In this document: piece by piece, positions 1-64,000 of the stretch
Layout of the letters: each line of letters opens with the position of its first letter
Position numbering within the stretch: the first letter of the stretch is position 1
The notes under the pieces: generated by a model
Told to the model about the DNA's origin: nothing
The model's database searches: none
Seen by the model: only the letters and a program-made list of their open reading frames with translations
DNA from: Gammaproteobacteria bacterium RIFOXYD12_FULL_61_37
Lineage (GTDB): Bacteria; Pseudomonadota; Gammaproteobacteria; Chromatiales; Chromatiaceae
DNA length: 64,000 bases
Reading direction: 5' to 3'
Assembly (NCBI GenBank): GCA_001801995.1
Contig: MGZB01000002.1
Coordinates: forward strand, 62,001-126,000
Made by a program: the position numbers and the translations under genes

Positions 1-423
1 CGCGAGGGCAAATGCACCCATTTCGTCGTTTGGAAGGAGAAAGACAGCGTCGGCATCGCCTCCATCGACGAAGATCACAAGAAGCTGTTCAACCTGATCA
101 ACAATCTCCAGGTGACGGTCATGTGCGACACCGGCCGGGAGTTCGAACGGGAGGCGCTCGATCAGCTCATGGACTACACCCGCTACCACTTCCAGCGCGA
201 GGAGGAGTTGATGCGGGCCCACGGCTACCGGGACTACGAGGCCCACAAGGGGCAGCATGATCAGATGATCATTCAGACCCGGATCTTCATTGACCGTTAC
301 GAAGAGAAGGGCCGCGCCGCCCTGCCCGAGGTGGTGAACTACCTGCGGCTCTGGCTGTTGCAGCACATCAGCGTCACGGACAAGAAGTACACGCCCTATT
401 TCCAGGAGAAGGGGGTGATTTAA
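1..423 (+). CDS. Hemerythrin-domain protein, 5' end outside window
   Basis: The reading frame is open from base 1 to the TAA at 421-423, so the start lies upstream of the window. The visible 140 residues form a complete hemerythrin fold that binds a non-haem di-iron centre, used by bacteria for oxygen binding, storage or sensing. The ligand pattern is intact: His in DEDHKKLF (codon at 76), HFQREEELM (His and Glu), HKGQHDQM (two His) and QHISVTDKKY (His and Asp). Residues before the usual domain start (REGKCTHFVVW) show that the protein is longer than a minimal bacteriohemerythrin, so the domain may be the C-terminal part of a sensor or regulator. Function beyond dioxygen/di-iron binding cannot be told from this fragment. 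Confidence 0.85.
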   Translation, partial: REGKCTHFVVWKEKDSVGIASIDEDHKKLFNLINNLQVTVMCDTGREFEREALDQLMDYTRYHFQREEELMRAHGYRDYEAHKGQHDQMIIQTRIFIDRYEEKGRAALPEVVNYLRLWLLQHISVTDKKYTPYFQEKGVI

Positions 424-589
424 CCTAGAAACCTCTTTTCAACCGCAAAGGACGCAAAGAACGCTAAGGAAAACAACCCGATGCCTTTATCTTTGTTCCT
501 ACCTTCCTGGTCAGGGGCGAAACTTAGACAAGCCAATGAATTCCTTCGCGTTCCTTCGCGGCCTTTGCGGTTGAAAAGAGGTTTCTAGG
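424..589. repeat. MITE-like palindromic element with 28-bp perfect ends (CGCAAAG family)
   Basis: Bases 424-451 and 562-589 are exact reverse complements, 28 bp each, beginning CCTAGAAACCTC. Inside each end lies a run of CGCAAAG-type units. The central part contains a stretch (including ACCTTCCTGGTCAGGGG) that reappears in reverse orientation at about 31700. No coding capacity is seen. Related copies are at about 22875, 31626, 35470, 37131 and the right edge of the window. The element sits between the hemerythrin gene and the end of recD, which converge on it, so it may also act as a bidirectional terminator. Confidence 0.8.
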
Positions 590-598
590 TTGAAGGCC

Positions 599-2590
599 CT
601 ATCGGGACCAAAGGCGCTCCCGCAAGGCCGATTCCCGCCGCACCCTGCGTTCCACCACCAATCTCAAAAGTTCGCTGCCGATGCGCAAAGCGGCCTCGTG
701 CCGGGCACGGGTGACGGCGGTATAGAGCAGTTCCCGGCTCAGAAGGGGGCTGTCTTCGTTCGGCAGGGCCAGGAGGATTTCGTCGAACTCCGAGCCTTGG
801 CTTTTGTGTACCGTCATGGCGTAGACGGTCTCGTGCTCGGGCAGGCGGGAGGGGGGGAAGGACCGCAGGCCGTCCGGTCCGGCGGCGGTGAACCAGACGC
901 GCGGGCGGCCCTGGGCATCGGGCCAGATCAGGCCCAGGTCGCCGTTGAAGAGGCCAAGGCCCTGGTCGTTGCGGGTCACCATGAGGGGGCGTCCGCGATA
1001 GAAGAGGGTCGAGGGGTCGATCAGTCCCCGTTTGGCCAAGCCTTGTTCGATCAACAGATTCATGCGCCCCACGCCGAAAGGTCCCTCGCGCAGGGCGCAG
1101 AGGAGGCGGAATCGCTCCATGCCCGCCAGGGCCTCGGCGGGGGTGCTCGCCTGCAAGTAACCCTGGTAGCGCTCGATGGCCCAGTCTGCCAGCCGTTCCG
1201 GCCCCTCGGTCAGCCAGTGGAGATCGGGCGGATTCGTAACCAGCAGGGCGAGCGCATTATCGAAATCGCCGTCCCGCACCGCCGCCGCGAAGCGGCCGAT
1301 GGCTCCGGCGCCTTCGAAGCGGCGGCTCTTGCGCAGGAGGATGACTGTGTCGGCCAGGGGAGCCCCTCTCCCAAAGGGAGTGGGGGTAATTGCGGGCTCG
1401 GCGCATTCTGAATGCGCCGTGGATTCACGGGGCAGCATCCCTTCCCCCTCAGGATGGGGGATCGGTTTGCCACAGAGTTGGCCAAGCCGCTGACGCATGG
1501 CCTCGCTCAGGGGCGGCGGGTCGAAGGGGCCGCAGATATCGCCCAGGACATAGCCGGCTTCGACTGAGGCAAGCTGATCCCGATCACCCAGCAGGATGAG
1601 CCGGGCCTGCTTCGGCAGGGCGCTCAGCAGCCGGGCCATCAGGGGGAGATCGACCATGGAGGCCTCGTCCACCAGCAGCAGGTCGAGGTGGAGCGGGTTG
1701 TCCGGCCCGTGGCGGAAACCCTCGCCGGGCCGTGCCCCCAACAGGCGGTGGATTGTGGTCGCCTGATCGGGGATGGCCGCCCGCTCGGCCTCATCCAGGG
1801 GCAGGCCGGCCTTGGCCGCGCGGATCGATTCCGCCAGCCGCGCCGCCGCCTTGCCGGTGGGGGCGGCCATGACCATGCGCAGGGGCCGTTCCGACAGCCG
1901 CGCACTAAGGGCCAGGATCACCGCCGCCGTCCAGGTCTTGCCCGTGCCCGGCCCCCCCGAGATGACGCTGAAGCGGCGGGAGAGGGCCAGGGCGACAGCG
2001 GCCTTCTGCCAGTCGAATTCACTGGTGCCGGGGAAGAAGCGGTCCAGTCCTGTAGGTTGGGTTACGACTGCATGGATGCAGGAGGTAGGGCGAAGCAGGA
2101 AGCCAGAGCCGAGGCGCGCAAACACATCTGTGCTGGTTGACTGTGAAGCCGGGTGCGCGCCGTAACCCAACAGGGCGCCGGAAGATGCCGGTTCCTCCTC
2201 CGTTTCACCCGCCCGCGCCAGGATCGCCTCGGCCAGATCGTTCTCGTAATGCCAATAACGCCCCAGGTAGAGCCGGCCGGCGCTGTCCAAGATCAGGGGG
2301 GTGAAGGCGCCGGGCCCTCCCACCACAGGGCTGGCGCTGAGGATCGCGCGCCACCGGGAGAGGGATGGCGCGGTCAGGTCCAGATTGCCCTCGGGGAAGG
2401 GCCGTTGTCCGGCGATGGGGGCCAGCGGCAGGCAGACATGCCCCTCGCCGGTGGCCTTGGTCAGCAGGGCCGCCGCCAGCATCAACCCTGGATCGCCGCC
2501 GCCCAGCTCCCCCATCAACAGGGCGAAGTGGCGGTCGAAGGGGCGCAAGGCACCCTGGGTCACCGCGATTTCAAGCCAATGCCCGTTCAT
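599..2590 (-). CDS. recD: RecBCD enzyme subunit RecD (5'-3' helicase)
   Basis: RecD is the SF1B 5'-3' helicase of RecBCD, which unwinds double-strand ends for recombination and degrades foreign DNA. Walker A GGPGTGKT lies near residue 215, Walker B LLLVDEAS near 306, and the C-terminal VHKSQGSEFDE motif near 597. The 663 aa length exceeds E. coli RecD (608 aa). Most of the excess is two insertions that are low-complexity at protein level and palindromic at DNA level: residues about 139-181 (DNA 2049-2174) and about 372-412 (DNA 1357-1476). Both fall outside the motifs and keep the frame. The gene is last in a recC-recB-recD order, separated from recB by a 205-bp repeat-filled gap. The ATG at 2590 begins MNGHWLEIA. 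Function is probably retained because all motifs are present. Confidence 0.93.
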   Translation of the reverse strand: MNGHWLEIAVTQGALRPFDRHFALLMGELGGGDPGLMLAAALLTKATGEGHVCLPLAPIAGQRPFPEGNLDLTAPSLSRWRAILSASPVVGGPGAFTPLILDSAGRLYLGRYWHYENDLAEAILARAGETEEEPASSGALLGYGAHPASQSTSTDVFARLGSGFLLRPTSCIHAVVTQPTGLDRFFPGTSEFDWQKAAVALALSRRFSVISGGPGTGKTWTAAVILALSARLSERPLRMVMAAPTGKAAARLAESIRAAKAGLPLDEAERAAIPDQATTIHRLLGARPGEGFRHGPDNPLHLDLLLVDEASMVDLPLMARLLSALPKQARLILLGDRDQLASVEAGYVLGDICGPFDPPPLSEAMRQRLGQLCGKPIPHPEGEGMLPRESTAHSECAEPAITPTPFGRGAPLADTVILLRKSRRFEGAGAIGRFAAAVRDGDFDNALALLVTNPPDLHWLTEGPERLADWAIERYQGYLQASTPAEALAGMERFRLLCALREGPFGVGRMNLLIEQGLAKRGLIDPSTLFYRGRPLMVTRNDQGLGLFNGDLGLIWPDAQGRPRVWFTAAGPDGLRSFPPSRLPEHETVYAMTVHKSQGSEFDEILLALPNEDSPLLSRELLYTAVTRARHEAALRIGSELLRLVVERRVRRESALRERLWSR
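1357..1476. repeat. Repeat-derived in-frame insertion in recD (second)
   Basis: This stretch contains nested inverted repeats: CCCTCTCCC with GGGAG, GCGCATTC with GAATGCGC, and ATCCCCCATCCT facing a run of G. It encodes a Pro/Glu-rich segment (HPEGEGMLPREST, TPTPFGRG) between the helicase part ending RQRLGQL and the family-conserved TVILLRKSRRF, where RecD proteins normally have only a short linker. The DNA resembles the C/G-rich intergenic palindrome at about 13757. Boundaries are approximate. Confidence 0.55.
2049..2174. repeat. Palindromic repeat (GTTGGGTTACG family) inserted in frame in recD
   Basis: The ends are CCTGTAGGTTGGGTTACG at 2049-2066 and its near reverse complement CGTAACCCAACAGG at 2161-2174, with a smaller hairpin CTGCATGGATGCAG just inside the left end. 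The same family, in intergenic form, lies at 56274-56395. The segment is 126 nt, exactly 42 codons, and is read through by recD as residues about 139-181, between EEPASSGAL and DRFFPGTSEFDWQKA. The latter matches the normal RecD sequence just before Walker A. Confidence 0.75.
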
Positions 2591-2607
2591 CCAGAAAACA
2601 TCCTTTT

Positions 2608-2745
2608 ATCGTTCCCACGCTCCGGCGTGGGAATGCCGCCAGCGACGCTCCAGCGTCGCGGGTTGCCGGATACCGGAGGACAATGTCGATTCCGGGACGC
2701 TGGAGCGTCCCGGGATGCATTCCCACGCCGGAGCGTGGGAACGAT
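2608..2745. repeat. Palindromic repeat (GTTCCCACGC family), recB-recD gap
   Basis: The element starts ATCGTTCCCACGCTCC and ends with the reverse complement, ending GTGGGAACGAT. Each end is itself a hairpin (TTCCCACGC with GCGTGGGAA), and there are inner hairpins (GACGCTCCAGCGTC and GGGACGCTGGAGCGTCCC). It occupies most of the space between the recB stop and the recD start. A second full copy is at 30368-30504 and a partial one at 46930-46995. No gene is inside. Confidence 0.8.
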
Positions 2746-2795
2746 CAATCTTGGCGTTTCTTTGCGGTATTCGCGGTTTAACCTGTCATTCAGGT

Positions 2796-6298
<3,503 letters not shown>

Positions 6299-6302
<4 letters not shown>

Positions 6303-9300
6303 TTTTCCTCCTGTGCCAACAGCGGCATCAGCAGCCGTTCGGCGAGGTCGGCGAAGGCGTCGTCGATGGGTTCGCGCCCGGCGAAGGTGATGCGGTTGTG
6401 GATGTCGTCGCTGGCACCGCTGGTGTAGTCGTTGCCGAACCAGTCTTTGCTGGCCCGTGGCAGGGCCTTTTCCCGTGCCTCAGCTTTCTCCCGCCGTTCG
6501 GCATAGTCCAAAGAGAGGGCGGGGAAGAAGGGCAGGGGGACGTTCATCCCCTCCCGGAAGGCGGCGATCCAGGGTCGCAGCAGTCCGGTGGCGTCCGCAA
6601 CGGGGCCGTAGACGGCCTCGTCATCCAGGGCCAGGCAGCGGCTGACGAGATCCACACCCGGCGGATTCAGGGCATTCAATGCCAAGTGGCGCAGCCAGAG
6701 TTCGATGCGCTGCTCCGCCTTGAGCTTGGCGGGGCGGTAGAGCAGCAGCCCCTTGTCGCTGAGGGGGTGGAGGCGGCCCTGGAGCCGGATTCCCCCGATG
6801 TCGAGATCGACCTCCAGCGGCGTCCTTTGATCTCCCGCCAGGGCCTTGATCCGCTCCGCCAGGGGACCGGTTTTGGCCCATTGTTCCTGAAACTGGAGAT
6901 CCCCCAGAGCCCCGCCGGGGAGCAGGCCCGCGGCGCGTTCCAGGGCCAGGGCCTGGCCGGCGTCCTGGCCGCCGAGCTGGTCCTCCAGGCACTCGCGGCG
7001 CACCTGATAGGCATCCAGGCCCGCGAGGCCGAAGGGCTCGTTGTCCTCGATGGCCGTCTCCTGCTCCTCGGGGTAGAGGCCGAGGCGCCGTTGCAGGAAA
7101 TATTTGGCTGGGTGGCGGAAGAAGGCGATCAGCTCCTCCAGCCCCAGGGACTCCATGGGCAACGGCGGTAGAGGCTCCGGGACGAAGCAGGGCGAGGCGG
7201 GCGGCGCCGGCCTGATCCACTCCTCGGCGTAGCTGGCGCTGGGCCCGCTGCCGGTGAAGCAGTCGGGGCTGAAGGGTTGCAGTGGGTGTTCGGCGATGAG
7301 GGACCGGTCGTGTTTGAGATAGTCGAGGAATTCACTCACCACCACCGAGGGCAACCGCCGCTCGTTGTCGCGCCGGTCGCGGCCCTGGTAGCTGATGTAA
7401 AAGACATCCCGCGCCGAGAGCAGGGCCTCCAGGAAGAGGTAGCGATCATCCTCGCGCAGGGAGCGGTCACCGCGCCGGGGTTTAGCCGCCATCAGGTCGA
7501 AAGAGGGGGGGCGCCGATTGCGGGGGAAATCGGCGTCGTTCATGCCCAGCAGGCAGACCACGCGGAAGGGGATGCTGCGCATGGGGACCATGTTGCAGAA
7601 GGTCACCTGTCCGGCCAGGAAGCGGCGGCCCCGTGCGGGCCGGTCCAGCTCGGCGGCCAAGTGTTCCCGCACCAGATCTGGGCCGAGGAGGGCGGCGGGG
7701 TTGGCCAGGGCCGCCTGTTCCGCGAAATGGCCCAGGGCATCGCGGATCTCCTGGATGAGGTAGCGCTCCGGTTCGAGGGGGTCGAAGAACCCGTCCAGCA
7801 GGCGGTTGAGCCGGTCGCGCCAGCCCTCGGGCGTGGCGGGCAGGGCCAGGAGCTTGCGCCAGTGGCGCAGGCATTCGACCAATTCGTGCAGGCCGCCCAG
7901 CCAGGGGGTCTCGGACCCGGCGATCCCTGGCAGGGGCAGGTAGCCGGCGAAGGTCTCTTTCCGTTCCGGCAGGGCATAACCCAGCAGCAGCCGGCGCAGG
8001 CCGAACTGCCAGGAGTGGGCCTCGTCGGCGGGCAGGTCCAGCTCGCGGCGCTCCCGGCCGTCGCCGCCCCAGCGTATGCCGGATTTTGTGATCCAGTCGC
8101 GCATCCGTTCCAGGGCCGATTCCGGCAGCCGGAAACGGCGCAGCAGGGCGGGCAGTTCCAGCCACCCCAGGACCTCCGAGGCGGTCAGGCGGGAGCTGGG
8201 CAGGGCCAGCAGATCGAGAAAGGCCTGGGCCAGGGGCTCGCTGGCGGAGACGCCCAGATCGGCCACCGACCAGGGGATGAAGCGCGGCTCCGGGGCGGAG
8301 CCGAAGATGGCCTCGACGGCGGGGGCATAGTTGCCGATGTTGGGGGCCATCACCACCACTTCGCGGGGCTGGAGGCCGGGCAGGGTCTCGAAAAATTCGA
8401 GCAGCCGGTCGTGCAGGACCTGGACCTCGCGCAGGGGGCTGTGGCAGGAGTGGATCTGGATGGAGCCGTCACCGTCCCCGATTTCGCCTATTTCGCGGCG
8501 GTCGAAAAGGTTCAGTATGTCCCCCTGCACCTGGTGCAGCAGGCGCGCCCCCTCGGGCTCCCGGAACAACTCCTCTTCTTCCGGGGGCGTCAATTGCTGC
8601 AACAGCTCGTGGAAATCGCGCCCCACCTTGCCCAGGGAGGCCAGCAGCGGATTGCCGACGCTGTAGTAGGTACTAATATCGGGCCTGCCGCTACGCGCCC
8701 AGTGGGCGCGCAGGCGCGCCAGGGTCCGTTCCGATTCGATGTCGCCCCAATAGGCCAGGGAGGGGTTGGGGACGAAGAGGTGGAGATCGGTCGCCCGCGC
8801 CAACCGCTCCCAGACCGCCAGATAGACCGGGGGCTGGGAGGTCAGGCCGAACAGGACGACCCGCTCGGGCAGGCGTCCCGGTGCCAGGCCGCCACCGTCC
8901 GCCAGCCGCAGGAACTCATCCAGCAGCCGCGCCCGGTGGCGGGTCCCGAGCCGTTCCACCAGCGCCCGCCAAAGCTGCGCCTGCCAGTGGTCCTCCTCCC
9001 CCGCCTCCCAGCGCAGGATCTCGTCATGGCGGTAGACCAGGTACTGATCGAAGAGATCGGCCACCCGCTTTGCCAATTGATAGGCCTTGCGTTCCGGGTC
9101 CGGTCCCGAGAGATAGCGGCGGGGCAGCTCGAAGCCCGGCCGCTCCAGGAGCCCCGGCAGCAGGTCCAGGCAGACCCAGAGCAGCCGCTCCCCGTTGAAG
9201 GGGTTCTCCTCCGGGACATCGTTCAGTTGAGATGCCAGCACCCGCCAGACGAAGGTGGCGGGCAGGGGAAACTCCAGATTGGCGGCAATGCCCCGGCGCA

Positions 9301-9451
9301 AGGCCAATTGCTGCGACAGCCAGGTCTCCATACCCTGGTTCTGCACCACCAGGATCTCCGGCGCCAGGGGATCGGACAGGGGCGAATCCAGCAGCCCCGC
9401 GAGCCGCTCCATCAGATCCTCCAGCCGATTGCCGTGATATATCCTGAGCAT
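6299..9451 (-). CDS. recC: RecBCD enzyme subunit RecC
   Basis: RecC holds RecB and RecD together and carries the Chi-recognition tunnel. It has helicase-like and nuclease-like folds that lost their catalytic motifs. The 1050 aa protein (E. coli 1122) begins MLRIYHGNRLEDL and has family landmarks VVQNQGMETWLSQQL near residue 35, VVCLLGMNDADFPRN near 630 and YISYQGRDRRDNE near 690. No Walker A motif is present, as expected. It is the first gene of the leftward recC-recB-recD operon. The ATG at 9451 is chosen because the conserved N-terminus starts at once. The long open frames on the opposite strand here are shadows. Confidence 0.95.
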
Positions 9452-9643
9452 GGCGGCTATTGTAGGCGGTGGGGGGCTGAGCCTGGGGGAAATAATGCCG
9501 GAGCGTCATGCGGACAATATTGGTGAACAATCCCATCCCATGGTCAGGTGCTGCGGAATTTATTAACCCCGAAGGCGCGGTGAATTTATGAAATATCCGG
9601 GTTAAAGTGGGTGCCCTTGTCTGACTGCCGGAGCGACGACGCC

Positions 9644-10009
9644 ATGCATGCCATAAAGACTTCCTCGATCATCCTTTCGGTATTTTTAGCCACGACGGTT
9701 CTTGCCACGGATTTCCTGAGGAATCCGGCAGAAGTGCGGGGGCTTTTGAACGGCAAGCGGCTGGAGGGACTCTATCTGCGTACCCAATCGGCTTACTCTC
9801 TCAGCTTCCGGAAGGACGGCTCCCTGGTGGACCAGGAGGGCGCCCAGGGCCGCTGGTGGGTGAACGAACAGGGGCAGTATTGCCGCAAGTGGGAGACCGG
9901 CAAGCTCCAGGGGCATGAGGCCTGCCTCGATCTGGCGCTGGAAGGGGGAAAAATCGCCATCTACTCCGGCGACAAGAAGGTCGCCGAGGGGGCCTTGGTG
10001 GCGGAGTGA
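9644..10009 (+). CDS. Small exported protein of unknown function
   Basis: A 121 aa product starting at ATG 9644 begins MHAIKTSSIILSVFLATTV, a plausible Sec signal peptide with cleavage after VLA. A GTG at 9611 would add 11 residues and is less likely because it pushes the hydrophobic stretch inward. The mature part has GRWWVNEQGQYCRKW and a second Cys in GHEACLDL. This GxWW...G-YCR-W...C pattern is seen in small periplasmic proteins such as DUF995-like ones, and the two Cys could form a disulfide. It stands alone, divergent from recC and convergent with the haem sensor gene. No function is assigned. Confidence 0.7.
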   Translation: MHAIKTSSIILSVFLATTVLATDFLRNPAEVRGLLNGKRLEGLYLRTQSAYSLSFRKDGSLVDQEGAQGRWWVNEQGQYCRKWETGKLQGHEACLDLALEGGKIAIYSGDKKVAEGALVAE

Positions 10010-10019
10010 GTCCATAACA

Positions 10020-10070
10020 GGTGCATCCCTGCACCATTTCTCATCTTCTGGGGCGGCTTGCCTTGCCCCA
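10020..10070. terminator. Two hairpins between convergent genes
   Basis: GGTGCATCCCTGCACC (10020-10035) forms a 6-bp stem, and TGGGGC/GCCCCA (10049-10054 and 10065-10070) forms a second. They lie between the stops of the exported-protein gene (+) and the haem sensor gene (-). Neither has a long T-tract, so terminator function is inferred from position. A near copy of the first hairpin occurs at about 54990. Confidence 0.4.
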
Positions 10071-10089
10071 TGATCCTTAGCAGGGTGGC

Positions 10090-11010
10090 TTAAAGGTCCC
10101 CTGCCTTTCTCCCCTTCATGATCCGTTGCATGGCGATGTTCATGCTGCTGCGCAGCAGGCTGACGGCGTGGAAGACGTGGTCGATCTCGTCCTTGGAATG
10201 TTCGGGCTTGGTGTATTTCAGCTCCTGATCGAGGTTGCCTTCGGCGATGGCCTCGGCCCCTTCGGTGAGGGCGCGCAGGCGCTTGATGAGGCTGTAGCGG
10301 GTGAAGAGGAAGTTGATGAGCACAGCGATGATCAGCAGGCCGATGGTATAGGGGTTGGCCATGGTGGGCAGGATATCGGCCATGGTCAGGTCGGGCAGCT
10401 TGACGCTGATGACGCCGCGCACGTCGCCCACCTTGTAGCCGAAGGCCTTTTTGTCGCCGTATTTCTCGATGACCTCCGGCGGGGCATCCTTGGGATCGCC
10501 GTGGCATTTGAGGCAGTTTTCCTTCACCAGGATGGGCTCGACGTAGCGGTAGTTGCCCTGGTCGTAGCCCTCGACGAACTTCAGATCCCGGTTGGCCTGG
10601 ACCTGCTTGATGGCGTCCGATTCGAAGTAGTCCGGGGCGTTGGCATCGTTGCGGTACTGGTCGCTGGTCACGCGGAAGGTGGCGCGCAGGGCGCTCTTGT
10701 TGACGATGGTCGACAGCTCCCGCGTCGCCAGGGCGGGGTTCTTGCCATAGAAGGTGGTGGTGCCCTGGGTGTCCGTGAACTCCTTCTTGGCCAGGAAGTC
10801 ATGGAAGTCCTTGGGCAGTTCCTTCACCCAGATCATGCCGGCGTTGGCGATCCAGGCGCGGAAGGCAACCACCTGAGCCGTCACGGCCTGCGCCTCGTTG
10901 CGCAGTACGTTGGTCTTGAGGTTGCGGACGCCGAGCAGCACTGCTGCGACGATCAGCACCAGGGTGGCGAGGAAGATCAGGCTGTATTTGGTTGCAATGC
11001 TTTGCTTCAT
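10090..11010 (-). CDS. Membrane haem-c sensor, DUF3365 (Tll0287-like) plus HAMP
   Basis: The ATG at 11010 (preceded by GGAAAAGGTAAG) gives 306 aa; an upstream TTG at 11040 is less likely. Layout: short cytoplasmic N-terminus, transmembrane helix at residues 9-30 (SLIFLATLVLIVAAVLLG), periplasmic DUF3365 domain with the haem-c motif CLKCH near residue 166, second helix near 220-240 (IGLLIIAVLINFLF), then a HAMP region (LTEGAEAIAEGNLDQEL). It ends about 35 residues later with no kinase, cyclase or methyl-accepting domain. Such proteins sense redox state or gases such as NO or CO through a c-type haem. Lacking its own output domain, it probably signals to a partner, and the best candidates are the adjacent Roadblock and GTPase-Roadblock proteins in the same orientation. 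Confidence 0.8.
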   Translation of the reverse strand: MKQSIATKYSLIFLATLVLIVAAVLLGVRNLKTNVLRNEAQAVTAQVVAFRAWIANAGMIWVKELPKDFHDFLAKKEFTDTQGTTTFYGKNPALATRELSTIVNKSALRATFRVTSDQYRNDANAPDYFESDAIKQVQANRDLKFVEGYDQGNYRYVEPILVKENCLKCHGDPKDAPPEVIEKYGDKKAFGYKVGDVRGVISVKLPDLTMADILPTMANPYTIGLLIIAVLINFLFTRYSLIKRLRALTEGAEAIAEGNLDQELKYTKPEHSKDEIDHVFHAVSLLRSSMNIAMQRIMKGRKAGDL

Positions 11011-11083
11011 GGCGCTTACCTTTTCCGCAGGGGAAAGCAAGGGACCGGCGCTGGGGCAGTAGCGCCGGCCGGGGGTTCCGGGG

Positions 11084-11728
11084 TCAAGCCGTCAATGTTT
11101 CCGCGTCCTTGATGAAACCGAGCTTCTCCTCCTTGTCGGCGATCTCGCTGGAGAGTAACTGGATCAGGTAGCCCAGGTTGGCGGCCTTGGGTTCGTAGGA
11201 GTACTTCCATTCGTCCAGTCGCTCCTGGAAGACGATCTTCGCGGCCGGTCCCAGCCGGTGGGTCAGGGCGGTGAGGATCTCACGCAGCATGGGCTTCAGG
11301 CCCTCTTCGATCTCGGTGATCCGGGGGGCCGCAGCGGGCGGGGGAGCGGCCGCCGCCGCTACAGGAGCGGCCCTGGCAGCCGCCTTGTGCGGCTTGGCGT
11401 CCTCCATCTTCAATTGCGCCGCCGCCGACCGCACGGAGATATGCACCAGGGAGAAGTTGATTCCCTTGCCGGTGAGCAGGGTGATGATGAAGTTCCGGTC
11501 GATGCGGTAGCCAACCAGATAGTTTTCATCCAGCTCGAAGTAGATCTCGTTGTGCGTCTTGCCGATGCTCTCGACGCCGTTGAAGATCTGATCGAGCATC
11601 CGGCCCATGGAGGCCAGGTTGCTGTTCAGCACCTGGGGAAAGGTGGACGCCTGGATCTCACCGTGGTGGTAGATGCAGCCGTGCTGGACGCCTGCGAGCT
11701 GTTCAAGGTCTTTGAGTATGGCTTCCAT
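11084..11728 (-). CDS. Roadblock/LC7-like protein with C-terminal helical domain
   Basis: This 214 aa protein has an N-terminal Roadblock/LC7-like fold (residues 1-105: GVQHGCIYHHGEIQAS, NYLVGYRIDRNFIITLL), an Ala/Pro linker (about 110-135) and a helical C-terminal segment (IEEGLKPMLREILTALT). Roadblock proteins act as GTPase-activating or scaffold partners of Ras-like GTPases, as MglB does for MglA. It starts 3 nt after the stop of the upstream GTPase-Roadblock gene, and the haem sensor gene follows about 70 nt downstream, so the three look like one operon. The C-terminal part is not recognised. Family assignment rests on pattern and context. Confidence 0.65.
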   Translation of the reverse strand: MEAILKDLEQLAGVQHGCIYHHGEIQASTFPQVLNSNLASMGRMLDQIFNGVESIGKTHNEIYFELDENYLVGYRIDRNFIITLLTGKGINFSLVHISVRSAAAQLKMEDAKPHKAAARAAPVAAAAAPPPAAAPRITEIEEGLKPMLREILTALTHRLGPAAKIVFQERLDEWKYSYEPKAANLGYLIQLLSSEIADKEEKLGFIKDAETLTA

Positions 11729-11731
11729 CGG

Positions 11732-13060
11732 TTAACCCCACTGAAGCATGTCGTAGATCTGTTGCTTGAGAATACGCACCGAGGTGCGGTTGTCGGCGAC
11801 GACGCCCAGGGATTGCTCGTCTTCCACATAGAGGGTGATGACATCGTCCTTGGGGCTTTTCAGGATCACCTCCGTCACCCGGCCGAGATTCGCCGCCTCC
11901 TCGAAGGTGGGCGCGACGCCCGCCAGGAAGCTGATGAACTCCATCAACTGCCCGTCCTCGATGGTGGTCTCGACGATGTCTCCTAGGGACGAGACCAGGG
12001 CGGCACCCTTGACGCCCCTGAGTCCCATCACTTCCTGCACGATCTCTTCTTTCATGACGACTTTCTCCGACAGCGGGTCTCGGGCGGCAACGGGCGCGCG
12101 GTAGGCGGGTCCGGGTCTGGTGTTGGGCGGGGTTCTGGGTTTGGGGGCGGCTTCGGGCCGCTGCTCCTTTTGCTCCTTCCGCACCGGCGGTGCCTGTTCC
12201 GGGGGCGGCGGCACGGACGTTGCCTCTTGCGGGGGTTTCTTGGCGGCCTTCGGTGCCTTTGGCGGGGGTTCGGGTGCAACGGGCGCCGGCGCGGCCTCTT
12301 GCTTGGGTTCCACCGGCGCGACTTCAGGCTCCACCGCCTCAACGGTCTCTTCCTCCCTTGTCTCTGCCGCCGGGGCCGGCTTCTCGACGGCCTTCGGCGC
12401 GGGGGGGGGCGGCATTTCCTCGACCTCGGCCGCTTCCGGCAGGGCTTCGTCGCCCATGGCAGCCCGTTGATCCTCGATCAGCGAGGGGTCCATGGACTGC
12501 ATGGCCCTGAGCGAGCGCCAGTCGCTGAAGAAGCAGTGGGGGGCCAGGAGATTTTCCACCAGCATCAGGACATCGCTGCCCTTGCGGGCGTCGATGTAGA
12601 ACACCTCGTAATCGAGCCCGAGGTTCTGCATCCAGGAGTGATAGATATCGATGGTCGGCTTGTCCTGCACGTCGCTCCGCGTCACGCCCACCAGGGTCTT
12701 GGTGCGGGACATGATGTGCTTGAACTCGTCGGTGAAGAATTTGAGGTCGCGGTAAGGGTAGTTGCGGGCGTTGTCGATCAGCAGCACCACCCCCAGGCAA
12801 TCCTTGACGATGCCGCGGGTCATGACATCCCACATGAACTTGAAACGGGGCTGCCCGGGGGTGCCGTAGAGATGGACCGTCTCGTTGTCGCTCAGGCGGA
12901 GGGTGCCGTAGTCCATGGCCACCGTGGTCATCGGCTTGCGGACGGCGGTGCGGTCGGAGACCTTCTCGTCCGTCTCCAGGAGCTTGTCGCTGATGACCCG
13001 GATGCTGGTGGTCTTGCCGGAACCCACGGGGCCCGTGACCAGGATCTTGTAGTTGTTCAT
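11732..13060 (-). CDS. MglA-like small GTPase fused to a Roadblock/LC7 domain
   Basis: This is a 442 aa two-domain protein. Residues 1-195 are a Ras/Arf-like GTPase: P-loop GPVGSGKTTS at 10-19, switch region ending HLYGTPGQPRF (the TPGQ form of the DxxG motif, as in bacterial MglA-type GTPases), and VTRSD near 145 in place of NKxD. Residues about 200-330 are a Pro/Ala/Glu/Lys-rich disordered linker. Residues about 336-442 are a Roadblock/LC7 domain (VMGLRGVKGAALVSSLGDIV). In Myxococcus the GTPase MglA and its Roadblock GAP MglB are separate proteins that set cell polarity and pilus switching; here the two are joined. The gene leads the operon with the free Roadblock and haem-c sensor genes, and an FNR-like palindrome lies 74-87 bp upstream. 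Confidence 0.82.
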   Translation of the reverse strand: MNNYKILVTGPVGSGKTTSIRVISDKLLETDEKVSDRTAVRKPMTTVAMDYGTLRLSDNETVHLYGTPGQPRFKFMWDVMTRGIVKDCLGVVLLIDNARNYPYRDLKFFTDEFKHIMSRTKTLVGVTRSDVQDKPTIDIYHSWMQNLGLDYEVFYIDARKGSDVLMLVENLLAPHCFFSDWRSLRAMQSMDPSLIEDQRAAMGDEALPEAAEVEEMPPPPAPKAVEKPAPAAETREEETVEAVEPEVAPVEPKQEAAPAPVAPEPPPKAPKAAKKPPQEATSVPPPPEQAPPVRKEQKEQRPEAAPKPRTPPNTRPGPAYRAPVAARDPLSEKVVMKEEIVQEVMGLRGVKGAALVSSLGDIVETTIEDGQLMEFISFLAGVAPTFEEAANLGRVTEVILKSPKDDVITLYVEDEQSLGVVADNRTSVRILKQQIYDMLQWG

Positions 13061-13133
13061 GGCGCCTCGAAACTGCGTGCGGACATTACCCGTGTATTAC
13101 CGCATGATTTTCGGGGTTTCGGCGGGGCCTTCA

Positions 13134-13147
13134 TTGACAATGGTCAA
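13134..13147. promoter_or_regulatory. FNR/DNR-like palindrome upstream of the GTPase-Roadblock gene
   Basis: TTGAC-AATG-GTCAA is a perfect dyad of the TTGAY-N4-RTCAA type bound by the FNR/DNR/FixK family. Its centre is about 80 bp upstream of the GTPase ATG (13060). Possible leftward -10 elements at 13096-13101 (GGTAAT) or 13104-13109 (AATCAT) would place it about 43-52 bp before the transcript start, near the usual class II activator position. A single 14-bp dyad can arise by chance. Confidence 0.4.
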
Positions 13148-13159
13148 AAATGGGAACCG

Positions 13160-13180
13160 CTGGGGGCAGGTTGCCCCCAG
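13160..13180 (-). terminator. Hairpin terminator after the small exported-protein gene
   Basis: CTGGGGGCA and TGCCCCCAG (9-bp perfect stem, 3-nt loop) lie 45 nt past the stop of the leftward gene at 13226-13654. On the minus strand a T-run (CATTTTTGACC) follows about 9 nt later, so this is a likely but not ideal intrinsic terminator separating that gene from the GTPase operon. Confidence 0.5.
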
Positions 13181-13225
13181 GGATAGTGCGGGAACGCCTT
13201 TCCGGCTCGTCCGGCTTAAGTTTAT

Positions 13226-13654
13226 TTACTTCCGCAAATGGAGCACGCCCTTCCACTTTTTGCTGCTCACCAGAACCTTCTGGCTGTTTCCCTCCTGAAG
13301 GACGGAGACCTGCACGTTGACTTGATTGAAGCTGTCGTAAAAACGGCCGCTGTAGCGCTTGGCGCCGACCCTTTCCATGGGGATGGTCAGGCTCCCGCTG
13401 CCGTAGGGGTCCATGGCGCAGGTGAAGCTGGAGAAGTACTCGTCGCCCGAGCGGTTGGTGTTTCGTACCCGGCAGGAGATGGGCTCGCGCCGGCCGAACA
13501 GGGCGACGGTGCCAGCGCCGCTCCAAACGCCGTCGAAGGCGGCATCACCGGCGGGTTTGGCCAGGCCGGTTCCGCTGAACAGTCCCAGAAGACCGGACAG
13601 CAAGGCCGGCACGAAGGCGCGGCGGGTCAGCATATTCGTCATTGAGCAGGACAT
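13226..13654 (-). CDS. Exported protein of unknown function with twin-arginine-like signal
   Basis: The 142 aa product begins with LTRRAFVPALLSGLLGLF, a twin-arginine followed by a hydrophobic stretch and a plausible cleavage after GLA, so it is probably exported by Tat or Sec. The mature part (about 105 aa) reads as a small beta-rich domain (FDGVWSGAGTVALFG, GAKRYSGRFYDSFNQ) with two Cys. The ATG at 13654 has a good ribosome site (AAGGGGGGAA); ATGs at 13642 and 13633 are alternatives. It stands alone between a repeat cluster and the GTPase operon. The family is not recognised. Confidence 0.65.
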   Translation of the reverse strand: MSCSMTNMLTRRAFVPALLSGLLGLFSGTGLAKPAGDAAFDGVWSGAGTVALFGRREPISCRVRNTNRSGDEYFSSFTCAMDPYGSGSLTIPMERVGAKRYSGRFYDSFNQVNVQVSVLQEGNSQKVLVSSKKWKGVLHLRK

Positions 13655-13756
13655 CGGGATTTCCCCCCTTGGGTTCGATTGAGCGAGGCGTCATTATTCT
13701 CCAGCAACTTGGGCGTTACTGAAATCGCGCCGAAGAAACAAAGTTTTGGGCATCTA

Positions 13757-13797
13757 ACAATCCCCCACCCCAACCCTCCCCCCGGAGGGGGAGGGAG
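13757..13797. repeat. C/G-rich palindromic repeat
   Basis: AATCCCCCACCCCAACCC faces GGAGGGGGAGGG. This is a common intergenic palindrome type, and its sequence resembles part of the second in-frame insertion of recD (about 1357-1476). It sits in the 277-bp gap between the exported-protein gene and the DUF3581 gene. Confidence 0.5.
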
Positions 13798-13826
13798 CGA
13801 AGGTGCTTTGCGTATTTCACGGTAAC

Positions 13827-13871
13827 GTAGGTCGGCCTTCAGGCCGACTGTCGCCCTAAAGGGCGACCTAC
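13827..13871. repeat. Palindromic repeat (GTAGGTCGGCCTTCAGGCC family)
   Basis: GTAGGTCGGCCTTCAGGCCGAC is followed by GTCGCCCTAAAGGGCGACCTAC. The outer ends pair (GTAGGTCG with CGACCTAC) and each half forms its own hairpin. Other copies are at 28881-28935 and 61371-61395. It lies downstream of the DUF3581 gene, where it could serve as a transcript end. Confidence 0.75.
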
Positions 13872-13931
13872 AACACGGACTTTCAGGGTAAAAACAGGCT
13901 GACATAGAGCCCTGGAATCTCACCAAAGCCT

Positions 13932-14642
13932 CTAATCCGGCCGGTAATCCCGCCGCGCGGCGCAAAGGGCCTCGATCAGGCCTTGGATCTTGTCTTCCTG
14001 ATAGGGTTGCAGCCCGCTCAACACCAGTTTCTTGCGGCCTGTGCCGACCTGCTCCTCACCCTCCAGCACGCGGAACTCCAGCCAGGCATCGCCCCTTTTG
14101 CCCTGGGTCTCCAGGGTGCTGCCGGCCAGTTCGAGCCGGACATCGGCGATGTCCAGCCGGTCCAGTCCGAAGGACATGCTTTCGTAGATGACCAGGGGTC
14201 GGTCGGGGTTGATCATTACCCCTTTTTCGGCCATGAGGGGGACCAGGATGTGGGGGAAGTTGTGGCCGGAGAAAGCGATGTAGGCGCGGCAGAAGGCCTC
14301 GATCAGGGTCTTGTCCTGGGTGCGATCTCCCGACCGCTCCACCTGGAGGAACTCCTTGTCCTTGGCGTTGGTGACGGTGAACCGCTGTTCCTCCGTCTCG
14401 GGGAAAAGCAGGGCCACGTCCTGTCCCACCATGCCGGAGAAGCCGAATCCCATGCGTTGATAGAGTCCGTATTTCCCCAGCACCAGCGAGAAGAGCAGGT
14501 CGCCGGGGACGCAGAAGCGCTTGGAGCCGGGATCGTGGATGGGATTGAAGTCCCCGGCGATCTCCTTGGCAAAACGGCTGGCCTGATGGGGGCTGATGCG
14601 AATGCCCTCGGCGGTGGCTTGGTGAAATTGGCTCAGAAACAT
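13932..14642 (-). CDS. DUF3581 family protein
   Basis: This 236 aa protein matches DUF3581, a family of uncharacterised gammaproteobacterial proteins. The N-terminal stretch QASRFAKEIAGDFNPIHD, with the short FNPIHD signature, resembles the hot-dog fold of MaoC-like hydratases, so an acyl-thioester-related role is possible, but the family has no established function. The start at ATG 14642 gives MFLSQFHQATAEG, matching the family start. The next gene upstream (LprI-like) ends 18 nt away in the same direction. Confidence 0.7.
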   Translation of the reverse strand: MFLSQFHQATAEGIRISPHQASRFAKEIAGDFNPIHDPGSKRFCVPGDLLFSLVLGKYGLYQRMGFGFSGMVGQDVALLFPETEEQRFTVTNAKDKEFLQVERSGDRTQDKTLIEAFCRAYIAFSGHNFPHILVPLMAEKGVMINPDRPLVIYESMSFGLDRLDIADVRLELAGSTLETQGKRGDAWLEFRVLEGEEQVGTGRKKLVLSGLQPYQEDKIQGLIEALCAARRDYRPD

Positions 14643-14660
14643 GGGTTGGATATCCGCGTG

Positions 14661-15698
14661 TCAGGGGCTGGCCGGGGCGGGTGCCTCCGGCAGTTCGAAT
14701 ACTTTCAGAAGGGTGCCGAGCAGTTCGAACAGGGCCTGCTCGGTGCCGTCCATTTGCCGCCGCAGCCAAAAGGGGCCGGCGGTGGTCAGTTCATGGGCAT
14801 TGATCCCCTCCTTTTCGCTGATGGCCTGGGCCACCTGCTGGAACTCCCGGTAGGGGTAATGATAGCCGTCACGGAAAGGCCCCTGGCCCTGTTCGATGGC
14901 CTGGCGGTACATCCCCGAGATGCGCTCCACCCAGGCGGTATTTTCCGGGGCATGCAGGAACTGGTGCATGCGGTAATAGGCCGGGGCGATGTCCATCATC
15001 TGATTGTCGTAGAAGCCCAGCACCAGGGGCTTGGTCACCGGGCTGGCGGCCAGGAACTCGACCCATTTCCCGAAGGCGGCGATGAATTCCGGGTTATGGC
15101 GGCCGAAATCCCGGTGATTCTGGAAGTCGTAGCGATCCGGCTTGTGGGGGCCCGAGCGGAAGGGCTCCGCCCCGAACCAGGCGCGGAATTCCTTCGGCGT
15201 CATCCCGCTCCGCAGGTAGAGCCCGCGCAGGCCCAGGTCCGGCAGCGCGGTGAGGCCGGGCACCGGGTCCAGTTCCCACTTCTCTTCCATCCGGGCCAGC
15301 AGGGTGCGCAGGCGTTTTTGCATGGCTCGCTGTTCCGGCTTCAGGGAGGTGATGGCGTCATGGCGGCGCTTCAGTTCGATCAGCCGCTCGTTGTAGGTCG
15401 AGAGGCAGCTATAGACATCCGGGCAGAGAAAGCCGTCGCGGCGGCCGATCCACTGCGACTGTTCGCCATCCAGGAACTCCCTCTCCTCGGGCGGAAGGCG
15501 CTTTTTCAGATCTCCCAGGATCTTGGCCAGCATCTCGTCCAGCAGCTTGAGTTGCGGGTCTTCGCAGATCATCCGATCCACCGGCGCGGCGGCCTTGGCG
15601 CAATCCGGCCCGGCCTCGCTCGTCTCCGCCCGGCCCAGGGTCAGCGCCCCCAAGACCAGGGCGAGCGGCATCACCCGAATACCCTTCGATCCAACCAT
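14661..15698 (-). CDS. LprI/DUF1311-domain exported protein with a long C-terminal extension
   Basis: The start is placed at ATG 15698, with GAGGGGGG eight bases upstream; a TTG at 15722 is the alternative. The product is 345 aa. A signal peptide (MPLALVLGALTLGRA) precedes a DUF1311/LprI-type domain, residues about 30-115, with PDCAKAAAPVDRMIC, DPQLKLLDEMLAKIL and paired Cys in FLCPDVYSCLS. LprI proteins inhibit lysozyme. The remaining 230 residues (RGLYLRSGMTPKEFRAWFG, NHRDFGRHNPEFIAAFGKW) are not recognised. It could be a periplasmic lysozyme-inhibitor-like protein with an added domain. Confidence 0.65.
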   Translation of the reverse strand: MVGSKGIRVMPLALVLGALTLGRAETSEAGPDCAKAAAPVDRMICEDPQLKLLDEMLAKILGDLKKRLPPEEREFLDGEQSQWIGRRDGFLCPDVYSCLSTYNERLIELKRRHDAITSLKPEQRAMQKRLRTLLARMEEKWELDPVPGLTALPDLGLRGLYLRSGMTPKEFRAWFGAEPFRSGPHKPDRYDFQNHRDFGRHNPEFIAAFGKWVEFLAASPVTKPLVLGFYDNQMMDIAPAYYRMHQFLHAPENTAWVERISGMYRQAIEQGQGPFRDGYHYPYREFQQVAQAISEKEGINAHELTTAGPFWLRRQMDGTEQALFELLGTLLKVFELPEAPAPASP

Positions 15699-15775
15699 GC
15701 CGAACGCCCCCCTCAAATCCAAACGCGATGGGGGCCTATTCTGCTGTCTCCGGCCCGGAATCGGAAGCCTTTCAA

Positions 15776-16906
15776 TCAGTCGTCGTCGTTGAAACGGCGG
15801 GCGATGCCGCGGAATTCCCCCTCGATCGCCAGCAGACAGTCCAGCACGTCCGGGTCGAAATGGGTGCCACGGCCGTCACGCATTATCCCGATGGCCTGTT
15901 CGTGGCTGAAGGGCGGTTTGTAGACGCGCTTGGAGATCAGGGCGTCGTAAACATCCGCCGCCGCCATCAGCCGGGCGGAGAGGGGGATGGCGTCGCCGGC
16001 CAGTCCGTTGGGGTAGCCCGTGCCGTCCCAGCGCTCGTGGTGGCCGAGGGCGATCTCGCGGGCATAGCGCATGAAGGCGCCGCTCTCGCCCAGCTCCCGT
16101 TCGGCGCTCAGGATGGCGTCGTGGCCTGCCTGGCAATGGGTCTTCATGATCACCCACTCCTCCGGGGTCAGCTTGCCGGGCTTGAGCAGGATAGCGTCCG
16201 GGATGGCCACCTTGCCCACATCGTGCAGCGGGGCCGACTTGAACAGCAACTGGATGGTGGCGTCGTCCAGCTCCCGCTCGAAACGGGGGTGATGGCGCAA
16301 CCCCTCGGCCAGGGCGCGCACATAGTTCTGGGTGCGGCGGATGTGATTGCCGGTCTCGTTGTCCCGCGCCTCGGCCAGGGAGCAGAAGGCAGTGATGGTA
16401 GCGCCCTGGGCGGCGGCAAGCTGGTGTGAACTGCGGACCAGCTCCTCCGATTTGCGCAGGACCTCCTGGGTCCGCTCGCGCACCAGCTCTTCCAGGTTCT
16501 CGTTGCGCTCGCGCAGTTCGCGGCTGTTTTGGGCCAGCTTCAGATGGTTGCGGATGCGCACCAGGACCACGGGCGGGGAGAACGGCTTGTGGATGAAGTC
16601 CTCGGCGCCGAGGGAGAGGCCGTACTCCTCGTCCGAGGAACTTTCCAGGCTGCTGATGAAGAGCACCGGCAGGTCGCGGGTCTTGGGATCGGCCTTGAGG
16701 TGGCGGCAGACCTCGTAACCGTTCATGCGCGGCATTACCACGTCCAGCAGGAAAAGATCGGCGGCCGGATTTTGCACCAGCCCCTCCAGAACCTGGGCGC
16801 CGTCCTCGAAGGAGCGCACCTCGTAATGGGGCGCCAGCAGCTCCTCCAGGATGAAGCGGTTCTCGAATTGATCGTCGGCGATCACGACCTGGGGCTTATT
16901 TGTCAT
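15776..16906 (-). CDS. Response regulator with HD-GYP c-di-GMP phosphodiesterase domain
   Basis: The ATG at 16906 has a strong AAGGAG site seven bases upstream, giving 376 aa and a 4-nt gap after the hybrid kinase stop. Residues 1-125 are a receiver domain (IADDQ acidic pocket, phospho-acceptor Asp in FLLDVVMPRMNGYE near 54, Lys in HKPFSPP). A coiled-coil linker follows (about 130-165), then an HD-GYP domain with the metal-binding LHDVGK near 228, GHHERWDGTGYPNGL near 296 and ADVYDALIS. Such proteins hydrolyse c-di-GMP when phosphorylated. It is the last gene of the sensor-kinase-regulator operon. Confidence 0.93.
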   Translation of the reverse strand: MTNKPQVVIADDQFENRFILEELLAPHYEVRSFEDGAQVLEGLVQNPAADLFLLDVVMPRMNGYEVCRHLKADPKTRDLPVLFISSLESSSDEEYGLSLGAEDFIHKPFSPPVVLVRIRNHLKLAQNSRELRERNENLEELVRERTQEVLRKSEELVRSSHQLAAAQGATITAFCSLAEARDNETGNHIRRTQNYVRALAEGLRHHPRFERELDDATIQLLFKSAPLHDVGKVAIPDAILLKPGKLTPEEWVIMKTHCQAGHDAILSAERELGESGAFMRYAREIALGHHERWDGTGYPNGLAGDAIPLSARLMAAADVYDALISKRVYKPPFSHEQAIGIMRDGRGTHFDPDVLDCLLAIEGEFRGIARRFNDDD

Positions 16907-16910
16907 GGAG

Positions 16911-20263
<3,353 letters not shown>

Positions 20264-20267
<4 letters not shown>

Positions 20268-22873
20268 GGGAGATTTTCCTGCAAGGGCTGATCGACGAAA
20301 GAGAGGTCGTGGGGCGGTTCCCGCCCCAACTCCTGGGCCAGCTCGTTGACCTGACGCTTGAGCCGGATCATGACCATCTCGCGTCCCACCATGATGCGGT
20401 TGAACTTCTCCAGGGCCTCGTTCTGTTCCCGCAACTCTTGGGCCTGGCGGCGCAGGGCGGCCTCGGCCGCAATCCGCCCCTGAATTTCGGTGAAGCTCAC
20501 TACGGCGCCTTCGATCTTGCCGTTATGCCAGAGGGGCTGCGCCGCCACGGCGACATGCAAGGGCTGTCCGTCGGAGCGCCAAAAGACCTCGTGTTCCAGC
20601 CGGAGCGGCTTGCCTTCGTACAGTAGCCGGTGCAGGTTGCAGCTCTCCTCCGGGTAGGGGCTGCCGTCGGGGTGGCTGTGGTGGATGGTCTCATGTACCG
20701 GCCAGTCGATGAGTTCGTCCGGCCCGTAGCCCAGCAGGCGGCAGGCGGCGGGATTGACGAAGGTGAAACAGCCCTGGTTGTCCAGGCCATAGATGCCGTC
20801 GGCGGTGGATTCCAGGATCAGCCGGCTGTGCCGCTCGGCCACTTGGAGTTCGGCGGTGCGGTCTGCCACCACCTTCTCCAGGTGTTGACGGTGATCCAAG
20901 AGTTCGGCTTCGTACAGCTTGCGGTCGGTAATGTCCCGGCAAAAGACAATCAGCCTGCCGACGGGCCTTGGGGCAAAGGTGATGCTGATTTCCAAGGGCC
21001 AAATCCGGCCGTTCTTGCCCCTGTGCAAGGTCTCGAACAGGTCGCTGCCCTCGCGCATGATCCGGTCCATATGGGTGGCGGTTTCCTCTGGATTTTCCCC
21101 CGCCTCCAGGTCGGAGATGCGCATGCCGAGCAGCTCCTCGCGCCCGTAACCGGAGAACCGGCAGTAGGCGTCGTTGACCTCCAGCAGGCGCCCTTCAGTA
21201 TCGGTGATCCAGAAACCGTCCGCAGAGGTCTCGATGACGTTGCGAAACAGGGATTTGCGCTCTTGAAGCTCTTCTTCGGCCCGCAGCCGCTCGCTCAGGT
21301 CACGGATGAAGCCGATGAAGCGGCGGCTGCCGTCTGCCAGGTGTTGTTCGCCGACGCGCAGGTGGATGGTCACCCGGCTGCCGTCTTTGCGCAGGGCCTG
21401 TACGTCGCGGCCGATGCCGATGATGTGGGCCTTGCCGCCGGCCAGGTAGCGGTCGATGTAGCCGTCATGGGACTCCCGGTGGGGGCTGGGCATGAGCATG
21501 CTGATGTTGCGGCCGATCAGTTCCTCCACGCGGTAGCCGAAGAAGTGTTCCCCCGCCGGGTTGCACTGCCGGACGATGCCCTGTTCGTCGATGACGACGA
21601 TGGCGTCCGGGGCGAATTCCACCAGGGTGCGGAAGCTCTCCTCGCTGTCGCGCAGTTCGGCGGTCATTTCCTGGGCCAGGGCCAGGGCGCGCCGGTGTTG
21701 GCCCGAAAGGGAACGGATATAGAGGAACAGCAGCAGGGAAGCGATCGTGCCGCCCAAGGCGAAGGCCTGTGGCAGCCGGGCCTCCGTGGCGGGCACATAG
21801 TCCGGCAGGCTGTGCAGATGGAGGGTCCAGACCCGGCCGCCGGTCTCCAGTGTCAGGTTGTGTTTGAAGAGGGCATCGCCGACGTGGTCTTCAAATCTTT
21901 GCCCCTTCCTGATCTCCGTCGCGATGAGCTGGGTCTCGGCCGAGGGGCGGTCGCCGTCGAAGATCTCCAGGTCGATCCCCTGGGGGATGCCGCCCAGGAT
22001 GCCTTGCAGCAGGTCCCTGATGCGGAAAGGGCTGTAGACGAAGCCCACCAGGGCCGCGCGGCGCTGCTCCGGGGTATCGGCCGGCGCGCCGTTGCGATAC
22101 ACCGGAGAGTACATGAGGAAACCCTTCTGCACGTCCTCGTCGGTCTCCTGCACCAGCCGGACGATGCCCGAAAGCGTAGCCCGGCCGCTGTCCCGCGCCC
22201 GTTCCATCGCCTCGTGGCGCACCGGTTCGGAAAACATGTCGTAACCGAAGGCGCGCTGGTTGCGCCAGTCGAAGGGTTCCAGATAGATGATGGCGGTATG
22301 GAGGGGGCGCTCACCCGCCGGCCGGACCCGGTAGTCCGGGAAGCCCTCGGCGCGGATACCGGCCTCGTGCGCCGCCAGCCCGCCAGGGGGGATCAGCTTG
22401 CTGAAGCCCAGTCCCTGAATGCCGGGGTAGACCCGTTGGATATCCAGGCTCGCCACGTACCGGCGCCACTCGTCGCGCTCGACCGACTGGGACGCGGCGA
22501 AGAGGCCAACCCCGCCGCGCAGAACCATCTCGTATTCGCCCATGCGGTGGGCCAGATGGATCTTGATCTCCTCGGCCTGGAACTGGAAGCGGTCATGGGC
22601 GCGCTGGGTCAGGATCTGGTGAGTGGCATGCCAGGCGAAGGCCGTGACCAGCAGGGACAACGCCAGCACGACCCAGGCGGTCGCGGAATGACGCGCCAAG
22701 GCCACAAGCAACGCCGGATTCCGGTCTTGCCACTGGGTGGATGAAATGGGTGAATTTCCGGTTGTGCCTGTCGCATTCATTGGCATGTTGTTCTTTTGCC
22801 GGGATGAGTCCGCTCGACGCCTCATTGACCATAGCAGATTTCCGTCAGGGTTTCCGGGCAGGGGGGAATCCAT
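20264..22873 (-). CDS. CHASE-domain membrane sensor with three PAS domains, the first FixL-like
   Basis: 869 aa. Transmembrane helices near residues 62-83 and 365-387 flank a periplasmic CHASE domain (LRGGVGLFAAS, PAGERPLHTAIIYLEPFDW). The cytoplasm holds PAS1 (about 415-520), PAS2 (about 540-650) and PAS3 (about 680-790), then a coiled tail with FNRIMVGREMVMIRLKRQ that often ends PAS sensors. There is no kinase, GGDEF or other output domain. PAS1 has SHDGYIDRYL (His near 469) and, exactly 20 residues on, the Arg of IIGIGR. These are the positions of the haem ligand and oxygen-sensing Arg of FixL (His200 and Arg220 in Bradyrhizobium). The start is uncertain: ATGs at 22825 and 22786 are alternatives. 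It probably signals through the hybrid kinase encoded next. Confidence 0.88.
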
Positions 22874-22874
22874 G

Positions 22875-23050
22875 AACCTGTAAACCTCTTTTCAACCACG
22901 GAATACACGGAATACACGAAAGTATTCAGGTAGATACGAGTATTTTCCCTATCACCGAATGGGTGAGGGAAAAAATGCGCACAAGTGTTTGATTTGTTTC
23001 CGTGTATTTCGTGTGTTTCGTGGTCAACTAGGTTTTTAAGGATGAACCTA
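22875..23050. repeat. Palindromic element, ATACACGAA variant of the CGCAAAG family
   Basis: The left arm (from AACCTCTTTTCAACC into CACGGAATACACGGAATA) pairs imperfectly with the right arm (TTTCCGTGTATTTCGTG... into GGTCAACTAGGTTTTTAAGG). The outer AACCTCTTTTCAACC is the same as in the element at 424-589, but the repeated unit differs. It separates the sensor gene from the RNase P RNA promoter and has no coding capacity. Confidence 0.65.
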
Positions 23051-23062
23051 GATGAATTCGGA

Positions 23063-23091
23063 TTGCTTCGGGAGGGGCAAGTGTTTACTGT
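23063..23091 (+). promoter_or_regulatory. Candidate sigma-70 promoter of rnpB
   Basis: TTGCTT (23063-23068), a 17-bp spacer, then TACTGT (23086-23091). Transcription would start at about 23098, which coincides with the expected 5' end of the RNase P RNA. Confidence 0.6.
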
Positions 23092-23097
23092 CACGCC

Positions 23098-23478
23098 TTG
23101 GAGCCGGCTGGACGGCCGCTGCCCGCTCTTTGGAGATGGGTGGAGGAAAGTCCGGGCACCGCAGGGCAGGGCGCCAGGTAACGCCTGGGGGGCGCGAGCC
23201 CACGGAAAGTGCCACAGAAAATATACCGCCTAAGCCGCCGTTCGCGGCGGCCGGTAAGGGTGAAATGGTGCGGTAAGAGCGCACCGCGCGGCCGGTAACG
23301 GCCGTGGCAGGGAAAACCCCGCCCGGTGCAAGACCAAATAGGGAAGCCGCCGGCGGTTCGCCGCCGCAACACGTGGCCCGCGTGGCTTCCGGGTAGGTCG
23401 CTTGAGGCGCGCGGTGACGTGCGTCCCAGATGAATGGCCGTTCTCGACAGAACCCGGCTTACAGGCCGGCTCCAACTT
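23098..23478 (+). ncRNA. rnpB: RNase P RNA (bacterial class A)
   Basis: This is the catalytic RNA of RNase P, which trims tRNA 5' ends. The universal cores are present: GGAGGAAAGTCCGGGC at about 23141 (the P4-side conserved region), CAGGGAAAACCCCGCCCGGTG at about 23309, and ACAGAACCCGGCTTACAGGC near the 3' end. The start GGAGCCGGCTGGACGG pairs with GGCCGGCTCC at the 3' end (P1 helix). Length about 380 nt is typical of gammaproteobacteria. Ends are placed within a few bases, and open frames crossing it are spurious. Confidence 0.96.
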
Positions 23479-23488
23479 TTCCATTTGT

Positions 23489-23546
23489 AGTGCGAAGTGT
23501 CGAAGTGCGCAAATCATCGCCTTTCGCACTTCGCACTTTCTTTTTG
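23489..23546 (+). terminator. Intrinsic terminator of rnpB
   Basis: AGTGCGAAGTG (23489-23499) and CACTTCGCACT (23527-23537) form an 11-bp perfect stem followed by TTCTTTTT. The loop is long (27 nt) and contains a second weaker pairing. It lies 10 nt after the RNA end. Confidence 0.7.
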
Positions 23547-23784
23547 CTTCTCCCCCACTTTCTCCCACCACCCTCTTTCCCGGCCGGGCCTGTTGGGCCG
23601 AATGTGCCGCGGCATGGACTTTCCTCTGTTGTGACCGAGTTCAAGTCTTGGATAGCTGCTCTATCGGTAATTCATGCCGATATCTTTATTGCCGACATGA
23701 GATGGACGCTATAACCGGTTGATTTTGTGAGCCTTGATTGTGGTTGAATATCTCCGTAAGTCTCTGACTGCAAAGGAATTTATG
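23547..23784. other. Non-coding spacer between the rnpB terminator and the dcw promoter
   Basis: No gene or recognised RNA is seen. The first part is pyrimidine-rich, with a small hairpin CCCGGCCGGG; the rest is the lowest-GC stretch in this part of the window. With the flanking terminator and promoter it makes up the roughly 365-bp gene-free interval before mraZ. Confidence 0.5.
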
Positions 23785-23813
23785 TTGACCTTTGCCATGG
23801 GGCGGAATATGAT
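23785..23813 (+). promoter_or_regulatory. Sigma-70 promoter of the mraZ/dcw cluster
   Basis: TTGACC (23785-23790), a 17-bp spacer, then TATGAT (23808-23813) form a near-consensus promoter. The transcript would begin at about 23820, inside the MraZ operator, which fits the self-repression known for MraZ. Confidence 0.75.
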
Positions 23814-23814
23814 C

Positions 23815-23844
23815 TGGGCCAATGTGGGGGAAAGTGGTGGCATA
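23815..23844 (+). promoter_or_regulatory. MraZ operator (three 10-bp repeats)
   Basis: TGGGCCAATG, TGGGGGAAAG and TGGTGGCATA are direct repeats at exact 10-bp spacing starting at 23815, 23825 and 23835. This matches the TGGGN-N5 repeats bound by MraZ, which represses its own operon. The array begins right after the -10 element. Confidence 0.75.
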
Positions 23845-23870
23845 TGGAAGATGCCGAGGGGGAGAACAAC

Positions 23871-24338
23871 TTGCTGTTCAGCGGTGAAAGCTATCTCAGT
23901 CTCGACGACAAGGGTCGTCTGGCTATTCCGGCGCGTTTCCGGGATGGGCTGAGGGACAGTTGCGCCTCGCAACTGATGAGCGTCATCGATCCCGCCTCAA
24001 GCGCCCAGCGCCTGCTTCTCTATCCCCTCGATGAATGGACCCTCGTGGTCGAGCAACTCAAAGGGATGCCCAATGCCGACCCTGTGGCCAACCGGTTCAA
24101 GAGCCTTTTCGTCGGACGATCCGTGCCGGTGGAAGTGGACAAACAGGGGAGGATTCTGCTGCCGCCCAAGCACCGTGAGCATGCCCGGCTGGATTCGCGG
24201 GTGGTCCTGGTGGGGCAGATCACCAAGTTCGAGATCTGGGACGAGCAGGCCTGGAACGATTACTGCGGCACCAACGCCGAGGAGCTGGATTTGAACGGCA
24301 TGGGCGAGGGTTCACCCTTGAGAACGCTGAGTTACTGA
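23871..24338 (+). CDS. mraZ: MraZ, division/cell-wall cluster regulator
   Basis: MraZ is an AbrB-like ring-forming DNA-binding protein that represses the dcw operon. The two AbrB repeats are visible: YLSLDDKGRLAIPARFR near the N-terminus and PVEVDKQGRILLPPKHR in the second half. The start is placed at TTG 23871 (155 aa) because GAGGGGGAG lies six bases upstream and LLFSGESYLSL then aligns with the normal MFRG start of the family. An in-frame ATG at 23844 would add nine residues, has no good ribosome site and abuts the operator. The stop overlaps the rsmH start by one base (TGATG). Confidence 0.93.
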   Translation: MLFSGESYLSLDDKGRLAIPARFRDGLRDSCASQLMSVIDPASSAQRLLLYPLDEWTLVVEQLKGMPNADPVANRFKSLFVGRSVPVEVDKQGRILLPPKHREHARLDSRVVLVGQITKFEIWDEQAWNDYCGTNAEELDLNGMGEGSPLRTLSY

Positions 24339-25261
24339 TGTTCTCGCGGCATCGTTCCGTGTTGTTGGACGAGTCCCTGGAGGCATTGTCGATCCGGCCT
24401 GAGGGGCGTTATCTGGACGCCACCTTCGGACGGGGCGGCCACAGCGGCGCGATTCTGGAACGGCTGGGTCCGAATGGCGCCTTGCTGGCGATCGATAAGG
24501 ACCCTGCCGCCCTGGCCTGCGGGCGTGAGCTGTTTGGAAAGGATGAAAGGTTCCGGATCGTTCAAGGGAGTTTTGCGCGGCTTGCCGAACGGGTGGCCGA
24601 GGCCGGGTGGGGGAAGCTGGATGGCGTCCTGATGGACCTGGGCGTCTCTTCGCCGCAGCTCGACGACCCCGGCAGGGGGTTCAGTTTTTTGCGGGATGGC
24701 CCGTTGGATATGCGCATGGACCCCGCGTCGGGCGAGAGCGCGGCGGCCTGGGTCAACCGGGCGCCGGAACGGGAGATCGTCTGGGTGCTGAGGGAGTATG
24801 GCGAGGAGCGGTTCGCCAAGCGGATAGCCGGCGCCATCTGCGCCGAGCGGCAGCGGGAACCCATCGCGGGAACGGGCCGCCTGGCGGAGATCATCAGCAA
24901 GGCCCACCCCGCCTGGGAAAAGGGAAGGCATCCGGCCACCCGGAGCTTTCAGGCCATACGGATCTGGATCAACGGCGAGCTGGACGATCTGAGAAAGGGT
25001 CTGGAGCAGTCGCTGGAGGTGCTGGGGAGCGGCGGGCGGCTGGTGGTGATCAGCTTCCACTCCCTGGAGGACCGGATCGTGAAGCGGTTCATCCGGGACC
25101 AGGCGCGGGGCGACGACTTGCCTCGGGGAGTTCCGGTCAGGGCGGACCAGTTGAATTGCCGCCTGCGCCCGGCGGGCGGGGCGGTGACCCCGTCCGCCGA
25201 AGAGGTGGCCGCCAACCCCAGGGCGAGAAGCGCCGTGTTGCGGGCGGCGGAGCGGTTGTGA
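24338..25261 (+). CDS. rsmH: 16S rRNA (cytosine1402-N4)-methyltransferase RsmH
   Basis: RsmH methylates N4 of C1402 in the decoding centre of 16S rRNA using S-adenosylmethionine. The 307 aa protein (usual about 310) shows the SAM-binding YLDATFGRGGHSGAIL near residue 30, GVLMDLGVSSPQLDDPGRGF near 100, and the C-terminal VVISFHSLEDRIVKRFIRD. It sits in its normal place as the second dcw gene, and its stop overlaps the ftsL start (GTGA). Confidence 0.97.
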   Translation: MFSRHRSVLLDESLEALSIRPEGRYLDATFGRGGHSGAILERLGPNGALLAIDKDPAALACGRELFGKDERFRIVQGSFARLAERVAEAGWGKLDGVLMDLGVSSPQLDDPGRGFSFLRDGPLDMRMDPASGESAAAWVNRAPEREIVWVLREYGEERFAKRIAGAICAERQREPIAGTGRLAEIISKAHPAWEKGRHPATRSFQAIRIWINGELDDLRKGLEQSLEVLGSGGRLVVISFHSLEDRIVKRFIRDQARGDDLPRGVPVRADQLNCRLRPAGGAVTPSAEEVAANPRARSAVLRAAERL

Positions 25262-25533
25262 ACCCGCGACGCCAATTGACCTGGGTGGGGCTGATGTTCG
25301 GCCTGGTGCTGGCGAGCGCCGTGGGCGTCGTCGGCACCAAACACCATAGCCGGAAGCTGTTCCTCGAACAGGAACGGCTACGCGAGATGAAAGAGCAGTT
25401 GGAGGTGGACTGGTGGCGGTTGCAGTTGGAGCAAAGCACCTGGGCCGCCCATAGCCGGATAGAACAGGTGGCGCATGAGAAGTTGAATATGCGCATGCTG
25501 GAGCCGAAGGAAGTGGTTGTTATAAGACCTTGA
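25258..25533 (+). CDS. ftsL: Cell division protein FtsL
   Basis: FtsL is a small bitopic division protein that forms a complex with FtsB and FtsQ and helps activate FtsWI. The GTG at 25258, overlapping the rsmH stop, gives 91 aa: a short cytoplasmic part, one transmembrane helix (WVGLMFGLVLASAVGVVG, residues 9-26), then a leucine-zipper-like coiled coil (LFLEQERLREMKEQLEVDW) and the terminal RIEQVAHEKLNMRML motif typical of the family. Identity also rests on position between rsmH and ftsI. Confidence 0.92.
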   Translation: MNPRRQLTWVGLMFGLVLASAVGVVGTKHHSRKLFLEQERLREMKEQLEVDWWRLQLEQSTWAAHSRIEQVAHEKLNMRMLEPKEVVVIRP

Positions 25534-27386
25534 TTGATGGGTGCGACGTGCGATTAACAAAAAATACTCTCCACGCGCTCCGCACCAACACAGCTACCAG
25601 GGGACATGATCGTTCGCGGGAACCAAATCAGGTGAAGACGGCGAGCAAGCGACAGAAAAAGGTGGATCAGGCGACCCGGCGTAAGTTGCCGAGTTATCGC
25701 ATGCGCCGGCGATTCTTACAGGCTTGCCTTGCCCTTGTCGGTCTTGCCTTGCTTGCGGGGACAGTGGACCGGCAGATCTTCGAGACCGAGTTTCTGCAAC
25801 GGGAAGGGGAGCGCCGCCACCTGCGGGTGGTGGAGGTGCCGGTGGGACGCGGCGTCATCAAGGACCGCAATGGCGAGCCGCTCGCGGTCAGCACCCCGGT
25901 GGAATCGGTCTGGGCCGATCCCAGAGAGATGCCGCGTGACAAGGCAACAATGGCGGCCCTGGCCAAGGCCCTGCAAATGGATCTGGCGGAATTGAAGGGG
26001 TTATTACCTCAACCCGACGACCGGACCTTCGTCTATATAAAGAGAAGACTGGACCCCGCCGTGGCGGACGAGGTGCGCAAGCTCAACATCAAGAAAGGGG
26101 TCCATCTCGACCGGGAATATCGCCGTTTCTACCCGGCGGGCGAGGTGGTCGCCCATGTGCTCGGTTTCACCGATGTGGACGACAAGGGGCAGGAGGGCCT
26201 GGAACGGGCACTGGAAAAGGATCTCTCGGGCGAACCCGGCAGCAAGCGGGTGATCCGCGATGGCCGGCGGCGCATCGTCAGCGACGTGGAAAACATCAAA
26301 CTGCCGCGCCCCGGCAAGGACGTGACCCTGAGCATGGATCTGCGGCTCCAGTTCCTCGCCTATCGCGAGTTGAAGCTGGCCGTGGAAGAGAACAAGGCGG
26401 TGGGCGGCACGGCCGTGATCATCGGCGCCAAGACCGGCGAGGTCCTGGCCATGGTGAACCGGCCCAGTTTCAATCCCAACGGCAAGAGGACCGGGACGGC
26501 GGTGGAAGAGGGCTTGCGCAACCGTGCCGTGACCGATCTGTTCGAGCCGGGATCGACCTTCAAGCCCTTTGTGGTGGCGGCGGGTCTGGAGAGCGGGCGC
26601 TACCGCCCCGAGACCCCCATCGAGACCTCTCCGGGCAGGTTTCAGGTGACGGGCAAGACCATCGAGGACATCCACAACTATGGCCTGCTGGATGTGACGG
26701 GGGTGATACGGAAATCGAGCAACGTGGGCATGAGCAAGATCGCCCTGAGTTTTCCGAAAAAGGAACTGTGGGAGTACCTGGACAAGCTGGGATTCGGCAG
26801 GCCGCTGGAGTCGGGTTTTCCCGGCGAGAGGCAGGGGCATCTCCTGCCCCATCAGCGCTGGTATCCCCTGGATCAGGCGACCCTTTCCTTTGGATACGGC
26901 GTCTCCGTCACCGCCCTCCAGTTGGCGCGGGCCTACGCCGCCATTGCCGCGGACGGCATCATGCCGGAGCTGACCTTCAGCCGGCGCGAGGGGGCCACGC
27001 CCGGTGTGCGCGTCATGAGCGCCAAGACGGCCCAGGAGGTGCGCGCCATGCTGGAAACCGTGGTGTCGAAGGAAGGGACCGCGCTGCAAGCGGCCGTACC
27101 CGGTTACCGGGTCGGCGGCAAGACAGGCACCGCAAAGAAACTGGAAAACGGCGGTTACGCCGACAAACGCTATAACTCCCTGTTCGTCGGGATGGCCCCC
27201 ATGAGCGACCCGAACCTGGTGATGGTGATCATGGTCGATGAGCCCACGGCGGGAAAATACTACGGCGGTCTGGTGGCCGCCCCGGTCTTCGCCAAGGTCA
27301 TGGCCGGCGCCCTGCGCCTGTTGAACGTATCGCCCGATGGGGAGATTTTGCAGGAACAACAAGTAATTGCCGGAGTGGGGCGATGA
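25530..27386 (+). CDS. ftsI: Septal peptidoglycan transpeptidase FtsI (PBP3)
   Basis: FtsI is the class B penicillin-binding protein that cross-links septal peptidoglycan together with FtsW. A single transmembrane helix (RFLQACLALVGLALLAGT, about 61-78) is followed by the pedestal domain (GRGVIKDRNGEPLAVSTPV) and the transpeptidase domain with the catalytic serine in GSTFKP, then KSSNVG and KTGTAKK. The given TTG start at 25530 overlaps the ftsL stop (TTGA) and gives 618 aa with an unusually long basic cytoplasmic tail. A GTG at 25632 would give 584 aa and a tail closer to the E. coli length. Neither has a strong ribosome site, so the start is unsettled. Confidence 0.95.
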   Translation: MIDGCDVRLTKNTLHALRTNTATRGHDRSREPNQVKTASKRQKKVDQATRRKLPSYRMRRRFLQACLALVGLALLAGTVDRQIFETEFLQREGERRHLRVVEVPVGRGVIKDRNGEPLAVSTPVESVWADPREMPRDKATMAALAKALQMDLAELKGLLPQPDDRTFVYIKRRLDPAVADEVRKLNIKKGVHLDREYRRFYPAGEVVAHVLGFTDVDDKGQEGLERALEKDLSGEPGSKRVIRDGRRRIVSDVENIKLPRPGKDVTLSMDLRLQFLAYRELKLAVEENKAVGGTAVIIGAKTGEVLAMVNRPSFNPNGKRTGTAVEEGLRNRAVTDLFEPGSTFKPFVVAAGLESGRYRPETPIETSPGRFQVTGKTIEDIHNYGLLDVTGVIRKSSNVGMSKIALSFPKKELWEYLDKLGFGRPLESGFPGERQGHLLPHQRWYPLDQATLSFGYGVSVTALQLARAYAAIAADGIMPELTFSRREGATPGVRVMSAKTAQEVRAMLETVVSKEGTALQAAVPGYRVGGKTGTAKKLENGGYADKRYNSLFVGMAPMSDPNLVMVIMVDEPTAGKYYGGLVAAPVFAKVMAGALRLLNVSPDGEILQEQQVIAGVGR

Positions 27387-28876
27387 GCTGCCAACTGCTT
27401 GAGTTATTCCCCGGCCTGCCAGCCGGAATGGATCGCCGGGTGGAGGATCTGACCCTGGACAGCCGTAAGGTGGGGCCTGGAACCCTCTTTCTGGCGAGAC
27501 AGGGGAGTCAGGCCCACGGGCTCGTCTATTTCGATGAGGTACTGAAGCGGGGTGCGGTGGCCATCGCCGCCGAACCGGCCGGGGAATGGGATGAGGCGCG
27601 AATCACCGCGCTTGGTGGCCAGGCGGGGTTGCCCGTCTTCACGGTGGAAGGGCTGGGCATGAAGGCCAGCGCGCTGGCATCGGCCTTCTTCGGCCACCCG
27701 AGCCAGTCACTCCGGATGATCGGGGTGACGGGGACCAACGGCAAGACCAGCATCACCCATGCGGTGGCACACGCCCTTGGCTCTTTGCGGAAGACGGCCA
27801 TCATCGGGACCCTGGGCAATGGTTTTCCAGATGAACTGGAAACGGCCACCCATACCACGCCGGATGCCATCGAGTTACAGCGGCTCCTGGCCCGGTTCCG
27901 GGATCAAGGCGCCGAGGCGGTGGCCATGGAGGTCTCTTCCCACGCCCTGGATCAGGGCCGGGTGGAAGGGGTCCGGTTCGATACGGCGGTCTTTACCAAC
28001 CTGACCCAGGACCACCTGGATTATCACGGGGACATGGCCTCCTACGGGGCGGCCAAGGCGCGGCTCTTCGCCATGCCGGGGCTGGGCGGCGCCATCCTCA
28101 ACGGCGATGATCCCGCGTCCCTGCTCATGCAGGCGGGGTTGCGGCCCGAGACCCGTCTGACGGTTTATGGCATGGGCGCGGCGACGGACATGGAAGGCAA
28201 GGCCGGCCGGCTGATCAGGGCGGCCTCGGTGGAAACGGCGCCGGAAGGCCTGCGCATCAGTGCGATAATGGACGGCTCGTCGGGTCTGATCGAGAGCCGC
28301 TGGATGGGCCGCTTCAACGCCTCCAATCTGCTGGCGGTGCTGGCCGTGCTGGTGGAGGAGGGCATGGATTTCGACCGGGCCGTCCGCGCCCTGGCCGGTG
28401 TGCCGGTGGTGCCGGGCCGGATGGAGTCCTTCGGCGGTGGCAACGGGCCGCTGGTGGTGGTGGATTACGCCCATACCCCGGATGCCCTGGAGAAGGTGCT
28501 TCTTGCGCTGCGGGAACATTGCGCCGGCCAGCTCTTTTGCGTCTTCGGCTGCGGCGGCGACCGGGACCGGGGCAAGCGTCCCTTGATGGGATCGGCGGCC
28601 GAAAGCCGGGCGGATTGGGTGGTTCTGACCGACGACAACCCGCGTAATGAAGACGGTGACCGGATCATCGAAGAAATCATGGTGGGGATAAGAGACCCCT
28701 CTGCGGTTCTGGTCGAGCGCGACCGCTCCCAGGCCATCGTCAGGGCGCTGGAAGAGGCCCGGCCGGGCGACATCGTCGTCGTCTGCGGCAAGGGCCACGA
28801 AACGACCCAGCAGATCGGGGACCAGATAAGGGTCTTCAGCGATAGGGCCGAGGTGGAGAGGTTGTTGGCTTTGTAA
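27383..28876 (+). CDS. murE: UDP-MurNAc-tripeptide synthetase MurE
   Basis: MurE adds the third amino acid to UDP-MurNAc-L-Ala-D-Glu. The 497 aa protein has the ATP-binding GVTGTNGKTSITH, the SSHALDQGRV motif, and DDNPRNED near residue 418; DNPR is the signature of meso-diaminopimelate-specific enzymes, as expected for a Gram-negative wall. The start overlaps the ftsI stop by ATGA, so the genes are coupled. Confidence 0.97.
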   Translation: MSCQLLELFPGLPAGMDRRVEDLTLDSRKVGPGTLFLARQGSQAHGLVYFDEVLKRGAVAIAAEPAGEWDEARITALGGQAGLPVFTVEGLGMKASALASAFFGHPSQSLRMIGVTGTNGKTSITHAVAHALGSLRKTAIIGTLGNGFPDELETATHTTPDAIELQRLLARFRDQGAEAVAMEVSSHALDQGRVEGVRFDTAVFTNLTQDHLDYHGDMASYGAAKARLFAMPGLGGAILNGDDPASLLMQAGLRPETRLTVYGMGAATDMEGKAGRLIRAASVETAPEGLRISAIMDGSSGLIESRWMGRFNASNLLAVLAVLVEEGMDFDRAVRALAGVPVVPGRMESFGGGNGPLVVVDYAHTPDALEKVLLALREHCAGQLFCVFGCGGDRDRGKRPLMGSAAESRADWVVLTDDNPRNEDGDRIIEEIMVGIRDPSAVLVERDRSQAIVRALEEARPGDIVVVCGKGHETTQQIGDQIRVFSDRAEVERLLAL

Positions 28877-28880
28877 CTTT

Positions 28881-28935
28881 GTAGGTCGGCCTTCAGGCCG
28901 ACGGCGGCGCCGATGGACGGCCTGAAGGCCGACCC
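28881..28935. repeat. Palindromic repeat (GTAGGTCGGCCTTCAGGCC family), murE-murF gap
   Basis: GTAGGTCGGCCTTCAGGCCG at the left end pairs with CGGCCTGAAGGCCGACC at the right end around a short GC-rich centre. It fills about half of the 107-128-bp space between murE and murF. Confidence 0.75.
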
Positions 28936-29004
28936 ACCCCCTTTTCATCTTCTTGGGGCGCGCCGTAACCCAGGCTACATATTTTGATTTTCAAAGGCAT
29001 TGAC

Positions 29005-30357
29005 GTGATAAGCATGCGATTGAGCGAGGTGGCGGAGGCGATCGGGGGCCGGTGGGCCGGGGACGATGTGTCCTTTTCCGCCGTCTCCACCGATAGCCGC
29101 AAGTTGGAGGGCTCGCCGTTGTTCGTGGCCCTGCGCGGCGACCGCTTCGACGGCCATGACTACCTGGGGCAGGTGGCCTCGGCCGGTGCCGTTGCCGTTA
29201 TGGTGGAGCAGGAGTCTCCCGTCGCGATTCCTCAGTTGATCGTGGACGACACGCGCCTGGCCCTGGGCCGCTTGGCGGCGGTCTGGCGCGATCGCGCCGA
29301 TCCCCGCCTGATCGCGGTCACCGGCAGCAACGGCAAGACGACCCTGAAGGAGATGCTGCGGGCCATCCTGGGGCAGGAGGGCGCTGGCCTGCTGGCGACC
29401 GAGGGTAATTTGAACAATGACATCGGCCTGCCTTTGACCCTGCTGCGGTTGCAGGGCGAGGGGACCGCCGTGGTCGAGCTGGGCGCCAACCATCCGGGCG
29501 AGATCGCCTATCTCAGTGCCATTGCCCGGCCCGATGTGGCCGTGCTCAACAACGCCGGGCGCGCCCACCTGGAAGGTTTCGGCAGCCCCGAAGGTGTGGC
29601 GCGCGCCAAGGGAGAGATCGTCTCTGGCCTGAAACCGGACGGCTGCTTCGTCTACAACGCCGACAGCCCCTGGGCGGGACTCTGGCGGGAACTGTCCGAG
29701 GGGAAGCGGCGTCTGGGGTTCGGCCACTCAGTCCAGGCCGAGGTGCGCAGTCCCGCCCAGACGGGCGGGACCCTTTGGACAAAGCAGGGCTTCGTCAACC
29801 GCTTCCCCGTGGAGACCCCGGCGGGGGCCTTCGAGGTGGAGATCAAACTGGCGGGCGAGCACAACCGGATGAATGCCCTGGCGGCTATTGCCACCTGCCA
29901 GGCACTGGGCCTGGGGATCGAAACCATCCGGCGGGGGCTGGCCAGTCTGGAACCCGTGAAAGGGCGGCTCCAGGTCAAGTATCAACGGGGCTTCTTCCTG
30001 ATCGACGACAGCTACAATGCCAACCCCGATTCGGTGGAGGCGGCCATGGAGGTGCTGCGTCACGCGCCGGGCAGGCGCTATCTGGTGCTGGGCGATCTGG
30101 CGGAACTGGGTCCCAGGGCGGCGGAGCTTCATCAGGAACTGGGGGTTGCGGCCAAGGGTGCGGGTATCGACCGTCTCTATGCCGTCGGCGCACTCAGCGC
30201 CCGGACGGTGGAAGGCTTCGGCGAGGGCGGCGTCCACTTCCCCTCCCAGGAGACGCTGATTGAGAGGCTGCGGGCGGAGCTGAATACAGAGGCCAGCGTA
30301 TTGGTGAAGGGGTCGCGTTCCTCGGCCATGGATAGGGTCGTGGCGGCTTTGGTTTAA
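29005..30357 (+). CDS. murF: UDP-MurNAc-tripeptide:D-Ala-D-Ala ligase MurF
   Basis: MurF adds D-Ala-D-Ala to complete the UDP-MurNAc pentapeptide. The GTG at 29005 is preferred: AAAGG lies seven bases upstream and the product then begins MISMRLSEV, like E. coli MISVTLSQL. A TTG at 28984 would add seven residues and the ATG at 29014 would remove three. The 450 aa protein has AVTGSNGKTTLKEML (ATP site), VELGANHPGEIAYL and DDSYNANPDSVEAAM. Repeats lie on both sides, so this gene is not translationally coupled to its neighbours, unlike many in the cluster. Confidence 0.95.
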   Translation: MISMRLSEVAEAIGGRWAGDDVSFSAVSTDSRKLEGSPLFVALRGDRFDGHDYLGQVASAGAVAVMVEQESPVAIPQLIVDDTRLALGRLAAVWRDRADPRLIAVTGSNGKTTLKEMLRAILGQEGAGLLATEGNLNNDIGLPLTLLRLQGEGTAVVELGANHPGEIAYLSAIARPDVAVLNNAGRAHLEGFGSPEGVARAKGEIVSGLKPDGCFVYNADSPWAGLWRELSEGKRRLGFGHSVQAEVRSPAQTGGTLWTKQGFVNRFPVETPAGAFEVEIKLAGEHNRMNALAAIATCQALGLGIETIRRGLASLEPVKGRLQVKYQRGFFLIDDSYNANPDSVEAAMEVLRHAPGRRYLVLGDLAELGPRAAELHQELGVAAKGAGIDRLYAVGALSARTVEGFGEGGVHFPSQETLIERLRAELNTEASVLVKGSRSSAMDRVVAALV

Positions 30358-30367
30358 GAATTTATTA

Positions 30368-30504
30368 ATCGTTCCCACGCTCCGCGTGGGAATGCCGCCA
30401 GCGACGCTCCAGCGTCGCGGGTTGCCGGACAGCGGCGGTATAAGCGGATTCCTGGACGCTGGAGCGTCCAGGGATGCATTCCCACGCCGGAGCGTGGGAA
30501 TGAT
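30368..30504. repeat. Palindromic repeat (GTTCCCACGC family), murF-mraY gap
   Basis: This is a second full copy of the element at 2608-2745, with the same ends (ATCGTTCCCACGC and GCGTGGGAATGAT) and the shared core AATGCCGCCAGCGACGCTCC. It is placed between two essential genes that are read in the same direction. Confidence 0.8.
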
Positions 30505-30535
30505 CAAATTTTTAGGGTTAATTAGGTAAAGCTTC

Positions 30536-31618
30536 ATGTTGCTTGAATTGGCGGACTATCTGGCGAATTACGAAGGCTTTTTCCGGGTCTTCCAGTACAT
30601 CACCCTGCGGGCGATCCTGGCCACCCTGACGGCGCTGGTCATCTCCTTCGTGGTGGGGCCGAAGATGATCGAGCGGCTGGCGCGGCATCAGATCGGCCAG
30701 GTGGTGCGCGACGACGGTCCGCAATCCCATTTTTCGAAGGCGGGGACGCCGACCATGGGCGGCGCCCTGATCCTGGTGGCGGTGGGGGTTGCCACCCTGC
30801 TCTGGGCCGATCTGAGCAGCCGCTATGTCTGGGTGGTCCTGATCACGACACTGGTGTTCGGCCTCATCGGCTTCGCCGACGACTACATCAAACTGGTGCG
30901 TAAAGACCCCAAGGGCCTGATCGCCCGTTACAAATACTTCTGGCAGTCGGTGGCCGGTCTGGGCGCCGCCCTCTGGCTCTACTTCACGGCCAGCGGCCCC
31001 GCGGAGACCCAGCTCCTGATCCCCTTCACCAAGGGAGTGGCGATCGACCTGGGGGTCCTGTCCATTCTTTTCACCTATTTCGTCATCGTCGGGACCAGCA
31101 ACGCGGTCAACCTGACCGACGGCCTGGATGGGCTGGCCATCATGCCGACCGTGCTGGTGGCGGGCGCCCTGGCGGTTTTCGCCTATTCCGCCGGTCACGC
31201 CAATTTCGCCAGCTACCTCTTGATCCCGCACCTGCCGGGGGTGGGGGAGGTGACCATCATCTGTGGCGCCCTGGTGGGGGCCGGCATGGGCTTCCTCTGG
31301 TTCAACACCTATCCGGCCCAGGTCTTCATGGGGGACGTGGGGGCGCTTGCCCTGGGCGCAGCCCTGGGGACCATCGCGGTGACGGTGCGCCAGGAGCTGG
31401 TGCTCTTCATCATGGGCGGGATCTTCGTGCTGGAAACGGTGTCGGTGATCCTCCAGGTGGCCTCATTCAAGATGACGGGGCGCCGCATCTTCCGCATGGC
31501 GCCCATCCACCACCATTACGAATTAAAGGGTTGGCCGGAGCCCAAGGTGATCGTGCGGTTCTGGATCATCACGGTGATCCTGGTGCTGGTCGGTCTTTCG
31601 AGCTTGAAGATCCGTTGA
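30536..31618 (+). CDS. mraY: Phospho-MurNAc-pentapeptide translocase MraY
   Basis: MraY transfers phospho-MurNAc-pentapeptide to undecaprenyl phosphate in the inner membrane, giving lipid I. The 360 aa protein has about ten transmembrane helices and the family motifs GTPTMGG near residue 75, FADDYIKL near 115, [10 protein letters not shown] near 190 and the C-terminal [14 protein letters not shown]. The ATG at 30536 gives MLLELADYL, the usual start. Length is the same as E. coli MraY. Confidence 0.97.
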
Positions 31619-31625
31619 AATGAAC

Positions 31626-31855
31626 CTGATTTCCTCATCTAACCGCAATGAGCGCAAAGAAACGCAAAGAAATTCATTGGCTTGCCTAGGTTCCGCTCCT
31701 GACCAGGAAGGTGGGAGCACAGACAAAAAACCATCGGGAGCGGATTTTCGCGCCAGCCCCGGAGGGGTGAGGCGCATGGATGCGCCGAACAAAGGCATCG
31801 GATGGGTTTCCTTAGCGTTCTTTGCGTCCTTTGCGGTTGAAAAGAGGTTTTTAGG
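31626..31855. repeat. CGCAAAG-family palindromic element with nested insertion, upstream of murD
   Basis: The left arm has AACCGCAATGAGCGCAAAG and the right arm has CTTTGCGTCCTTTGCGGTTG then AAAAGAGGTTTTTAGG. The interior shares AATTCATTGGCTTG and CCTGACCAGGAAGGT with the reverse complement of the element at 424-589. About 70 bp (about 31721-31790), with its own palindromes (AGCCCCGGAGGGGTG and GGCGCATGGATGCGCC), is absent from that copy and looks like a second repeat inserted into the first. The right end abuts the murD ATG and provides its GAGGT ribosome site. Confidence 0.75.
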
Positions 31856-33238
31856 ATGGACAGTCTGGTGAAAACATCGGGACATTTTGCTTCTCTGCCC
31901 CTGGCGGGCAAGGTGCTGGTAGTGGGTCTCGGCAAGACCGGGCTTTCCTGCGCCCGTTTCCTGCTGAAGCAAGGGTTCGAGGTGGCGGTCATCGACAGCC
32001 GCGAGAAGCCGCCGGGACTGGATGCCGTGCGCGAGGAGCTGCCCGAACTGCCCCTGTTCCTGGGCCATTTCAATCATCCGGCGGTGCATTCGGCGGATAG
32101 TCTGGTGGTCAGCCCCGGCGTTCCTCTGTCTGAAAGGATCGTGGCCGAGGCCATCCAGCAGGGCAAGCCGGTGATGGGCGATATAGAACTTTTCGCCCGC
32201 TACGCGGATGCGCCGGTGGCGGCCATCACCGGATCGAACGGCAAGAGCACCGTCACCACATTGCTGGGGGAGATCCTGCGGGAAGAGGGTATCCAGGCCG
32301 GGGTTGGCGGCAATCTGGGGGAACCGGCCCTGGATCTGCTGGGCAAGGGGGCCGAGCTCTATGTGCTGGAGCTCTCCAGCTTCCAGTTGGATACGACCGA
32401 TTCCCTGAGCCCCTGCGTCGCCACGGTATTGAACATCTCACCGGACCACATGGACCGCTACGCCGATCTGGACGCCTACATGGATTCGAAGGCCCGTATT
32501 TACCGGAAGGCCGAGAACCGGGTCTTCAACGGCGACGACTCGGCGGTCATGGCTATGGCCGAGGTCCGGGAAGAGGACAGGGTCTTCACCCTGAACGAGC
32601 CCACGGGCAATCAATACGGACTCAAAAAGCGCGACGGCAAGCCCTGGCTCTACCGGGGTGACGAACCCTTCCTTGCCGCAAGTGAGTTGCTGATCCCTGG
32701 GCGCCACAATCTGGCCAACGCCCTGGCCGCGATCGCCATGGCCGATGTGCTGGGCATCGACGACCAAAGCCAATGGACTGTACTGAGGCAGTTCCGGGGA
32801 TTGGCCCACCGGACGCAACTTGTGGCGGAACACCAGGGCGTGCGCTGGTACAACGATTCCAAGGGGACCAATGTGGGTGCCACGGCGGCGGCCCTGGACG
32901 GGCTGGTCTCCGGCGACAGCGATGGCCGGGTGGTGCTGATCGCGGGCGGCGATTGCAAGGGGGCGGATTTTAGCGAGTTGGCCCCGGTCGCGGCGCGCAC
33001 GGCCCGCGCCCTGGTATTGATCGGGCGCGACGCACCCATGATCGAGGTCGCCCTGAGGGGCCGGGTCCCGATGGTGAAGGCGCGGGACATGGCCGAGGCG
33101 GTGGCCATGGCGGCCGGTCAGGCCCGGCCGGGCGACGCGGTGCTGCTATCCCCGGCCTGCGCCAGCTTCGACATGTTCAACAATTACATGCATCGCGGCG
33201 ATGTCTTTTGCAAGGCCGTCAAGGACTTCTGCAAATGA
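31856..33238 (+). CDS. murD: UDP-MurNAc-L-alanine:D-glutamate ligase MurD
   Basis: MurD adds D-glutamate to UDP-MurNAc-L-alanine. The 460 aa protein has the N-terminal VLVVGLGKTGLSCARFL, ATP-binding AITGSNGKSTVTTLLG, NISPDHMDRY, and WYNDSKGTNVGAT near residue 330. The ATG at 31856 directly follows the right end of the repeat element, whose AGAGGT is the only good ribosome site. The stop overlaps the ftsW start (ATGA). Confidence 0.97.
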   Translation: MDSLVKTSGHFASLPLAGKVLVVGLGKTGLSCARFLLKQGFEVAVIDSREKPPGLDAVREELPELPLFLGHFNHPAVHSADSLVVSPGVPLSERIVAEAIQQGKPVMGDIELFARYADAPVAAITGSNGKSTVTTLLGEILREEGIQAGVGGNLGEPALDLLGKGAELYVLELSSFQLDTTDSLSPCVATVLNISPDHMDRYADLDAYMDSKARIYRKAENRVFNGDDSAVMAMAEVREEDRVFTLNEPTGNQYGLKKRDGKPWLYRGDEPFLAASELLIPGRHNLANALAAIAMADVLGIDDQSQWTVLRQFRGLAHRTQLVAEHQGVRWYNDSKGTNVGATAAALDGLVSGDSDGRVVLIAGGDCKGADFSELAPVAARTARALVLIGRDAPMIEVALRGRVPMVKARDMAEAVAMAAGQARPGDAVLLSPACASFDMFNNYMHRGDVFCKAVKDFCK

Positions 33239-34404
33239 ATACGGCTGTCCGGCCCCAGGCGACCACAGGCGGAATCAGGTTCCTGCCTCGCTTCGACTAT
33301 ACGCTGGCCTTCGCGGTGGCGGGGTTGCTGGGGCTTGGGGCGGTCATGGTGGGGTCCTCATCTTTCCATAAGGTGACCGATGCCCCCTTCTATTTCCTGA
33401 ATAGGCATATGCTGGCGATACTGCTGGCCGCCGCCGCATCCTTGGCTATTTTCCGGGTCTCTCCCGGCCGTTGGGAGGGCCTCGGCTTTCAGCTCTATGT
33501 CCTGGGTCTGGTGCTGCTGGCCTTGGTGTTGATTCCCGGTCTGGGCAAGACGGTGAACGGCGCCACGCGCTGGATACCCCTGGGTCCGTTCAGTTTGCAG
33601 AGTTCCGAATTCATGAAGCTGTTCGTGGTTGTCTTCATCGCCGGATATCTGGTGAGGCGCCAGGACGAGGTGGCCCACAGCTTCTGGGGTTTCCTCAAGC
33701 CCATGCTCCTGGTGCTCTTTGCCGCCGGGCTGATCCTGCTGGAACCCGACTTCGGCACCGCCGTGGTGATCGTGGCGACGGTGCTGGGCATGCTGTTTCT
33801 GGGCGGGGTGCCGCTTTGGCAGTACGGCCTGCTGCTGACCCTGGCCGGTATGGTGGCCCTGATCCTGGTCTGGCTGGAACCCTACCGGTTGAGCCGGGTG
33901 ACTTCCTTCATGGACCCCTGGGCCGATCCCCTGGACAAGGGCTTCCAGTTGACCCAGGCCCTGATTGCCTTCGGCCGGGGCGAGTGGACCGGGGTCGGGC
34001 TGGGCGCTGGAATCCAGAAACTGTTTTATCTGCCCGAGGCCCACACGGATTTTCTGATGGCGGTGATCGGCGAGGAACTCGGGCTCCTGGGGGTGTTGAC
34101 CGTCTTCAGCCTCTATGGACTCATCACCTGGCGCGCCTTCGCCATCGGCGAGGCGGCGGAGAACAGGGGTAAGCGTTTCGCGGCCTATGTGGCCTATGGC
34201 TTTGCCCTCTGCGTCGCCCTGCAGGCGGCCATCAATATCGGGGTGAACATCGGCCTCTTGCCCACCAAGGGCTTGACCCTGCCGTTCATGAGCTACGGCA
34301 GCAACAGCATCTTCGTGGCCTGTCTGATGGTCGCGATCCTGCTGCGGATAGACCGGGAGAACCATACCCCCCAAGAGGAGGAACCCGCATGGGCTCCAGC
34401 GTAA
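33235..34404 (+). CDS. ftsW: Septal peptidoglycan polymerase FtsW
   Basis: FtsW is the SEDS-family glycosyltransferase that polymerises septal peptidoglycan with FtsI. The ATG at 33235 overlaps the murD stop and gives 389 aa with about ten transmembrane helices. Family motifs: ATRWIPLGPFSLQSSEF, LLEPDFGTAVV, PEAHTDFLMAVIGEELG (with the essential Asp region) and LPFMSYGSNS near the C-terminus. The gene overlaps murG by 16 bases. Confidence 0.96.
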   Translation: MNTAVRPQATTGGIRFLPRFDYTLAFAVAGLLGLGAVMVGSSSFHKVTDAPFYFLNRHMLAILLAAAASLAIFRVSPGRWEGLGFQLYVLGLVLLALVLIPGLGKTVNGATRWIPLGPFSLQSSEFMKLFVVVFIAGYLVRRQDEVAHSFWGFLKPMLLVLFAAGLILLEPDFGTAVVIVATVLGMLFLGGVPLWQYGLLLTLAGMVALILVWLEPYRLSRVTSFMDPWADPLDKGFQLTQALIAFGRGEWTGVGLGAGIQKLFYLPEAHTDFLMAVIGEELGLLGVLTVFSLYGLITWRAFAIGEAAENRGKRFAAYVAYGFALCVALQAAINIGVNIGLLPTKGLTLPFMSYGSNSIFVACLMVAILLRIDRENHTPQEEEPAWAPA

Positions 34405-35468
34405 TGATCATGGCGGCCGGCACCGGCGGGCACGTCTTCCCCGGCCTGGCCGTGGCCCAGGAATTGCGCAAGCGGGGCCATGAGGTCTTCTGGCTCGGTA
34501 CGCCGAACGGCATGGAGAACCGGCTGGTGCCGCCCGCCGGGATCGAGATGGAGTTCATCTCTATGCAGGGGTTGCGCGGCAACGGACTCATGCGGCTGTT
34601 GACGGCCCCCTTCCAGTTGCTCCGCTCGGCCTGGCAGGCGGCGCGGATCATCCGCAGGCGCCGGCCCGGCGTGGCCCTGGGCATGGGCGGATTCGTCACC
34701 GGGCCGGGCGGCCTGATGGCGCGCCTGCTGGGCGTGCCCCTGGTGATCCACGAACAGAATGCCGTTCCGGGCATGGCCAATCAGTGGCTGGCCGGGATCG
34801 CCGACCGGGTAGTGGAGGCATTCCCCGGCAGCTTCGCGCCGGGCAAGGGCGCCCTGGCCCTGGGCAATCCGGTCCGGGCCGAGATCTCCGCCCTGCCGGT
34901 GCCGGAACTGCGCCTGGCGGGCAGGGACGGGCCGCCGCGGCTGCTGGTCATCGGCGGCTCCCTGGGAGCGCAGGTATTGAACGAGCAGGTGCCCCAGGCC
35001 GTGGCGAAAAGCAGTCTGGCGATCGAGGTCCGGCACCAGACGGGCCGGGGCAAGCTGGAACAGACCCAGGCCAACTACCGGGCCGCCGGGGTCGAGGGCC
35101 AGCTGAGCGAGTTCATCGGCGACATGGCCGAGGCCTATGCCTGGGCCGATCTGGTGGTCTGCCGGGCCGGCGCCCTGACCGTGTCGGAGCTTGCCGCCGC
35201 CGGGGTGGCCGCGATCCTGGTCCCTTATCCCTTCGCGGTGGACGACCATCAGACCCGGAACGCGCGCTATCTGTCAGACCGGGGTGCAGCGATATTGATG
35301 CCCCAGCAGGCCATGACCCCGGAGGGGCTGGGCGCTGAACTTAAAACGATCTTGTCCGACCGGGGCCGGCTGCTCGCCATGGCGAGCGCGGCGCGGGGAC
35401 TTGGAATAACCAATGCGGACAGCCAAGTGGCGGATGTCTGCGAGGAGATGATGGCGCATGAACTTTAA
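34389..35468 (+). CDS. murG: Lipid II synthase MurG
   Basis: MurG is the peripheral membrane glycosyltransferase that adds GlcNAc to lipid I. The 359 aa protein has the N-terminal glycine-rich GTGGHVFPGLAVAQEL, HEQNAVPGMAN near 125, and the UDP-GlcNAc-binding CRAGALTVSELAAAG near 260. AGAGGAGGAA lies just upstream of the ATG at 34389, inside the end of ftsW. Confidence 0.97.
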   Translation: MGSSVMIMAAGTGGHVFPGLAVAQELRKRGHEVFWLGTPNGMENRLVPPAGIEMEFISMQGLRGNGLMRLLTAPFQLLRSAWQAARIIRRRRPGVALGMGGFVTGPGGLMARLLGVPLVIHEQNAVPGMANQWLAGIADRVVEAFPGSFAPGKGALALGNPVRAEISALPVPELRLAGRDGPPRLLVIGGSLGAQVLNEQVPQAVAKSSLAIEVRHQTGRGKLEQTQANYRAAGVEGQLSEFIGDMAEAYAWADLVVCRAGALTVSELAAAGVAAILVPYPFAVDDHQTRNARYLSDRGAAILMPQQAMTPEGLGAELKTILSDRGRLLAMASAARGLGITNADSQVADVCEEMMAHEL

Positions 35469-35469
35469 T

Positions 35470-35627
35470 ACCGCATTTAACCGCAAAGAGCGCAAAGGAA
35501 CGCAAAGAGATACTGATGGTTTTCTATGTGTTGTCTCTTACCCGGAAGGCGAAAGTTCTGAAAGAGGTAACCCACGGCATTCCTTCGTGTTCTTTGCGTC
35601 CTTTGCGGTTGAATTGAGGTCTTTCGG
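35470..35627. repeat. CGCAAAG-family palindromic element, murG-murC gap
   Basis: The left arm TTTAACCGCAAAGAGCGCAA pairs with the right arm CTTTGCGTCCTTTGCGGTTG, followed by AATTGAGGTCTTTCGG. The centre keeps a CCGGAAGGCGAAAG segment comparable to the AGGAAGGT core of the other copies. It fills the whole space between the two genes, and its right end (TTGAGGT) is the ribosome site for murC. Confidence 0.75.
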
Positions 35628-37053
35628 ATGAAGAAAAACGTTGAACAGAGCTGGATTCGGAGCCGGGTGCGCCATATCCATTTCGTCGGTATCGGCGGGG
35701 TGGGGATGAGCGGTATTGCCGAGGTCATGGCGAATTTGGGCTACAGGGTCTCCGGCTCCGATGCCAAGGAGGGCAACAACACCCGCCGTCTGGAACAGGT
35801 CGGCATTAGTGTCCACATCGGCCACAGCGGCGCCAATATCGAGGGCAGCGATGTGGTGGTGGTGTCGAGCGCCATCAACGAGGCCAATCCCGAGGTGGCC
35901 GAGGCCCGGCAGCGCCGCATCCCCGTGGTCCGCCGCGCAGAGATGCTGGCCGAGCTGATGCGCTTCCGCTTCGGCATCGCCATCGCCGGGACCCACGGCA
36001 AGACCACCACCACCAGCCTGGTGACCATGATCCTGACCGAGGAGGGGCTGGACCCCACCTTCGTCATCGGCGGCAAGCTCAACAGCGCCGGCAGCAACGC
36101 CAAGCTGGGCGAGAGCGAATACCTGGTGGCCGAGGCCGACGAGAGCGACGCCTCCTTCCTCTACCTGCAACCCATGCTGGCGGTGGTCACCAACGTGGAC
36201 CGCGACCACATGGTCACCTACGGCAACGAATTCGAGAAGCTGCGGGAGACCTTCCTGGAGTTTCTGCACCACTTGCCCTTCTATGGCTGCGCCGTGCTCT
36301 GCATCGACGACGAGAACACGCGCGGCCTGCTGCCCGAGGTCTCCCGTCCCGTGCTGACCTACGGCACGGCGGAGGACGCCGAGGTGCGGGCGGTGGATAT
36401 TCGTCAGCAGGGGTTGAAGAACTATTTTACCGTCCGCCAGCAGGGCCACGAGGACCTGGAAGTGGCGCTGAATCTGCCGGGACGCCACAACGTGCTCAAT
36501 GCCCTGGCGGCCATCTCCATTGCCCGCCTGATCGGGGTGGGGGACGCGGCCATTCTGCGCGGGCTGGGCAATTTCCAGGGCATCGGTCGGCGCTTCAACA
36601 TCGCCGAGTGCGACCTGGGGCTGGGCCATGTGACCCTGATCGACGACTACGCCCATCACCCCCGCGAGCTGGAGGCGACCATGGAGGCGGCCCGCGCCAG
36701 TTGGCCCGAGCGGCGCCTGGTGCTGGTGTTTCAGCCCCATCGCTACAGCCGGACCCAGGAGCAGTTCGACGACTTCGTCAAGGTTCTGTCCAAATGCGAC
36801 CTCCTGGCCCTGTGCGAGGTCTATCCGGCGGGCGAGGCCCCCATCGCCGGGGCCGACGGGCGCAGCCTGATCCGCGCCATCCGCGCACGGGGCCAGATCG
36901 ACCCGGTCTTCGTCGATCCCCTGGCCGAACTGCCGGAGGTGTTGAACGGGATATTGCGCGATGGCGACGTGGTCCTGATGGCGGGGGCCGGCGACATCGG
37001 CGGGGCCTTCCAACGGCTTCCGCAGGAGATGAAAGGCCTGAGGCTTGAGTCGT

Positions 37054-37055
<2 letters not shown>
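35628..37055 (+). CDS. murC: UDP-MurNAc:L-alanine ligase MurC
   Basis: MurC adds L-alanine to UDP-MurNAc, the first step of stem-peptide assembly. The 475 aa protein starts with [16 protein letters not shown], has ATP-binding [13 protein letters not shown] near 120, [12 protein letters not shown] near 168 and [14 protein letters not shown] near 340. The ATG at 35628 follows the repeat end. The next gene is ddl with no murB between, the arrangement of E. coli and Pseudomonas. Confidence 0.97.
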
Positions 37056-38842
<1,787 letters not shown>

Positions 38843-38845
<3 letters not shown>

Positions 38846-38872
38846 TTCGGTGATCCTCCTAATTCGGTGATC
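38843..38872 (+). repeat. 13-bp direct repeat spanning the ftsQ stop
   Basis: TAATTCGGTGATC occurs at 38843-38855 and again at 38860-38872, 17 bases apart, with CTCCT between. The first copy includes the ftsQ stop codon; the second lies immediately before the ftsA ATG at 38877. It is most simply a small tandem duplication. Confidence 0.7.
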
Positions 38873-38876
38873 AAAG

Positions 38877-40112
38877 ATGACCAAGAAAGGCGACAAGAAT
38901 CTCATCGTCGGGCTCGACATCGGCACCTCCAAGGTGGTGGCGATCGTGGGCGAGGTGAGGGAAGACGGGGAGATCGACATCATCGGCATCGGTTCGCATC
39001 CGTCTCACGGCCTGAAGCGTGGCGTGGTGGTCAATATCGAATCGACCGAGCAGTCGATCCAGCGGGCCGTCGAGGAGGCGGAACTGATGGCCGGCTGCGA
39101 GATACACAGTGTGCATGCGGGGATCGCCGGCAGCCATATCCGCAGCATGGATTCCCACGGCATCGTGGCGATCAGGGATCGCGAAGTGACGCAGCAGGAT
39201 GTGGATCGGGTGATCGAGGCGGCGAGGGCGGTGGCCATTCCGGCGGATCAGAAGATCCTGCATACCCTGCCGCAGGAATTCATCATCGATCACCAGGACG
39301 GCATCCGGCATCCCATCGGGATGTCCGGGGTCCGTCTGGAGGCAAGGGTCCATCTGGTGACGGGCGCGGTCAGCGCGGCGCAGAACATCTATAAGTGCGT
39401 CAAGCGTTGCGGGCTGGAGGTGGACGATCTGGTGCTGGAACAGCTTGCTTCGAGTTATGCCGTGCTGAGCGAGGATGAGCGGGAGCTGGGGGTCTGTCTG
39501 GTGGATATCGGCGGCGGCACCACGGATATCGCCATCTTTACGGGGGGGGCGATCCGCCATACCTCGGTGATCCCCATCGCCGGGGATCAGGTCACCAACG
39601 ATATTGCCGTGGCCTTGCGCACGCCGACCCAGCATGCCGAGGAGATCAAGATCCGCTACGCCTGTGCCTTGAGGCAACTGGCAAGCAGTAGCGAGACCAT
39701 TGAGGTGCCCAGCATCGGGGACAGGTCTCCGCGCAGGCTCAACCGGCAGACTCTGGCGGAAGTGGTCGAGCCCCGGTACGACGAGCTGCTGACCTTGGTG
39801 CAGGCGGAGTTGCGCCGCAGCGGATACGAAGAGCTGATCGCGGGCGGGGTGGTGTTGACCGGTGGCAGCGCGAAGATCGAGGGTCTGATCGATCTGGCGG
39901 AAGAGGTCTTTCATATGCCGGTGCGCCTGGGCATTCCCCAGGGGGTGACCGGTTTGGCGGATGTGGTGCGGAATCCGATCTACGCCACGGGCGTGGGTCT
40001 GCTCCAGTTTGGCTACAGGAATCGTGCCGCCCAGATGCAGGAGGCGGGTGGAGGCAGTAGCGTGAAGGCGGTTTGGAACCGCATGAGAGATTGGTTTCAG
40101 GGGAACTTTTGA
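38877..40112 (+). CDS. ftsA: Cell division protein FtsA
   Basis: FtsA is the actin-like ATPase that tethers FtsZ to the membrane. The 411 aa protein has LIVGLDIGTSKVVAIVGEV (phosphate 1), the SHMA-type 1C region, LVDIGGGTTDIAIF near 205 (phosphate 2) and VVLTGGSAKIEGLIDLAEE near 325. The C-terminal KAVWNRMRDWFQGNF is the amphipathic membrane-targeting helix. No strong ribosome site is seen before the ATG; GGTGATC is the nearest. Confidence 0.97.
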   Translation: MTKKGDKNLIVGLDIGTSKVVAIVGEVREDGEIDIIGIGSHPSHGLKRGVVVNIESTEQSIQRAVEEAELMAGCEIHSVHAGIAGSHIRSMDSHGIVAIRDREVTQQDVDRVIEAARAVAIPADQKILHTLPQEFIIDHQDGIRHPIGMSGVRLEARVHLVTGAVSAAQNIYKCVKRCGLEVDDLVLEQLASSYAVLSEDERELGVCLVDIGGGTTDIAIFTGGAIRHTSVIPIAGDQVTNDIAVALRTPTQHAEEIKIRYACALRQLASSSETIEVPSIGDRSPRRLNRQTLAEVVEPRYDELLTLVQAELRRSGYEELIAGGVVLTGGSAKIEGLIDLAEEVFHMPVRLGIPQGVTGLADVVRNPIYATGVGLLQFGYRNRAAQMQEAGGGSSVKAVWNRMRDWFQGNF

Positions 40113-40154
40113 GGGCTTGTCCGTTGTGCGGCCAGGAAGCATTGAGGAGATACA

Positions 40155-41360
40155 ATGATGAGTAAATTTGAATTGGTGGATGTCGATCCGCAGAACGCGG
40201 TAATCAAGGTGATCGGCGTCGGCGGCGGCGGCAACAATGCCGTCAATCACATGCTGAACGCCAACATCGAGGGTGTGGACTTCATTTGCGCGAACACCGA
40301 TGCGCAGGCCTTGAAGGGCAGTAAGGTCAGAACCGTATTACAACTGGGCTCTTCCATCACCAAGGGGCTGGGGGCCGGGGCTGACCCCGGTAAAGGCCGG
40401 GAAGCGGCTATAGAGGACAAGGAGAGGATCGCGGAGGCCATCGATGGCGCCGACATGATCTTCATCACGGCCGGCATGGGTGGCGGCACAGGTACCGGAG
40501 CCGCCCCCGTGGTGGCCGAGATCGCCCGTGAGATGGGGATTCTAACGGTGGCCGTGGTGACCCGGCCCTTCCCTTTCGAGGGGCCCAAGCGTGCGCGCGT
40601 CGCCGCGGAGGGTATACAGGAGCTGAGCAGGCATGTGGACTCGTTGATCACCATTCCCAACGATAAGCTGCTACCCGTGCTCGGGCGGGATGTCTCCCTG
40701 CTGACGGCCTTCAAGGCCGCCAACGATGTGCTGCTCGGCGCGGTTCAGGGGATCGCGGAATTGATCACCCGGCCGGGGCTGATCAACGTCGATTTCGCGG
40801 ATGTTCGCACGGTGATGTCCGAGATGGGGCAAGCCATGATGGGGTCCGGTGTCGCGGCTGGCTCGAATCGCGCGCAGGAAGCGGCGGAAAAGGCCATCAA
40901 CAGCCCCTTGCTGGAAGATGTCAATTTGTCGGGAGCGCGGGGGATTCTGGTCAATATCACCGCCGGGCTCGATCTCACCATCGGCGAGTTCGACGAGGTG
41001 GGCAACATCGTCCGTGAATTCGCCTGCGACGATGCGGTTATCGTCATGGGGACCGCGATCGACCCCGATATGCAGGACCAGATGAGGGTGACGGTTGTGG
41101 CTACGGGCCTCGGTGTGCAACAGAAAATCGCCCCGGTGGCGGAGCCGAAGCCGGTGGAGAAGAAGGTATATCCCGTGCGTACCCTGTCGAAACCCTCACA
41201 GAGCAAGGAAGCTCCGGCGGCCGAGCGGGGATCGAGTTACCGCGAGCTGGAAAAGCCGACGGTCGAGCGGCTCAAGCAACACGCGGATCTGAATCAGCCG
41301 CAAAACGGCGACATGGATTACCTGGATATCCCCGCCTTTCTACGGAGACAGGCGGACTGA
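40155..41360 (+). CDS. ftsZ: Cell division protein FtsZ
   Basis: FtsZ is the tubulin-like GTPase forming the division ring. The 401 aa protein has IGVGGGGNNAVNHML near 20, the GTP-binding GGGTGTGAAPVVAEIARE near 110 and the synergy-loop region NVDFADVRTVMSEMG near 210. A variable linker leads to the C-terminal peptide YLDIPAFLRRQAD that binds FtsA and ZapD, and zapD is also encoded in this window. GAGGAG precedes the ATG; a second ATG at 40158 is also possible. Confidence 0.98.
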   Translation: MMSKFELVDVDPQNAVIKVIGVGGGGNNAVNHMLNANIEGVDFICANTDAQALKGSKVRTVLQLGSSITKGLGAGADPGKGREAAIEDKERIAEAIDGADMIFITAGMGGGTGTGAAPVVAEIAREMGILTVAVVTRPFPFEGPKRARVAAEGIQELSRHVDSLITIPNDKLLPVLGRDVSLLTAFKAANDVLLGAVQGIAELITRPGLINVDFADVRTVMSEMGQAMMGSGVAAGSNRAQEAAEKAINSPLLEDVNLSGARGILVNITAGLDLTIGEFDEVGNIVREFACDDAVIVMGTAIDPDMQDQMRVTVVATGLGVQQKIAPVAEPKPVEKKVYPVRTLSKPSQSKEAPAAERGSSYRELEKPTVERLKQHADLNQPQNGDMDYLDIPAFLRRQAD

Positions 41361-41423
41361 TAGCCGATGGGTATGGATGTATCTTTGAACCTCGCCACAT
41401 TTTTGGCACCTAGAAATAGATTT

Positions 41424-41452
41424 TTGGCGGATAGGGAGCGCTGTGTTACCAT
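41424..41452 (+). promoter_or_regulatory. Candidate sigma-70 promoter of lpxC
   Basis: TTGGCG (41424-41429), 17-bp spacer, TACCAT (41447-41452) in the 137-bp ftsZ-lpxC gap. A separate lpxC promoter here is common in gammaproteobacteria. The match is moderate. Confidence 0.4.
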
Positions 41453-41497
41453 CGGGGCACTCGAAAACACGGCTAAAAAGACGGGGTAGCAACCGCC

Positions 41498-42409
41498 ATG
41501 ATCAGGCAACGAACGTTGAAGAACGTCATACGCGCCACGGGCGTCGGGCTACATACAGGGGATAAGGTTTATTTGACATTGCGGCCGGCGGCCCCCAACA
41601 CGGGGATAGTCTTCACGCGAACGGACCTTCCGGAACCGGTCGAGATCAAGGCGACGGCGGATAGGGTTGGGGATACCCGTCTATCCACCACCCTGATCCA
41701 GGACGGGGTCCGCGTCTCCACGGTCGAACATCTGTTGTCCGCCCTGGCGGGCCTGGGAATCGACAACGCCTACGTGGACGTCAGCGCCCCCGAGGTTCCG
41801 ATCATGGATGGCAGCGCGGGGCCCTTTGTCTTCCTGATCCAGTCGGCGGGCATCGAAGAACAGAATGCCCCCAAGAAGTACATCCGGATCAAACGCCCTG
41901 TGACGGTGGAGGATGGCGACAAGCGCGCCTCCTTCGAACCCTTTGACGGATTCAAGGTCTCCTTCGCCATCGACTTTGATCATCCCGCCATATCCGAACG
42001 CAGCAAATACGCCTCCATCGACTTCTCCTCCACCTCCTTCGTCAAGGAGGTGAGCCGTGCCCGCACCTTTGGTTTCCTGAAGGATGTCGAGGCCCTGCGC
42101 CAGCGTGATCTGGCGCTCGGCGGCAGCCTGGAAAACGCCATCGTGGTGGACGATTACCGTGTGCTGAACGACGATGGTCTGCGTTACGAGGACGAATTCG
42201 TCAAGCACAAGATCCTCGATGCCATCGGCGACCTCTACCTGCTCGGCTATAGCCTGATCGGTGCCTTCACCGGTCATAAGTCCGGCCATGAGCTGAATAA
42301 CAGGTTGCTGAAGCGCCTGCTTTCCGAGAAGGAGTCCTGGGAAGAGGTGACGTTCGAGGATGGGGAGGCTCTGCCTATTTCTTTCTTGCAGCCGGCACAA
42401 GCGGGCTGA
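41498..42409 (+). CDS. lpxC: UDP-3-O-acyl-N-acetylglucosamine deacetylase LpxC
   Basis: LpxC is the zinc-dependent deacetylase that commits UDP-3-O-acyl-GlcNAc to lipid A synthesis. The 303 aa protein has [19 protein letters not shown] at the N-terminus, the zinc ligand in [11 protein letters not shown] near 79, [13 protein letters not shown], the catalytic [16 protein letters not shown] near 240 and [14 protein letters not shown] near 265. It ends the dcw cluster and converges on dciA with a 9-bp gap. Confidence 0.98.
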
Positions 42410-42418
42410 TCCAAGGTT

Positions 42419-42862
42419 TTATTTCTTTATGTGGGATGCCAGCCGCAGTAATGACTGGCGAAGCTGGGGCTCCTCGATACCGAGGGCGCTCTGACTCAGA
42501 AGAGTCGCATTCTCTGGCGAGATCCCAGGGCAGGGGTGGCGCGGGGCCTTTTTCGGGTTTGAAGGTGGCAGGATTTTGATTTTCAACTGGGCAAAGGAGA
42601 TGCCGAGCGGCTGTAAGTCTTGCTGTAGCGGTTCCTTGAGGAATCGGGCTCGCGCGGTCCAGGCCGGTGAGTCGACGAAAAGGGTGAGGATGTTGTCCGC
42701 CAGCACCGCTGCAAGGCAGTGATCGCAGAGCGGGTCCGGAAGCCGCGAGCGCACGGCGATGAGAAGCTCATCGTTTTGGCGGGACTGGATGGCAAGGGAT
42801 TCCAGCGATTTATCCGAACGCATGAAGCGGCTGATGGGGTGGTATAGGGGTTTCGTCGGCAT
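42419..42862 (-). CDS. dciA: DciA-like (DUF721) replicative-helicase loading protein
   Basis: This 147 aa DUF721/DciA-type protein is read leftwards. DciA is the ancestral loader of the DnaB helicase in bacteria without DnaC. The N-terminal KH-like domain is visible (LCDHCLAAVLADNILTLFV, SPAWTARARFLKEPLQQDL), followed by a flexible C-terminal tail (PSNPKKAPRHP...). Its position beside lpxC and the M23 peptidase-secA pair is usual in gammaproteobacteria. Confidence 0.85.
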   Translation of the reverse strand: MPTKPLYHPISRFMRSDKSLESLAIQSRQNDELLIAVRSRLPDPLCDHCLAAVLADNILTLFVDSPAWTARARFLKEPLQQDLQPLGISFAQLKIKILPPSNPKKAPRHPCPGISPENATLLSQSALGIEEPQLRQSLLRLASHIKK

Positions 42863-42904
42863 CTTTATGGCGAAATCGTCAAAATAACATCGAGTGAGCT
42901 ATCG

Positions 42905-43831
42905 ATGAACATTATATTTTTATCGCAGCATTGCAAGAAATGGGGCAGTGTCGAGGTCGGTCTGACGATGATCGTCTCCGGCTTGGTACTCTTCTCCGTG
43001 CTGTTTCTCGCCGCCGGGGGATGGGTTGGGTATCGTTTTGCCATGGCGGATGCAAGGGAAAGCGGCATGGCGAGCTACTCGGATCTGAACGATGTTCTGA
43101 AGGGCCAGCGGGACAATTTTTCCCAGTTCAAGGAAAGGGCAGAGTTTCATCTGGATGCCCTCGCCCTGCGGCTGGGGAACCTACAGGCCCATGTCATGCG
43201 CCTGGATGCCTTGGGTGAAAGGCTTACCCAGCTAGGGAAACTGGATCAGGATGAATTCGATTTTTCCCAGGTTCCCCCCATGGGCGGGCTTGAGGGGGTT
43301 GGAACCGATGAACCGGCGAAGGCCTCGGACCTGATCCAGGAGTTGGACGCCTTGACGGCCACCCTGGAAGATCGCGAGTGGAAGCTCGATCTGCTGGAGG
43401 CGATGCTGATGAATCGCAAGCTCCAGCTTGAAGTGCAGCCTTCCGGCAAGCCGGTCAAGCGGGGATGGATAACCTCTCGCTTTGGCGTTCGCTTCGACCC
43501 GTTTACTGGGCGGCAAGCCATGCATGCGGGGCTTGATTTCAACGGGAGGCCGGGGACGGAGGTCGTGACGGTCGCCTCGGGTCTTGTCGTCTATTCCGGT
43601 GACAAAACCGGCTACGGCCAAGTCGTGGATATCAGGCACGGCAACGGCTATGTAACCCGTTATGCCCACAACATGAAGAATCTTGTCGCGGTCGGCGATA
43701 CGGTGACCAAGGGGCAGACCATCGCCCTGCTAGGTTCGTCCGGCCGCTCCACGGGACCCCACGTCCATTTCGAAGTGATCAAGGACGGTCAGTCGATTAA
43801 CCCCATCAACTACCTTAGCGCCAACAATTAG
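42905..43831 (+). CDS. M23 (LytM/EnvC-like) peptidoglycan endopeptidase
   Basis: 308 aa: a transmembrane helix (VSGLVLFSVLFLAAGGWVGY, residues 25-44), a coiled-coil region (about 60-175) and a C-terminal M23 domain. Zinc ligands are present in HAGLDFNG (His and Asp near 205-210) and HVHFEVI (near 285), so the enzyme is probably active rather than an EnvC-like activator. It is anchored in the inner membrane facing the periplasm. The family upstream of secA is well known. Confidence 0.93.
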   Translation: MNIIFLSQHCKKWGSVEVGLTMIVSGLVLFSVLFLAAGGWVGYRFAMADARESGMASYSDLNDVLKGQRDNFSQFKERAEFHLDALALRLGNLQAHVMRLDALGERLTQLGKLDQDEFDFSQVPPMGGLEGVGTDEPAKASDLIQELDALTATLEDREWKLDLLEAMLMNRKLQLEVQPSGKPVKRGWITSRFGVRFDPFTGRQAMHAGLDFNGRPGTEVVTVASGLVVYSGDKTGYGQVVDIRHGNGYVTRYAHNMKNLVAVGDTVTKGQTIALLGSSGRSTGPHVHFEVIKDGQSINPINYLSANN

Positions 43832-43898
43832 CTTTCCCCGCCCAGCGCCAGGCAACCTTTTCCCTGCGCGCATTTTCACGGTATGACCCGTTTTGCGC

Positions 43899-43904
43899 TA
43901 TCAT
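43899..43904 (+). promoter_or_regulatory. Possible -10 element for secA
   Basis: TATCAT, with a weak -35 (TTCACG, 18 bp upstream), lies in the 197-bp gap before secA. No secM-like leader gene is seen in the gap. Low confidence. Confidence 0.25.
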
Positions 43905-44028
43905 CGCCCCTTCGTCGCGGGTGCCATCATCTGGATGGTCTGCGGCAAGGGGTTGTCTTTGTGCGGGTTCGATAGCCTGCAACAGGCTCGCGCTTTCAAA
44001 CTGAATTACTCTCCCGGCGGATATCTGG

Positions 44029-46823
<2,795 letters not shown>

Positions 46824-46824
<1 letters not shown>

Positions 46825-46855
46825 ATCGCAACGAAAGCCCGTAGGCTCTGCGATC
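46824..46855. terminator. Hairpin just after secA
   Basis: AGATCGCA and TGCGATCT form an 8-bp perfect stem with an inner GCC/GGC pairing, directly after the secA stop. There is no T-tract, so termination is inferred from position only. Confidence 0.4.
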
Positions 46856-46929
46856 TCTGCACGATGAAGAGGACAGGATTCTTCCAACGAAATCTGTAAG
46901 CCCTGTCTAAAAGATGCGCTGATTCAGAC

Positions 46930-46995
46930 TCTGCGTCGCGATTCGGGACGCAGAGCGTCCCAGGCTGCATTCCCACGCTGGAGCCTGGGAACGAT
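46930..46995. repeat. Partial palindromic repeat (GTTCCCACGC family), secA-argJ gap
   Basis: GGGACGCAGAGCGTCCC followed by TGCATTCCCACGCTGGAGCC and TGGGAACGAT corresponds to the right half of the elements at 2608 and 30368, with diverged stems. The left half is absent. Confidence 0.6.
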
Positions 46996-47040
46996 AAAGA
47001 ACAAAGCGGAATCAGACTGAATACTTTGTAGGAGAGTACG

Positions 47041-48252
47041 GTGGAGTTGCAGGCGCATAGAGAAGTGGCTTCCGTGGCGGGTGTGCGTTTGTCGGCCTAT
47101 GCGGCGGGGATTCGCTATAAGGACAGGAATGACCTCGTTCTGATGGAGGTCGCCGAGGGTGGAACTTGCGCGGCGGTCTTTACGACCAACGCCTTTTGCG
47201 CCGCGCCGGTCATCGTGGCGCGGGAGCATCTGGCTTCGGGCAGTCCCCGTTATCTCCTGATCAATTCCGGCAACGCGAATGCGGGTACCGGCGAAACGGG
47301 CCTGCGGGCCAGCCGCGAGACCTGCCGTTTCCTGGCGGCGGCGGCCGGGTGCGCCATGAACCAGGTGTTGCCTTTTTCCACCGGGGTGATCGGTCAGGAC
47401 CTCCCTGTCGAACGTTTCGCCACGGCCATGCCGGATCTGATCTCGGGCCTTTCGGAACAAGGCTGGGAAGAGGCCGCCCGCGCCATCATGACGACGGATA
47501 CGGTCCCCAAACTGACCAGCCGCCGGCTCGATCTGGGCGGCAAAGCCGTGACGATCACCGGGATGGCCAAGGGTTCGGGCATGATCCGCCCCGATATGGC
47601 CACCATGCTGGCCTATCTCGCCACTGATGCCCAGGTGTCCAAGGCGGTGTTGCAGCAGTGTCTGGAAAAGGCCGTCGCTCCCTCCTTCAATTCCATCACC
47701 GTGGATGGCGACACCTCCACCAACGACGCCTGTGTCTTGCTGGCCTCGGGCCGTTCGGGCGTGGCGGTCGCGGATCTGGAATCCGAGGAAGGCCGCGCCT
47801 TCGCCGCCGCTGTTGAAGATGTCTGCATGGAACTGGCCCGGACCATCGTTCGCGATGGGGAAGGGGCCACCAAGCTGGTGGAAGTGGTCGTGACCGAAGC
47901 GGCATCCCTGGCCGAGGCGCGGGATGTGGCCTATACCGTCGCCCATTCGCCCCTGGTGAAGACGGCCCTGTTTGCCTCCGATCCCAATTGGGGGCGCATC
48001 CTGGCCGCCGTCGGGCGGGCTCCCGTCCCCGGTCTGGCTGTCGAGGGCATCCGGATCTGGCTGGACGATGTCTGCATCGTCAGCAACGGCGGCCGCGACC
48101 CCGGCTATAGCGAAGAGGCGGGCCAGGGCGTGATGGACCGGCCCGAGTTCCAGATCAGGATCGCCCTGGGCCGTGGCGCGGCGGAGACAAAGGTCCTGAC
48201 CTGCGACTTCTCCTTCGACTACGTCAAGATCAACGCGGAATACCGTAGCTAA
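47041..48252 (+). CDS. argJ: Bifunctional ornithine acetyltransferase/N-acetylglutamate synthase ArgJ
   Basis: ArgJ recycles the acetyl group in arginine biosynthesis and can also make N-acetylglutamate. The 403 aa protein starts at GTG 47041 with TAGGAGAG upstream. It has TTNAFCAAPV, NSGNANAGTG, and the autocleavage region KGSGMIRPDMATMLAY, with the nucleophilic Thr in ATML near residue 196 that separates alpha and beta chains. NSITVDGDTSTND and the C-terminal TCDFSFDYVKINAEYRS are conserved. It is followed within one base by the Nudix fusion gene. Confidence 0.96.
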   Translation: MELQAHREVASVAGVRLSAYAAGIRYKDRNDLVLMEVAEGGTCAAVFTTNAFCAAPVIVAREHLASGSPRYLLINSGNANAGTGETGLRASRETCRFLAAAAGCAMNQVLPFSTGVIGQDLPVERFATAMPDLISGLSEQGWEEAARAIMTTDTVPKLTSRRLDLGGKAVTITGMAKGSGMIRPDMATMLAYLATDAQVSKAVLQQCLEKAVAPSFNSITVDGDTSTNDACVLLASGRSGVAVADLESEEGRAFAAAVEDVCMELARTIVRDGEGATKLVEVVVTEAASLAEARDVAYTVAHSPLVKTALFASDPNWGRILAAVGRAPVPGLAVEGIRIWLDDVCIVSNGGRDPGYSEEAGQGVMDRPEFQIRIALGRGAAETKVLTCDFSFDYVKINAEYRS

Positions 48253-48253
48253 G

Positions 48254-49183
48254 ATGCCCATCCATGTGGCGGTCGCGGTCATTGAGGACTGCGACGGTCG
48301 TGTCCTTCTGACCCGGCGACCGGATCATGTCCATCAGGGGGGGCTCTGGGAGTTCCCCGGCGGCAAGCTGGACCCCGGCGAGTCCGTCGAACAGGCCTTG
48401 CGCCGTGAGATCCATGAGGAACTGGGGATAGACCTTGAGGGGCATCGCCCCCTGATCCGGGTCCGTCACGACTACGGCGACAAAGCGGTGCTGCTGGACA
48501 GTCATCGGGTCACCCGCTGGAGCGGCACCCCGGAAGGACGGGAGGGGCAACCCCTGCTATGGGCCGAGAAAGGTGATCTGGCCGCCTATCCCATGCCTGC
48601 CGCCGACCGCCCCATCATCAACGCCTTGACCCTGCCTGATCGCTACCTTATCGCCAGCGGTGAGACGCTCCAGGATGTCGCGCAATTCCGGCGTCGGCTG
48701 GAGCCGGCGCTGATAGCGGGGGTTCGCCTGGTGCAATTGCGGCCCGAGCGACAGATGCCGCTGGGGCCGCTACTGGATGCCGCGCTGGGGCTTTGCGCCA
48801 AATACGGGGCCGATCTCCTGCTCAGCAGCAGGATGGTTTCTTGTCTTCCCAAGGCGGTTGAGGCCGGGCTTCACCTCACCAGCCGGGATCTGATGGCGCT
48901 CAAGTCGGCCCCTGATGTCTGCGGTTATCTGGCGGCTTCCTGTCATAACAGAGAAGAACTGGCGCAGGCCGAGCGGATCGGCGCCGATTTCGCCCTGTTG
49001 TCGCCGGTCTTGCCCACTCCAAGCCATCCCGAAATCCCGGCGATGGGATGGGATGCCTTTGCCGAGAGGGTTGGCGAGGTGTCTATTCCCGTTTATGCAC
49101 TGGGGGGCGTGGGCCATTTGCCGCCGGAAGTGGCCTGGAACCATGGGGCACAGGGCGTGGCGGGGATTCGTGGATTGTGGTGA
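48254..49183 (+). CDS. Nudix hydrolase (MutT-like) fused to a thiamine-phosphate-synthase-like domain
   Basis: 309 aa. Residues 1-130 form a MutT-type Nudix domain with the box GGKLDPGESVEQALRREI followed by HEELG, likely hydrolysing 8-oxo-dGTP or a related nucleotide. Residues about 135-309 resemble ThiE (VRLVQLRPERQMPLGPLLD, AVEAGLHLTSRDLM, VYALGGVG) but lack several ThiE substrate motifs. This fusion is common in gammaproteobacteria next to argJ or yacG; the role of the second half is not established. It converges with yacG 30 bp downstream. Confidence 0.9.
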   Translation: MPIHVAVAVIEDCDGRVLLTRRPDHVHQGGLWEFPGGKLDPGESVEQALRREIHEELGIDLEGHRPLIRVRHDYGDKAVLLDSHRVTRWSGTPEGREGQPLLWAEKGDLAAYPMPAADRPIINALTLPDRYLIASGETLQDVAQFRRRLEPALIAGVRLVQLRPERQMPLGPLLDAALGLCAKYGADLLLSSRMVSCLPKAVEAGLHLTSRDLMALKSAPDVCGYLAASCHNREELAQAERIGADFALLSPVLPTPSHPEIPAMGWDAFAERVGEVSIPVYALGGVGHLPPEVAWNHGAQGVAGIRGLW

Positions 49184-49213
49184 GGCAGGGGTTGGAATTC
49201 GGATACTCCCGGC

Positions 49214-49414
49214 CTATTCCTGATCTTCACCGCCCTGTCCGTTCCATCCCTCCGTCTCCGCCAGCTCTGTCTCCTCGACCGGCAGCCGACGATTCTCTCC
49301 GAACCATTCACCCAGGTCGATGAGCTTGCAGCGCTCGCTGCAGAAGGGGCGCCAAGGGGAATCTTGGTCCCAGGCGACGCGCTTGCCGCAGGTAGGACAA
49401 AGGACCTGTTTCAT
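49214..49414 (-). CDS. yacG: DNA gyrase inhibitor YacG (zinc finger)
   Basis: This 66 aa protein starts at ATG 49414, which overlaps the zapD stop (ATGA). An upstream in-frame codon at 49456 would extend into zapD and is rejected. It carries the four-Cys zinc finger CPTCGKRV and [15 protein letters not shown], the YacG signature. YacG binds and inhibits gyrase. It is the last gene of pilB-pilC-pilD-coaE-zapD-yacG. Confidence 0.93.
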
Positions 49415-50181
49415 ATGTTGGCGATGCTGAGCCTGAAGGGGAGTTTGCCTTCGCAAGTCACGGGTATCAGGCTGTTTTTGTCGGAGCGGCGGAAGCGGAT
49501 ATTGAACCGGTGCCAGTCTCCGCTGACCTCGGGGAAAACGAGAAGCTCCCGGTGCAGTTCGAGGCTGACCATCTGGGCGGGTCTCGTGGCGTTGAGGGTG
49601 TAGTGGAAAAAGCCGTTCTCCGCGACCTCTTCTGTTGCTACGCCGCTTGCCCGGTAGATGAAAAGCAGGACCTCGACGGAGTTATGGACGGGGCGCAGTT
49701 CCTCGAACCAGGCGTTGAGGCGGCGCGCTCTCTCCTCGGCGGGTTGTTCCAGCCAAAGGTGATAGTGGGGGAGGTCCGATGCGCTGGTCCCGCCGGGGAT
49801 GGCGCTACGCTGCATGATGGATTTGAAGAACTCATTCTCACGCACATCCAGGGCAATTTGCCGCAACTGGCTATGCAGACTGGTACTTGCATCCTCCAGC
49901 CTTTGAAGGGTATTCGCGACGCGATCAGAGTCCAGTCCGGGGTGTGCCCCGAGGCGCTCAAAGGTGGTGATGTTGCGCTTGAGTTCCTTGATCAGAACGG
50001 ATTTGAGGTCGGTCCTGTTGAAGAAGTTGACGGCCTCCATGAGTACGGAGATGGCAACCTGAGTATCTTGACGGGACTCGGAAGGGAGGTAATGGAGGAA
50101 GCGTGTGAACACATCCTCCAGCCGGAGTAAGACGCGGCTTCTCTCATTCAACGGATGCTCGAAACGGATCGGATTGTCCAC
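49411..50181 (-). CDS. zapD: Z-ring-associated protein ZapD
   Basis: ZapD bundles FtsZ filaments by binding the FtsZ C-terminal peptide. The 256 aa protein matches the family along its length: [18 protein letters not shown] at the N-terminus, [31 protein letters not shown] and the C-terminal [11 protein letters not shown]. It is located between coaE and yacG as usual. Its start is 65 bp after the coaE stop. Confidence 0.95.
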
Positions 50182-50246
50182 GGTTTTGCTATCTGGTTAA
50201 GTAATCTCCTATTCTGGTATATATTTGAGATTCTTGCAAAAAAGCT

Positions 50247-50855
50247 TTAGTTTCCGGCCCCTTTGGCGAGCCTGAGATAGGCCTGATGGAGTTTCTGAAC
50301 ATCATCAGATAACGCAGCGCTATCGCCATCATTGAATATGACATCATCAGCGATGGATAGCCGCTGACAGCGGCTCGCCTGGGCGGCAATTATCCGGCTG
50401 GCCTCATCCGGGCTTACCCTGTCGCGCAAGACGAGCCTCTCGATCTGCGACTGTTCTGGGCAGTCGATGACCAGGACACGGTTGATTGTCTCCCTGCGGC
50501 CGGTCTCGAACAGCAGGGGTATGACGAACATAACGTAGGGTTGCCGGCTGAATCTGGCGGCCGCCTCCAGCATGGCTGTCCGGATACGGGGGTGCAGAAT
50601 GGCCTCCAGCCGTTTGCGTGATTCCGGGTGGTCAAAGATCAGTCGGCGTAGACCTCGCCGGTCCAGTTCGCCTGTTTCAGTAAGAACTCCGCTACCGAAG
50701 GTGTCGACAATGGCCTCAAGGCCGCCGGTCCCTGGCCGTGTCAGTTCCCGCGATACGATGTCCGCATCGATGACGGGTACGCCTCGCGCCTCGAAAAGGG
50801 CGGCAACGGTGGATTTGCCGCTGGCTATGCCACCGGTGAGTCCGACGATGAACAT
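50247..50855 (-). CDS. coaE: Dephospho-CoA kinase CoaE
   Basis: CoaE performs the last step of coenzyme A synthesis. The 202 aa protein has the P-loop GLTGGIASGKST at residues 5-16, VIDADIVSREL near 30 and the lid/base region RRGLRRLIFDHPESRKRLE. It starts 12 bp after the pilD stop, so it belongs to the same leftward transcript. Confidence 0.97.
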   Translation of the reverse strand: MFIVGLTGGIASGKSTVAALFEARGVPVIDADIVSRELTRPGTGGLEAIVDTFGSGVLTETGELDRRGLRRLIFDHPESRKRLEAILHPRIRTAMLEAAARFSRQPYVMFVIPLLFETGRRETINRVLVIDCPEQSQIERLVLRDRVSPDEASRIIAAQASRCQRLSIADDVIFNDGDSAALSDDVQKLHQAYLRLAKGAGN

Positions 50856-50867
50856 CTCAAGGTGTCC

Positions 50868-51740
50868 TTAACTCAAGCCGGAAAGGGCGAAATACGCGCC
50901 GATAATCCGATCGCCCCAGAGCAGGGCTATCCAGCCGGCAATGGCCAAATAAGGGCCGAAGGGAATGGGCTTGCGCTTGTCATGCCCCTTGAAAACGATC
51001 AGCGCGATGCCGATGAAGGCCCCAACAAGGGAAGAGAGCAGAATAATGGTAAATACTTTCTGCCATCCGGCCCAGGCACCAAAGAGAGTGAGCAGCTTGA
51101 AATCTCCATAACCCATGCCTTCCTTGCCGGTGACCAGTTTGAAGAGCCAGTAAAAGCTCCAGAGAGAGAGATAACCGATTGTGGCGCCAAGGATGGCCTG
51201 CTCAGCGCTGATGAAGATCGCCGGGATGCCAAGCAGCAGTCCGAGCCACAGAAAGGGCTGAGTGATGGAATCCGGCAGTAGCTGATGATCGATGTCGATA
51301 AGAGTCAGCGCGATCAAGGCCCAGGTCAGCGGTAGCAGGGCGGCGGCTTGAAGGGTTGGCCCCAGTTGCCAAACGACCATCAAAGAGAGAATGGCTGTGA
51401 TGGCCTCGACAATAGGATAACGGGGGCTGATCGGCTTGCGGCAGCCGGAGCACCGGCCGCGCAGCAGCAGAAATCCGAGAAGGGGAATGTTTTCCCACCA
51501 GCGAATAGCGTGCCCGCAATGGGGACAGGTCGAAGCAGGTGTCATCAGGTTGAAGGGCTGAGCGGGCGCTGATCCATTTTCCTCTTCCAAACCCATGATC
51601 TCACGGCACTGGCACCGCCAGTCTCGCTCCATCATGACCGGCAGCCGGTAAACGACCACGTTGAGGAAACTGCCGACGCTTAGACCAAGCAGGCCGACGA
51701 GGATGAACAGGAAGGGTGGCGGGATTTCAAGAAACGACAT
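50868..51740 (-). CDS. pilD: Type IV prepilin peptidase/N-methyltransferase PilD
   Basis: PilD cleaves and N-methylates type IV prepilins and pseudopilins. The ATG at 51740 (MSFLEIPPPF) gives 290 aa; an upstream extension to 51788 would overlap pilC and is rejected. The zinc motif CPHCGHAIRW...CSGCRKPIS is near residues 70-105. Catalytic aspartates are in LIDIDHQLLPD and GYGDFKLL (the GxGD motif). It has about eight transmembrane helices and is placed 4 nt after pilC. Confidence 0.95.
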   Translation of the reverse strand: MSFLEIPPPFLFILVGLLGLSVGSFLNVVVYRLPVMMERDWRCQCREIMGLEEENGSAPAQPFNLMTPASTCPHCGHAIRWWENIPLLGFLLLRGRCSGCRKPISPRYPIVEAITAILSLMVVWQLGPTLQAAALLPLTWALIALTLIDIDHQLLPDSITQPFLWLGLLLGIPAIFISAEQAILGATIGYLSLWSFYWLFKLVTGKEGMGYGDFKLLTLFGAWAGWQKVFTIILLSSLVGAFIGIALIVFKGHDKRKPIPFGPYLAIAGWIALLWGDRIIGAYFALSGLS

Positions 51741-51744
51741 GACG

Positions 51745-52986
51745 TTACACAACGGAGGCCATTTTGAAGATGGGGAGATACATCGCAATGATCAAGCTGC
51801 CGACCAGGCCACCCAGAACGACCATTATGAGTGGTTCCATCAGGCTGCTCATGGCATCGACGGCGTTGTCCACTTCTTCTTCAAAAAAGTCGGCGACCTT
51901 GGACAGCATGTTGTCCAGGGCGCCCGACTCCTCACCGATGGCGACCATCTGGATCACCATGTTGGGGAAGAGGGGGAACTGCTTCATGGAGATTTGCAGT
52001 GATTGACCCGTGGCGACATCCTCCCGAATCCGCCGGATGGCGTCGGCGTAAACGATGTTGCCAACCGCCCCCGCGACCGAATCCAGCGCCTCGACGAGGG
52101 GGACGCCGGCGGCGAACATGGTGGAGAGGGTGCGGGCAAAGCGTGCGAGGGCCGATTTGTGCAGAATGATGCCGATAACAGGGATTTGAAGCACAAGCCT
52201 ATCCACAATGCGCTGCACCTTGACCGATCTCTTCCACAGATTGATCAGGCTCCAGATGCCGGCGGCCAATGAACCGAAGATGGCCCACCACCACGCCTGA
52301 ATGAATTCCGAGAGGTTGATGACCATCTGGGTGAAGGCGGGCAGCTCACCGCCAAAACTTTCAAAGAGTGTTTTGAACTGGGGTATGACGAAGATCAGAA
52401 TGACCGCCGTAACGATGATCGCTACCGCAAGCACTGAGATGGGATAAAACATCGCCTTCTTGATCTTGCCCTTGATGGACTCGGTCTTCTCCTGATAGGT
52501 GGCGATTCTGTCGAGCAGGGTTTCCAGCACCCCGGCCTGCTCACCGGCATGCACCAGGTTGCAGTACAGCTCATTGAAATAGAGGGGGTGTTTGGCCAAG
52601 GAGCTGGCCAGGGAGGTGCCTCCCTCCACATCCGCCTTGATGCCGAGGATCAGCTCCTGCATTTGCGGCTTTTCGTGCCCCCTGCCCACGATCTCGAAGG
52701 ACTGCACCAGGGGAACGCCGGCCTTCATCATGGTCGACATCTGGCGGCTGAAGACGGCAATATCCTTTGGCTTGATCGGCTTTGTCCTGCCCAATAGCGG
52801 CTTGAGCTTCTTGCGGATCTTCAGGGGGTTGATGCCCTGGCGGCGTAACTCCGCCCTGACCATGTTGCTATTGGCCGACCGGGTTTCTCCACTGAGGCGG
52901 TGACCCTTTTTATCGGTACCTTCCCAAGCGAAAACATCGGCCTTTTCGGCCTTTGGCGCGGATTTTTTTATGGTTTTCTGGGCCAT
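51745..52986 (-). CDS. pilC: Type IV pilus inner-membrane platform protein PilC
   Basis: PilC is the GspF-family platform protein that couples PilB to pilin insertion. The 413 aa protein has a basic N-terminus (KKSAPKAEKADVFAWEGTDK), two GspF domains (FSRQMSTMMKAGVPLVQSFE near 85 and FARTLSTMFAAGVPLVEALD near 290) and three transmembrane segments. It starts 3 nt after the pilB stop. Confidence 0.96.
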   Translation of the reverse strand: MAQKTIKKSAPKAEKADVFAWEGTDKKGHRLSGETRSANSNMVRAELRRQGINPLKIRKKLKPLLGRTKPIKPKDIAVFSRQMSTMMKAGVPLVQSFEIVGRGHEKPQMQELILGIKADVEGGTSLASSLAKHPLYFNELYCNLVHAGEQAGVLETLLDRIATYQEKTESIKGKIKKAMFYPISVLAVAIIVTAVILIFVIPQFKTLFESFGGELPAFTQMVINLSEFIQAWWWAIFGSLAAGIWSLINLWKRSVKVQRIVDRLVLQIPVIGIILHKSALARFARTLSTMFAAGVPLVEALDSVAGAVGNIVYADAIRRIREDVATGQSLQISMKQFPLFPNMVIQMVAIGEESGALDNMLSKVADFFEEEVDNAVDAMSSLMEPLIMVVLGGLVGSLIIAMYLPIFKMASVV

Positions 52987-52989
52987 GGG

Positions 52990-54714
52990 TTAATCCCTGG
53001 TCACGCGGTTAAGCTCTTCGAGGCTGGTCACGCCCAGCCGGACCTTGTCCAGACCGGACCGGCGCAGGTCACTGACGCCCTCGCGGGCCGCCTGGTCGGC
53101 GAGTTGCATGGAGTTGCCATCCTCCATGATGATCCGGCCCATGGCATCCGAGACCGGCATGACCTGGAAAATGCCGACCCGCCCCTTGTAGCCCTTGTTG
53201 CATTTGTTGCAGCCCTTGGCCCTGTAGATGGTCAACTTATCCACTTCATCCTCCTTAAAGCCTTCTTCCAGCAAGGCTTCCTTAGGTACGTCGTCGAGTT
53301 GCTTGCAGTGTTCGCAGAGGCGGCGTGCAAGCCTCTGCGCCAGGATCAGATTGATCGATGAGGCGATGTTGTAAGGCGGTATGCCCATATTGGCCAGACG
53401 GGTCAGGGTCTGCGGGGCATCGTTGGTGTGCAGGGTCGATAGCACCAGATGTCCGGTTTGGGCCGCCTTGACGGCGATCTCGGCGGTTTCCAGGTCGCGG
53501 ATTTCGCCGACCATGATGATGTCGGGGTCCTGACGGAGGAAGGCTCTCAAGGCCTCGGCGAAGGTCAGGCCGGTCTTGGGATTGACGTTGACCTGATTGA
53601 TCCCTGCGACCTGGATTTCCACCGGGTCCTCTGCCGTGGAGATGTTGACCTCGGCGGTGTTGAGCATGTTGAGCGCCGTGTAGAGTGTAACGGTCTTGCC
53701 GCTGCCGGTGGGTCCGGTGACCAGGATCATCCCGTAGGGTTTCTTGATGGCGGAAAGAAACGCCTCACGTTGCGCGGGTTCAAAGCCCAGTGCCTCGATG
53801 CCGAGCTGGGCGCTGGCGGGGTCGAGGATACGGAGCACCACCTTCTCGCCGTACAGCGTGGGACAGGTATTGACGCGAAAATCGATGGCGCGGTTCTTGG
53901 ATAGGCTCAACTTGATACGACCATCCTGGGGGACCCGCCGCTCGGCGATATTCATCCGGGACATGACCTTGAGGCGAGAGGTCATACGGGAGGCGATAGT
54001 GAGCGGTGGCGAGGCGATCTCGCTCAGCATGCCGTCCTGGCGGAAGCGTATGCGATAGGTCTTCTCGTAGGGTTCGAAGTGGATGTCCGAGGCGCGCAGG
54101 TTGATGGCATCCACCAGCACCTTGTTGACGAAGCGGACTACCGGCGCATCGTCGATGCCGGCCTCAGCCTCCTTGGCTTCATCTTCCTTGACGCCATCAC
54201 CAAAGTCGATGTTGTCGAAGTCGCCATCGGCGAGTCCGGGCATCGTTGAGGCATCTTTCGCCGTGAGCGCCCGCTCGATGCACTGAACCAATCTATCTTC
54301 TTCGACGAGGACAGCGTCGGTGGCCAGGCCCGTGTGAAAACGGATTTCGTCCAGGCCATGGTGGTTGGTCGGGTCGGAAACGGCGAGAAACAGCCTCGTG
54401 CCCCGTTTGAAAAGCGGTAAGGCATGGTGCTTGCGGATCAGCTTTTCTTCGACCAGACCGGCCGGAAGCATTTCAAAGTCGATGGCCTCCAGATCAAAAA
54501 GCGGAACCCCGTATTCAGTGGAGGCGGCAATGGCGATGTCGCGGCTATCGACAACCTTGTTGTCCACCAGATAAGTGACAAGGGGTACTCGCTTCTTCGT
54601 GGCCTGGAGGGTCGCCTCAAGCGCATCCGTCTCGGCCAGGAGCCTCTCCTGGATCAGGCGGCGGGCCAATCCGCTCAGATTTGCTGTTTCTGGTTTAGTT
54701 GCCATCAGTCCCAT
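52990..54714 (-). CDS. pilB: Type IV pilus assembly ATPase PilB
   Basis: PilB is the hexameric ATPase powering pilus extension. The 574 aa protein has the N-terminal MshEN-like region (residues 1-150, a possible c-di-GMP-binding fold), Walker A GPTGSGKTVTLYTAL near 340, the Asp and His boxes (STAEDPVE, GHLVLSTLHTNDAP) and a tetracysteine CEHCKQL...CNKCNKGYKG. The pilin gene pilA is not adjacent. A TATACT -10-like element lies about 35 bp upstream on this strand, with a weak -35. Confidence 0.96.
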   Translation of the reverse strand: MGLMATKPETANLSGLARRLIQERLLAETDALEATLQATKKRVPLVTYLVDNKVVDSRDIAIAASTEYGVPLFDLEAIDFEMLPAGLVEEKLIRKHHALPLFKRGTRLFLAVSDPTNHHGLDEIRFHTGLATDAVLVEEDRLVQCIERALTAKDASTMPGLADGDFDNIDFGDGVKEDEAKEAEAGIDDAPVVRFVNKVLVDAINLRASDIHFEPYEKTYRIRFRQDGMLSEIASPPLTIASRMTSRLKVMSRMNIAERRVPQDGRIKLSLSKNRAIDFRVNTCPTLYGEKVVLRILDPASAQLGIEALGFEPAQREAFLSAIKKPYGMILVTGPTGSGKTVTLYTALNMLNTAEVNISTAEDPVEIQVAGINQVNVNPKTGLTFAEALRAFLRQDPDIIMVGEIRDLETAEIAVKAAQTGHLVLSTLHTNDAPQTLTRLANMGIPPYNIASSINLILAQRLARRLCEHCKQLDDVPKEALLEEGFKEDEVDKLTIYRAKGCNKCNKGYKGRVGIFQVMPVSDAMGRIIMEDGNSMQLADQAAREGVSDLRRSGLDKVRLGVTSLEELNRVTRD

Positions 54715-55018
54715 GGGTCGTCGTCAGAAATATGCTCAAGTATAGCGACAGAAAAGGGGGAGAACACATTAAGCGGGAAGTATTTGGTGGAACCTGTGAT
54801 TCAGGTCCCGAAAACCCGGTTTGGGGTGCTGTGAAGGGCTGGGGTGGGGCCTCCAGGACAGGGCCTGACCAGGTCCGCCAGCTCTTCCAGGCGCGCACAC
54901 ACCAACTCCCTGGCGCGCGCCTTGTCGAAGACGCGCTGCGTATCATTTATCCGAGAAACCTCATTTCCATCCTTCGGCCCGTAACCGGTGCATCCTTGCA
55001 CCCCTATCTCACAGACCC
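54715..55018. other. 304-bp gap with no convincing gene
   Basis: It separates the pilB start from the [2Fe-2S] ferredoxin stop and must hold the pilB promoter. A leftward frame from a possible GTG at about 54998 to 54801 could encode about 66 residues (including RVFDKARARELVCARLEELA), which looks protein-like but has no ribosome site or recognised family. A small hairpin GGTGCATCCTTGCACC at about 54990 matches the one at 10020. Confidence 0.4.
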
Positions 55019-55345
55019 TCAGCCCCAAAACTCCCTCGTCATCAGCAACCGTTCCACCGGCCGGTCTTGTTCCAGGTGCTCGTCGAAGATGGCGGCCACA
55101 TCCTCCTTCCTGACCCCGGCGTACATCACCCCTTCGGGATAGACCAGGATATTCGGCCCCTCGCTGCAAGGCCCCAGGCAGCCGGTGGTGGTCACTTGCA
55201 CCTTGCCAGCCAACTGGCGTTGCTGCAAATGCCAGTAGAACTCCTCGGCCACCTCGGCGCAATTCTTCTGCCCGCAGGCGGGACGGGGATGGCTCGGCGG
55301 GCGGTTCTGGACGCAGACGAAGACGTGTTTTTCGGGTTTTGGCAT
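55019..55345 (-). CDS. Thioredoxin-like [2Fe-2S] ferredoxin
   Basis: 108 aa from ATG 55345 (AGAGGA eight bases upstream; a TTG at 55351 is less likely). The pattern VFVCVQNRPP, ACGQKNC and TTGCLGPCSEGPN gives the Cys set of the thioredoxin-fold [2Fe-2S] ferredoxins (Shethna type), often found in nif regions as electron carriers or protective proteins for nitrogenase. It is the last gene of the nifE-led leftward cluster. Confidence 0.88.
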   Translation of the reverse strand: MPKPEKHVFVCVQNRPPSHPRPACGQKNCAEVAEEFYWHLQQRQLAGKVQVTTTGCLGPCSEGPNILVYPEGVMYAGVRKEDVAAIFDEHLEQDRPVERLLMTREFWG

Positions 55346-55396
55346 ATTCAAGTCCTCTTGTCTTTCTCTGACGCCGCTGTCCGCATGAATGCGGAC

Positions 55397-55726
55397 CTAC
55401 AGCGGTTGCGGCTCATGGGTGAAACACTTCTTCGGGCAGATGCGGGAGCAGGAGCCGCAGCCGATGCAGTCCAGGGCATTCTTGAGGCTCATGACCATGG
55501 CGGTATCGTCCGAGAAGCCGTCGTCGCCGTAGCTCTCATCGTCATCCCCGTCCAGGGCCAAATCGGCCAGGCCCTCCACCTCATCGCGCTCGACCAGGTC
55601 GAAGACATCGCGGGGGCAGACCTTGAAGCAACGGCCGCAGCCGATGCAATGGGACTGGTTGATCGCCATGACGAAGGCGGGTGTGTATTGTTCGCCACCA
55701 CGGGTGACGCCGGTGATAAAACTCAT
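55397..55726 (-). CDS. fdxB: Nif-specific 2[4Fe-4S] ferredoxin (ferredoxin III, FdxB)
   Basis: 109 aa with two cluster-binding motifs, CIGCGRCFKVCPRDVFD near residue 27 and CIGCGSCSRICPKKCF near 87, separated by an acidic insertion (DGDDDESYGDDGFSDD) typical of the nif-associated ferredoxin III family. Likely an electron donor in nitrogen fixation or cofactor assembly. A short palindrome (GTCCGCATGAATGCGGAC) lies just after its stop. Confidence 0.93.
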   Translation of the reverse strand: MSFITGVTRGGEQYTPAFVMAINQSHCIGCGRCFKVCPRDVFDLVERDEVEGLADLALDGDDDESYGDDGFSDDTAMVMSLKNALDCIGCGSCSRICPKKCFTHEPQPL

Positions 55727-55758
55727 GGAACTGTCCTCATTTCAATCGCACCGGCGCA

Positions 55759-56232
55759 TCACATCCCAGCTACCTTGGGATGCTGGCCGATGATCTCCAG
55801 CGCCACCGACAGCAGCTTGTCGGCCTCGTCCTTCATCTTCGACAGGCTGGGAAAGCCGAAGCGGTGGACATCGCGCAGGGTCTTGTCCATCACCACCAGC
55901 TTGCCGACGGTGATCAGCGCCCGGCCGAAACCCTCATGGGTCAGATTGAGCAGGGGTACGGCCATGAGCCCGCACTCCTTTTCGATCATGGCGGCGATGC
56001 CGTTGTAGAAGGCCTTGACCCGCGCCAGAGTGAAATCGTCGGGGTCACCCACCACCGGGATCTCCAGCTTTCTCGCCGGGGTCAGCACGAAGGGGGCCAG
56101 GATCTTGGCGACCGGCCAGGCGTCATGGGTGCCGTAGGTATCGACGGCGCGCATCTGCCGCACCATCTCCTTGGCGAATTCGGTCTCCAGGACCGGGTCC
56201 GTATCCGCGATTGCCACTGTTGTCTCGCTCAT
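55759..56232 (-). CDS. NifX-associated nitrogen fixation protein (DUF269)
   Basis: This 157 aa protein matches the DUF269 family found next to nifX in most diazotrophs (FAKEMVRQMRAVDTYGTHD, FYNGIAAMIEKECGLM, GFGRALITVGKLVV). Its precise role is not established, but the family is tied to FeMo-cofactor synthesis by context. It lies between nifX, from which a 122-bp palindromic element separates it, and fdxB. Confidence 0.92.
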   Translation of the reverse strand: MSETTVAIADTDPVLETEFAKEMVRQMRAVDTYGTHDAWPVAKILAPFVLTPARKLEIPVVGDPDDFTLARVKAFYNGIAAMIEKECGLMAVPLLNLTHEGFGRALITVGKLVVMDKTLRDVHRFGFPSLSKMKDEADKLLSVALEIIGQHPKVAGM

Positions 56233-56273
56233 TTTTCATTCCTCAAGTTCGATTATCGAAAAAGACCTTATTC

Positions 56274-56395
56274 GTAGGTTGGGTTAGGCGGTATTCCCGC
56301 CGTAACCCAACATTGGGCGCCGAATGTTGGGTTACGGCGCCTGTTTACCTTGCCTGTTGCAGAGGTACTGCTGGAACGCGCCTAACCCAACCTAC
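56274..56395. repeat. Palindromic repeat (GTTGGGTTA family), nifX-DUF269 gap
   Basis: The outer ends GTAGGTTGGGTTAGGCG and CGCCTAACCCAACCTAC are exact 17-bp reverse complements. Nested inside, GCCGTAACCCAACATT pairs with AATGTTGGGTTACGGC around GGGCGCCG. It is the same family as the in-frame recD insertion at 2049-2174. It interrupts the nif operon without adding a gene. Confidence 0.85.
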
Positions 56396-56415
56396 AAATC
56401 ATTGCGGTTGAAGCA

Positions 56416-56892
56416 TCACTCCTCCCATCCTTCCGCCTCCATGAGGTCGAAGCGCGTCGGGTCTGGGACCCTGGCGATGGCCTGGGCCAGCCAGCCGGCG
56501 GGGCTTTCGCGCAGCTCGGTTTGCAGGACCGCCAGCAGGTCCTTGATCTCGGCGCCGGGCGAGACCTTCATGGGTTGAATGCCCCGCTCCTTCAACTGCC
56601 GGATGGCCGAGGTGCCCACCGCCTGGATGTAGACGGCGGCACAGCCGTCCAGGGCCGCGATCTTGGCGGCCAGCTTGTCCTCGTTGCCGTCCATGGTGGT
56701 CTGGCCGAATTCGCTGGCCTCGACGAAGCCGATCTTCTCCGGGTCCACCGCGTAGATGGCAAAGGACTTGGCGGCGCCGAAGTGCTGGTCCACCTGTCTC
56801 CTGTCGCTGGTGGCGAAGGCCACCTTCAGCGCCGATGCCATCCAATCCGCCTCAATGTCGCGCACGAGCCGGAATCGCCGTTGCAGGGTCAT
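56416..56892 (-). CDS. nifX: Nitrogenase cofactor carrier protein NifX
   Basis: NifX binds the FeMo-co precursor NifB-co/VK-cluster and passes it between NifB and NifEN. The 158 aa protein has [18 protein letters not shown], the family signature with the cluster-binding His, then [15 protein letters not shown]. The ATG at 56892 lies inside the nifN end (41-nt overlap) and has a strong GGAGGTGA upstream; an ATG at 56841 is possible but gives a shorter start than known NifX proteins. Confidence 0.94.
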
Positions 56893-58273
56893 GGGCGGTC
56901 ACCTCCCGGTATTCCGGTTTCTGCGCGTAGATCGATCGGTAGGGGTGGATCTCTCCCTTCCCCAGGGTCAGCATCAGATTGGCCAGATCGAATAGGGTCT
57001 GGCGCGTGCCCCGGTAGCCGATCCAGGTCTTTTGATAACCGCCCAGGGTGTCGTATTGGGGAAAGCCCGCCCGCAGCAGGGGAATGCCGAGGCGCGCGGC
57101 GCTCTCGGCGCCGTGGGAGTTGCCGATCAGCAGCTCGGCCCCTTGCTCGCTGGCGATCTGTTCCAGGTCCTCGAAGTCGCCGATCTTGACGCTCCCGGCA
57201 GCGACGGCTTGCAGCACCGGGGCATTGACCGGCGAGACGGCGGTCACCGTCTCGGCCCCCAGCTCCGCCAGCATTTGGCTGAACCCGGCCAGCAGATCGG
57301 GATCGGCGGCCAGGGCGACGCGGGCCATGCCGAGCATGAAGTGGCAGTCGAGCATGGCGTCCTGCAACTGGGCGCGCTGGCGCTCCAGACGCTCCGGCAC
57401 CGGTTCGCCGGAGATGCGGTGCAGGGCATCCACCAGGGCATCGGACGCCGCCAGCCCCATCAGGTGATCGAAACGGGTATCGGGCACCCCGGTCAGGCCG
57501 CGCAGCGCGTCCGCCGCCCGCTCCAGGGATCGGCCGACGACCAGGGTGGCGATGGAATCCCCCAGATTCGCCAGCTCCGACAGGGCGGCACCGCCGATGG
57601 TCAGGGGCGAAAAGTCCTGTTGCATCAGATGGCCGTCCAGGGAATCGGAAAGATCGGGCAGGATCACCGGCCGCAGGCCGAAGGCCTCGATGATCTCCCG
57701 CAGCGCCTCCAGATCCCCTGGCGTCAGGGCCGAGCCCACCAGGACATTGACCTGACGGCGCCGCCGACCCGGTCGAGTGCCCGCAGTCCCGGCATCGGGC
57801 ACCAGGGTCTTGATGACCGCCTCCAGCGCCTTGGCGAACCCCGTCTCCAGGCAGCCGCCATAGTCGGGGGTGGCGACGGGCACGACTGGGATGGCGTCGA
57901 ATTGGGGATACTGTTGGCGGAACGCCTTCACCGCCCGGACCGGGTCGCTGCCCTGGGTCTCGGTCAGGCCCGTGGTGGGCAGGCCGATGAGGGCGGGCTT
58001 GTTCTTCTCGGCGATGGTTTTCAGGCCCTCCACAATGGCCTCGTCGGACCCCATCACCGTGGTGACCTGGTCCATGGCGGTGGTCTGGAGCGGGATCGGC
58101 TCGCGGAAGTGGCGCACGAAGAAGACCTTGCCGAAGGCGGAGCAGCCCTGGGAGCCGTGCAGCATGGGTATGGCGCGGTAGAAGCCGAGAAAGGCCAGGG
58201 CCGCGCCGAGGGTCTGGCTCGCCTTGAGCGGGCTGACGGAAAGGGCCTTGTTGCGTTTGACGATTTCGACCAT
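56852..58273 (-). CDS. nifN: Nitrogenase FeMo-cofactor scaffold subunit NifN
   Basis: NifN pairs with NifE to form the NifEN scaffold on which FeMo-co is matured. The 473 aa protein resembles Nif[20 protein letters not shown] at the start, the Cys in [15 protein letters not shown] near residue 44, [13 protein letters not shown] near 92 and [13 protein letters not shown]. It starts 3 nt after the nifE stop, and its end overlaps nifX. Confidence 0.96.
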
Positions 58274-58276
58274 GGC

Positions 58277-59677
58277 TCAGATCTCCAGCGGGGTTTTCAG
58301 GGGCAGGCGCCAGGGCGCGGGTTGCCGCACCGCCGCCCAGACCGGGCTATCGATGGTCAACACCAGTTGCCGCGCCAGCTCCAGCATGCCCTCGTAGCCG
58401 GCGTAACCGAACTCACGCTCCTGGTTGATGTCGAGGAAGGGGATGCGGGCCTTGAGGGCGGTGTACATGTTGCGGCCACCGGCGATCAGCACATCCACGC
58501 CGCGCTGGCGCACCAGGTCGATCATGGCGCGGGGGTTGCCCTCCTCCAGCATCAGGGCGTCCTCGCCCATCAGCTCGCGGATGCGGGCCTTGTCCTCCTC
58601 GGTGGACTTGCGGGTGCCGGTGGCGACCACCTCCATCCCCAGGTCCTGCAAGGCGGCGACGACCGACCAGGACTTCACCCCGCCGGTGTAGAGCAGCACC
58701 CGCTTCCCTTTGAGCCGTTTACGCCAGGGCTGCAACAGCACATCGATGCGGGCCTCTTCCCGCTCGATCAGCGCCTCGGTACGGGCAGCCAGATCCTCAT
58801 CCTTCAGCAAGCGGGCGAAGTCCCGCAGGGCTTGGGAGACATCGCCCACGCCGTAGAAACTCCCCTCGAACCAGGGGGTGCCGAAGGCCTCTTGCAGCTT
58901 GCGGGCGACGTTGATCATGGCCTTGGAGCAGACCATCATATTGACCGCCGCCCGGTGCATGGTCTGTACCTCGCGGAAACGGGCATCGCCGGAGAGGGTG
59001 CAGAGCACCCGCAAGCCCAGTTCGTCCAGCAGCGGCAGCACATGCCAGAGCTCGCCGGCGATGTTGTATTCGCCGATCAGATTGATGTCGTGGACCCGAA
59101 TCCCCTCGCGCCGGACCGATTCCGGCAGGGGGGCGGGCTCCCGCCCGCCGCAGACGTATCGCACCATCGCCTCCCCGGCGATACGGTTGCCCAGGTTCTT
59201 GGTGCCGTAGAAACCGGCCGCGTCCACCGGCACCACCGGCGTGCCCCAGCGCTCGGCCGCCGCCTTGCAGACCGCCCCGACATCGTCGCCGATCAGCGCC
59301 GGCACGCAGGTGTTGTAGACGAAGACCGCCGCCGGGCTGTAGCTGTCGATGGCCTGCTTGATGGCGTGGAACAGCCGCTTCTCGCCCCGCCCCATGATCA
59401 CGTCCTGCTCCGTCAGGTCCGTGGTCATGCCGACGCGGAACAGACGCGGCCCGCTGGAACGGGTGCCCCGGTTGTCCCAGGAACTGCCGGCACAGGCGAT
59501 GGAGCCATGGACGATATGGGCCACGTCAGCGATGGGCAGCAAAGCGATCTGCGCCCCGTCAAAGGCACAGCCCCCCGCCGTCGCCCCCGGCTTCGGTTTG
59601 GCGCATCCCGACTTCGACTTCTTGTTATGGGCGCAGGCCGGCTCGTCCAGCAAGGCGGTAATGTCTCTCTGCTTCAT
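58277..59677 (-). CDS. nifE: Nitrogenase FeMo-cofactor scaffold subunit NifE
   Basis: NifE is the alpha-like subunit of NifEN. The ATG at 59677 gives [17 protein letters not shown], matching the Azotobacter start MKAKDIAELLDEP; an upstream TTG at 59710 lies beside the promoter -12 element and is rejected. The 466 aa product has [32 protein letters not shown] and [15 protein letters not shown] with conserved Cys. It heads the cluster nifE-nifN-nifX-DUF269-fdxB-ferredoxin. A consensus sigma-54 promoter and a NifA-type site lie upstream. nifHDK, nifB and nifA are not in the window. Confidence 0.96.
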
Positions 59678-59715
59678 GGCATAGGGGGTCTGTCTGGTTG
59701 CATTGACCAATGCAA

Positions 59716-59731
59716 TGCAACGGCTGTGCCA
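59716..59731 (-). promoter_or_regulatory. Sigma-54 promoter of nifE
   Basis: On the minus strand the sequence reads TGGCAC-AGCCG-TTGCA, a perfect match to the -24/-12 consensus TGGCAC-N5-TTGCW. Transcription would start at about 59705, 28 nt before the nifE ATG. Confidence 0.88.
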
Positions 59732-59776
59732 TAGGTCAGATGATTGTTTTTATTTGGACTTTATCCGAAAGCCTGT

Positions 59777-59792
59777 TGTCGCTTCCGCGACA
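59777..59792. promoter_or_regulatory. NifA upstream activator site (TGT-N10-ACA)
   Basis: TGT-CGCTTCCGCG-ACA lies within an extended dyad TTGTCGC-TTCC-GCGACAA, about 80 bp upstream of the predicted nifE transcript start. This is the spacing at which NifA hexamers contact sigma-54 holoenzyme. Confidence 0.75.
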
Positions 59793-59840
59793 AAGGGGGG
59801 CATCGAAGGTAGGAGACGAGACAAGGTATGAGGGGGTAAA

Positions 59841-59871
59841 AGCTGAACGAGTCAGCGTGATACCGTTCAGC
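59841..59871. other. Hairpin in the nifE-regulator intergenic region
   Basis: GCTGAAC and GTTCAGC form a 7-bp dyad in the 300-bp space between nifE and the divergent regulator gene. Purpose unknown; it may belong to the regulator leader. Confidence 0.3.
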
Positions 59872-59975
59872 CTGGCGTATTATCCGGGGTTCCCGAGGGG
59901 GTAGGCCGACCTGCCCGCCAAGGTCCGGTTTGCTATTGTTACGGTAATCCAACAGAGCGACAGTGCTGAGGACAT

Positions 59976-61370
59976 ATGAAAGGTTTACCCAAGGTTTTGC
60001 TGGTCGAAGACACCTCATCCCTGGCGTTGGTGTACCGGGAATATTTGAAGGATGAGCGTCTGGAGCTGACCCATGTGGCGACCGGCAAGGCGGCCATTGA
60101 GGCCATCGCCGGGGCGCCGCCCCATTTGGTGTTGCTCGATCTCAAACTGCCCGACATGGACGGCCAGGAGATTCTGCACTGGATCAGGGCCGAGGGATTC
60201 CCTTCCGCCGTGGTGGTCATCACCGCCCATGGTTCGGTGGATGTGGCGGTGGATGTGATGCGCGGCGGCGCCCAGGATTTCTTGGAGAAACCCTTCGATG
60301 CCGCCCGTCTCAGGACGACCGTCAGGAACGTTCTGGAGAAGGTGCGGCTGCGTGATCTGCTGGATGATCTGCGGGAGCGTGACCGTTACCACGGCTTCAT
60401 CGGCTCCAGCCTGCCCATGCAGGCGGTCTATCGCATCATTGACGCCGCTGCCCCCAGCAAGGCCACGGTCTTCATCACCGGCGAGAGCGGTACGGGCAAG
60501 GAGGTCTGCGCCGAGGCGATCCACCGGCAGGGGCCGCGCATCAACAAGCCTTTCATCGCCCTCAACTGCGGGGCGATTCCCCATGATCTGATGGAGAGCG
60601 AGATCTTCGGTCATGTGAAAGGCGCCTTTACCGGCGCTTACAGCGAGCGCGAGGGCGCCGCTTCCCAGGCCGATGGCGGCACCCTCTTTCTGGATGAGAT
60701 CGGGGAGATGGATCTGGATCTGCAAACCAAGCTGTTGCGCTTCGTCCAGACGGGGCGGTTTTCCAAGGTCGGCGGCGGCAAGGAGAAAGCGGTGGATGTC
60801 CGTTTCATCTGCGCCACCAACCGCGATCCCTTGGCGGAGGTGGCGGCCGGCCGCTTCCGCGAGGATTTGTTCTACCGGCTCCATGTGGTGCCCATTCACC
60901 TGCCGCCCCTGCGCGACCGGGGCGACGACATCCTGTCCATCGCCCGCCATTTTCTGATCGCCTACGCGGGTGAGGAGGGCAAGGGCTTCCAGGACTTTAC
61001 CCCCGAGGTGGAGCTGATCTTCCGCAAATACGCCTGGCCGGGGAATGTCCGCCAGCTCCAGAACGTGATCAGGAATATTGTCGTGCTGCACGATGGGGAC
61101 CATGTTGGAAGGACCCACTTGCCGCCGCCGCTGGATGGCGCCCTGAGTGAGGGCGACATGGCCCATATCGCCATTGCAGCCCAATCCGGCGCTTCCCGTG
61201 GACATCCCCGGAACGAGGCCATCCTTCCCCTTGCTCAGGTGGAGCGCGATGCCATCGAGCGGGCGATAGCCCTCTGCAACGGCAATATTCCCAAAGCCGC
61301 CGCCCTGCTGGAGGTCAGCCCCTCCACCCTCTACCGCAAGAAACAGTCCTGGGAAACAGTTGTGGTATGA
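59976..61370 (+). CDS. LuxO-like sigma-54-dependent response regulator
   Basis: 464 aa. Receiver domain residues 1-120 (LLVEDTSSLALVYREYL, phospho-acceptor in LLDLKLPDMDG near 54, Lys in EKPFDAARL); AAA+ domain about 140-375 with Walker A GESGTGKEVCAEAIH, the sigma-54 contact loop GAFTGAYSEREGAA, Walker B GGTLFLDEIGEMDLDLQTK and WPGNVRQLQNVIRNIVVL; C-terminal Fis-type helix-turn-helix (GNIPKAAALLEVSPSTLYRK). The wording around the AAA+ motifs is closest to Vibrio LuxO, the quorum-sensing regulator, rather than NtrC or NifA, which has a GAF domain instead of a receiver. GAGGAC precedes the ATG. It is divergent from nifE and no cognate kinase is adjacent. Confidence 0.88.
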   Translation: MKGLPKVLLVEDTSSLALVYREYLKDERLELTHVATGKAAIEAIAGAPPHLVLLDLKLPDMDGQEILHWIRAEGFPSAVVVITAHGSVDVAVDVMRGGAQDFLEKPFDAARLRTTVRNVLEKVRLRDLLDDLRERDRYHGFIGSSLPMQAVYRIIDAAAPSKATVFITGESGTGKEVCAEAIHRQGPRINKPFIALNCGAIPHDLMESEIFGHVKGAFTGAYSEREGAASQADGGTLFLDEIGEMDLDLQTKLLRFVQTGRFSKVGGGKEKAVDVRFICATNRDPLAEVAAGRFREDLFYRLHVVPIHLPPLRDRGDDILSIARHFLIAYAGEEGKGFQDFTPEVELIFRKYAWPGNVRQLQNVIRNIVVLHDGDHVGRTHLPPPLDGALSEGDMAHIAIAAQSGASRGHPRNEAILPLAQVERDAIERAIALCNGNIPKAAALLEVSPSTLYRKKQSWETVVV

Positions 61371-61395
61371 GTAGGCCGGCCTTCAGGCCGTCTCG
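61371..61395. repeat. Half copy of the GTAGGTCGGCCTTCAGGCC repeat
   Basis: GTAGGCCGGCCTTCAGGCCG sits directly after the regulator stop, between it and the convergent murI end. It can form a GGCC-CTTC-type hairpin and may act as a terminator for both genes. Confidence 0.5.
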
Positions 61396-61414
61396 CCCCA
61401 TGAGCGGTTTAGGG

Positions 61415-62242
61415 TTAGTCAACCTCCGGCAACGACTCCAGCAGCAAGCTTTCCCCCCATAGCCTTTCAAACATGGACCGGTGCCGGTCCAATTCGCCGC
61501 TGGTGAAGAACCTGATCCCGCCGCCGGCCTGATGGCCGTTCAGCAGGTCCTGTCCGGACAGCCGTTGTTCCACTTGACGCGCCACGGCGGGGCCGGTGTC
61601 GATCACCGTCACACCGGGACCGGCCAGGCGTTCGATGAGGGGTATCAGAAAGGGGTAGTGGGTGCAGCCGAGCACCAGGGAGTCCACCCCGTTTTCCAGC
61701 AAGGGTTCCAGATAGCGCTTTAGCAGGGCCTCGGTGATGCCGTCGCTGAGTTCGCCCCGTTCCACCCGTTCGACCAGACCGGGGCAGGGCTGCATGATCA
61801 CCTCGGCCCCGCCGCCGTGGCGTTCCAGCAGATGGCTGAAGCGGCCGCTGCGGAGTGTGCCTGTTGTGGCCAGGACCCCAACCTTGCGGGCGCGACTCTG
61901 GGCCACCGCCGGTTTGACGCCGGGTTCCATGCCGACGATGGGCAGGTGGGGATAATGGTTGCGAAGGTCATGGATGGCCACTGCCGTGGCGGTATTGCAG
62001 GCGACCACCAGGGCCTTTGCCCCCAGCCCCAACAGGGACTCCGCCACCGCCAGACTGCGCCGCCGGATCTCCGCCGTGGGCTTGTCGCCGTAGGGCACAT
62101 GGGCGGAGTCGGCGGCATAGATCAGTCTCTCCCGAGGCAGCCGCCGGCGAATATGGGCCAGCACCGAAAGCCCGCCGACACCGGAGTCGAAGACCCCGAT
62201 GGGTTGCTGGCTCGTTGCTTCCGCAGGAAGGGGCTTGTGCAT
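61415..62242 (-). CDS. murI: Glutamate racemase MurI
   Basis: MurI makes D-glutamate for peptidoglycan (the MurD substrate). From ATG 62242 it is 275 aa, close to the usual size; an upstream start at 62317 would add 25 residues with no family match. Conserved parts: IGVFDSGVGGLSVLAHI, SAHVPYGDK, catalytic Cys in VVACNTATAVAI near 75 and in LVLGCTHYPFLIP near 190. It is divergent from the mshI-like gene, with a 165-bp AT-richer intergenic region. Confidence 0.95.
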   Translation of the reverse strand: MHKPLPAEATSQQPIGVFDSGVGGLSVLAHIRRRLPRERLIYAADSAHVPYGDKPTAEIRRRSLAVAESLLGLGAKALVVACNTATAVAIHDLRNHYPHLPIVGMEPGVKPAVAQSRARKVGVLATTGTLRSGRFSHLLERHGGGAEVIMQPCPGLVERVERGELSDGITEALLKRYLEPLLENGVDSLVLGCTHYPFLIPLIERLAGPGVTVIDTGPAVARQVEQRLSGQDLLNGHQAGGGIRFFTSGELDRHRSMFERLWGESLLLESLPEVD

Positions 62243-62407
62243 GGTCGGCAATTGTACGGCAGGACCGGCCCTTTGTGCCCCATCCCAAACAAAGCATTGT
62301 AGATATCTGCATTTCATCTATACTTGTAAATCAGTAAGATAGAGTATATTCATAACGCGAAGGATTAGGTTGTGAGCAGAGGTGTCGGGCGGCAATAGCG
62401 GGTAAGG
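62243..62407. promoter_or_regulatory. Divergent promoter region murI / mshI-like
   Basis: An AT-rich segment at about 62305-62355 (TTGTAA and TATATT, 15 bp apart, on the + strand) stands out from the GC-rich surroundings and probably carries promoters for both directions. No clear consensus element is fixed. Confidence 0.3.
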
Positions 62408-63343
62408 GTGAAGTCCTTGTTTTCCTTATTGAAAAAAGAAAAATCCATGCGCATGGGGGTTGGCATCAGCTTCAATCCCCAGGGTTTTTCCTTTGCCGTC
62501 GTCCGGGGAGCGGGCGAGGGGGTACAGCTCATCACACAGGGTCTGGTGGATTGCGGTCCCGAGGCGGTTGCGGCGGAGCTGGCGAAACTGGTCCGGCAGC
62601 TTCATCTGAAAGGCGTTCCCGCCGTGGTGGCGCTGGAGCCCGACGATTACAGCCTGTTTCAGATCGAGGCGCCCGAGGCCCCCGCCGAGGAGATGCCCCT
62701 GGCGATCCGCTGGCGGGTCAAGGACATGCTGGATTATCACCTCGATGACGCCCGTCTGGACTATTTCCTCCTGCCCGAAGGGCGGCGTACCGGCATGCCG
62801 CGCATGATGTACGTGGTCGCCGCGCGCGCCTCCGAGATCAATCCCCTGGCGGACTTGGTGATCGACAGCGGCCTCGACCTGCTGGCGCTGGATATCTGCG
62901 AACTCTCCCTGCGCAATCTCTTCACGACGGCGGACAAGGAACTACCTGCGCCGCAGGTGCTGCTCTTTCTCGGCCCCCGGTTCAGCCTGATCGAAATCTT
63001 CCGGGGCGGGGTGCTCTACCTGAGCCGTCGCATCAAGCTGCTCAGTTCCGACCTGGCCCCGAGCCAGGGGATGATCCCCTCGGACCCCATGGAGGCGATC
63101 GTGCTGGAGATCCAGCGCTCCATGGACTATTGCGAGAACCAATTCAACATACCGCCCGTGGGGCGGATCAATCTGGTCTGCCCCGACGCCCTGCGCGGCG
63201 GCATCGCCGATTACTGCGAGGAAAACCTGACCACGCCGGTAGGCCCCCTGGTCCCGCACCAACTGGAAGGGGCCGAGGCCCTCAGCGGCGATCGGATGAT
63301 CCAGTTGCTCCCGGTCATGGGCGCCGCGCGGAGGGCCATCTGA
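62408..63343 (+). CDS. MSHA pilus biogenesis protein MshI-like (PilM-like)
   Basis: 311 aa, actin-like PilM/MshI family: GVGISFNPQGFSFAVVRG at the N-terminus, ALEPDDYSLFQIEAPEAPAE, then AIRWRVKDMLDYHLDDARLD, which is typical of MshI, and DICELSLRNLF. MshI is the cytoplasmic assembly protein of the mannose-sensitive haemagglutinin type IV pilus. The GTG at 62408 is the annotated start; ATG 62447 (MRMGVGISF) is a realistic alternative because neither has a clean ribosome site. The stop overlaps the next gene start (TGATG). Confidence 0.8.
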   Translation: MKSLFSLLKKEKSMRMGVGISFNPQGFSFAVVRGAGEGVQLITQGLVDCGPEAVAAELAKLVRQLHLKGVPAVVALEPDDYSLFQIEAPEAPAEEMPLAIRWRVKDMLDYHLDDARLDYFLLPEGRRTGMPRMMYVVAARASEINPLADLVIDSGLDLLALDICELSLRNLFTTADKELPAPQVLLFLGPRFSLIEIFRGGVLYLSRRIKLLSSDLAPSQGMIPSDPMEAIVLEIQRSMDYCENQFNIPPVGRINLVCPDALRGGIADYCEENLTTPVGPLVPHQLEGAEALSGDRMIQLLPVMGAARRAI

Positions 63344-63954
63344 TGCAGCAGTTTGAGCAGCGGATCAACCTCTACCGCCCTCCGGTCAAGAGCAGCGGCA
63401 AGCCCTTCACTTCCGCCTCTTCACTGAAGATGCTGGGCATTGCGCTGGCGGCCATGGCGCTGATTCAGATCTATGGCTCCATCCGGGCAGTCATCAATGA
63501 GGGGCAGGTCGAACAGGTGCGGCGCCAGGCGGAGCAGCTGGAGGCCCAGGTCAAGAAGATCGAGGCCCAGGCCCAAAGGCCTCAGAACCGTCTGCTGGAA
63601 TCCCGTATCGATGCCTTGAGGGAGAAAGTCGAGCAGAACAAACGGATGTTCAGCCAACTGAACCAGGTGCGGGAGGAACGGGTGGCCGATTTTTCCGGTT
63701 ACCTGAAAGGTCTGGCGGAACGGACGCCCCAGGGTGTGTGGCTGACCCACATCCTCATCGACGCGGCCCAGGGGGTCGATCTGCGCGGCGGGGTGACGAA
63801 TCCCGCGCTGGCCCCGGCCTTCGTGCGCTCGCTGGAGGCCGTGCCGGCCTTCCAGGGCGTCTCCTTCGGCAGGGTGGAACTCAGCAAGGCGGCCGGTCAG
63901 GATTACCTCAGCTTCCGGCTGTCGAGCGCGGGCATGGGGGATAAGAAGCCATGA
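63343..63954 (+). CDS. PilN-like/MshI2 pilus assembly membrane protein
   Basis: 203 aa from ATG 63343. It begins MQQFEQRINLYRPP, the PilN-type start (INLYRP motif binds the PilM partner), followed by one transmembrane helix (LGIALAAMALIQIYGSI), a long coiled coil (about 50-110, QVRRQAEQLEAQVKKIEAQ) and a small periplasmic domain (RTPQGVWLTHILIDAAQG). In MSHA loci this position is mshI2, a PilN homologue. The locus probably continues beyond the window with mshJ-like genes. Confidence 0.85.
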   Translation: MQQFEQRINLYRPPVKSSGKPFTSASSLKMLGIALAAMALIQIYGSIRAVINEGQVEQVRRQAEQLEAQVKKIEAQAQRPQNRLLESRIDALREKVEQNKRMFSQLNQVREERVADFSGYLKGLAERTPQGVWLTHILIDAAQGVDLRGGVTNPALAPAFVRSLEAVPAFQGVSFGRVELSKAAGQDYLSFRLSSAGMGDKKP

Positions 63955-64000
63955 ACCTAATTTCCTCATTTAACCGCAAAGGACGCGAAGGAACGCGAAG
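63952..64000. repeat. Left end of a CGCAAAG-family palindromic element, cut by the window edge
   Basis: ATGAACCTAATTTCCTCATT then TAACCGCAAAGGACGCGAAG closely matches the start of the element at 31620-31670 (ATGAACCTGATTTCCTCATC). It begins at the stop of the PilN-like gene and runs off the window. Confidence 0.75.

Follow-up and report, generated by a model that had tools for sequence, protein, structure and literature searches.

HAMP-only receptors, membrane sensors that end just after the HAMP domain, are model proteins for transmembrane signaling. Archaeal ones are reported to have small STAC proteins as frequent neighbors, and what exactly these do has been called unclear. In Myxococcus and Thermus, the MglA/MglB polarity module unites an MglA-family GTPase with an MglB-fold Roadblock protein, and Roadblocks of the MglB type pair. 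The locus described here contains the same two elements, but its GTPase is fused to a Roadblock-like domain, its second Roadblock bears a tail, and a membrane sensor is encoded alongside them.

Other described systems share further parts of this architecture. Archaeal HAMP-only receptors with adjoining STAC genes are the precedent for the tail: in the accessible text of PMC4834066 the receptor ends at HAMP and the product of the adjoining gene is a small helical domain bearing LGPx(x)A. Af1502, as presented there, is a lone STAC domain with no effector. Our tail extends a Roadblock domain, which by our proposal ties it to a GTPase, and elsewhere such tails are attached to kinases and cyclases. 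Pseudomonas azotoformans WP_033902098 resembles our sensor in having two transmembrane helices, a heme c Cache domain, HAMP only and no axial cysteine; the accessible part of PMC12889525 gives it an NO off-rate like those of known NO sensors and names no partner or output for it. The conservons CvnABCD likewise combine a membrane sensor, a Roadblock protein and an MglA-family GTPase in one locus, but their sensor, according to the portion of PMC4316618 at hand, is a histidine kinase and a CvnC gene is included, neither of which is found here. In HGbRL of Methylacidiphilum a heme sensor is also linked to a Roadblock domain, although there, in the available text of PMC4476040, a globin is fused to it directly, while here a predicted periplasmic heme c Cache domain resides in a separate membrane protein. 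Finally, the accessible text on CbrA (PMC13022988) proposes STAC as a coupler of a membrane domain and a signaling output, in that case within a single polypeptide containing an SLC5 transporter and a histidine kinase.

In the window (the whole stretch of 64,000 nucleotides that was analyzed), the minus-strand open reading frames encode, in order, a GTPase-Roadblock fusion, a free Roadblock protein (Rob2) and a HAMP-only sensor. This confirms the three same-strand genes of the earlier note, at 10090-13060; the end given there, 13147, lies 87 bases past the fusion's start codon. Genes were called with a simple codon-usage caller. The features are:

11732..13060, minus strand: GTPase-Roadblock fusion, MglA-type, 442 aa (ORF call; homologous fusions at loci L005 and L103)
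12521..13060, minus strand: GTPase domain, residues 1-180 (matches to GTPase-only proteins end mostly at 172-174)
12050..12457, minus strand: Pro/Ala/Glu-rich linker, residues 202-337, predicted disordered (pLDDT)
11738..12049, minus strand: fused Roadblock-like domain, residues 338-441 (sub-threshold Robl_LC7 match, alignment)
11084..11728, minus strand: Rob2, free Roadblock protein with STAC-like tail, 214 aa
11393..11728, minus strand: Rob2 Roadblock domain, residues 1-112 (AlphaFold2, Foldseek, VIA-align)
11087..11305, minus strand: STAC-like helical tail, residues 142-214 (helices 142-177, 182-193 and 199-213)
11240..11254, minus strand: LGPAA signature of the tail, residues 159-163 (translation)
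11043..11070, minus strand: 10-pair hairpin with a poor T run in the Rob2-sensor gap, a possible weak terminator or attenuator
10090..11010, minus strand: HAMP-only sensor with covalent-heme Cache domain, 306 aa from ATG
10393..10908, minus strand: periplasmic sCache_heme (Tll0287-like) domain, residues 35-206 (PF11845, 2.2e-33)
10501..10515, minus strand: heme c motif CLKCH, residues 166-170 (translation; kept in L005)
10162..10299, minus strand: HAMP, residues 238-283 of 306, the only recognized cytoplasmic domain (PF00672, 8.1e-7)

We propose that these proteins probably form a split transmembrane receptor, in which NO (or redox) at a periplasmic heme c would be relayed by HAMP and the STAC-like tail to the Roadblock regulator of an MglA-type GTPase.

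The fusion is 78% identical to that of L005 and 43% to that of L103. In a 17-row alignment K16, T17, T45, T46, P68, G69, R72 and F73 are invariant and Q70 nearly so. The GTPase domain was modeled as helices and strands with block pLDDT mostly 75-91 (46-56 at residues 31-50), and pLDDT fell below 50 at residues 202-286 and 288-341, in agreement with the disordered linker claimed from the sequence. The C-terminal domain scored 19.5 bits against Robl_LC7 (E=8.4e-4), below the 23-bit cut-off, and could be aligned in five fusions of the 17-row alignment, including those of G001 and G504 and the C54-type fusions. Mean pLDDT of the fusion model was 59, with low confidence in the Roadblock-like domain, and docking of Roadblock on GTPase cannot be judged from it. 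The P-loop core is related to GTPases of MglB-linked loci: it is 54 and 55% identical to the free GTPases of L035, which adjoins a gene matching Robl_LC7 in Pfam, and L040, which adjoins a homologue of that gene. The accessible text of PMC4316618 gives as a criterion for the MglA family that an MglB homologue lies no more than four genes away; here the adjacent Rob2 has the MglB fold. The earlier note had contrasted the fusion with known systems in which GTPase and Roadblock are separate. This does not hold as a general contrast, as a second GTPase-Roadblock fusion is encoded at C54 in the same genome.

Residues 1-112 of Rob2 follow the Roadblock topology (helix, two strands, helix, three strands, helix), with a mean AlphaFold2 pLDDT of 90 and blocks of 88-97 up to residue 110. 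Foldseek matched the Rob2 model to Roadblock/LC7 and MglB, and VIA-align gave 3kye (Z 16.6, rmsd 1.8 over 111 residues) and MglB 6hjm (Z 15.6). No Pfam family, Robl_LC7 included, matched Rob2. The Robl_LC7 model is reported to miss true MglB relatives in the accessible text of PMC4316618. The second Roadblock-type protein with an unrecognized helical tail was thus correctly read, the 73-residue tail falling in no Pfam family. A 211-aa neighbor of free MglA genes was rejected as a Rob2 homologue at an hhalign probability of 0.15%, a weak test given few rows on both sides.

In the model of whole Rob2 the tail is all-helical, with three helices, the first 36 residues long; STAC is defined as a four-helix bundle. 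Of 74 tails, 71 have the motif GPx[AGS] and 17 the strict LGPx(x)A; the window tail has LGPAA. Af1502 (5a1q) was the best PDB match of tail profile A8, at a weak E of 0.014, and ranked 10 of 13 (E 0.88) with the larger profile A11. Hits from G347 and G286 were omitted from A8 as near copies, and two from G412 as weak (26 aligned positions, E 7.2e-4); the fetched G412 stretches had no HAMP or tail match, and G412 lies outside the 37 tail-bearing genomes of the class. Structure matches of the Rob2 model were all filled by the Roadblock domain, and we make no new-fold claim for the tail. The tail resembles STAC, by a sequence match that is weak. C-terminal tails of this type recur in Ser/Thr kinases, class III cyclases and DUF4388-like proteins as well as in Rob2. 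Among the papers listed by literature searches, no title or displayed abstract describes HAMP-only receptors adjoined by a Roadblock, kinase or cyclase to which a tail or STAC domain is joined.

Central to our proposal is the company that the tail keeps. A HAMP-only sensor lies within two genes of 51 of 60 tail ORFs (window included) and is the immediate neighbor of 49, a count that includes the ill-defined sensors L166 (a probable 69-aa fragment with no TM), L153 (199 aa with a single TM), L148 (520 nt overlap with the tail ORF) and L168 (cut at the stretch start). Among more distant genes, used as control, one of 414 encodes a HAMP-only sensor, by a HAMP profile built from 12 sensors of the present study that may miss distant HAMPs in control genes. 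Fisher's test gave p ~1e-57 for ORFs that are not independent and represent 22 families. Pfam HAMP scored over its cut-off in all six sensors tested (window, L072, L081, L080, L083 and L091). Nine tail ORFs had no HAMP-only neighbor: L159, L163 and L177 are at stretch edges, and L036, L039, L077, L078, L173 and L176 fall outside the edge rule. Of the 37 class genomes that bear a tail, 34 have a tail paired with a HAMP-only sensor. Five heme pairs from four genera (L072-L076) are convergent; adjacency is therefore kept without an operon. Among 149 Pseudomonas genomes, HAMP-only sCache_heme sensor and tail are confined to the same three, where each pair is adjacent and the neighbor is a Ser/Thr kinase with two tails; PF11845 matched 12 other proteins, which are of the stand-alone or GGDEF kind.

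The sensor scored 116.1 bits against PF11845 (cut-off 24.1), and its CLKCH conforms to CXXCH. It has two hydrophobic TM stretches on a simple scale, and Pfam recognized no domain after HAMP, as the earlier description of an output-less DUF3365/HAMP protein had it. No cysteine occurs within 150 aa before CLKCH. With TM helices, HAMP and no axial cysteine such as redox-type relatives have, it fits the signaling class of sCache_heme. A cysteine at -78 was absent from all 32 HAMP-only sensors counted (of 34 distinct heme sensors, with L148 and L168 omitted) and present in nine of nine stand-alone ones. By analogy, the window sensor most likely binds NO at its heme c, and possibly reads redox; the genome has genes of the cytochrome-d1 nitrite-reductase family. 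Of the redox- or gas-controlled switch suggested previously, gas control is thus favored, by likeness to the NO-binding P. azotoformans protein as characterized in the accessible text of PMC12889525. It is conceivable, though rather unlikely, that the receptor is split as we propose and the heme instead reads redox state, through electron transfer in the periplasm. A c-type heme is able to change redox state, and stand-alone members are assigned redox roles in the same part of PMC12889525; however, in lacking the axial cysteine and having TM helices and HAMP, the window sensor resembles Target 2 of that source, which binds NO.

A second alternative is that sensor and Roadblock-GTPase pair are neighbors that work separately. 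The sensor would then target another protein; candidates include a DUF4388-like protein with a tail, encoded at C9, and the second Rob2, at C54. Rob2 begins 3 nt after the fusion's stop codon, and the gap between Rob2 and the sensor is 73 nt from the ATG, or 43 nt if a possible alternative TTG start at 11040 is used. This gap contains the hairpin, so that one transcript is not assured, and the own genome encodes three tail proteins and two HAMP-only heme sensors, whose partners could cross-talk. Terminator-like sites in the region numbered four, with 3.6 expected by shuffling, and folding of the corresponding gap in L005 gave no equivalent hairpin. Against this reading, the three-gene order is retained in the sister species (G001, locus L005) and in a second family (G504, locus L103), amid different neighbors (uvrA upstream in G001, DUF455 downstream in G504), and is therefore more than chance. 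In G504 the sensor is a different one, a non-heme, dCache-type HAMP-only receptor; HAMP and tail remain. The unit is thus conserved in three genomes, and this, with the pairing of tails and sensors, makes separate action improbable and agrees with the earlier suggestion that the sensor's missing output is the GTPase branch. The full module is rare: in the class sample it is found only in the own genus and G504, and in the phylum sample, searched with Rob2, in one of 398 genomes, the own one.

We also doubt that the tail merely holds effectors close to the membrane, as a membrane or cytoskeletal anchor, with HAMP-only sensors co-located for another reason. An FtsZ-like locus has a tailed Rob2 and no adjacent sensor in both species, and the CbrA STAC docks on the cytoplasmic face of its transporter (accessible text of PMC13022988). 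However, output-less receptors with sensors of several types, found near 51 of 60 tail ORFs, are not the company that one would expect of a general anchor. Membership in the actinobacterial conservons was rejected, as the sensor ends at HAMP with no histidine kinase (CvnA) and no CvnC-like small gene lies within the three-gene unit. A CbrA-type SLC5-STAC histidine kinase was likewise rejected, with neither SLC5 transporter nor histidine kinase domain in the three proteins. The suggested link to type IV pili found no support: the pilB/pilC/pilD-type genes, at 50.9-54.7 kb, are some 38 kb distant, and no pilus gene is in the unit, the wider neighbors in G001 and G504 being only partly annotated. 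The mention of msh genes fits an MshEN domain within the pilB-like protein.

We return to the split receptor. NO (or redox) would act on the covalent periplasmic heme and alter the Cache domain, and the signal would cross the membrane to a HAMP domain with no attached output. The STAC-like tail of Rob2 would read HAMP in trans, by a putative physical contact, and this reading would change the action of the Rob2 Roadblock domain on the GTPase, with a presumed effect on GTP hydrolysis. The GTPase itself would bear the second Roadblock-like domain on a flexible linker. This domain and that of Rob2 probably pair as in MglB; the tail would therefore place the GTPase cycle under receptor control.

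Whether this is one case of a general bacterial class is, in our judgment, evenly balanced. In such a class, output-less HAMP sensors (heme, dCache and others) would dock in trans to STAC-like tails of interchangeable outputs (Ser/Thr kinase, class III cyclase, DUF4388-like, Roadblock-GTPase), and here a Ras-like GTPase would be the direct target of periplasmic NO. Tail-bearing effectors suggest targets for HAMP-only receptors, with a kinase, cyclase or GTPase as named partner, and the tail would allow partners to be predicted for unannotated HAMP-only sensors; pairs occur in 22 families of the sampled class. Our proposal would supply NO-binding HAMP-type heme sensors with the output that they lack, and would give an outside signal a direct route to MglA-type GTPases. 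If true, this would be a bacterial counterpart of receptor-to-G-protein signaling.

The unit in the window consists of three open reading frames on one strand:

13060-10090, minus strand: three-gene unit
13060-11732, minus strand: first gene of the unit, a GTPase and a Roadblock-like domain with a Pro/Ala-rich linker between them (the fusion, 442 aa)
11728-11084, minus strand: Rob2, a free Roadblock-type protein (214 aa) that starts 3 nt past the fusion's stop
11010-10090, minus strand: membrane sensor (306 aa), ATG at 11010, 73 nt past the Rob2 stop

The sensor gave Pfam matches to Tll0287-like (2.2e-33) and HAMP (8.1e-7). It contains the haem motif CLKCH and, by Pfam, no further domain after HAMP; it is thus a “HAMP-only” sensor, a receptor without an attached output. 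For Rob2, Pfam gave nothing up to E 1, and NCBIfam gave just two matches, both at chance level (E 0.088 and 0.28). We modeled it with AlphaFold2 from a 43-row alignment in which five rows cover the N-terminal part and the others are tails. The model (mean pLDDT 90) has a domain of helix, two strands, helix, three strands and helix at residues 1-112 and, after a low-confidence stretch, a helical tail at residues 142-214. By Foldseek and VIA-align the domain matched Roadblock/LC7 structures, with VIA-align scores of Z 16.6 for Streptomyces 3kye (rmsd 1.8, 111 residues) and Z 15.6 and 15.3 for MglB (6hjm and 6h5b). Rob2 thus has the MglB fold, to which a tail has been added.

The three-gene unit is rare. 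Searched with Rob2, 194 family genomes gave matches in nine, full-length only in the window's own genome and its sister species, both of one genus. Among 369 class genomes the tail-bearing ORFs matching Rob2 were those of the own genome and of G504, from another family, and among 398 phylum genomes the own genome gave the sole match. The sister species (G001, L005/L037) has the same order and proteins (435, 212, and 322 aa). In G504 (L103) a 434-aa fusion and a 223-aa tailed Rob2 are followed by a HAMP-only receptor of 394 aa that matches HK_sensor/dCache and lacks a haem motif. An insertion of four residues in the GTPase is common to the three fusions and absent from the other 14 of 17 alignment rows. 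The surroundings differ: uvrA upstream in the sister species, DUF455 downstream in G504, and the recC side in the window.

The tail is more widespread than the unit. In the family search, seven further proteins matched Rob2 over the tail only; they have another N-terminal domain in common, DUF4388 by Pfam (one above cut-off, four below cut-off, and one without a match among six of them). The next gene was a convergent HAMP-only haem sensor in five of the seven (L072-L076, four genera), while no such sensor lay within two genes in L077 and L078, from one genus. Profile A6, built on the tail, found 13 matches in 10 of 321 class genomes, and the wider profile A8 found tails in 37 of 369.

Annotation of the surroundings by a single gene caller and by profiles for the tail and for HAMP yielded 60 tail ORFs, to which Pseudomonas contributed three. 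A HAMP-only sensor lay at most two genes away for 51 (direct neighbor for 49), on the same strand in 46 pairs and convergent in five; the sensor has a CXXCH motif for 36 of the 51 tail ORFs and lacks it for 15. As controls, among the 414 genes of these stretches that lie farther than two places off, one was HAMP-only, and 23 stretches without a tail match (348 genes) held one HAMP protein and no HAMP-only protein. Fisher's test gave about 1e-57, an overstated value as related genomes were counted. By family labels the pairs occur in 22 families. Per genome, 34 of the 37 A8-positive class genomes had a pair; the exceptions were G280 and G481, whose tail ORFs sit at stretch edges, and G476.

By sequence match, the 60 tail ORFs comprise 25 Ser/Thr kinases, six class III cyclases, 12 DUF4388-like proteins, five Rob2 proteins, and 12 unclassed ORFs, one of which (L170) has a sub-threshold DUF4388 match. 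Pfam confirmed the kinase in two of two and the cyclase in three of three ORFs tested. Two tails occur on 23 of the 25 kinases, and the remaining two kinases sit at stretch edges. At L147 6117-10067 (G286) and L150 5600-9594 (G406) a single HAMP-only haem sensor has a cyclase on one side and a Ser/Thr kinase on the other, both carrying two tails, as though two outputs shared a receptor.

The pairing of tail and sensor recalls archaeal receptors such as Af1503, which end at HAMP and, in the available text of PMC4834066, frequently occur coupled with proteins of 60-90 aa named STAC, which have an LGPx(x)A motif in common and also occur in CbrA. In CbrA, STAC is packed beneath the membrane domain and is a proposed coupling element (PMC13022988, available text). 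The top PDB match of A8 was the STAC protein Af1502 (5a1q, E 0.014). We call the tail only “STAC-like” because the larger profile A11 ranked Af1502 tenth of 13 (E 0.88) and any one Pfam family matched at most three of 74 tails. GPx[AGS] was present in 71 of the 74 and the strict LGPx(x)A in 17. Af1502 itself is reported not to be linkable to other STAC domains by BLAST, HMMER, or HHblits (PMC4834066, same text).

Pseudomonas offered a separate comparison. The tail occurs in three of 149 genomes, and PF11845 in 14 (15 matches). The three strongest PF11845 matches were in the three tail-bearing genomes: sensors of 292-328 aa ending in HAMP, each adjoining a kinase with two tails. Of the other 12 matches (11 genomes), ten are stand-alone proteins: nine measure 182-206 aa and show no HAMP match, and the tenth is 250 aa long. 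The remaining two were labeled GGDEF-type from sequence reading rather than a Pfam call. At the three tail loci (L200-L202) a 271-aa gene follows the kinase; its top NCBIfam match in L201 was a PP2C-type phosphatase at 176 bits, below the curated 230.

The own genome has three MglA-type loci: the window, C12, and C54. C12 combines a free GTPase with a 211-aa protein and genes of Robl_LC7, PAS, and phosphonate-binding type. At C54 (L036 9837-12928), a 411-aa FtsZ paralogue stands together with a GTPase-Roadblock fusion and a tailed Rob2 between rpoC and rpsL; a tubulin-family protein next to an MglA-type switch is unusual. The sister species also has an FtsZ paralogue with a second fusion and a second tailed Rob2 (G001:C8, L039 9195-12292). 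No HAMP-only sensor was found adjoining either FtsZ locus. Another FtsZ lies inside the window (40155-41360), as do two neighboring genes on the minus strand (56852-59710) that both fall in the nitrogenase component 1 type oxidoreductase family. A third tail protein, at C9 (L113 9122-10645), is DUF4388-like by similarity to L072, without a Pfam match; it adjoins a second HAMP-only haem sensor of this genome and is a possible cross-talk partner. Among the 33 HAMP matches of this genome, we inspected the five in open frames of at most 551 aa (C2, C9, C52, and two at C55); C2 and C9 alone were HAMP-only, and each adjoins a tail gene. Eleven consecutive HAMP matches (C50:12124-15036) lie within one 2093-aa open frame, a poly-HAMP protein.

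We propose a chain in which haem-bound NO would act through Cache, HAMP, tail, and Roadblock on the GTPase. The gene anatomy and the tail-sensor pairing are shown by the data; the HAMP-tail contact, the signal, the direction of the effect, and the target of the GTPase are inferred. Against this mechanism stand the nine of 60 tail ORFs with no HAMP-only sensor found within two genes, the weak STAC match, the poor AlphaFold2 model of the fusion, and a hairpin in the window's Rob2-sensor gap that was not seen on folding the same gap in L005. Haem Cache domains, HAMP-only receptors with STAC, MglA/MglB, and sensor-linked GTPases in conservons are already known. In the titles and abstracts searched, we found neither a STAC-like tail joined to a Roadblock regulator nor a wide range of effectors that carry such a tail next to HAMP-only sensors.

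As to the signal, the available text of PMC12889525 describes a stand-alone type with Cys/His ligation and weak NO binding, and a HAMP type in which the Cys is missing and NO is bound tightly. A Cys exactly 78 residues ahead of the haem motif, presumably the axial Cys, occurs in nine of nine stand-alone Pseudomonas proteins examined and in none of 32 HAMP-only haem sensors; 29 of the 32 have no Cys in the 150 residues before the motif, and three have one at -138 to -140. By its sequence, the window sensor belongs to the HAMP type without this Cys. The P. azotoformans NO-binding protein, whose partner is unnamed in that text, has the same plan as the Pseudomonas sensors ending in HAMP, and the tail-sensor pairs therefore bear on it. 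Cytochrome d1, the family of NirS, gave four matches in three open frames of the own genome, so NO may be made inside this organism, a putative denitrifier.
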